A stretch of DNA of 39,321 nt, taken from positions 1 through 39,321 of the forward strand of contig JANXBF010000011.1 in the NCBI GenBank assembly GCA_025057615.1, written 5' to 3'. Made by a program: the position numbers and the translations under genes. Shown here piece by piece: positions 1 through 39,321 of this stretch. Position 1 is the first letter of the stretch. Each line of letters opens with the position of its first letter. The DNA is from Candidatus Calescibacterium sp. GTDB taxonomy: Bacteria > DRYD01. Below the pieces are notes generated by a model. It was not told where the DNA came from. It searched no databases and saw nothing but the letters and a program-made list of their open reading frames with translations.

Positions 1-2
1 AA

Positions 3-1364
3 TATTTTTAGATTTTTCTTTACTATTATAGTAGTTTTTAATATACGACAGTTTTTTAAACAAATCTTGGTAGTAATCAAATTTGGCTTTCAAATTTTCA
101 TCAAAAACTATAGAAGACTTCTTGGGAATAGTAAATAGCTTTATCAATGAAAAAATGTCAGATGGACGATTATTGAACGGTGTGGCTGACAAAAGAATAA
201 CAACTTTACCTCTACAAATTTCCCGCAAATAATGGTAGCTTTCCGTATCTTCATTTCTAAACCTATGAGCCTCATCAACAATGATAATCCCAATATCAGG
301 GTTATTTTTAACAAATTCCAGAGCTTCTGGTAACTTACCCAAGCTTCTAACTTCCCAATCCCAAATCTCAAAATCAGACAGATATTTCCTCCATCCAGAA
401 GTTTTATTTTCATCCCCCATAAGATGAGGTGGACAGATAACCATCCCCCGCTTACCCAGCAACTTGGCAACCATACAAGCAACAACAGTCTTTCCCAACC
501 CCACAACATCAGCAATCAAAACCCCATTATGTAAATGACAATTCACCACAGCCTGCTTAACAGCATCCAATTGATAATCATACACCTTATAACCCTTTCT
601 TTCTAATAAATAAATAATATCTCTACCTAATTCAATACTTTCAAAAGAATCTACATAACTTTTCAAAACATAAGCATAAGCTTCAAAGGGAGAAATCTTC
701 CTAAAAAATGTCTCATTTTCTATGACTTTTACTATCTTGTTTACATCCTCTGGACCAATTTCCACAGAATCCCTCCACAATCTGTCAAAATACTCTTCAG
801 CTTCGGAAAAACCATAATCCTTAACCTCTACATTGAACTCATCCTGTGACTCTAAACCAGCCCTTGTTAAATTACTACTACCAGTAATAAATAAATTAGG
901 AATAACCTTAGAAATCGAGTCGTCCATCTTGAATAAGTATAACTTTGCATGATTTGGATTCTTAGTCTTCCTTATAACTATCTTTCTTTCTTTTAACAAA
1001 TTGACAAAAAAATCAATCTGATCATATAAATCTTTTCTGTCCATATCTTTATGGGTAAAAGCAATTCTTAATGAATTAAATAAATCCTCTTTGATTTTAT
1101 CAATTGAAAGTCTATGAGTTGAATCTTGCTTCTTGGAAATTTCATATATTCCATGTATTCCTCTATCAATGCTTAGACCAACAAGAATTTGTATATGTTC
1201 TTCCTGAAGTTTATCACTAATCTGAAAAAGTGAACGATATAACTCAGAGATACCTGAAAAATAGAAAAAACCTACGAGGAACTTCATCTTCTTACTGTTA
1301 GATACCAAGATTTCTATTCTCTCTTTCATTGAAACTTTTCCACTATTGGTAATAAAATTACCCA
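3..1364 (-). CDS. SNF2-family helicase with N-terminal PLD-like (HKD) domain, C-terminal part beyond the window edge
   Basis: Manual translation from ATG at 1364 (RBS GGGAGGAAA) gives MGNFITNSGKVSMKERIEIL..., HAKLYLFKMDD...NLFITGSSNLTRAG (PLD/HKD-like), ADVVGLGKTVVA (Walker A), IIIVDEAHRFRN (motif II), LSATPFNNRPSDI (motif III); open to the left edge, so absent from the ORF track. Confidence 0.85.
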
Positions 1365-1433
1365 TATATTTCCTCCCTTAACACCATACTACCCAATTGT
1401 ATAACAACTTCAAATATTATATTAACATTAAAT

Positions 1434-1481
1434 AAATTATTATTTTCTAAAACCTTTCCAACCTTCAGAAAATAATAATTT
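1434..1481. repeat. Perfect 15-bp AT-rich inverted repeat in the divergent intergenic region
   Basis: AAATTATTATTTTCT (1434-1448), 18-nt spacer, AGAAAATAATAATTT (1467-1481). Confidence 0.8.
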
Positions 1482-1605
1482 TGATAAAATTATTCTAATT
1501 ATGAGGAGGATTTTTATAATTGACACATAAAATACTAATTAAAGTTTGGCAAAGCTAACCTTATTTAACATTTAATATCAATTTATTAAAGGAGGTACGA
1601 AAAAT

Positions 1606-2181
1606 ATGATACAAGGATACGACTATGGGAAAGTGGAAACCGCACCATACACACTAGAAGACCTGGAACTTCTAAAGAAAACTCTACTATTCACTGAAGA
1701 AGATGTCAAATATCTAAAAATTGCAGGAGAGGTCCTAAAAGATCAAATAGAAGATATACTAAACCTCTGGTATAACTACGTTGGCTCAAATCCACACCTT
1801 CTACACTACTTCACTGATAAAAATACTGGTCAACCAATAGGAGAATACTTAGAAAAAGTTAGAAAAAGGTTTGGACAATGGATAATAGATTTAACAAATG
1901 CAGAATACGATCAAAACTGGCTTAACTATCAATACGAAATAGCCATACGACACCACAAAAAAAAGAAGAATCATACAGACAATGTTAACTCAGTAGAACA
2001 CATACCTCTAAGATATATGATAGCTTTCATATTCCCTATAACGTTCACTATAAAACAATTCCTAGCTAAAAAATCACATACTTATGAAGAAATAGAGAAA
2101 ATGTACAATGCTTGGTTTAAAGCAATAGTCCTAACAATCACATTGTGGAGCTACCCATATACCAATAAAGATGAATGGTAA
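1606..2181 (+). CDS. Protoglobin (single-domain globin sensor/gas-binding protein)
   Basis: 191 aa; RBS AAAGGAGG; RKRFGQWIIDLTNAEYDQNWLNYQYEIAIRHHKKKKN...VEHIPLRYMIAFIFPI matches protoglobin family, with candidate proximal His in EIAIRHH. Confidence 0.85.
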   Translation: MIQGYDYGKVETAPYTLEDLELLKKTLLFTEEDVKYLKIAGEVLKDQIEDILNLWYNYVGSNPHLLHYFTDKNTGQPIGEYLEKVRKRFGQWIIDLTNAEYDQNWLNYQYEIAIRHHKKKKNHTDNVNSVEHIPLRYMIAFIFPITFTIKQFLAKKSHTYEEIEKMYNAWFKAIVLTITLWSYPYTNKDEW

Positions 2182-2261
2182 GATAAAAAATCCAGAAATA
2201 AAAAACCAAAAATATAGTTAAGAATTATTTTAAAATTTATTAAAAATTCCATAAAAATAAA

Positions 2262-2288
2262 AACAGAGGGGAATAAAACCCCTCTGTT
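2262..2288. terminator. Bidirectional intrinsic terminator between convergent protoglobin and dnaK
   Basis: AACAGAGGGG-AATAAAA-CCCCTCTGTT, perfect 10-bp stem with 7-nt loop, A-rich 5' flank. Confidence 0.85.
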
Positions 2289-2317
2289 CAAAGTAGGTTT
2301 TATCACAAACCTTACAA

Positions 2318-4120
2318 TTAATCCTCTATTTTATAGTTTTGCTGTTGATTTTCTGTTGAAGTTGTCTGTCCTGTAGAAGCTGAGGCACCTGCAGGAGCGT
2401 AAGCAGCCTGTGTAAACTTAGATAGAGCCATTTGCAACTTATCATACTGTCTATTTATTGCTATTACATCTTCAGCATTCATAACTTTCTTTGATTCTTC
2501 AATTTCTTTTTCAAGCTCGGATTTCAAGTTAGCATCAGCGTTTGGATACTCTCTCAAAGATTTTTCAGAAAGATAAATAATATGATCCAATCTATTTCTT
2601 GCTTCCACTAATTCTTTATATTTTCTATCTTGTTCAGCATATTGCTGAGCATCTCTGATCATTCTATCTATGTCTTCTTTTGAAAGCTTAGTAGCACCAG
2701 TAATAGTTATTTTTTGTGATTTTCCAGTTGCTTTATCCTTTGCAGTAACATTTAAAATACCATTTGCATCTATTTCAAAAGTAACTTCTATTTGAGGAAC
2801 ACCTCTTGGAGCAGGTGGAATATCAGATAAAATAAATCTACCCAAGGATATATTATCGCGAGCCATGGTTCTTTCTCCTTGGAGAACATGTACCTCAACA
2901 GTTGTTTGAAAATCTGCTGGAGTAGTGAATATCTCTGATTTTTGGGTCGGTATCGGAGTGTTCCTTGGTATCAACGGATGCATCATTCCACCCATTACCT
3001 CTACACCCAAAGATAAAGGAGTTATGTCAACTAAAACTATATCTTTTGTTTCCCCTTTGATTATTGAAGCCTGTATGGCAGCACCAATTGCAACAGCTTC
3101 ATCTGGGTTTATATCTTTTGCAGGTTCTTTACCAAAAAATCTTCTGACAAACTCTTGAACCATCGGCATACGAGTTGAACCACCAACAAGAAGCACCCTG
3201 TCTATTTTATCAGGGGTCATTTTCAAATCATCCAAAACTCTTCTACATGGATCTTCCAATCTCTTCATTAGATCTTTTGACATTTCTTCAAATCTTGATC
3301 TGGTTAATTTCAATTGAATATGTTTTGGACCTTTTTCATCAGCATAAATATATGGTAAATTGATTTCGGTTTCAAGTTTAATAGACAGCTCTTTTTTTGC
3401 ATTTTCTGCAGCTTCCCTAATTCTTTGCATTGAGGATTTTTCATTGCGTAAATCTATTCCATGCTCTTTTTTGAACTCCTCTAAAATCCATTCTATTATT
3501 TTGTGGTCCCAATCATCTCCACCCAGGTGATTGTCTCCAGAAGTGGCTTTTACTTGGAATACTCCCTGTCCAATTTCCAGAACTGATACGTCAAATGTTC
3601 CACCACCTAAGTCAAACACTAAGACAGTCAAAATTTGATCTTGCTTATCCAGTCCATAGGCTAAAGCTGCTGCAGTTGGCTCATTAATTATTCTCAGCAC
3701 ATTCAAGCCTGCTATAACACCAGCATTTTTAGTAGCCTCTCTCTGAGGATTATTAAAATAAGCTGGAACTGTGATAACTGCATCCTGTATTGGTTCACCT
3801 AAGTAAGCTTCTGCATCTCTCTTCAATTTTTGCAATATAAAAGCAGAGATCTGCTCAGGAGTATATTCCTTTGACTCTATTTTCACTTTATGATCTGAAC
3901 CCATCTTTCTCTTTATGGATATAACCGTATTTTCTGGATTAAGTATTGCCTGCCTTTTTGCATGTTCTCCTACTATTATTTCGTTTCCTTTGAAAGCAAC
4001 AACCGATGGAGTCAATCTGGATCCCTCTGCATTTGGTATAACCACCACATTTCCAGAACTATCTTTGTAAGATATTACTGAGTTGGTAGTTCCCAAATCT
4101 ATACCTACTGCTTTTGGCAT
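2318..4120 (-). CDS. dnaK: Molecular chaperone DnaK (Hsp70)
   Basis: [20 protein letters not shown]..., [42 protein letters not shown]. Confidence 0.98.
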
Positions 4121-4250
4121 ATTTTCATCACCTCCAATTTTTATTTATACAATTTTTAAAAAAATCCTTCTTTTATTTATAAATTTTTTCTTTAAAACTA
4201 TTTATAAAAAAAATTAACAACTTGATTTTAACTTTTTTATAATTTTATTT

Positions 4251-6098
4251 TTATGTTTTTTTTCTAAAAACTAGTAATAAATATTTCACATCTTGTTTGA
4301 CAATGAAATAAAAATAACCGTCCCTATATCTAATATCAACACCTTTTTTACTACAATATCTCTCATTTATATAAAAATCTTTTAATTCATCATTTTTTAT
4401 CCTCAAAGTTATTCCCTTCAAAGATACGGGATTAAAAAGTTTTATAATAAACCTTTCACTCAAGTTTTTCAAATCATATTTTGTTTGTAAAAATCTGAGG
4501 AAAAACTCAGTATACTCCTTCATTGTCTGAGTTTGAAGAACAGATCTGGAGATTAAATTATCCATATAGTCAATAAAATAATAATACTCCTTAGGATAAA
4601 CAAGAACATCATAAGGATGGGTATAGTACAGTCTGACAGTATCATTTTGTATCACATAATCAACAAGATACTTTAGAAAATTTTTTACCTCCAAATCAGG
4701 TATTCCCTTTTTTCCCATCTCACCAAGGGAAACTATGGTCTTATACGGCATAACTGGAAAAGCTAATACCTTATTAGAAACCATTACATTTTCATAAAAC
4801 GTCAGATTTGGTTGACTACCTAAGTCTCCAACATAATAGTAACAAATCATATCAAACTCCTCCAATATCCTCGTATTAACAGGCTGAGGGTAAACTCCAT
4901 TAGGAGCAGAATATTCTACAATATTATAACCAACTATATCTTTCAAACATTTATTATTCTTTTTTATATACTCCTTTATGAAATTTTTTAAATCAATTTT
5001 ATCAGATTCGTATAGTATAGTATTTGAAAAGTAATTGTGTGCCCATCCACCATGAGAACCTATCTCTCCATATCTAGATAATATTTTAACATACTTTCTA
5101 CCCTTTCCGCAGGCATCAAAACCTAACTTATCACCTTCCTTATCTCTATAATCACCAGCAGTTATATGAAATGAAGATTTCATTTTATCCCTAAAATAAT
5201 TATTGTTATACATGAATTCTATTGCTTTCCAATCCGAATTTGCATCAACATGATAGTTAAGTATGATAGTAGGAACACCATTATAAAGATTCAAAATATG
5301 GTTTACTTTACAAACCCTATATAAAAAAGTTTTTAAATTAATCCTTAAAATTAAATCATCAGAATTTGCTTTTAGATAACCCAATGGAGTGTTAACATAA
5401 TAAATAGTACCATTATAATATTTCTTTAGAACAATAAAAGGTAAACCATGAATTTTTGTCCTAGACAATTCTCTGTAATTATTATCCTTTATTTCAACAT
5501 TAGAAACATAATATTTTTTTATGGGGTACTTATATCCTACTATAACACCATTGTTCAGTCTACACTCAGGGAAACCTAAAAATTTAGGATCCAAAATTTC
5601 CACTTGATCCAAAAGATATGCTTTACTACCATACTTTTCATATGTTGCATAATTTAAACCAAGAATGTCACTAAATAAAGAGAAATTTAAATACTTTCCA
5701 TCTCTACTTTTTATTCCTACATCATAAGATATGAAAATATTTACTCCCCTTTTTAATAATTTTTGAATAATGAAATAAAAATCGTAAGGAATATATTGAT
5801 TAACCTTATCAGGTAAAATTATTCCTTCTAGATTTTTATCGTCAAAAATAATAGACTGATTATTCAAAATATCATAAATACTTACTGTTTTAAAATTCAC
5901 CCCTTCCTCCCTAAGAGATTGCTCAAAAGCTAAAAGAGAATACCCATAATTTTTATAAAGATCAGGATTATATAAGATCACAATAGGATAATAACAATTA
6001 GAAGAAAAAGAAGCTAACATCAACCATAAAAGAAAATATATACTAAGGCATAATAATAGAACCACCTTCTGAATATACATAACCATAAACCTTAACAT
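4251..6098 (-). CDS. Membrane-anchored polysaccharide deacetylase-like protein (NodB-like fold)
   Basis: N-terminal hydrophobic anchor, NYHVDANSDW, GEIGSHGGWAHNYF, YYTHPYDVLVYP resemble polysaccharide deacetylase metal-site motifs; start may be 6080/6086 within the upstream gene. Confidence 0.6.
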   Translation of the reverse strand: MLRFMVMYIQKVVLLLCLSIYFLLWLMLASFSSNCYYPIVILYNPDLYKNYGYSLLAFEQSLREEGVNFKTVSIYDILNNQSIIFDDKNLEGIILPDKVNQYIPYDFYFIIQKLLKRGVNIFISYDVGIKSRDGKYLNFSLFSDILGLNYATYEKYGSKAYLLDQVEILDPKFLGFPECRLNNGVIVGYKYPIKKYYVSNVEIKDNNYRELSRTKIHGLPFIVLKKYYNGTIYYVNTPLGYLKANSDDLILRINLKTFLYRVCKVNHILNLYNGVPTIILNYHVDANSDWKAIEFMYNNNYFRDKMKSSFHITAGDYRDKEGDKLGFDACGKGRKYVKILSRYGEIGSHGGWAHNYFSNTILYESDKIDLKNFIKEYIKKNNKCLKDIVGYNIVEYSAPNGVYPQPVNTRILEEFDMICYYYVGDLGSQPNLTFYENVMVSNKVLAFPVMPYKTIVSLGEMGKKGIPDLEVKNFLKYLVDYVIQNDTVRLYYTHPYDVLVYPKEYYYFIDYMDNLISRSVLQTQTMKEYTEFFLRFLQTKYDLKNLSERFIIKLFNPVSLKGITLRIKNDELKDFYINERYCSKKGVDIRYRDGYFYFIVKQDVKYLLLVFRKKT

Positions 6099-7056
6099 TA
6101 CCAGATATTATTATTTTTTTCTTTGCTATTACAGATTTAGTTTTTCCAATATTACCTACCAAAACACCATCTGAAAGACTGATAGTTCCCTGGCAAAAAA
6201 GATTATTCAATACCCAAACATTTCCTCTTAAATATAAATCTCTGTCAGACACTATACTACCATCTATTATTACATACTTCTCTTTTGAATCAATGATGAA
6301 ATTCCCTTCCAATTTGATATTACCAGATATAACTATTTTTTTATCTTCATCTGCAATCTCATATTCTCTTTCAATGTCAGAATCATATTTAGAAATTATT
6401 TTAGGTGAGAACATCCTTTTAAAATAAACTTTTGAAAAAATGAATATCTTCTGAGAAGCAAAAATCATACCCTGAACATCTGTCTCAGAATTAATATAAA
6501 TTTCTCCATCAACATGTAGAAAATTCAAAACCTTAACATTAGAATTTATATACAGATTACCAATAACTATTAGACTGTTAAAAAAACAACTACTATTTAT
6601 ATAGAGATCACCAAATACAACGAGTTCCTTGGAAAAAAAGTGATCACTTTTTAATTCCAAACTTCCAACATTTATCGTCACAAAATCAATTTTATTACTG
6701 CATAAACTACAACTACTTAAGTTTTTCGTAATTAGAAATTTATCTTTGCCTTTATCAAAACAGAACTCCATTTCCAAAACTAAATCCTTCTCAATCTTTT
6801 TTAAATCTTCAAAAGAATGAATACTTTTTAAATTACTTGAAAGTGTACAAAATAACAATTTAAGATAGCTAGATCCCCAAAAAGCAGGATCCCTCGAATA
6901 TAAAAGATCTATATCCAAATTCTTTTCCTTTTTTCTTATCAACTCATAAACAGGTAAAATAAAAGGAATCAATAACAGAATTACAAATAACAGAATTAAA
7001 GTAACCATATCAACCTTTAAAACAGTATCCAAAATATTAAGAATTTTTTCCAGCAT
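6043..7056 (-). CDS. Bactofilin/polymer-forming-like beta-helical membrane protein
   Basis: N-terminal TM segment followed by repeated short beta motifs (VFGDLYINSS, VIGNLYINSN, VDGEIYINSE, ISGNIKLEGN, ISGNVKVYGYV). Confidence 0.55.
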   Translation of the reverse strand: MLEKILNILDTVLKVDMVTLILLFVILLLIPFILPVYELIRKKEKNLDIDLLYSRDPAFWGSSYLKLLFCTLSSNLKSIHSFEDLKKIEKDLVLEMEFCFDKGKDKFLITKNLSSCSLCSNKIDFVTINVGSLELKSDHFFSKELVVFGDLYINSSCFFNSLIVIGNLYINSNVKVLNFLHVDGEIYINSETDVQGMIFASQKIFIFSKVYFKRMFSPKIISKYDSDIEREYEIADEDKKIVISGNIKLEGNFIIDSKEKYVIIDGSIVSDRDLYLRGNVWVLNNLFCQGTISLSDGVLVGNIGKTKSVIAKKKIIISGNVKVYGYVYSEGGSIIMP

Positions 7057-7062
7057 AATTAA

Positions 7063-8331
7063 CTATTTTCTAAACCTCTCTGTTTTGTGCCAACTTATTT
7101 TTCTCTTATAGATCAAATCAAATAAAGCATCAATAAAACCTAAGGAAGAATAGAAAAGATTAAAAACGAAAGCAAAAAAGAAAAGAGGAAGTATCCTAAT
7201 ACTATAAACTCTCATATCCAAAAAAGCAGCAGCTGCAATCTGAAAAAAAGGAGCAAAATTACCATATGAATTATAAGCAAAAACAGATAAAAGAAACAAA
7301 TAACTGGCAAATAAAACCATATCTCCCACAAAAAATAGGAATAATGAGCCCAAAAAACCAAGGAAAATCAAAATTGGAATTGTATAAACACAAAGAAGTA
7401 AAATACCATCAATTTTTTGCCAAATATTCAATTTTTTGGAACTTAAAACCTGCCAAAAATACCTAAAGAGAACCTGATTGTGTCCCCTTGACCATCTTCT
7501 TATCTGCTTTGCTCTTACATACCAATCCTCTGGAGATTCCTCGTAACACTCCAACCTATTTGCATATGCAACTTTATAACCATTCAAATATATTTTAAAA
7601 GTTAATTCGGTATCCTCTGCTAAAATATTAGGATCAAACTTACCTAAACTTATAAACAAATCTTTCCTAAACGCACCAACTGTTCCACCATACTGAGGTA
7701 TTAGATTTAGGTTATACCTAGCTTGCTGATCAACCTGATAACCACCCGACCTTTCCAAATCAAGTATCATGGTTAATAAATTTGTTCCATAATTTATAGG
7801 GACTACCCTACCCATCACTGCACCAACCTCGGGATCTATGAAAAATTTGACCATATCCTTAATCTGACCCCTGGGAACAATATAATCAGCATCATAAACA
7901 ATAATTATTTGACCTTTTGCAAAATCAACAGCCTCATTAAGAGCATTCTGTTTCCCTCTACTACCCTCATATCTGTGTAAAGGCTTAATAAAGCTATACC
8001 TAGCAGCATAATCATCCAATATGGCTTTAGTATTATCTGTAGAATGATCATTTATTGGTATTATCTCCATTTTATCTTTAGGATAATCCGAATTTATTAA
8101 AGATTTCATTATGCCATCAATGACCTTTTCTTCATTATGCATAGGAATCAAAACACTAACCATCGGTAAATCATTATCTATAATATCATGATAATACAGC
8201 TTCTGACTCCCAAACATCCTATTCAAAGTAAAAAAAATATGCCTAAAAGAATATAACGTCAAAACAATCATCAAAAATAACAGATATATCTTTACTATGT
8301 TCTTAACTAATTCAACTAAGTAAATTTCCAT
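7063..8331 (-). CDS. Family 2 processive glycosyltransferase, membrane embedded
   Basis: MVSVLIPMHNEEKVIDGIMKSL, IIVYDADYIVP, LAEDTELTFKIYL, QIRRWSRGHNQ (QxxRW-type motif), C-terminal TM helices. Confidence 0.9.
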   Translation of the reverse strand: MEIYLVELVKNIVKIYLLFLMIVLTLYSFRHIFFTLNRMFGSQKLYYHDIIDNDLPMVSVLIPMHNEEKVIDGIMKSLINSDYPKDKMEIIPINDHSTDNTKAILDDYAARYSFIKPLHRYEGSRGKQNALNEAVDFAKGQIIIVYDADYIVPRGQIKDMVKFFIDPEVGAVMGRVVPINYGTNLLTMILDLERSGGYQVDQQARYNLNLIPQYGGTVGAFRKDLFISLGKFDPNILAEDTELTFKIYLNGYKVAYANRLECYEESPEDWYVRAKQIRRWSRGHNQVLFRYFWQVLSSKKLNIWQKIDGILLLCVYTIPILIFLGFLGSLFLFFVGDMVLFASYLFLLSVFAYNSYGNFAPFFQIAAAAFLDMRVYSIRILPLFFFAFVFNLFYSSLGFIDALFDLIYKRKISWHKTERFRK

Positions 8332-9134
8332 AAACCTATATCCTTATATATAAATTTCAAAATCAGAGATATGTACAAAGAATAGAAAGATATTACGTAT
8401 ATAAAATCAAGTAATGGACCAAAAGTAAAAAACAAATTCGCAAAATAAAGGTAAGAAAACTTATTAAGAATCAATAAAAAAACATAATATCTCAAATATC
8501 CAAATATCATAGAATAAATAATAATGAAAGCAGAAAAGAGAATATTAAACAATACTTGTCCAAAACTTATAGTAACTAAAGAAAACAAAAATGAATTAGC
8601 AAAAGCTATAAAAATATTAATACCAAAATGTAACAAAACATATAAAATAGAAAACTCTCTGACAGTATAAGGAAAATATTTATAGAAAAATAAAAAGTAA
8701 AACACAGAAAATAACAAAGGAATAGTAAAAAATACATACCATATAAAAAAAGGTAAAATCTTCCTTCTGTAAGAATAAAGTACTACACCCAGAACTCCAA
8801 AAAATACAAACACAAATATAAAATCATAAATATTAGGATACCTAGACTCAATAAATAAATAGTTAAAATTTATAGTATACCTTTCAAAAAAGTTGATTGA
8901 AAAATTTTCAATTTTGTAACTCTGAAAATAATTAGATAAAAATTTAATAAAAAAATCATTGAATTCTTGATAACTATAAACACCTAAATAAAAATTGAAA
9001 AACAAGAGAAACAAAAAACCCAAAATGAAAAAGAAAAAATTAAAAGAAATCCTACGAGCAAAACGATGGAAATGCACATACTTCGCGAGACTTTTCTTCA
9101 TCTTATCAAACTCGACATCAAAATCAGTACTCAT
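8316..9134 (-). CDS. Multi-spanning Phe/Tyr-rich membrane protein of unknown function
   Basis: 272 aa, many hydrophobic Phe-rich segments; 16-nt overlap with the GT2 gene and 11-nt overlap with the upstream gene. Confidence 0.75.
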   Translation of the reverse strand: MSTDFDVEFDKMKKSLAKYVHFHRFARRISFNFFFFILGFLFLLFFNFYLGVYSYQEFNDFFIKFLSNYFQSYKIENFSINFFERYTINFNYLFIESRYPNIYDFIFVFVFFGVLGVVLYSYRRKILPFFIWYVFFTIPLLFSVFYFLFFYKYFPYTVREFSILYVLLHFGINIFIAFANSFLFSLVTISFGQVLFNILFSAFIIIYSMIFGYLRYYVFLLILNKFSYLYFANLFFTFGPLLDFIYVISFYSLYISLILKFIYKDIGLWKFT

Positions 9135-9897
9135 AAAACAATCCTACCATAAAGCCAGGTTTTCTATAGGTATCCCTTAAATCCAAGTAATTATATTCTA
9201 TCATAAATCCCCTGTTACTTGATAACCACGTTCTATAACTTACTTGATAAAATTTAAAATCCTTATCAAAAATGAATGGTAAAGAATAAAAATTCGCTAA
9301 ATAAGATTGATTACCATAGCTATAATTTAAATATAGCCAAGATTTTTTCTCGGCACCCAAGCCCAAACTAAACAAATCACTTGAAGGATTAGTACCCCCA
9401 GGATTTATATTGCTATTGAGCCTCTTATAAGAAAAAACACCAGATCTAAAATAGTAATTTATTCCATACGAAAAAGTAAAATCCTCATAACCATTATGGT
9501 AACTTATATATGTAGTACCCAAACTAAATACCAGATTCTTTTCTTTACCTGTCTTATAATTAAACTCATTATCTAACCTGAACTTGGGCAAATAATCACT
9601 TTTTGTCCCAAAAGAAACAGCAGAATAAGTGTAAAGATCTTTAGTCCAATCCTTATACATACCCAAACTAAATAAAGAGGACTTTTTTTCTCTATATCTA
9701 TCATTGAAATAGTATTCAAAAAAATTAGTCTGATTATCATTTATCTTCTTAAAATATCTAATCCCATATGTTTTATAAGTACCATAATTGTCAATTGGAT
9801 CAAAATAATCGTAATAATAAAAACATTCAAATCTACTATAAGAAAAACAAAAAGAAGAAATGAAAATCACTAACAACAAAAAATGAGACAAATTCAT
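9124..9897 (-). CDS. Putative outer-membrane beta-barrel protein (YaiO-like)
   Basis: Signal peptide MNLSHFLLLVIFISSFCFS, alternating aromatic beta strands, terminal ...FMVGLFYEY. Confidence 0.6.
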   Translation of the reverse strand: MNLSHFLLLVIFISSFCFSYSRFECFYYYDYFDPIDNYGTYKTYGIRYFKKINDNQTNFFEYYFNDRYREKKSSLFSLGMYKDWTKDLYTYSAVSFGTKSDYLPKFRLDNEFNYKTGKEKNLVFSLGTTYISYHNGYEDFTFSYGINYYFRSGVFSYKRLNSNINPGGTNPSSDLFSLGLGAEKKSWLYLNYSYGNQSYLANFYSLPFIFDKDFKFYQVSYRTWLSSNRGFMIEYNYLDLRDTYRKPGFMVGLFYEY

Positions 9898-9906
9898 AAG
9901 TTATAA

Positions 9907-11856
9907 TTAATTTTTTTCAAACATCAATATCTTTCCTCTTAATTCCCAACCCAAATCATCTTGTAAAATATCTTCAATTTCCACAGTTTCATTTTCTTTG
10001 GGATTAAGCTTAAAAAGTAGAGTAGATAGTGGATTTACAAAGGCCTCCTCTATTTTATTCCCTATTCCCCTACCTCCCATACTCAAATCTTTTGTACAAT
10101 AATCAAGTAAAAACTTATAAACGTTTTCAGAAATATCTATTTTCACTTTTTTGGAATCATATATCCTCATTTTGACATTATTTATCATTTTTTCAAATAT
10201 CAATTTTGCAGATTCTGGCCTAATAAAATCGAAAACTATTATGTTCTCCCCTATTCTATTCAATATCTCTGGTCTGTTTATTCTAAATTTGAAATAATCA
10301 TGAATGAAATTCTTTATCTCAATTTCAACTTTATCGTATGGCATATCAGGAGAAACCCTTATAATCTTATTACCATGAACATCCATATCATATACCCCCA
10401 AATTGGAAGTAAAAATGATAATGCACTCGTTGAAATAAACAGTTTCTCCCCTACCAGAAGTCAACCTACCTTCATCCAATATTTGTAAAAAAATATCCAT
10501 TATTCTTGGATGAGCTTTCTCTATCTCATCAAACAAAACAATTGAAAATGGATTCTGTTTTATTGCGTTTGTTAACTGTCCACCTGCATCATAACCCACA
10601 TAACCAGGAGGGGCACCTATCAACCTTTGATCAGTGTGCTCTTTAGAATATTCAGACATATCGAATCTTATGTAACTACTCTGATTTCCGAAAACTAACT
10701 CTGTAATGGCTTTAGCTAACTCTGTTTTACCAACTCCAGTAGGTCCAGCAAAAAACATAATACCTTTAGGTTTAGAACTACTGACACCAAACTGAGAACC
10801 AGAGATATCAAAAAAAGATCTCCTTATAATTTCGCAGGCTCTCCTTATCGCTTTGTCCTGCCCCTTAACCTTCCTCTTCAATATTTCCTCAGCATTAGCT
10901 ATATCATTCCAATTCAAATTTGACCATGGATTATCTTTGACACCAACTTTATACCTCCTTATAGCCTCATTTATATCAAGTATGGAAATGTTCTCCCTTT
11001 TAGCTAAGGAAACTATCCCAACTATTTCAGAACCAAACATCTTATGAGTATTATCAATAAAAAGATCTATTATTTCCTCCTTTTTCGATGAATCATCTTT
11101 TATTTTCTCATAATCGTTTATCCTGGGTAATAGAGTCTCTATTATATTCCTCCTAATTACATTATCTGGCCTTGGAATACTAATAACTTTCACCTTATGA
11201 TTATCAAGAGAATACCACGCTGGTAAATCAGTCTCCTTGTCAACCAGGATAAAAACAACGTTAAATTTAGGCTGTTTCATATCATTAGATGGAGCTATCT
11301 TAGGTAAAGCATTTTGAGACAACCTGAACATTTTATACAAAAATTCATCTATATCCCTTTCTGCTATTTCTCTTAACCTACTCGCAAAATTAATAATAAC
11401 TGAAACATGTAATTCATTAGTATTCACCATATTTTCTATCGCTTCATAAGCTCTGGATAGAATAGCAGGCACGAAACCGTCCTTATTCGGATTATCCTTG
11501 ACAAACTTCTTGAAATTATCCATACTCCCCTTAATAAGTTTGAAACCAAAAATGGGCTCAAATGAAACAATCATATCATATCTCTCATATTCAGTAAAAA
11601 GAATACCTATGAAATCTATTAACTTTACTATAAGAACTTCCTTATCTTGTAAAGTTTCATTCTCATTATTAATCTGATTAGATAAATGATTACCAGACAA
11701 ATCATTATTATTTGTGATATTAGATGTATTATTCAAAAAACTTTTGTAATTTACTTCTATTGGATAAATATCATAAATATTCCCCTCAAGTATGAACTGG
11801 GATTTAATAGAGCTGAACCTCAATATTTCCTTTGCCCATTTGGAAAGCTCAAACAT
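9907..11856 (-). CDS. Clp/Hsp100-like AAA+ ATPase with one canonical ATPase domain
   Basis: FAGPTGVGKTELAKAI, IVLFDEIEKAHPRIMDIFLQILDEGRLTSG, APPGYVGYDAGGQL; start chosen at MFELSKW (11856) with RBS AAAGGAGG; ORF track start is 11895. Confidence 0.85.
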   Translation of the reverse strand: MFELSKWAKEILRFSSIKSQFILEGNIYDIYPIEVNYKSFLNNTSNITNNNDLSGNHLSNQINNENETLQDKEVLIVKLIDFIGILFTEYERYDMIVSFEPIFGFKLIKGSMDNFKKFVKDNPNKDGFVPAILSRAYEAIENMVNTNELHVSVIINFASRLREIAERDIDEFLYKMFRLSQNALPKIAPSNDMKQPKFNVVFILVDKETDLPAWYSLDNHKVKVISIPRPDNVIRRNIIETLLPRINDYEKIKDDSSKKEEIIDLFIDNTHKMFGSEIVGIVSLAKRENISILDINEAIRRYKVGVKDNPWSNLNWNDIANAEEILKRKVKGQDKAIRRACEIIRRSFFDISGSQFGVSSSKPKGIMFFAGPTGVGKTELAKAITELVFGNQSSYIRFDMSEYSKEHTDQRLIGAPPGYVGYDAGGQLTNAIKQNPFSIVLFDEIEKAHPRIMDIFLQILDEGRLTSGRGETVYFNECIIIFTSNLGVYDMDVHGNKIIRVSPDMPYDKVEIEIKNFIHDYFKFRINRPEILNRIGENIIVFDFIRPESAKLIFEKMINNVKMRIYDSKKVKIDISENVYKFLLDYCTKDLSMGGRGIGNKIEEAFVNPLSTLLFKLNPKENETVEIEDILQDDLGWELRGKILMFEKN

Positions 11857-11870
11857 AACATAATCCTCCT

Positions 11871-12545
11871 TTATGCTTTCGCCAAAACCATACAATTAAT
11901 CAAAATATTTTTATTTAAAGTTCTAATCATTCTACAAACTTCATTCAAACTTGAACCCGTTGTACATATATCATCAAAAACAACGACTTTTTTAACATTT
12001 GCTAAATTGATTCCATTTTTCAGAACAAATTTGTTCTTTGCATTCTCTATCCTTGATTTCTTATCTTTTATTAAATGTTGCAAAACCAAGTTTTTAGGAT
12101 TAATACTGACCACCTCTTTAAAAACTATGTTAAACTGATTTGCCAAAAATAAGGTAATCAAAAAATTATTCAATTTATTATGATTGGGCACAAAAGTTAT
12201 AATATCAATATCTCTCAAAATATCATCACCTACTACATCCATGATAAGCATGACAATATGATTTATCAGATCTATCCTGTTTTCAAATTTGTATAGCCTT
12301 ATAAAATCATATAATTCATCATAAAGAAATAGGAAGTAGAGATTGCTAAAATGAACTTCCTTTAAACTTTTTTGAAAGACATATCCAGGTAGAACTTTTA
12401 GACTAATTCTTTTTCTTATTGTATCTAAACAAGTATAACATAGAGAATCCATTGAAAAAGAATTGCAAAAAACGCATACACTGTCAAAAAAAATAAATTT
12501 GTATGCACTTATATAAATTCTCAAAAGAGAGGTAATTAGACTCAT
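11871..12545 (-). CDS. comF: ComF family phosphoribosyltransferase-like protein
   Basis: CVFCNSF...LCYTCLD N-terminus, VVVFDDICTTGSSLNEVCRMIR PRPP-loop. Confidence 0.8.
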   Translation of the reverse strand: MSLITSLLRIYISAYKFIFFDSVCVFCNSFSMDSLCYTCLDTIRKRISLKVLPGYVFQKSLKEVHFSNLYFLFLYDELYDFIRLYKFENRIDLINHIVMLIMDVVGDDILRDIDIITFVPNHNKLNNFLITLFLANQFNIVFKEVVSINPKNLVLQHLIKDKKSRIENAKNKFVLKNGINLANVKKVVVFDDICTTGSSLNEVCRMIRTLNKNILINCMVLAKA

Positions 12546-13444
12546 CCCAATGAAAAATATTCCTCAGCTTGATAGGCTCCCGTTAACTCTTTCTTGTACT
12601 GCATCAGAACATCATTTATAAGACTACTTGCCCCTATTCTATAGTACTCAGGAGTCATAAAATAATCTCCCAATGTTTCATTTAAAACAACAGTATACCT
12701 TATAGCATCTTTTGAGGTTTTTATTCCTCCGGCAGGCTTTATACCAATCTTTTTACCAGTGTAATAGTAAAAATCTTTTATAGCATATAACATAACCAAA
12801 AAAGATTGTAACGTAGCTGCAGGATTAACCTTACCTGTGGAGGTTTTTATAAAGTCAGCTCCTGCAAACATTGCTAATAGACTTGCTAACCTTATGTGTT
12901 CATAAGTAGGAAGCTCACCAGTTTCAAGTATAACTTTCAAATGAGCTCCAAATTTATGACAAATCTCTTTTGCCTTATTTATTTCATCATAAACAGCCCA
13001 ATATCTACCCTCTAAAAAATCTCGCCGATTAATAACCATGTCAACTTCATCTGCACCCTCTTCCAAAGCGTAAATAATTTCTCTCTGTTTTATACTCCAA
13101 TCAACCTGACCACTTGGAAAATAAGTCGCGACAGTAGCAACTTTAACATTATTTTCACCAATACGCATGAGCAAACTTTTGGCTTCTCTAACCAATGAAG
13201 GATACAAACACACAGCTGCAACAGAAGGAACACCTTCAAATGGTTTAACAGCTTTATAAACTAAATGTTCAACTTTACCAAATGTATCCTTACCTTCCAA
13301 GGTTGTTAAATCCATACAAGAGATAATAAATCTCAAAACCCATAGCTTGGATTCTTTCTTTATACTCCTCCTAGACAGAGATTCAACTCTTTCATTCAAC
13401 ATCTTTGTATCTATCGGTAAATAAAATTCTTTTAATATTTTCAT
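12542..13444 (-). CDS. deoC: Deoxyribose-phosphate aldolase
   Basis: VAAVCLYPSLV, EVDMVINRRDFLEG, LKVILETGEL, ADFIKTSTGK, IGIKPAGGIKT; start MKILKEF preceded by GGGGG; ORF track start 13456. Confidence 0.93.
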   Translation of the reverse strand: MKILKEFYLPIDTKMLNERVESLSRRSIKKESKLWVLRFIISCMDLTTLEGKDTFGKVEHLVYKAVKPFEGVPSVAAVCLYPSLVREAKSLLMRIGENNVKVATVATYFPSGQVDWSIKQREIIYALEEGADEVDMVINRRDFLEGRYWAVYDEINKAKEICHKFGAHLKVILETGELPTYEHIRLASLLAMFAGADFIKTSTGKVNPAATLQSFLVMLYAIKDFYYYTGKKIGIKPAGGIKTSKDAIRYTVVLNETLGDYFMTPEYYRIGASSLINDVLMQYKKELTGAYQAEEYFSLG

Positions 13445-13446
13445 GA

Positions 13447-14787
13447 TTACCCCCATAATTTAATTAAGTCCTTCAAACTCTCTACTTTATAAAATTCAAT
13501 ATTTTCTATCAACTCCTTTAAATCCTGATATTCTGATACAATTTGATCGCGAGAAAAATTTGAATATATCCTCTGAATTGAAAACTTTGAAGCTTCTAAT
13601 AAACATTGCCTAAATTTACCCTTTGAAATAAACTCTATACTTGAATATAAATTCAAATTCCCAATAAAAATAGATCTTTCAACAGGAAAAACAAGATAAG
13701 ATGAAATTATTGACACAGCTATAGAAAAATCCAATACATTAGAAAAGACCCTCAAAGCACCAATTACAGACATTATAATATCATACTTATACAAATCAAA
13801 TTTTAAGAATTTCTCAATTATTGAAACAATAACCATTATTTTTATGTTATCTATTCCCCAAATTATTCTTCTTGGTTTTTCTGAATAAGATTTATTAACG
13901 AGAGCCTGTATTTCAATAGGAATAAACCTACTACCCTCAGGAAGCAAAGCGAAAACAGAACCAGGATTCCTGCCAACATTTTCAAATTGGATATAGTTGT
14001 TCTCCCTCAATCCTTGGTCGGTCATTACAAATACTCCTACCTCATCAGTACTACCGTACCTATTTTTCGAAACCCTTATAACTCTGTAATCATCTCTGCT
14101 TTCAAAAAGCAAAACTACATCAACCATATGCTCCAAAAACTTGGGACCAGCTATATAACCAGTCTTGGTAACATGAGCCAAAATAATAAAAGTTTTTCCA
14201 TACAATTTACAAAATTCCACTATTTTATCAATACAACTTTTAACCTGCGAAATAGACCCCACAGGAGTAGACAAATCTGAAGATCTAATAGCCTGAATAG
14301 AATCAACAAATATAACATCAAATTCCTTGGAAGCTTCCAAAATATAAGAAATGTTAGAATTATCAAACAAAAACAAGTTCTCGGGATAATTACTGAACAA
14401 CCTATCAAACCTTACTTTCAAATTACCATAGTTCTCCTCAGCACAAACATAAAGAACTTTTCGGGATCTAGATATGTTATATGCAACTTGTAAAGATAAA
14501 GTGGACTTACCTATACCTGGATTACCCGCTAACAAAACAATTGTATTTTTGTACACTCCGCCACCTAAACATCTATTCAATTCAGAAAAACCGGTATCAA
14601 ATACCTCAAAAGAAGACCTACTTATCTCTGTTATTTTCAGAGGTTTAACTTCACAAAATTTTTCATTGAGATTGTTAACAGAATTCAAAACCAATGTGTC
14701 CCAAGCTTGGCAATTGGGACACCTACCTAACCAATATTTAGATAAGTAACCACAATCAGAACATATATATTCGATGGACTTCTTCAT
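13447..14787 (-). CDS. radA: DNA repair protein RadA
   Basis: YICSDCGYLSKYWLGRCPNCQAWDTL zinc finger, LLAGNPGIGKSTLSLQVA, KNRYGSTDEVGVF. Confidence 0.96.
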   Translation of the reverse strand: MKKSIEYICSDCGYLSKYWLGRCPNCQAWDTLVLNSVNNLNEKFCEVKPLKITEISRSSFEVFDTGFSELNRCLGGGVYKNTIVLLAGNPGIGKSTLSLQVAYNISRSRKVLYVCAEENYGNLKVRFDRLFSNYPENLFLFDNSNISYILEASKEFDVIFVDSIQAIRSSDLSTPVGSISQVKSCIDKIVEFCKLYGKTFIILAHVTKTGYIAGPKFLEHMVDVVLLFESRDDYRVIRVSKNRYGSTDEVGVFVMTDQGLRENNYIQFENVGRNPGSVFALLPEGSRFIPIEIQALVNKSYSEKPRRIIWGIDNIKIMVIVSIIEKFLKFDLYKYDIIMSVIGALRVFSNVLDFSIAVSIISSYLVFPVERSIFIGNLNLYSSIEFISKGKFRQCLLEASKFSIQRIYSNFSRDQIVSEYQDLKELIENIEFYKVESLKDLIKLWG

Positions 14788-14789
14788 TC

Positions 14790-15482
14790 CTAACTGAATA
14801 CCGTTTCAGAAGTATCCAATAAAGGAGCTATAACAACAGATTTATAAGGATTCTCACCTACAGAATAAGTGGTAACATACTGATTATCTTTTAGTGATAA
14901 ATGAATTATTCTTCTTTCGAAGGCCAACATTGGAGGTAAAGTTATTGGTTCTTTTTTTTGTTGAACAAGTTTTGCAGTCTTTAAAGCAAGATCTATCAAT
15001 TGCTTCTTTCGTCTTTCTCTATAATTATCACTATCTATTATCACATAATTTCTCTGATCCTTAGGTAAATTTTTATTGATAATGAAATTTATATAATTTT
15101 GTATTGAATTTAAGGTATTCCCATGTTTTCCTATGAGTAATCCTTTATCCTGTCCATCTATTTCTATTACATAATCACCGGCAATGAAGTTAATTTTTAA
15201 TTCTACTTTTGCCTGTAAAAGATTAACTATATCCTGAACAATTTTAAATGATTTTTGAACATAGTCAGGTATCTCTTGTTTTTCAGAAGTATTCTCTTGG
15301 ACTTGATTTTTAAGCTTTACTCTTATAAATACTTGCCCAGTTTGCTTTTCTTTCAATATATCTAAGATGCTACTGGGTTTATCCGAAATTTTTTCAATTA
15401 TTACATCATCAATTTTTACATTAAGGGTACTTAGGGCTTTATTAACAGCTTCTTCGTATGTTTTTCCTGAGAATTCCAACAT
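14790..15482 (-). CDS. jag: RNA-binding protein KhpB/Jag (Jag-N, KH, R3H)
   Basis: EFSGKTYEEAVNKALSTLNV, LIGKHGNTLNSIQNYINFIINK, R3H-like C-terminus ending SVGENPYKSVVIAPL; next to yidC. Confidence 0.93.
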   Translation of the reverse strand: MLEFSGKTYEEAVNKALSTLNVKIDDVIIEKISDKPSSILDILKEKQTGQVFIRVKLKNQVQENTSEKQEIPDYVQKSFKIVQDIVNLLQAKVELKINFIAGDYVIEIDGQDKGLLIGKHGNTLNSIQNYINFIINKNLPKDQRNYVIIDSDNYRERRKKQLIDLALKTAKLVQQKKEPITLPPMLAFERRIIHLSLKDNQYVTTYSVGENPYKSVVIAPLLDTSETVFS

Positions 15483-15494
15483 AAGTAACTTCAG

Positions 15495-15532
15495 CGGGGT
15501 TTTGTATTCCGCACATACCCCGATAAGCGGAA
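15495..15532 (-). ncRNA. Candidate H-type pseudoknot RNA element (copy 1), yidC-jag gap
   Basis: Minus strand UUCCGC-UUAU-CGGGG-UAUGU-GCGGAA-UACAAAA-CCCCG: UUCCGC/GCGGAA interleaved with CGGGG/CCCCG, 12 nt before the jag ATG. Confidence 0.55.
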
Positions 15533-15534
15533 AT

Positions 15535-16260
15535 TTAACTATTTACTTTTTGAAGATCCACGTTTTTATTTTCTTCAAGCTCCAACTGTTTCAACTTATC
15601 CTTATCAATATCTTCAACCTTTATTAATTTATATATTATCCATCCTGCAATTATTCCTATTACATTAAAAGAAAACCAATAAAGTATGAAGGCAGAAGGA
15701 AAACCATAAAAAAGAATAGCAAACATTCCCAACATTATTAGCTGAATATTCTCGGCGTTCCTTTTCTCTTCAGGAGTATTATAAGTAGAAGGTGTAATCT
15801 TAAAACTAAGATACATTGAAATAACATATAACACGAATAACAATAAATCAGACTTTGCAAGTGATTTTATCCATAGAAAAGATATATTCTGTAAAACGTT
15901 TATCTCATCTTTCACAGCAAAAAAAACAGCAAAAAGTATTGGAATTTGAATAAAACTTAATAACATAGATGTGAAACACCCTTGCAAAGGATTAAATCCC
16001 AAAGTTTTATACAGTTGCATCTGCTTTTCTAGCAGAACCTGAGGCTCCTTTTCATACTTCTTCTGAAGATTTAATAGATATGGTTGTATACTTTTCATTT
16101 TAGTCTGCATTTCATACATTATTTTTGTCTGTTTAACATATAGGGGCAAAATAATTACCTTCGTAACAATACCAAGCAATATAAGTGCTAATCCATAGTC
16201 ATTAGTATAACTGTTAAGATAACTCAATATTTGCTTAAATATATTAACAAAAAAGTCCAT
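15535..16260 (-). CDS. yidC: Membrane protein insertase YidC/Oxa1
   Basis: YGLALILLGIVTKVIILPLYVKQTKIMYEMQTKMKSIQPYLLNLQKKY..., NPLQGCFTSMLLSFIQIPILFAVFFAV. Confidence 0.93.
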   Translation of the reverse strand: MDFFVNIFKQILSYLNSYTNDYGLALILLGIVTKVIILPLYVKQTKIMYEMQTKMKSIQPYLLNLQKKYEKEPQVLLEKQMQLYKTLGFNPLQGCFTSMLLSFIQIPILFAVFFAVKDEINVLQNISFLWIKSLAKSDLLLFVLYVISMYLSFKITPSTYNTPEEKRNAENIQLIMLGMFAILFYGFPSAFILYWFSFNVIGIIAGWIIYKLIKVEDIDKDKLKQLELEENKNVDLQKVNS

Positions 16261-16262
16261 AT

Positions 16263-16949
16263 CTACCTCCCATATAGCTGATTGACTATTTCATAATATA
16301 AATCTGCCTTAATTTTGATATAATTAAGGCTCTTATTATAATATTCAAGAGCATTTCTATAATCCCTTTGCTCATACAAACATTTAGCTATAAATCTATA
16401 TAAAATTCCAAACTCATTATCTTCAATTTTAGAATACTTTTTTGTTGTAACTGGAGACAGAGCAAGCCTTTCTGCTTCAAAAAAACACTTACCTCCTTCT
16501 TTATAATCTTTGATTTTTTGAGTATAAATCATTCCTGCAGTATAATAAAGTTTCCAATAATCAGGGTTATTCTTTATACCTTCCCTTGCAAAATTCAGTC
16601 CCTCAAAGGGATTATTGAGAAAAAATGCCAATTGATAAGCACCAAAATCATAAGCTTCGACAAAATTGGGATTCAAAACAGTTATAAATCTCGCATAATA
16701 TACTATCTCTGGTACCTGATTGACAGCTACATCACCTGAATAGTGTATATAAAACTCTGTTCTTATCCATAAATAAGAAGCCAAAGTATATCGCACATTA
16801 CCTAAACTGTTCACTATAACCTCATAAAAAGAAATATCAGTTTTATATTGGCTTCTCAGATTCAAATAGTCAACTTTCCAAAGTAGTAATGAAATCAAGA
16901 AACTAACAGCCAATGTTAAAAATATAAAAATATTATAAAGCTTTTTCAT
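16263..16949 (-). CDS. Membrane-anchored TPR-like protein
   Basis: N-terminal TM, NPNFVEAYDFGAYQLAFFLNNPFEGLNFAREGIKNNPDYWKLYYTAGMIY, RNALEYYNKSLNYI repeats. Confidence 0.65.
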   Translation of the reverse strand: MKKLYNIFIFLTLAVSFLISLLLWKVDYLNLRSQYKTDISFYEVIVNSLGNVRYTLASYLWIRTEFYIHYSGDVAVNQVPEIVYYARFITVLNPNFVEAYDFGAYQLAFFLNNPFEGLNFAREGIKNNPDYWKLYYTAGMIYTQKIKDYKEGGKCFFEAERLALSPVTTKKYSKIEDNEFGILYRFIAKCLYEQRDYRNALEYYNKSLNYIKIKADLYYEIVNQLYGR

Positions 16950-18721
16950 TCTTCACCTATTGATAGTACTTGCCAAAAAGCTTCCTGAGGAATAGAAACC
17001 TTTCCAATTGTTTTCATCCTCTTTTTACCTTCTTTCTGTTTCTCAAGCAGTTTTCTTTTCCTTGTTACATCTCCACCATAGCATTTAGCAAGAACGTCTT
17101 TTTTAAACGGTTTAACAGCTTCACTTGCTATTACTTTACCTCCTATAGCAGCCTGAATTTTATACTCAAAAAGCTGTTTACCTATTGTTTCCCTTAGCTT
17201 TTGAACTATCTTTCGTGAAGCATAGTAAGCTTTCTGACGATGAATTATAAAAGATAAAGCATCAACTTTTACATTATGAACCAGTATGTCAACTTTAACT
17301 AGATCTGATTGCCTGTAATCAAGAAACTCGTAATCAAAACTAGCAAAACCCTTTGTATAGGACTTCAATTTATCAAAAAAATCAACAATTATTTCTGACA
17401 AAGGAGCCTCAATATCAATTATTAACAGATTACCAACTTTCTCTATATGCACTATCTCTCCCCTTTTATCCTGAACCAGTTTCATCACTTCACTCAAAAA
17501 TTCATGAGGTATTATTATTTTACCCTTTATGTAAGGCTCTAAAATCTTGTCTATTTTTTTATTATCAGGCCATAAAGACGGAGAATCTATTTCCAACTCT
17601 TTTGAATCAAAAACAATCTTATACTTAACAGTAGGGGTAGTGGAAATAATTGTTATACCAAAATGTCTTTCCAATCTTTCCTGAACAATTTGCATGTGTA
17701 ATAATCCCAAAAACCCACATCTAAATCCATAACCCAAAGCCATTGATTTTTCTTTTTCAAAAAATAAAGCAGAGTCATTAAGCTTAAGTTTCAAAATAGC
17801 ATCCTCAAGCTTGGAATACTCATCACCATCAGCAGGGTAAAACCCACAAAAAACCATTGGCTTGGGCTCACGAAACCCACTAATAGGCTGAACGTCAGAA
17901 TCCGCCACAGTATCCCCAACCCTTGTTTCAGTCAAATCTTTTATACTGGCACAGAAATATCCCACTTCACCAGCAGACAGAACGCCAACCTCTTTATAGA
18001 AAGGTTTGAAAACTCCAACTTCTTCAACCTCAAAAACTCTACCAGTCGAAAGAAACTTTACTTTATCTCCTTTTTTTATTTTCCCATCAAACACCCTTAT
18101 GTATACTATTACACCCTTATAAGAACTATAAACTGCATCAAAAACAAGAGCCCTAAAAGGATAGTTAATATTCCCAGTAGGACAAGGAATATCACTTATT
18201 ATTCTATCCAAAACCTTTTCAACATTATAACCCGTTTTGGCACTTATTTTCTCAAACTCTTCAAATGGTATAAACAAAATATCCTCAACCTGTTTCCTTA
18301 GAAATTCTTCATTGTAATTCTGTAAATCAACTTTGTTGAAAACTGGAACTATTTTTAAATTCAGGTTCACGGCTTGCAGATAATTCGCCAGTGTCTGAGC
18401 TTGAACACCCTGTGTTACATCAACCAATAAAACAGCACCCTCACAAGACCTTAAAGCTCTTGAAACTTCATAAGAAAAGTCAACATGTCCAGGAGTATCT
18501 ATAAGATTCAAAACATAACCCTTATATTCCAATCTGACAGGATGAGATTTTATTGTTATTCCTTTCTCACGTTCCAGGTCCATCTGATCCAAAAACTGTT
18601 CTTGAATCTTTTCCTTATTCACAGTATTAGTAATCTCTAAAAATCTATCTGCTAAAGTAGATTTACCATGATCTATGTGAGCTATTATAGAAAAGTTCCT
18701 TATTCTATCCAGATTCACCAT
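16946..18721 (-). CDS. lepA: Elongation factor 4 (LepA)
   Basis: IRNFSIIAHIDHGKSTLADR, DTPGHVDFSYEVSRALRSCEGAVLLVD, CYGGDVTRKRKLLEKQKEGKKRMK. Confidence 0.97.
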   Translation of the reverse strand: MVNLDRIRNFSIIAHIDHGKSTLADRFLEITNTVNKEKIQEQFLDQMDLEREKGITIKSHPVRLEYKGYVLNLIDTPGHVDFSYEVSRALRSCEGAVLLVDVTQGVQAQTLANYLQAVNLNLKIVPVFNKVDLQNYNEEFLRKQVEDILFIPFEEFEKISAKTGYNVEKVLDRIISDIPCPTGNINYPFRALVFDAVYSSYKGVIVYIRVFDGKIKKGDKVKFLSTGRVFEVEEVGVFKPFYKEVGVLSAGEVGYFCASIKDLTETRVGDTVADSDVQPISGFREPKPMVFCGFYPADGDEYSKLEDAILKLKLNDSALFFEKEKSMALGYGFRCGFLGLLHMQIVQERLERHFGITIISTTPTVKYKIVFDSKELEIDSPSLWPDNKKIDKILEPYIKGKIIIPHEFLSEVMKLVQDKRGEIVHIEKVGNLLIIDIEAPLSEIIVDFFDKLKSYTKGFASFDYEFLDYRQSDLVKVDILVHNVKVDALSFIIHRQKAYYASRKIVQKLRETIGKQLFEYKIQAAIGGKVIASEAVKPFKKDVLAKCYGGDVTRKRKLLEKQKEGKKRMKTIGKVSIPQEAFWQVLSIGEE

Positions 18722-18755
18722 ATTAAATTCTTCTACAAAATATCAAAATATCTTG

Positions 18756-19502
18756 CTATTTCTTCGAAACACCTATCCCTGTAAGGTAAAAAAGATAAGG
18801 AATAACCAGAGGTAAAGTACATGGAGAAAGAAAAAGAAATATACCTGCAATAAAAGAAATAAATACTGTAAATAAAGAAAAATTGGTTATTTGATAATTG
18901 AATTCCTCGAGAAAATTAGCACCTATTCCCAAAGAAAGAATCAAATTGGTCTTGGAAAGCATAATGATAATACCCAAAATTATAAAAACTATCCCCATTA
19001 CTCTCTCCATAAAAATAGAAAATTTTGAGAGCTTTCCAATAACATTTCCAAATATAACAACAATAAATGAAGTTATAATAAAACCACTCATTAAACCAAT
19101 TGTCATGAATAAAAGCATGATAATAGCAGATAACATATTTTGTTGATTAGAAAGTAAGGATAATATACCCAACATAACAGGTCCAACACAGGGAGCCCAA
19201 CCACTAGAAAAACTCAATCCCACAAATATAGAACCCAAAAAAATAGTTATTAAATTACTCGTTGACACCGAACTTACATTATAATTAAAAATTTTGAAAT
19301 ACCTATTCAAAAAAGGAATCTTTAAAACATCCAATAGAATCAAACCCACAAGAACAAGTATAGCACCACCAACGATAGAAATAAATGCCTTTAAAGATTG
19401 GATGGAAGAAATCCCTATAAAAGGAATTGAAATTAAGAAAAACATTATACCAAAACCCAAAGAAAAACCCATCGAAGCAAAGAAAATCCTTAACTTACTC
19501 AT
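18756..19502 (-). CDS. CcdA/DsbD-type transmembrane thiol-redox protein, apparently circularly permuted
   Basis: SSGWAPCVGPVMLGIL in the middle, LSPCTLPLVIPYLFYLTG at the C-terminus; N-terminus begins at the canonical second TM helix. Confidence 0.85.
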   Translation of the reverse strand: MSKLRIFFASMGFSLGFGIMFFLISIPFIGISSIQSLKAFISIVGGAILVLVGLILLDVLKIPFLNRYFKIFNYNVSSVSTSNLITIFLGSIFVGLSFSSGWAPCVGPVMLGILSLLSNQQNMLSAIIMLLFMTIGLMSGFIITSFIVVIFGNVIGKLSKFSIFMERVMGIVFIILGIIIMLSKTNLILSLGIGANFLEEFNYQITNFSLFTVFISFIAGIFLFLSPCTLPLVIPYLFYLTGIGVSKK

Positions 19503-21453
19503 ACCGTATATTTATAAATATTATTCCCTTATTGAGTTTCTGTAACCTTTCTTTAAAATCTAAAAAATAATTCACAAAATCAATACAAAATACTATCACT
19601 CCCCTTAAAACATTTTCGTTAGTCATAAAAACACTCTCAGGAAGATTAGTTAATAAATTCATGAACTCATTAATATCCTCTTCAAAAATCACAAAATGAC
19701 TTTTAGATAATATCTTTTTTAGAAAAGAATACCTATCTGGCTTACAAACAATGAGAAAATCAACATAGGAATCAAAAAGCAGCTTAAGGGACTCAATACT
19801 CTTGATATTAGCAATCACAAAATGAAAATCTTTATAAAAATTTCTTTCATAAAATAATATCTTTTCTCCTACTATCAGGTGTTTATCTTTATTATTCTGC
19901 ATTAGAATCTCAAAGAAAACCGAATTATTTAGAAATTTTTCCAACTTAACATAAACTGAGCCATCCTTAACAGTCTCTCCTTTAAAAAAAACTTTCCGGC
20001 TATAAACACCGAAATGACTTGGATTAAAATTGACAAGCTTTAAAATAGGCTTTTCATTTTTCTCACCAAAGGGTTCCATTATATCAACAATACTATTAAT
20101 ATATTTCACAAATTTATCAAAAAAGAAAGGTGTTAACTCCAAATCCACATTATATGAGTAATTTTTATGTATTAAAAGGTTCATATTTCTTTTGAATTCT
20201 TCAAAGTTTTCTGGCTTTATTTCAACACCTGCGGCTTTTCTATGACCCCCAAATTTAATGACAAGATCTTTTAAATTGCCTATAATTTCTGTAATATCAA
20301 GGGATTCAATTGGGTTTCTTACAGAACCTTTTAAGACATTATCGGACTTGACGAAAACCAAAGAAGGTTTCCTATACATACTTGATATTCTACCAGCAAC
20401 TATTCCTATAACACCCAATTCAAGCCCATCACCTTGTATATAATCGGGAATTATAACATTATTCTTATATAATTCTTTTTCTTCAATATTCTTCAGAACA
20501 GTATCAAGAACCCTTTTCTGAATTTCCTGTCGCTTTTTATTAATATTTTCTATCTCACTTAATTCTTTATCCAAACCATCTTCTAAAGAGTTGTAGGTTT
20601 GAACAATAGTTTTGTAAATTAAATTGAAACTAATATAAGGATTATCAATTCTCCCAGGAGCATTCAATCTCGGAATGATTATATATGAAAAATGAAAAGT
20701 ACTGTTGGGAACCATATCTCTACCATAAGCATTAACAAACAATTTTAGTATAGGATATGGAATAAATCCAGAAGATAATAAATTAAATAATTTTTTTACT
20801 AATTTCCTGTTGTCTTCCAATAAGGGAACCACGTCAGCAATAGTTGCCAAACCTGCTAAAAAAGTAAACAGTTTTTCCAAAACATGATTATTCTTTAGCC
20901 AGTTTAATAAAAATAAAGCTATCTTATATACTATTCCAGAAGCACATAAATATCCATAACCCAAATCAAAAAAATGTGGATGAATTACAACATCGGCTCC
21001 TAAAGATCCTCCATCAAATCTATGGTGATCAATCACAATTACTTTTAAACCCTCCTTCTTCAGTAAACCTATCTCATAATGAGAAGATATCCCATTATCC
21101 ACAGTTATCAGAGTATCTACTTTGTTTTTATATTTATCCATTATAAAATTTACGGTATTTTTATTTAATCCATAACCATGTCTAAACCTATTGGGAATGA
21201 AAACAGAAACTCTTTTTTTATCTTTAAAAATCTCTCTCAAGATAAAACATAGAATAGATGAAGAGACAATCCCATCAACATCGTAGTCACCAACAATAAG
21301 AATAGATTGACTATTTTCCAATAATTTAAGAAAAGAAAAAAAATTGGGAACGCCTATATCATATTCACTATGCTGCCTTATATATTTTTGAATTTCTTCA
21401 GGTGTAAAATTTCTATTTTTAAGAATTTGTGTTACAAATAAAGTATCCCACAT
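19495..21453 (-). CDS. recJ: Single-stranded-DNA-specific exonuclease RecJ
   Basis: IVGDYDVDGIVSSSIL, ITVDNGISSHYEI, VIVIDHHRF, FGGHRKAAGVEI. Confidence 0.95.
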   Translation of the reverse strand: MWDTLFVTQILKNRNFTPEEIQKYIRQHSEYDIGVPNFFSFLKLLENSQSILIVGDYDVDGIVSSSILCFILREIFKDKKRVSVFIPNRFRHGYGLNKNTVNFIMDKYKNKVDTLITVDNGISSHYEIGLLKKEGLKVIVIDHHRFDGGSLGADVVIHPHFFDLGYGYLCASGIVYKIALFLLNWLKNNHVLEKLFTFLAGLATIADVVPLLEDNRKLVKKLFNLLSSGFIPYPILKLFVNAYGRDMVPNSTFHFSYIIIPRLNAPGRIDNPYISFNLIYKTIVQTYNSLEDGLDKELSEIENINKKRQEIQKRVLDTVLKNIEEKELYKNNVIIPDYIQGDGLELGVIGIVAGRISSMYRKPSLVFVKSDNVLKGSVRNPIESLDITEIIGNLKDLVIKFGGHRKAAGVEIKPENFEEFKRNMNLLIHKNYSYNVDLELTPFFFDKFVKYINSIVDIMEPFGEKNEKPILKLVNFNPSHFGVYSRKVFFKGETVKDGSVYVKLEKFLNNSVFFEILMQNNKDKHLIVGEKILFYERNFYKDFHFVIANIKSIESLKLLFDSYVDFLIVCKPDRYSFLKKILSKSHFVIFEEDINEFMNLLTNLPESVFMTNENVLRGVIVFCIDFVNYFLDFKERLQKLNKGIIFINIRYE

Positions 21454-21459
21454 TAAAAA

Positions 21460-22539
21460 TCATTTTCTTTTTGTTGAAGAAGTTATTAATCTCTCCAATT
21501 CCTCAGGGTTAAATGCAGAAAGCATAGCATATTCAAAAGATATCAATCCCTGTAAATACAAATCTCTCAGACTTTGATCAAATGATATCATTCCATCTTC
21601 GGAGCCTGATTGGATTGCATTGGGTAGCATGTGAGTTTTTCCTTCCCTTATCAGGTGCCTAACAGCAGGTGTTCCAGTCATAATCTCCAGGGCCAGGACT
21701 CTACCAGAACCCGTCGATTTGGGAATCAAATTCTGAAATATTACCCCCTCTATAATCATTGAAAGCTGAACCCTTACTTGATGTTGTTGGTGTGGAGGAA
21801 AGATGTCTATTACTCTATCAACTGCATTGGCACATCCTGTGGTATGTAGAGTTCCTAAAACTAAGTGTCCTGTTTCTGCTGCTGTAATAGCGATTTGAGT
21901 GGTTTCAAAATCACGAAGCTCACCAACTAGTATAACATCAGGGTCTTGTCTCAAAGCAGATCTCAAAGCATTTGCAAAACTGTGGGTATCAGTACCCAAT
22001 TCTCGCTGAGAAACTATAGCCAATTTATCCTTATGTAAAAATTCAATGGGATCCTCAATAGTTATTATATGACATTTTCTGTTGGCATTTATGTAATCTA
22101 TCATTGAAGCTAGAGTTGTTGATTTACCTGAACCTGTTGGACCGGTAACCAAAACCAATCCTCTTGGTCTCATAGCCAAATATTTGAAAATTTCAGGTAA
22201 ACCCAGTTCATCTATAGAAAAAGGCCTAGATGGAATTATCCGCACCGCCAAAGCCCAAGAGTTTCTTTGAAAATAAGCATTACATCTGAACCTGGCCAAA
22301 CCAGGAACAGAGTAAGCAAAATCTAACTCTCTCTCAGCAACCAACTTAGCTTTCTGTTGCTCAGTCAACATACTCTCTATTATTTTTCTTATAGCATTAG
22401 GAGGCAGAACCTGTGGAATTGCTGGCTCAAGCTCACCATCCACCCTCAACATTGGGGGTGAACCAGCTTTCAAATGCAAATCACTGGCGTTCTTCTCAAC
22501 CATCATTTTTAGTAACACATCAATAGGATTTTCACTCAT
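21460..22539 (-). CDS. pilT: Twitching motility ATPase PilT
   Basis: KNASDLHLKAGSPPMLRVDGEL, VTGPTGSGKSTTLASMIDYIN, ALRQDPDVILVGELRD, ETGHLVLGTLHT. Confidence 0.97.
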   Translation of the reverse strand: MSENPIDVLLKMMVEKNASDLHLKAGSPPMLRVDGELEPAIPQVLPPNAIRKIIESMLTEQQKAKLVAERELDFAYSVPGLARFRCNAYFQRNSWALAVRIIPSRPFSIDELGLPEIFKYLAMRPRGLVLVTGPTGSGKSTTLASMIDYINANRKCHIITIEDPIEFLHKDKLAIVSQRELGTDTHSFANALRSALRQDPDVILVGELRDFETTQIAITAAETGHLVLGTLHTTGCANAVDRVIDIFPPHQQHQVRVQLSMIIEGVIFQNLIPKSTGSGRVLALEIMTGTPAVRHLIREGKTHMLPNAIQSGSEDGMISFDQSLRDLYLQGLISFEYAMLSAFNPEELERLITSSTKRK

Positions 22540-22562
22540 TTTTTAATTCCCTCCCCGTTATA

Positions 22563-24518
22563 TTAAATACTTAAAATCAATACATTTGAATTTGAACAAC
22601 CTAAATAAATTTTGTTGTTTAAAAACATTATGGTATATATATTGTCAAATGTATTCAACCTTATTTCTTGATAATTATTAAAATCTGTAGTTGAATAAAA
22701 ACCTCCACTATTTGAGCATATATAATAATGTTCACCAATTTTTTGTATGTCGTTAACTTCTAGATAAGATTTAGGTAAACTTAACTTGGTTAGATTTTTC
22801 AGATCAAATAAAAACATCACACCTGAACCCAAAAGAAAAATCTTGTCATCTACGAATTTTATTTTTTTCAACTGTTGAAAAGAATTGGTATTATATTCCT
22901 GAATTTTATTCAAATCCTTGTCAAATAATACTAAATTATTAGTTGCTCCCAAGAGATTATCTCCCAAAGCTTCTAAAAAATTAGTATTCAAGCTTTTTTC
23001 ATGAACAACTTTGAAATTCGAATCAAGAACATAAACCCTATTACTTGATAAAGCAAAAAATTTATCATTGATATTTACTAAATCTGATATGTCACTATAT
23101 CCGACTCTATAAAGATTTCTGAACTCAAAATTTAAACTGAGTTCCATTATATTTCCAGAAGATCCCATTATAAAAAGCCTTTCATCAATAACTTTAGCTT
23201 TTTTTATTCTGAAGTTCAATTCTTTTACTTTTATTTCCTGAAAACTATTTTCTTGGAAAACAAATATTTTATTTTCTGATAACAAATATAAATTACTATT
23301 GATAAAAAGGTAATAGTAGAGATTTTCGAAACCAGAAAGCTTAATTTTTTCGATAGTAAATTGTGGTTGAGATTGTGAAACACTCATTACCTTCTTTTCA
23401 GGTTCTTGTTTTGTCTTTTGAATCTCTTCTTTCTTAGTTTCTTGTGAAAACTTTGTTTCTTTCAAAATTTCTGATGTATTCTCAGATATATTCCCAGAAG
23501 CATAAGTTGGAGCTGTTGTTTTAGTGACATTCTTGGAATCTGAATCTACAGAATGCTTTACAGGTTCTATCACCTGTTTTTCTGTATCAGCTACACTCAA
23601 ATCCCCAGATGGTTTAACACCGGTCTGTTGAGGAGATTGAGTAGTAAATTTTTGCAAATCGATAGCACTTTCTTTCTTACTTATTGTCTCAAATTTTTCT
23701 ATTTCAGATGATATCCTTTCATTTATGGTATTTGATCTTATATCAATAAATTTAATAACATTTTGTAATGAAGTTTGAATATCTTCAATTTCTTTGTAAT
23801 TTCCGTATTTTTGGTATAGGTTTCTTATTTCCTGATTTATTATTCCAGCTTCCTTTAATTCTTCGCTAAACAATCCTTTAGCAACGAAGGATTTTATTTT
23901 GTTTATATCTCTTGCTTTTATGGCAAGTTCTATTTCTTTAACCTTATTTACTAGATTGTTTTTTAATTTTTCTACTCTTTGAGAAATATTTCTTATTTGT
24001 GTATAGAGTTCTGTAGTAGAATCCTGTTGGTATTTATCTTCCTGTTGAGAAGCCACAGAAGATAAATAAGATGGATTAATAGAATAGAGTTTTATAAGTT
24101 CTAATTCTCCAGAATCCAGAAATATGCCACATCCATTACTACATATATCAACCCAGATATTACTATCTTTAGAATAATTTATTAATGACAATTGTCTTTG
24201 ACAAAGTGGACAAATTCTTCTGCCTGTACCTTTTATGCTCTGTTTAGTTCTTGAGGGAAAAAATTTTGATATATCTTTTATATCTATTTCAAGCGATTTA
24301 ATTAACTCACCTCTATCAAACCATATTCCTTCACATTCTTGGCAGAAGTCTAATTGTAAATTTTCTTGTAATAATTCTCCTTTCATTCTTATCGATAGTT
24401 TTTTCATACTGTTTTGACAATTGGGACAGGTCAGATTATCTGGGCGTTTAATTGTGGAAATACCCAAATCTCTTAAAATATCGTTAAATATCTCTTTAAA
24501 CATTTCAAACCACCTCAT
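22563..24518 (-). CDS. Two-zinc-ribbon (zf-TFIIB-like), coiled-coil and C-terminal repeat/beta-propeller-like protein
   Basis: CPNCQNSMKKLSIR...LDFCQECEGIWFDRGEL and CPLCQRQLSLI...VDICSNGCGIFLDSGELELI; low-complexity middle; repeated beta segments at the C-terminus. Confidence 0.65.
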   Translation of the reverse strand: MRWFEMFKEIFNDILRDLGISTIKRPDNLTCPNCQNSMKKLSIRMKGELLQENLQLDFCQECEGIWFDRGELIKSLEIDIKDISKFFPSRTKQSIKGTGRRICPLCQRQLSLINYSKDSNIWVDICSNGCGIFLDSGELELIKLYSINPSYLSSVASQQEDKYQQDSTTELYTQIRNISQRVEKLKNNLVNKVKEIELAIKARDINKIKSFVAKGLFSEELKEAGIINQEIRNLYQKYGNYKEIEDIQTSLQNVIKFIDIRSNTINERISSEIEKFETISKKESAIDLQKFTTQSPQQTGVKPSGDLSVADTEKQVIEPVKHSVDSDSKNVTKTTAPTYASGNISENTSEILKETKFSQETKKEEIQKTKQEPEKKVMSVSQSQPQFTIEKIKLSGFENLYYYLFINSNLYLLSENKIFVFQENSFQEIKVKELNFRIKKAKVIDERLFIMGSSGNIMELSLNFEFRNLYRVGYSDISDLVNINDKFFALSSNRVYVLDSNFKVVHEKSLNTNFLEALGDNLLGATNNLVLFDKDLNKIQEYNTNSFQQLKKIKFVDDKIFLLGSGVMFLFDLKNLTKLSLPKSYLEVNDIQKIGEHYYICSNSGGFYSTTDFNNYQEIRLNTFDNIYTIMFLNNKIYLGCSNSNVLILSI

Positions 24519-24617
24519 TAGTTATTTTCTAATAAACTCAGGAAAAACCTCTTTCAACCAATTACTATTCCAAAAGGACAAATACTTTGATTTATAGAAA
24601 TATAACATTACAGACTT

Positions 24618-25988
24618 ATGAAAGTTTTGTATAGCTTTGGTACGGATGGAATAAGAGAAAAGTATCCATTTCTAAATGATGTAATTGCTTATATCCTAGG
24701 GAAAAGCTTTGCCAAAATAGTAAACAATAATAATAAAGTTGTAATAGGATATGATACAAGGTTTAACAGCTATTCAATAGCTCTGTCTTTAGCCTCATCA
24801 TTGATTTCAGAAGGGTTTAAAGTAGAAATTTCATCTACTTACGTATCAACACCAACATTGGCGTTCATAACAAAACACAAGAAATGTTATGGATTCCAAA
24901 TAACTGCTTCACATAATCCTTTTTATTACAATGGAATTAAGATACTTTATAAAGGTCTCAAAATAGAAGATAATTTAGAAAAAAAAATAGAAACCACTCT
25001 AAATACAAGCCTCAACAGAATTCATGATGATTTCTCAAATTATTTAGAGTTATTTAAAACGCAATTCAAATCATATGGAAATCTCAAATTTTCAAATTTC
25101 ATAAGCGTTTACTCAAATAAGATTATAAACTACATAAGAAGTTATGTGGATACTTTGAAAAGCTGGGAAATAATAATCGACCTATCCAATGGTGCCCTAT
25201 CAAATTATGCTGGTAATATATACAAAAACCTAGGTGCAAAAGTTAATATTATAAACAATAAACCAGATGGATTCAATATAAACCACGAATGTGGAGCTAC
25301 AAATATAAATTTATTCAAAGAAAAATTTCTAACTTTATCAAAAAATTATAACAAATCTATAGGTTTCTCTTTTGATGGAGATGGAGACAGAGTTATCTGT
25401 ATTTATAAATCAAATAAAGAGACCATAATACTAGATGGAGACCTTATCTTATTGATAATATCCAAGTTCCTAAAGAATGTTTTAAAATATAATATTCAAA
25501 GTGTTGCTATTACACAAATGAGTTCACTAGGAATTGAAAAAGCCTTCAAAAAAGAAAACATAAAAGTCATACGAACAGAAGTTGGTGATAAATACATAAC
25601 CAGAGCAATATTGGAAGGTAAAGCTGATTTAGGAGCAGAACAATCGGGACATATAGTCATACCTCCTTTTCTTTATACCGGTGATGGAATACTATCCTCT
25701 CTATTCTTATTGGCTTCTATAAATTTCATTGATCCATTCAAAGTAGTACAAGAAATAGAAAAATATGAACAAAAATTAATTAATATCCCAGTAATTAATA
25801 AAAAAGAATTCATCAATAAAAATCAGAAACTGTTTGATAAAATATCAAAAAATTATAAAGATGTCAGATTATATGTTAGACCATCAGGAACAGAAGATAT
25901 AGTGAGAATATTGATAGAGTCAAAAGAAATCCAACTTATCAAAGAAATAGAGAGCATTATAAATAAAGAGGTGGTTATCAATGTTTGA
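24618..25988 (+). CDS. glmM: Phosphoglucosamine mutase-like (alpha-D-phosphohexomutase family)
   Basis: SFGTDGIREKYPFL, ITASHNPFYYNGIKI, FSFDGDGDRVICI-type metal loop, RPSGTEDIVRILIE. Confidence 0.85.
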   Translation: MKVLYSFGTDGIREKYPFLNDVIAYILGKSFAKIVNNNNKVVIGYDTRFNSYSIALSLASSLISEGFKVEISSTYVSTPTLAFITKHKKCYGFQITASHNPFYYNGIKILYKGLKIEDNLEKKIETTLNTSLNRIHDDFSNYLELFKTQFKSYGNLKFSNFISVYSNKIINYIRSYVDTLKSWEIIIDLSNGALSNYAGNIYKNLGAKVNIINNKPDGFNINHECGATNINLFKEKFLTLSKNYNKSIGFSFDGDGDRVICIYKSNKETIILDGDLILLIISKFLKNVLKYNIQSVAITQMSSLGIEKAFKKENIKVIRTEVGDKYITRAILEGKADLGAEQSGHIVIPPFLYTGDGILSSLFLLASINFIDPFKVVQEIEKYEQKLINIPVINKKEFINKNQKLFDKISKNYKDVRLYVRPSGTEDIVRILIESKEIQLIKEIESIINKEVVINV

Positions 25989-27360
25989 AAAATTGGTAGA
26001 CAGTTTTAGTAAAATAGTTAAAAATCTATCTGGAAAAGGCAAAATATCCAAAGAAGAAGTAGAACAAACAATAAGAGAAATAAGAATAGCTCTTTTAGAG
26101 GCAGATGTTCACCTCAATGTGGTAAGGGATTTAACTTTGAAAATAAAAGAAGAAGTAGAAAAATTGGAAACCAGTGAAATTTTTACCCCTTCTCAACTTA
26201 TAATAAGGTCAACAAGAGACAAAATAATGGAAATATTAGGTGGTCAATCAACAAAACTGGAGATAAATAATAGGCCTTCTATTATACTAATGGTTGGTTT
26301 ACAAGGTTCTGGTAAAACTACAACAACTGCAAAACTGGCCAATTACTTCAAGGAGCAGGGCTATAATCCATTAGTTGTTGCAGCCGACTTCAATAGACCA
26401 GCAGCTATTGATCAATTGGTATATCTCTCACAAACAAATTCTATACCTGTAATATTTGACAAAAATTCAAATTCAATTTCAATAATAGAGAGAGCGGTGC
26501 AAGAAGCAAAAGAAAAAGGCTATAATCCAATAATTGTAGACACTGCAGGAAGAATCCATGTAGATCAAGAAGTGTTCGACGAAATCAAAAAAATTAAAAG
26601 CAAATTTGATACTGAACACACAATATTAGTAATAGACTCAATGATAGGACAAGAAGGGGTTAATGTAGCTCAGAAATTTGATGAAAATGTTAATCTCAGT
26701 GGTTTCATAATAACGAAAATGGACGGAGATACAAGAGGCGGAATAGCTCTATCAATAAGGTATATCACAGGTAAACCTTTATACTTTATGGGAGTAGGAG
26801 AAAAAATAACAGATTTAGAAGTATTTCATCCCGATAGAATAGTATCAAGAATACTTGGAATGGGAGATATACTAACCTTTATAGAAAAAATAGAAAAACA
26901 AATAGAAGATGAACAATTAGAAAGAGTAGAAAAGTATCTGGAAGGGGACTTTACTTTTGAAGACTACCTATCATATTTAAAGATGATAAAAAAAATGGGG
27001 GATTTCAAATCAATTCTATCTATGCTTCCACTCAAAATGTTTGGGATAGACCCAATAGCTTTGAGGAATGTAGAGGTTGATCCTAAAACTATAGATAAAA
27101 TAGAAGCAATAATAAATTCCATGACAAAAGAGGAAAGAAAAAAGCCAGATATAATAAACAGTAGTAGAAAAGCAAGAATAGCAAGAGGTAGTGGGACCTC
27201 TATAAAAGAAGTAAACAACCTCATAAAGCACTTCAGAGAAATGAGAAAAGTATTAAAGAAAATGGGTGGAATAGTTAAAAAGGAAAATATACCAGAACTA
27301 AATACACCATTCAAAACATCTAATATCAAAGATATAATGAATATGTTCAGTAAAAAATAA
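25981..27360 (+). CDS. ffh: Signal recognition particle protein Ffh
   Basis: LMVGLQGSGKTTTTAKLA, VAADFNRPAAIDQL, VDTAGRIHVD, ITKMDGDTRGG, SRKARIARGSG; near-C-terminal M domain. Confidence 0.97.
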   Translation: MFEKLVDSFSKIVKNLSGKGKISKEEVEQTIREIRIALLEADVHLNVVRDLTLKIKEEVEKLETSEIFTPSQLIIRSTRDKIMEILGGQSTKLEINNRPSIILMVGLQGSGKTTTTAKLANYFKEQGYNPLVVAADFNRPAAIDQLVYLSQTNSIPVIFDKNSNSISIIERAVQEAKEKGYNPIIVDTAGRIHVDQEVFDEIKKIKSKFDTEHTILVIDSMIGQEGVNVAQKFDENVNLSGFIITKMDGDTRGGIALSIRYITGKPLYFMGVGEKITDLEVFHPDRIVSRILGMGDILTFIEKIEKQIEDEQLERVEKYLEGDFTFEDYLSYLKMIKKMGDFKSILSMLPLKMFGIDPIALRNVEVDPKTIDKIEAIINSMTKEERKKPDIINSSRKARIARGSGTSIKEVNNLIKHFREMRKVLKKMGGIVKKENIPELNTPFKTSNIKDIMNMFSKK

Positions 27361-27373
27361 GGAGGTAAGTGAA

Positions 27374-27625
27374 ATGTTAAAAATAAGATTATCAAGATAT
27401 GGCCATAGGCACAATCCTTGGTACAGAATAGTCATAGCAGATTCAAAATCAAGGAGAGATGGAAAATATGTTGAAAAAATTGGCTACTATAACCCAAGAA
27501 TGAATCCCAAAATCTTAGAAATAAATCTAGAAAAATTCAAATATTGGGTTAATAAAGGAGCACAACCAACAGAAACCGTAAAAAAATTGATACAAAAGTA
27601 TCAAGAAAAACTACTCAAAAAATAA
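27374..27625 (+). CDS. rpsP: 30S ribosomal protein S16
   Basis: MLKIRLSRYGHRHNPWYRIVIADSKSRRDGKYVEKIGYYNP. Confidence 0.97.
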   Translation: MLKIRLSRYGHRHNPWYRIVIADSKSRRDGKYVEKIGYYNPRMNPKILEINLEKFKYWVNKGAQPTETVKKLIQKYQEKLLKK

Positions 27626-27649
27626 TATAATTAAAATTGGGAGGACAAT

Positions 27650-28210
27650 ATGCTTATAACACCAAACGATTTCCACAGAGGAGTGGTAATAGAATACGAT
27701 GGTAACCTTTGGCAAGTTGTGGATTATCAACATACTAAAATAGCTCAAGCAAGAGCATTCGTAGCAACAAAAATAAAAAACCTCAGAACTGGTCAAGTAC
27801 TAGAAAAAAAATTTGACAGCGAAGAAAAATTCAAAAGAGCAATAATTGAAACCAAACCTATGCAAGTCCTATACAGAGATTCTGATTTTATCCATCTTAT
27901 GGATAACGAAACATTTGAGCAATACTCTGTTCCACTAAACTTAGTAGAAAAAGAAGTAGGATTTATAAAAGATGGAGATACCGTTAATGTCATGATCTAT
28001 GAAGGTAATCCAATTGGTATAGCACTTCCATCAACTGTAACACTTAAAGTAGAATATACAGAAAAAGCAATAAAAGGTGATAGAGTATCAAGTGTAATGA
28101 AACCAGCAAAATTGGAAACTGGTATAACTGTTAATGTCCCAATATTTATTGATATAGGAGATACCATAATTGTTAACACAGAAACTGGAGAATACATAAG
28201 CAGAGCTTAA
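27650..28210 (+). CDS. efp: Elongation factor P
   Basis: NDFHRGVVIEYDGNLWQVVDYQHTKIAQARAFVATKIKNLRTGQVLEKKF...; C-terminal GDRVSSVMKPAKLETGITVNVPIFIDIGDTIIVNTETGEYISRA. Confidence 0.95.
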   Translation: MLITPNDFHRGVVIEYDGNLWQVVDYQHTKIAQARAFVATKIKNLRTGQVLEKKFDSEEKFKRAIIETKPMQVLYRDSDFIHLMDNETFEQYSVPLNLVEKEVGFIKDGDTVNVMIYEGNPIGIALPSTVTLKVEYTEKAIKGDRVSSVMKPAKLETGITVNVPIFIDIGDTIIVNTETGEYISRA

Positions 28211-29427
28211 TGAATTTTTTAATATTAATTTTCTTATATATATTTTTGATTTATTCAACAACAGTCTACTCTAAAAACATACCAATAACTTTTGATAACA
28301 AAACAAGTATAGCAATATTTGATGTCTATTCAAATGAAATAGTTTTTTTTCATAATGAAAGGTTAAATTTACTTCCAGCTTCAACAATGAAGTTAATAAC
28401 GAGTATTAACGCTTTATCTACTCTAGGACCACTCTATACATTTGATGTTAAAATTCAAAAAGACAATAACAACATAATAATTACTTCTAATTATAACCCA
28501 ACATTAATAGAAGAGATAATCCCTGATCCTTACAATTTTCTTAAACAAGGTATAAAAAACATATTAGAAGCCAATAGTATAAAAATAATAGAAAAAGTCT
28601 ATATAGAAAGCATTTTACCATCATATTTTCCAGAATCTTGGAAAATATATGAAGGAGAACCTTATGCTCCCTACTTATCAACTTTTTCATTTAATCAAAA
28701 TATGATAAAAATTCAGAAAAAGGAAAATAATTTTATTTTATACCCACCTATATTTGAAGAATTAAAAGATTATAGGAAAATTTCCAGTCTGATTTCCAAT
28801 CTTAATGAAATAGACGGTGCTTACTGGTATATATATCCATCAGCAGAAGAATACAACTTAAGAGTAGTAAAAAAAATATTTGAAGAAATGGGATATAAGA
28901 TAGAAGTTGAACTCTTAAAAAATCAAAAATCTCTAAAAACCGAATATTTGGGTTCATTTCCAACATCCACATTAATAGAAGCACTAAAATATCAAAATTA
29001 TTGGAGTGATAACTTCATTTCTCAACAAATTTATAATAAATTGAAATATGAATTCAATATTGATTTTAATCTTCTATATAGAGATTTCAATGTTTTTATT
29101 GATGATGGTTGTGGATTATCAAGAAAGAATAGGGTTTCAACATATTTTCTGGCTTATCTACTTTCTCAATTAGATGATTACGGATTAATTAACTTTCTTT
29201 GCTACACATTACCAGGTTATAATCAAGGAACATTAGAAAAAAGAAACCTCCCATTAACAATAAAAGCTAAAACAGGAACATTAAACGATGTATCTTCCTT
29301 AGCAGGATATATAAAGACAAAGAAAAGTAATTGGTACAGTTTTGCAATAATATACAATGGACCAAATGTTTACAATGCTAAAATAAACGAAGAAAAAATA
29401 CTTAATTACATTTATAACAACTGGTGA
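28210..29427 (+). CDS. dacB: D-alanyl-D-alanine carboxypeptidase/endopeptidase, PBP4 (DacB) family
   Basis: LLPASTMKLITS (SxxK), SDN motif in NYWSDNFISQQIY, KAKTGTLNDVSSLAGYI (KTG). Confidence 0.85.
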   Translation: MNFLILIFLYIFLIYSTTVYSKNIPITFDNKTSIAIFDVYSNEIVFFHNERLNLLPASTMKLITSINALSTLGPLYTFDVKIQKDNNNIIITSNYNPTLIEEIIPDPYNFLKQGIKNILEANSIKIIEKVYIESILPSYFPESWKIYEGEPYAPYLSTFSFNQNMIKIQKKENNFILYPPIFEELKDYRKISSLISNLNEIDGAYWYIYPSAEEYNLRVVKKIFEEMGYKIEVELLKNQKSLKTEYLGSFPTSTLIEALKYQNYWSDNFISQQIYNKLKYEFNIDFNLLYRDFNVFIDDGCGLSRKNRVSTYFLAYLLSQLDDYGLINFLCYTLPGYNQGTLEKRNLPLTIKAKTGTLNDVSSLAGYIKTKKSNWYSFAIIYNGPNVYNAKINEEKILNYIYNNW

Positions 29428-30317
29428 AAATATCTGTTCAGATTAGTACTTTCAATAGATCAAAAGTTCTTGAAAAAGTCCTACAATCGCTAGATAACCA
29501 AACTTTAGATAAAAATTTATATCAAGTTGTTGTTATAAATGATGGTAGCACAGACAACACAAAAGAAATAGTAAAAACAATCTCAAAACAAGTTTCATAT
29601 GAACTTATACTGATAAATCAGGGAAATCTGGGATTACCAACAGCAAGAAATAAAGGATTAATCAATACCAAACATGAAATAATACTATTCATAGATGATG
29701 ATGTTTTAGCGGACAGGAATTTATTATCCGAACACTACAAAATTCATTCAAAATTTGAAAATGTTGTTGTAAGAGGTTGGGTAAATCATGTAAATGAATT
29801 GAAAATTCCAGATAGACCTAAGTTCAAACTTGCTGATTTCTCAACCTCTTTTTTCTGGACAAGTAATGTATCCGTTAAGAGGGAATATCTAATAAAAGCG
29901 GGTATGTTTTATGAAAAATTTGAAAAGTATGGTTGGGAAGATATCGAAATGGGTTATAAATTGAGAAAATTGGGACTAAAATTGATAGTAAACAATAAGG
30001 CTATAGGATATCATTACAAACCACTACCCGATTTATCAATAGAAAACATCGAAAAAATATTGGAAATAGAAAGAAAAAGGGCAATAAGTGCACAGATATA
30101 TTATAACCTCTATAAAAGTCTAAGAGTTAAACTGGCAATAGGATACTACTTTCCTGCAAAAGATTTCTATTTCTTTTTATCAAATTCACAAATCTATCCA
30201 AAGCTATATGAATATATAAAAAAACAGGGTAATAGTCCTTTTAGACTATTTCTATTTAATCTCTTAAAAAAAATGTACTACTATAAATCTTTGCTTGCAA
30301 ATAGGTATATAGAATAG
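29424..30317 (+). CDS. Family 2 glycosyltransferase
   Basis: GTG start overlapping dacB stop; VSIQISTFNRSKVLEKVLQSLDNQ-like start, VVINDGSTDNTKEIV, LFIDDDVLADRNLL, YGWEDIEMGYKLRKLG. Confidence 0.88.
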   Translation: MKISVQISTFNRSKVLEKVLQSLDNQTLDKNLYQVVVINDGSTDNTKEIVKTISKQVSYELILINQGNLGLPTARNKGLINTKHEIILFIDDDVLADRNLLSEHYKIHSKFENVVVRGWVNHVNELKIPDRPKFKLADFSTSFFWTSNVSVKREYLIKAGMFYEKFEKYGWEDIEMGYKLRKLGLKLIVNNKAIGYHYKPLPDLSIENIEKILEIERKRAISAQIYYNLYKSLRVKLAIGYYFPAKDFYFFLSNSQIYPKLYEYIKKQGNSPFRLFLFNLLKKMYYYKSLLANRYIE

Positions 30318-30358
30318 AGATTATTTTATATTTACTTTAGGCGGTTATAATTCTGATG

Positions 30359-30703
30359 TTATTGACTAACAGAATTGACCAGCAACTTAAAAACATCAAA
30401 ATTTTCAACGGCCAAAATTTGCAGATTTTTTCTATCTATTTTTACATTATTTTTATTTAGTAGATTAATAAATTTACTATATGATATACCACAGATCCTG
30501 CATGCTGCGTTTATTCTTTCTATCCACAGTTTTCTGAAATCTCTTTTCTTTTGTCTCCTATCTCTGTGAGCATATTTACCAGCATGCATTAAAGCTTCGT
30601 TGGCTGTTTTGAATCTTCTACTTCTGGCACCTCTATATCCCTTAGCAAGTTTCAATATTTTTTTGTGTGCTTTCTTTTTTATTACAGCTCTTTTAATTCT
30701 CAT
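30359..30703 (-). CDS. rplT: 50S ribosomal protein L20
   Basis: [69 protein letters not shown]. Confidence 0.97.
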
Positions 30704-30735
30704 CTTTTATCTCCCCTTTTAGTATTAATCAGTTC

Positions 30736-31071
30736 TTAAACTTTTGTAAGGTTTTGCATATTACCAATATTTTTGTTATAGAATGTGGTTATTCTTGATT
30801 TCTTTCTTGCAGCTTCATTCTTATGAAATACCCCTTTACTAGCAGCTTTATCAACTTCTTTATAAATCTGCTTTAACATTTCCTCAGCTTTGACTTTATT
30901 TTCCTCCGAAAAATTAGATTTTAATCCCAAAACAGCTTTCTTAAAATTTTTTATTAATACTTTAATTTTTTTAGTTATTTGTTTATTCCTTTCTGTTCTA
31001 TTACTTACCTTTCTGAGTAGCTTTCTTTTTTTGAGTTTTCTTTTTTGCTTTTTACTTAACGTCTCAGACAT
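30736..31071 (-). CDS. rpsT: 30S ribosomal protein S20
   Basis: Lys/Arg-rich N-terminus; EVDKAASKGVFHKNEAARKKSRI signature. Confidence 0.92.
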   Translation of the reverse strand: MSETLSKKQKRKLKKRKLLRKVSNRTERNKQITKKIKVLIKNFKKAVLGLKSNFSEENKVKAEEMLKQIYKEVDKAASKGVFHKNEAARKKSRITTFYNKNIGNMQNLTKV

Positions 31072-31115
31072 TATTTTATCCCTCCTACTTTTTAGGATTC
31101 TACAATTTAATGTAT

Positions 31116-32438
31116 TTACCTCTTTGTTACCATTTCTACTAAATGTTTCAACGTCAAAGATTTAGGTCTTTCGATGGGGAACCCAACAGCTCTTGCCCAG
31201 ATTACTTGAGAAGTCATTCCCATTATTCTTGAAACACCAAACATAACAGTATAAAATTCATGTTCTTTCAGATTATAATGATATAGAACTGCTCCTGAGT
31301 GTCCATCAACATTGGGATAAGGGTCCTTTACTTTACCAGTAGATTTCAGAATATCTGGAACAACTTCATATAGTAACTTAACCATCCTTATAACATCTGA
31401 ATCTAACTTTTTCATATCAACAAAATTTGAAAAGGCGGTATATCTTGGATCAGTGACTCTCAAAACAGCATGTCCAAAACCTGGTATAACCTTACCAGCA
31501 GCAAGATGGTTATGAATATATTCAATTAATTTTTCTTTAGATGGTATACCGTTGAAGAACTTGATTATATTTAAAATCCATCTCAAAGATTCACTACTTG
31601 CGTTTCCATGTAGAGGACCAGCCAAACCACACATCCCACCGGCAACAGAGTAATATATATCAGAAAGAGCAGAACTTATATTAAAACATGTATGAGCACT
31701 AACATTCCCACCTTCATGATCACTATGAAGAATTAGATACAACCTAATTAAGTCAGCAAAATCTTTATCCAAGACGAAATCATCGTTAACGTTTAGCATA
31801 TGAGCAAAATTTGCACCATAATCCATAGTTTCATTGGGCTTAACAAAAACGTCATCTCTATAAGTTCTTCTGTAAATATAAGCAGCTATCACAGGAGCAC
31901 GAGCTATCAAATTAATACAGTCCTCCAACATTGGTCTCCACAAATCTCTTTTGTTCATTCCTTCGTAATAACTCTTAGCGAATACTGATTCCCGCTGCAT
32001 AGCGAGAATAGCCATAGCAAATTGAGTCATTGGATGAGTGTTAGCTGGAGTATTTCTTAAGACTTCTATAACATACTTTGGTAGCCTTTCTCGGATCTTT
32101 ATATACTCCTCTAATTCCTCAACCTCATCACGCGATGGAATCTCACCTGTTAAAAGTAAATACCAAATACCTAAAACATAAGGTAAATCAGAAACTTTTG
32201 GTAAGTAACTCAGTGTTTCAGAAATAGAATAACCTCTAAATTTTATACCTTCATAAGGATCAACAAACGAGGTTTCGCAAATAAGAGAAGGAATATCTCT
32301 CATCCCACCCAAAACTTGAGAAACTTTAATATCAGATATAATCTTTTCTCCGTAGATAGAATTGATATCTTTATATTCTTTTCTCCATCTTTCAACTATA
32401 TCTTCCATTTTTTCAAAAAGGCTAACTTTCAACTTCAT
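31116..32438 (-). CDS. gltA: Citrate synthase, mitochondrial/eukaryote-like type
   Basis: LYLILHSDHEGGNVSAHTCFNISSALSDIYYSVAGGMCGLAGPLHGNASSESLRW; GFGHAVLRVTDPRYTAF; start at MKLKVSLF with RBS AGGAGG; ORF track start 32459. Confidence 0.93.
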   Translation of the reverse strand: MKLKVSLFEKMEDIVERWRKEYKDINSIYGEKIISDIKVSQVLGGMRDIPSLICETSFVDPYEGIKFRGYSISETLSYLPKVSDLPYVLGIWYLLLTGEIPSRDEVEELEEYIKIRERLPKYVIEVLRNTPANTHPMTQFAMAILAMQRESVFAKSYYEGMNKRDLWRPMLEDCINLIARAPVIAAYIYRRTYRDDVFVKPNETMDYGANFAHMLNVNDDFVLDKDFADLIRLYLILHSDHEGGNVSAHTCFNISSALSDIYYSVAGGMCGLAGPLHGNASSESLRWILNIIKFFNGIPSKEKLIEYIHNHLAAGKVIPGFGHAVLRVTDPRYTAFSNFVDMKKLDSDVIRMVKLLYEVVPDILKSTGKVKDPYPNVDGHSGAVLYHYNLKEHEFYTVMFGVSRIMGMTSQVIWARAVGFPIERPKSLTLKHLVEMVTKR

Positions 32439-32451
32439 AATATTCCTCCTT

Positions 32452-33396
32452 CTATACAATGTTCAGTGTATATAATTCTTTACAAAGTTGTTTTATTTTT
32501 TCTGCAGATTTATCTAATTCTTGTTTTTCTGATTGTTCCAAGTTTAATTCAACAATTTTCTCAATTCCATCTTTACCCAATACAACGGGTAAACCCAAGA
32601 CCAAATCTTCATATCCGTATTCCCCTTGACAATACACAGATACTGGTAATATTTGTTTTTTATCGTAGATAATGGACTTTATCATTATGAAAGTGGAAGC
32701 AGCAGGAGCATAGTAGGCAGATCCAGTCTTGAGAAGAGATACTATTTCAGCACCACCATTTCTTGTTCTTTCTATTAACTGTTTCAATTCTTCTTCTCCA
32801 ATTAAGTATCTCAATGGAACTCCAGCAACAGTGGTAAAACTGACTATGGGAACCATAGTATCACCATGACTACCCAGAACAAAAGCATTTATGTTATCCA
32901 TTGAAACATTCAACTTCTCAGAAATGAAGTATTTGAACCTTGCTGAATCAAGAACACCAGCCATACCCATTACTTTAAATCTTGTCCATCCATAATCTTT
33001 TAGAATTTTGTAAGCCAAATAAGTCATGACATCCAAAGGATTGGAAACAACAATTACTATACTACCTGAACAATACTTATAAATATTAGAAACAACTTCT
33101 TTCATTATGTTGGCATTTGTGTTAAGTAAATCTTCTCTTGACATTCCTGGTTTTCTTGCAATACCAGCTGTTATAACAACTATATCACTATCTTTTATAT
33201 CTTCATAACTATTACTTCCCTTAACAGTTATGTCTGAATTGAATACAGAAAGCATTTGCATCATATCTAAGGCTTTACCTTTTGGCATGTCTTGAATTAC
33301 ATCAACCATAACAACATCAGCAAGTTCATTCATAGCTATTAATGACGCTAATGTTGCTCCAACATTTCCAGCACCAATTATACTGATCTTTTTCAT
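32452..33396 (-). CDS. mdh: Malate dehydrogenase (LDH-like type)
   Basis: KISIIGAGNVGATLASLIA, ITAGIARKPGMSREDLLNTNANI (ARKPGMSR substrate loop), VLGSHGDTMVPI. Confidence 0.95.
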   Translation of the reverse strand: MKKISIIGAGNVGATLASLIAMNELADVVMVDVIQDMPKGKALDMMQMLSVFNSDITVKGSNSYEDIKDSDIVVITAGIARKPGMSREDLLNTNANIMKEVVSNIYKYCSGSIVIVVSNPLDVMTYLAYKILKDYGWTRFKVMGMAGVLDSARFKYFISEKLNVSMDNINAFVLGSHGDTMVPIVSFTTVAGVPLRYLIGEEELKQLIERTRNGGAEIVSLLKTGSAYYAPAASTFIMIKSIIYDKKQILPVSVYCQGEYGYEDLVLGLPVVLGKDGIEKIVELNLEQSEKQELDKSAEKIKQLCKELYTLNIV

Positions 33397-33415
33397 AACA
33401 TACCCCTCTCATTTT

Positions 33416-33450
33416 CTGGGACATTTTTATCCCGCATTCCCAGAAAGCGG
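33416..33450 (-). ncRNA. Candidate H-type pseudoknot RNA element (copy 2), icd-mdh gap
   Basis: Minus strand CCGC-UUU-CUGGGA-AU-GCGG-GAUAAAAAUG-UCCCAG: CCGC/GCGG interleaved with CUGGGA/UCCCAG, followed by SD GAGAGGGG and the mdh ATG. Confidence 0.55.
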
Positions 33451-33465
33451 TAATATCTCAAATAT

Positions 33466-34683
33466 TCATAAAAGTTTAGTAAACTCCAGATATCTCTGCT
33501 CCAAATTTTTGTCACTAATAATAGAAATTAGGTAATCAGTAAACTCTTTAGTAGTAGCTCCGTCGCTTCTACCAGTAACAGAAACTTTTTTTTCAAACTG
33601 AAGAGCTATATCCAAAGCCATATCTATTCTCTTTGATAAATCATTAAGTCCAATATACTCCAGCATCATTGAGGAAGCTTTGATAATACTGGATGGATCA
33701 GCATAATGGTGTCTATTTTCTTCAACCATTCTTGGGGCGCTACCATGTATAGCTTCAAACATAGCATATTTAGTTCCAATATTAGCTGAGCCAGCTGTGC
33801 CAACGCCACCCTGAATCTCGGCAGCTTCATCAGTAAGAATATCCCCAAACAAATTGGGCAGTACAAAAACTTGAAATTCATTCCTTCTTTTCTTATCAAG
33901 CAATTTGGCTGTTATAATGTCAATGAACCAATCATCAGCCTGTATTTCAGGATATTCCTTTGCAACATCATAAAAAACCTTCAAAAATATACCATCTGTG
34001 ACTTTTATAACATTCGCCTTATTTACAGCGGTTACTCTATTAAAACCATTGTTTTTAGCATATTCAAAAGCCATCTTTATTATCCTATAGCTACCAAAAT
34101 AACTGATAACTCTAAAATCTATACCGAACACGCTTTCGAATTCAATACCTTGCGAACCCAAAGTATATAAATCTTCGGTGTTTTCTCTGAAAAAAATCCA
34201 ATTTATTTTTTCTTGAGGAACCCTAACAGGTCTAACATTAGCAAACAAATCTAAAATTTTTCTAAGTGTAACGTTTGCACTTTCTATGTTGGGAACACCT
34301 ATACCAGCCTTTGGTGTAGTCGTTGGTCCCTTTAATAAAACATTACACTCCAATATTTTTTGTAAAACATCTTCAGGAACAGACTTCATCTCTCTTATTC
34401 TTCTTTCTATAGTAAGTCCTTCTATATCTTGAAAAATGAGATTACCTTTTTCTATCTCTTCTTTAAGTAAAAAATTGAGAAATCTCTTTGTTTCTTTTAC
34501 GATATATGGTCCTATTCCATCTCCACCAATAAAACCTATTTTTATTGGTCTTAATTTGGTGAAGTCTATAAACTCTCGATTAGTTCCTATTTTTTCTATT
34601 CTTTCAAATTGTTGGATCACAAGATTTTCAAAATACTTTTTTGCTTCTTCTATTGAGTCATTTGAAGGTTTTAGGATTTTCAT
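33466..34683 (-). CDS. icd: Isocitrate/isopropylmalate dehydrogenase family protein, probably isocitrate dehydrogenase
   Basis: IGFIGGDGIGPYIVKET, NVTLRKILDLFANVRPV, FFRENTEDLYTLGSQGIEF, NLFGDILTDEAAEIQGGVGTAGSANIG, AIHGSAPR; neighbours mdh and gltA. Confidence 0.88.
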   Translation of the reverse strand: MKILKPSNDSIEEAKKYFENLVIQQFERIEKIGTNREFIDFTKLRPIKIGFIGGDGIGPYIVKETKRFLNFLLKEEIEKGNLIFQDIEGLTIERRIREMKSVPEDVLQKILECNVLLKGPTTTPKAGIGVPNIESANVTLRKILDLFANVRPVRVPQEKINWIFFRENTEDLYTLGSQGIEFESVFGIDFRVISYFGSYRIIKMAFEYAKNNGFNRVTAVNKANVIKVTDGIFLKVFYDVAKEYPEIQADDWFIDIITAKLLDKKRRNEFQVFVLPNLFGDILTDEAAEIQGGVGTAGSANIGTKYAMFEAIHGSAPRMVEENRHHYADPSSIIKASSMMLEYIGLNDLSKRIDMALDIALQFEKKVSVTGRSDGATTKEFTDYLISIISDKNLEQRYLEFTKLL

Positions 34684-34699
34684 CTACACCTCCAAATAA

Positions 34700-35398
34700 T
34701 TAATCAATATTGTCCATAAGATTTTTTATCTTTTTCTTTATCCTCTGGATAGCATTATCAACAGATTTGGGAGAAACATTAATCTTTTTCCCAATTTCAG
34801 AATAAGTTAATCCCTGAGCTCTGAGCTTAAGTATTTCTTTCTCTCTATGAGTTAAGTTAGATAATAAAGATTCTTTAATCCTATTTTTTTCAATAAAATC
34901 TATTATGGTATCTTCTATTGAGGTTTCTTGATAAGAGCCTTGTATAATTCTCGAAGGAGAGATATAATCGTAGAGACTTTTTTCTCCAGAATCTTCATCA
35001 AACAAATTCGATTCCAATGATATTGGATTCCTCAATATTCTTGCTTTGTTTCTGTTTGAAGATTTTATAGCTGTGGTTATTTGGCGTTGAACACATAAAT
35101 TAACAAAATTGAAAAAGCTGCCCTTGGTTTTATCAAAATCCTCAACAGCCTTAAGAAAACCTATATACGCTTCTTGAATTATATCTTCTCTTTCCCCTCC
35201 AGGTATATAGAAAGGTATTACTTTGGAAAATAGGAATTTTGAGTATCTTTGAATAAGAACTTTAATAGCTTCTTTATTGCCGGCTTTAGATAATTCAACA
35301 AGTTCTTCATCAGTAAGTTTTCCCAATTCGTTATTTGAAAATATACTATCTGTTATGTTTTTATCTATTTTTTTATATTTAGTATCTTTTTTCTTCAT
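34700..35398 (-). CDS. Sigma-70 family RNA polymerase sigma factor, SigH-like subfamily
   Basis: LSKAGNKEAIKVLIQRYSKFLFSKVIPFYIPGGEREDIIQEAYIGFLKAVEDFD (region 2), CVQRQITTAIKSSNR, LTHREKEILKLRAQGLTYSEIGKKINVSPKSVDNAIQRIKKKI (region 4). Confidence 0.9.
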   Translation of the reverse strand: MKKKDTKYKKIDKNITDSIFSNNELGKLTDEELVELSKAGNKEAIKVLIQRYSKFLFSKVIPFYIPGGEREDIIQEAYIGFLKAVEDFDKTKGSFFNFVNLCVQRQITTAIKSSNRNKARILRNPISLESNLFDEDSGEKSLYDYISPSRIIQGSYQETSIEDTIIDFIEKNRIKESLLSNLTHREKEILKLRAQGLTYSEIGKKINVSPKSVDNAIQRIKKKIKNLMDNID

Positions 35399-35781
35399 TT
35401 CTTATTTTTGATAATTATCCTGTGATCAAATGTTTTTCTTTCATCATATTCAAAATACTCATCCATTCTAACTACATCTTGCTGGTTATAAATTGCAAAT
35501 TCATATGTATTTTCCATTTCTATTACTTTGGTTGGACATATCTGTTCACACAGTCCACAGAATATACATGCACTGACATTGATTTCAAATTTTTCTACTA
35601 CTGTTCTACCTAAACTATCTTGCAAAACCTCCATTCTTATAGCTTTGACAGGACATATTTGAGCACAATATCCACAGGCAATACATACCCCACTTTCACA
35701 ACTCAGGCATCTTATACCCTCTTCTATACTGTAGTCATTAATGTCTACCTGATTCTTTACATATTCTGGTAATTTAGCCAT
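35395..35781 (-). CDS. 2x[4Fe-4S] ferredoxin resembling the C-terminal cluster domain of NuoI
   Basis: CIACGYCAQICPVKAI and VEKFEINVSACIFCGLCEQICPTKVIEMENTYEFAIYNQQDVV. Confidence 0.9.
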   Translation of the reverse strand: MAKLPEYVKNQVDINDYSIEEGIRCLSCESGVCIACGYCAQICPVKAIRMEVLQDSLGRTVVEKFEINVSACIFCGLCEQICPTKVIEMENTYEFAIYNQQDVVRMDEYFEYDERKTFDHRIIIKNKK

Positions 35782-35796
35782 AAATCCCCCTTTTCT

Positions 35797-37458
35797 CTAA
35801 ACAGCCACCGATTTTTTATATACTTTATGAACATTAAGAGGTCCCAGTATTCTTAAAAAGTCATTACTCAAAACAGGAGGAACGCTATTGGTTAAGTAAT
35901 AATGAACTTTTTCAGCTGTTCTATTACCACTTGCTAAGGCGACTATAGCTGGTTGAGGACCATAACATGCTTCACCAGCAGCAAAAACCTTTGGCCTACT
36001 AGTTTGACCAAATCTATAAACAAAACCATTTACCATTGTATCAAATCCATCAACCACTATCTCACCTCTGCTACCTACAATATCTTTGGGAACAAAAGGA
36101 ATATCTATATCTCTTGAAACAGCCAATATTATAGTATCACATGGTATAACAAATTCTTCTGAGGTTCTAATTATTTTTTTTCTCCCATTTGGAAGTAAAG
36201 GACCATAAACACATTTTGCAACTTTTAAACCTTTTATATTATTATTTTCATCAACAACAACTTCAAAAGGCATAACTTGGCAAATAAATTCTATGTCATC
36301 ATCTTCTTCGGCTTCCACTTTTTCCTCTTCGCTTACTGGTATGTCTTCTCTAGCTAATATATCAACTATTACCACTTTATCAGAAAATACTTTTTTACAA
36401 GTTCTTGCGGCATCTATTCCAGTTCCTCCACCACCTATAACAACCACTTGACTTCCTATTTTATAACTTCTTATACCAAGATTCCAATCTTCCAAAAACC
36501 ATTCAGCTTGAATGATATTAACCTTTTCAGCATTTTTCAGATTAAGTTTTCTTGGTTTAGTAGCACCAACAGCAATAACAACAGCATCGTAATTATCTTC
36601 TAATTCACTAAATAGTATACCACATGGTTCCAAATGATTAATCTGTTCATTATAATTCTGTAAATCATTAAAAGAAATAACCTTACTGTATTTATCCTTT
36701 TCATCCTCAGAAATGACACTAACATTATAGAATATTCTACCATTTTCAGTAAAAACTATGAGATTTTCATATTCCTTATTCATTAGATCTTTATCCAATC
36801 GGAAGAAAGCAACGCCAGAGTAAAGATAACCTCCACAAAAATTGTATTTTTCGAATAGGTCAACCTTATGTCCAAACCTCAATAATCTGTGAGCTGCGGC
36901 AATTCCAGCAGGTCCAGCACCTATAACAGCAATTCTCTTGTTGGTCGGTTCAGAAACAATCGTATATTTAACAGTATCTCTATTTTGATAATAGTTCATT
37001 ATATTATATTCACTGATCGCTTTCTTTATCAATCTAATAGCTATGGGTTTATGATCCTGAACTCCCCTACTACACGTTGTCTCACACGGAGCGGTACAAA
37101 GATTACCAAAACAAAAGGCAACTGGATTATTGACACTCTCTTCACTAAGAGATTTAATGAAGTTATTTTCTCCAGCTAACATAACGTAACCTCTGGCATC
37201 AACATTAGCAGGGCATCCCCTAACACATGGCGGTAAATTGAAGGAAAAATTTAGATACTTCGTTCTTTCGTATATTGTTTCTTTGGTATTAAAAGCTCTA
37301 ACTCTAACCTTGCCTCTCCAACGTGAAAAGGGTTCCCTTATACTTAAGGGATAATTGATAGTATAAATAGGTTCCTTCAAAAAATACTTATACGTTATAT
37401 TTAACCCTTCTATTAACCTTCTGAGAGAATCAGCTAAAAAATTTAAACTACCTAACAT
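35797..37458 (-). CDS. GltD-like NAD(P)H/FAD oxidoreductase with a NuoI-like N-terminal segment
   Basis: N-term LRRLIEGLNITYKYFLKEPIYTINYPLSIREPFSRWRGKVRVRAF; then PPCVRGCPANVDARGYV...FCFGNLCTAPCETTCSRG, RIAVIGAGPAGIAAAHRL, VVVIGGGGTGIDAARTC. Confidence 0.88.
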   Translation of the reverse strand: MLGSLNFLADSLRRLIEGLNITYKYFLKEPIYTINYPLSIREPFSRWRGKVRVRAFNTKETIYERTKYLNFSFNLPPCVRGCPANVDARGYVMLAGENNFIKSLSEESVNNPVAFCFGNLCTAPCETTCSRGVQDHKPIAIRLIKKAISEYNIMNYYQNRDTVKYTIVSEPTNKRIAVIGAGPAGIAAAHRLLRFGHKVDLFEKYNFCGGYLYSGVAFFRLDKDLMNKEYENLIVFTENGRIFYNVSVISEDEKDKYSKVISFNDLQNYNEQINHLEPCGILFSELEDNYDAVVIAVGATKPRKLNLKNAEKVNIIQAEWFLEDWNLGIRSYKIGSQVVVIGGGGTGIDAARTCKKVFSDKVVIVDILAREDIPVSEEEKVEAEEDDDIEFICQVMPFEVVVDENNNIKGLKVAKCVYGPLLPNGRKKIIRTSEEFVIPCDTIILAVSRDIDIPFVPKDIVGSRGEIVVDGFDTMVNGFVYRFGQTSRPKVFAAGEACYGPQPAIVALASGNRTAEKVHYYLTNSVPPVLSNDFLRILGPLNVHKVYKKSVAV

Positions 37459-37477
37459 AATTTCCTATCTCTCCTAT

Positions 37478-37496
37478 CCCTCCTAAGTGTACTTAG
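37478..37496 (-). other. Short hairpin (CCTAAG/CTTAGG) overlapping the nuoH stop region
   Basis: Minus strand TTCCTAAGTACACTTAGGAG: CCTAAGT-AC-ACTTAGG. Confidence 0.4.
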
Positions 37497-38856
37497 GAAC
37501 ATTTTTATACTTATTTGACAATTTTATATTTTTGAGAGATGCTAAATAAATAACTACAGCAAATATAATCCAGGAAAATAAGGGAATAAACACATTTTGA
37601 CTCTTAAATAGCAATACATCAACAGAGGCGAGTAACATGTGTATTAAAGTTATAGGTATAAAGGCTTTCCATGCCAAGTCCATCAAATGATCTATTCTTA
37701 TCCTTGGATAGGTCCATCTGAAAAACATTATCAATCCAACAATCAAGAAAGTTTTAAAAATGATCCAGATGAAATTATCATTTACTGCTAATATAGATTC
37801 ATATATTCCCCAACTCTGCAAAACAGGGGAGATAGCATTAAGCAAAGAATGAGGAATAAGAGAATACCCTCCCAAGAATATTGTGGCTATAATAGCACTG
37901 TTGAAGAACAAATATCCATACTCTGCAAGATAAAAAAGAGCAAAAGCCATACTACTGTATTCAGTTACAAATCCGGCAACAAGTTCTGACTCAGCTTCTG
38001 GTAAATCAAAAGGAGCCCTGTTATTCTCAGCAACCATAGACCACAGGAATATTATAAACATAAGTGGTTGGTAAAACACTAGCCAAAAATAAGTATTCTG
38101 AAAATTCACTATATCAACAATTTTAAAACTACCTGTGAATACCGTAACAGATAAAAAAGACAAAAGAAGAGGTATCTCATAGCTCAGCATTTGGGCCACT
38201 GTTCTCAAACCACCAAGAAGAGAATATTTATTATTAGAAGCCCAAGCAGCAATCACAAGAGACAAAACCATATAACTTGAGACAGCAAAAATGAACAATA
38301 ATCCAACATCTAACTGATTCAATAAGATATAGTTATTTGAAAAAGGAAACATTCCAAAAGCTATCACCACAGTGACAAATGCCAAAACAGGAGACAAAAT
38401 AAACAGGAAAGGATAAGAACCCTGAGGAACCATTATTTCTTTCTGAATAAGTTTAATAACGTCAGCAATAGGTTGGATTATTCCTCCCAGCCACATATTT
38501 TTTGATCCAGCTTTAAGAAGAAAAGGAATATTTATTAGAGTTGGTCCCATCCTACCCTGAATCTTTGCAGACAGCTTTCTCTCTATCCAAACATTAACTA
38601 TAACACTTACCATTAATACAGTAATGATAATAAGTGTTCCTATGACAGAAGAAAAAACCAGCCAAGGTACGGTTCCAAATCCTTTCCAAAAACCACCGTT
38701 TATTCCCAACAAATTATTAACGAAATTCAGAACTCCAAACTTATTAAGAAGCAAATAAAATGGTAAAAATAGAAAAATCAATATAAAAGAAACCAGAAAA
38801 TAGAAAACCAATGTTTTTAAAGTAAAACTGATAAACCTGAGAATATCATTTTTCAT
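37483..38856 (-). CDS. nuoH: NADH-quinone oxidoreductase subunit H-like protein (NuoH)
   Basis: VWIERKLSAKIQGRMGP, QPIADVIKLIQKE, VAENNRAPFDLPEAESELVAGFVTEYSSMAFALFYLAEY, FRWTYPRIRIDHLMDLAWKAFIPITL. Confidence 0.96.
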   Translation of the reverse strand: MKNDILRFISFTLKTLVFYFLVSFILIFLFLPFYLLLNKFGVLNFVNNLLGINGGFWKGFGTVPWLVFSSVIGTLIIITVLMVSVIVNVWIERKLSAKIQGRMGPTLINIPFLLKAGSKNMWLGGIIQPIADVIKLIQKEIMVPQGSYPFLFILSPVLAFVTVVIAFGMFPFSNNYILLNQLDVGLLFIFAVSSYMVLSLVIAAWASNNKYSLLGGLRTVAQMLSYEIPLLLSFLSVTVFTGSFKIVDIVNFQNTYFWLVFYQPLMFIIFLWSMVAENNRAPFDLPEAESELVAGFVTEYSSMAFALFYLAEYGYLFFNSAIIATIFLGGYSLIPHSLLNAISPVLQSWGIYESILAVNDNFIWIIFKTFLIVGLIMFFRWTYPRIRIDHLMDLAWKAFIPITLIHMLLASVDVLLFKSQNVFIPLFSWIIFAVVIYLASLKNIKLSNKYKNVPKYT

Positions 38857-38943
38857 TCAGCACCTCCAAAGAAGATAAAATCCATAGCTTTCTTCCATAT
38901 TTTTCTTCAGACAAAAAAACTTTCCTTTCAAAATAAATATGGA

Positions 38944-39321
38944 TTACGAAGAGTACATACTGGCACCATAAAAAGTACTTAAAACTTTGTATAAATGACT
39001 TTCTAACTTATTAACATTCTTCAAATTCATTTTATAATCATTGAAATCTATAATGGAGGAGTTTAGTGTTTGATCTTTTGTGATAATTTTTGTAATTAAT
39101 TCATTGTGTATATTTGTTTTCATAAATTGATTATTGTTATTTTTGTCATTATTAAGAAAAGACAATCTAACGTTTTGAGAATATAGATAATCCTTATCTT
39201 CATATGAATTGGCTATTGGAAAACCTGCTATAGTATTCAAAATGGAGTCCAAATTTCTTACAAAGATATCAAAATTATTCTCATTCATAACCAAACTATT
39301 AATAAAAATAGAAAATTTTGT
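38944..39321 (-). CDS. C-terminal part of an unidentified protein, open at the right edge
   Basis: In-frame codons continue upstream of the reported TTG start at 39294 to the window edge (TKFSIFINSLVMNENNFDIF...GASMYSS*); position upstream of nuoH would fit another complex I subunit but no motif was recognised. Confidence 0.45.
   Translation of the reverse strand, partial: TKFSIFINSLVMNENNFDIFVRNLDSILNTIAGFPIANSYEDKDYLYSQNVRLSFLNNDKNNNNQFMKTNIHNELITKIITKDQTLNSSIIDFNDYKMNLKNVNKLESHLYKVLSTFYGASMYSS

Follow-up and report, generated by a model that had tools for sequence, protein, structure and literature searches.

The electron source of a complex I without the standard NuoEFG arm is an open question (PMC11238625), and it is raised in a particular form by a locus in which a GltD-like flavoprotein begins like NuoI and is followed by a ferredoxin that ends like NuoI. 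It was asked whether the two genes together stand in the place of NuoI, and whether the flavoprotein would then be the electron input of the complex.

The locus and the two pieces of NuoI

The window, i.e., the whole stretch of DNA analysed (39,321 nucleotides), is the entire contig C2 of a 1.4 Mb MAG that is 84% complete, so that the locus lies at a contig end. On the minus strand, the order is nuoH, the GltD-like flavoprotein gene, the ferredoxin gene, and a sigma-factor-like gene; the preliminary description had placed both genes directly after nuoH, and its coordinates and ORFs were correct. The genes and the NuoI-like parts of their products are as follows:

37483..38856, minus strand: nuoH, directly upstream of the GltD-like gene, 24 bp before it (PF00146, E 1.7e-99)
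35797..37458, minus strand: GltD-like flavoprotein with the N-terminal part of NuoI, 553 aa (ORF call, Pfam, orthologues)
37300..37431, minus strand: NuoI-like segment, residues 10-53 of the GltD-like protein, with amphipathic helix, YP motif and RWRG (hhalign, decoy test, joined-protein test)
35395..35781, minus strand: 128-aa ferredoxin that carries the iron-sulfur part of NuoI (highest-scoring NuoI match of its genome; hhalign)
35458..35694, minus strand: NuoI-type two-cluster core and NuoI-type C-terminal tail, ferredoxin residues 30-108, the predicted N6a and N6b (hhalign; blastp)

Orthologues of the GltD-like protein with 76-97% protein identity were found in five other MAG records (L010-L014), where the order nuoH, gltD-like, ferredoxin, sigma-factor-like gene is kept, the adjacency to nuoH being present in every copy read. 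In all six copies, the ferredoxin gene is preceded by a ribosome-binding site of its own, and the reading frame at the junction differs between them, so that the flavoprotein and the ferredoxin are encoded by two genes. One gene interrupted by a stop codon was considered, because in the window the TAG and the 15 bases after it keep the frame, but was rejected because that frame is not conserved and a ribosome-binding site precedes the ferredoxin in every copy. An assembly error was likewise rejected, the layout being identical in several separately deposited MAGs. As a separate observation, NuoH is 457 aa long (37483-38856), with the NuoH domain starting from residue 74 and an extended N-terminus that carries an apparent extra membrane helix; its length is similar in all relatives (453-461 aa).

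The start of the 553-aa protein had been described as the N-terminus of NuoI, a comparison set beforehand as a refutation test, and profile search, hhalign and joined-protein score bear this out. When a profile of residues 1-56 made from the six orthologues was run against 719 ORFs of the compared loci, the top non-self matches were NuoI (best E 1.9e-5), with NuoI making up eight of the nine lowest-E non-self matches and one decoy interleaved at E 0.031. In profile-profile comparison, residues 10-53 aligned with NuoI columns 7-49 (probability 94%, E 1.2e-7, 30% identity), and this NuoI-type N-terminus is strongly conserved among the orthologues. The likeness of the 128-aa protein to the C-terminal part of NuoI was equally upheld, hhalign placing ferredoxin residues 30-102 on NuoI columns 56-134 (probability 99.2%, E 7.6e-20, 42% identity) and blastp giving 39% to a NuoI over residues 33-108. 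Against TIGR01971, the ferredoxin alone matched positions 41-116 only (78.9 bits), while both pieces joined in silico matched the NuoI model over positions 1-116 of 121 with 103.2 bits; with the first piece scrambled as a control, the score was 82.0 bits and the match again covered positions 41-116.

The elements of TIGR01971 are accordingly present on two proteins, the N-terminal anchor (KP-x-T, YP, R-F/W-R-G) on residues 10-53 of the GltD-like protein, and the two 4Fe-4S motifs with the tail after the second on ferredoxin residues 30-102. The insertion in NuoI comes after the RWRG segment and before the first cluster motif. As the pair is encoded by two genes with no continuous NuoI chain, and its joined score of 103.2 bits is below the TIGR01971 cut-off of 113, it would work like NuoI and yet falls outside regular membership of that family. 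At the level of sequence, the split of NuoI with a GltD module inserted is real and confirmed, and there is good support for a GltD-type module at the place of NuoI. A chance resemblance or an assembly artefact, for which the shortness of the N-terminal match could be adduced, is hardly conceivable: the same arrangement recurs in several separately deposited MAGs, the profile, decoy and scrambling tests contradict such an origin, and the ferredoxin has its own ribosome-binding site with a non-conserved junction frame.

Cluster motif and nucleotide site of the GltD module

The GltD-like Cys domain with NAD(P)H and FAD domains that the preliminary description had named was recovered as Fer4_20 and FAD/NAD(P) domains, with the following parts:

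37003..37239, minus strand: Fer4_20 (DPD/GltD-type Cys domain), residues 74-152, with C78, C82, C121, C125, C129 and K145 and without the RCxxC half of the motif (Pfam, Cys positions, StnC alignment)
35887..36942, minus strand: FAD and NAD(P)H Rossmann domains, residues 173-524, with GAGPAG at 180, GGGGTG at 342, and VDIL at 365-368 instead of VYRR (Pyr_redox_2, alignments)
35698..35712, minus strand: RCLSC (C25 and C28 of the ferredoxin), the displaced half of the GltD cluster motif (Fer4_20 score test)

The best family match of the GltD part was PRK12771 (NF009410), with 261 bits, and the joined pair matched it end to end with 305.7 bits, against a cut-off of 516; the joined pair also aligned full-length with a PRK12771 protein encoded beside nifJ (L118). 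The EEGIRCLSCESG linker, which had been called typical of GltD-like ferredoxin tails, does match the tail of PRK12771-type proteins. Residues 233-281 of the GltD-like protein (36616-36762) include about 30-50 extra residues that are absent from the PRK12771, PRK13984 and NuoF-GltD relatives.

The Fer4_20 match of the Cys domain starts only at profile position 29-30. The missing part holds RCxxC, from which, as in dihydropyrimidine dehydrogenase, half of the first-cluster ligands normally come; the aligned solved relatives show the motif itself. When the RCLSC segment of the ferredoxin was put ahead of the GltD Cys domain, the Fer4_20 score rose from 43.5 to 55.4 bits (scrambled control, 42.4), and with the same rearrangement the score of a PRK12771 protein went from 61.8 to 93.7 bits. 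Given the gains in both, the displaced motif is a property of the PRK12771-type group; a displacement of RCxSC is also visible in NfnA (9n5u), and an RCMRC stands at the C-terminus of the L122 fusion described below. In the present family, each half of the motif is on a different protein and a cluster shared by the two is predicted, so that one [4Fe-4S] cluster may bridge the GltD-like protein and the ferredoxin. AlphaFold models of the joined pair (tethered by read-through of the in-frame TAG) and of the ferredoxin alone had mean pLDDT of 44 and 37, respectively, probably owing to shallow alignments, and neither was used.

Both Rossmann motifs, for FAD and for NAD(P)H, are intact and show no variation. 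In Rossmann folds, an acidic residue at the end of the second strand favours NADH over NADPH. At this position, all six copies read DIL or DLL, the Asp being invariant, where the PRK12771 relative and the solved Stn and Nfn proteins read YRR; this replacement, a single motif, suggests that the donor is NADH, and the FAD module of the GltD-like protein probably oxidises it. GltD-like units have been described generally to pass electrons from NAD(P)H to a second protein via [4Fe-4S] clusters (PMC8097209). K145 aligns with K170 of StnC, in which the cluster next to the FAD is held by three cysteines and Lys170 and the flavin is non-bifurcating, while the bifurcating NfnB has a Glu where StnC has the Lys (PMC10482914). 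Bifurcation at the GltD flavin was considered and rejected, the Lys ligand being of the StnC kind.

The nature of the donor may be read differently, with reduced ferredoxin entering at the cluster region instead of, or besides, NADH, and the GltD flavin exchanging with NAD(P)H. PRK12771-type relatives indeed adjoin genes of pyruvate:ferredoxin oxidoreductase (L118) and [FeFe] hydrogenase (L119), and the use of ferredoxin has been proposed for the NuoEFG-less complex I of other bacteria (PMC11238625; PMC6349859). However, a pure ferredoxin role leaves a flavoprotein with intact and invariant nucleotide-binding motifs unexplained, and the lysine ligand resembles that of the non-bifurcating StnC rather than the Glu of bifurcating NfnB (PMC10482914), so that this reading is judged quite improbable.

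The remaining complex I genes and the possible electron inputs

A canonical nuoI, the presence of which elsewhere had been put forward as a check, was not found with the NuoI model in the six available genomes of the family, i.e., the 84% complete genome of the window and five others. The best match of the NuoI model in each of the six was this ferredoxin, always without roughly the first 40 positions. The case for the absence of another nuoI is strong through the agreement of six genomes, short of proof as the genome of the window is incomplete. The subunits A, B, C, D, H and J-N of complex I are present in the window's own genome, where A, D, J and L-N were checked, and NuoB, NuoC and NuoK matches were obtained in all six; NuoD scores 437 bits as NuoD, carries GPQHPSTHG, and is of the quinone type. 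Rather than forming one operon, the complex I genes of this genome (G000) are scattered over at least six separate places: nuoA-B on C44, nuoC on C21, nuoD on C11, nuoJ-K and nuoL on C22, nuoM-N on C20, and nuoH on C2. No NuoB, NuoC or NuoK match was obtained in the nearest outgroup genome (G006).

The likeness of the GltD part to PRK12771 would also fit a soluble NAD(P)H:ferredoxin oxidoreductase of that kind, which had merely borrowed NuoI sequence and come to lie beside nuoH by chance. Such an enzyme is very improbable given the strong conservation of the NuoI-type N-terminus, an otherwise complete complex I for which no other NuoI was found, the NuoI-type C-terminal half and tail of the ferredoxin, and the adjacency to nuoH in all copies read.

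A less probable arrangement, and the main reservation about a GltD-type replacement of NuoI as the electron input, is one in which a conventional module of NuoE, NuoF and a short HoxU-like NuoG is kept, with the GltD-like unit as an additional point of electron entry or exit. It is based on two genes present in all six genomes, one NuoF-like, the other NuoG/HoxU-like, of 243-261 aa and with N1b-, N5- and N4-type motifs; the short NuoG is present even in G005, where no hydrogenase-type NuoG was found, and in G004, NuoE lies beside NuoF (L040). However, the NuoF-like and short NuoG-like genes are unlinked to nuo genes, the short NuoG scores 235 bits as HoxU versus 133 as NuoG, and the NuoE-NuoF pair of G004 adjoins what appears by eye to be the beta subunit of a 2-oxoacid:ferredoxin oxidoreductase, suggesting another job. 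The GltD-type module may, as the preliminary description supposed, alter or add to the usual NuoEF input.

Some of these genes are of interest in their own right. The G004 stretch (L040:5681-8617), with the apparent 2-oxoacid:ferredoxin oxidoreductase beta gene, then NuoE and NuoF, is a possible NADH-linked ferredoxin oxidoreductase unrelated to complex I. No linked NuoF accompanies the short HoxU-like NuoG of about 243-248 aa (L066:10181-10912, with orthologues in L069, L071, L075 and L076). A [NiFe] hydrogenase-like cluster (L042:5804-9298) has a 512-aa HoxU-like subunit with an additional molybdopterin-enzyme-type 4Fe-4S domain (PF04879).

The insertion of a GltD-type module into the NuoI of a respiratory complex, as first proposed, is thus supported at the sequence level, and the reading we consider rather probable is that the two genes form a single functional unit that replaces NuoI, with a GltD-type NADH module feeding N6a/N6b directly. 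It is drawn from the NuoI halves on two proteins, the lack of another NuoI match, the complete remaining Nuo set and the conserved nuoH-gltD-ferredoxin order, and likewise from the end-to-end PRK12771 match, the permuted Fer4_20 motif, the K145/K170 correspondence, the change from YRR to DIL/DLL, and the published behaviour of GltD-like units (PMC8097209). The NuoI-type N-terminus (the helix and the RWRG segment) would hold the GltD-like protein in the place of NuoI, and the FAD of this protein would oxidise NADH. From the FAD, electrons would pass to a first cluster held by C82, C121, C125 and probably K145, from there to a second cluster held by C78 and C129 with C25 and C28 from the ferredoxin, then to N6a and N6b in the ferredoxin, to N2 in NuoB and to quinone, and NuoH and J-N would couple this flow to the pumping of ions. 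Conserved motifs are the basis for the steps within each protein; the links between proteins, as well as the physical assembly, the shared cluster, NADH as the donor, and the direction of flow, are inferred. A further-reaching proposal, made tentatively and with a good deal of doubt, is that the entire NuoE, F and G arm has been functionally replaced by a GltD-type flavoprotein inside NuoI, with a cluster shared across the break; if true, the wire from flavin to quinone would be much shorter.

Distribution and comparison with known systems

In a survey with the N-terminal profile at 1e-6 over 386 genomes from about 327 genera (an earlier survey at 1e-60 was too strict for distant relatives), the NuoI-like part was matched, among the matches listed, only in the six genomes of the family; none of the listed matches outside them starts before profile column 37, and almost all start at the Cys domain. 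Close relatives alone were returned by a pattern scan over 84,980 species genomes, a type of scan that reaches no further than these; no relatives were found in the viral contigs scanned, and no description of this split of NuoI was found in open-licence papers. Complex I-like enzymes with a GltD module are not new in kind (L121, L122); as far as the tools show, what is new is the module inside NuoI, the split into two genes, and the cluster motif displaced between them. This small family of uncultured bacteria seems to carry a complex with an electron entry point unlike the textbook one. That a whole enzyme should interrupt a core subunit of complex I, which is then also split, would be unusual. 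As the donor appears to be encoded within the NuoI gene itself, the question of the electron source becomes directly testable.

Among known systems, PRK12771 has its domains in the same order as the joined pair from end to end, with RCLSC likewise displaced and two clusters at the C-terminus, an order that is spread here over two genes; it differs in being one chain, without the NuoI N-terminus or the NuoI tail, and in having the YRR motif. PRK13984 (NF010590) likewise joins a NuoI-type N-terminus, a dicluster and a GltD module, but its single chain has an uninterrupted NuoI and then GltD, with RCLGC at its usual site before the Cys domain, whereas here GltD lies inside NuoI, two genes are used and RCxxC has been displaced. 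Against this family, the joined pair reaches 190 bits, the cut-off being 946. A one-chain NuoI-GltD fusion in G019 (L121:7541-9370) reaches 720 bits with PRK13984 and lies in an Mbx-like operon, where its neighbours were read as B, C, D, H, L/M-like and Mrp-like subunits. In G017, a protein of 636 aa (L122:14529-16439) has the NuoF iron-sulfur domain PF10589 and a GltD module ending in RCMRC, which replaces the normal NuoF flavin domain, inside an otherwise normal nuo operon, and looks like another GltD-fed complex I. It resembles the present case in a GltD module as the probable flavin input of complex I; the differences are the fusion of GltD to the iron-sulfur end of NuoF, an intact NuoI and NuoG, and the retention of YRR. 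Together with L121 and L122, the locus provides evidence that complex I-like enzymes have acquired a GltD module in more than one way. Such other combinations, the permuted and probably shared cluster motif, and the NADH-type residues had not been noticed in the preliminary description.

StnC and NfnA share the GltD domain with PPCxxxCP, with a Lys at the position of the proximal-cluster ligand K170 of StnC, and NfnA also has an RCMSC stretch downstream of its GltD domain; they are, however, parts of soluble transhydrogenases with NuoG-like domains and not of complex I. The NuoEFG-less complex I of other bacteria, for which one study found no dedicated electron donor conserved across all carriers, resembles the present one in the full membrane arm and Q-module and in a donor that, by operon, is not the textbook NuoF (PMC11238625). 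NuoI is intact there, whereas here the predicted donor module is built into NuoI.
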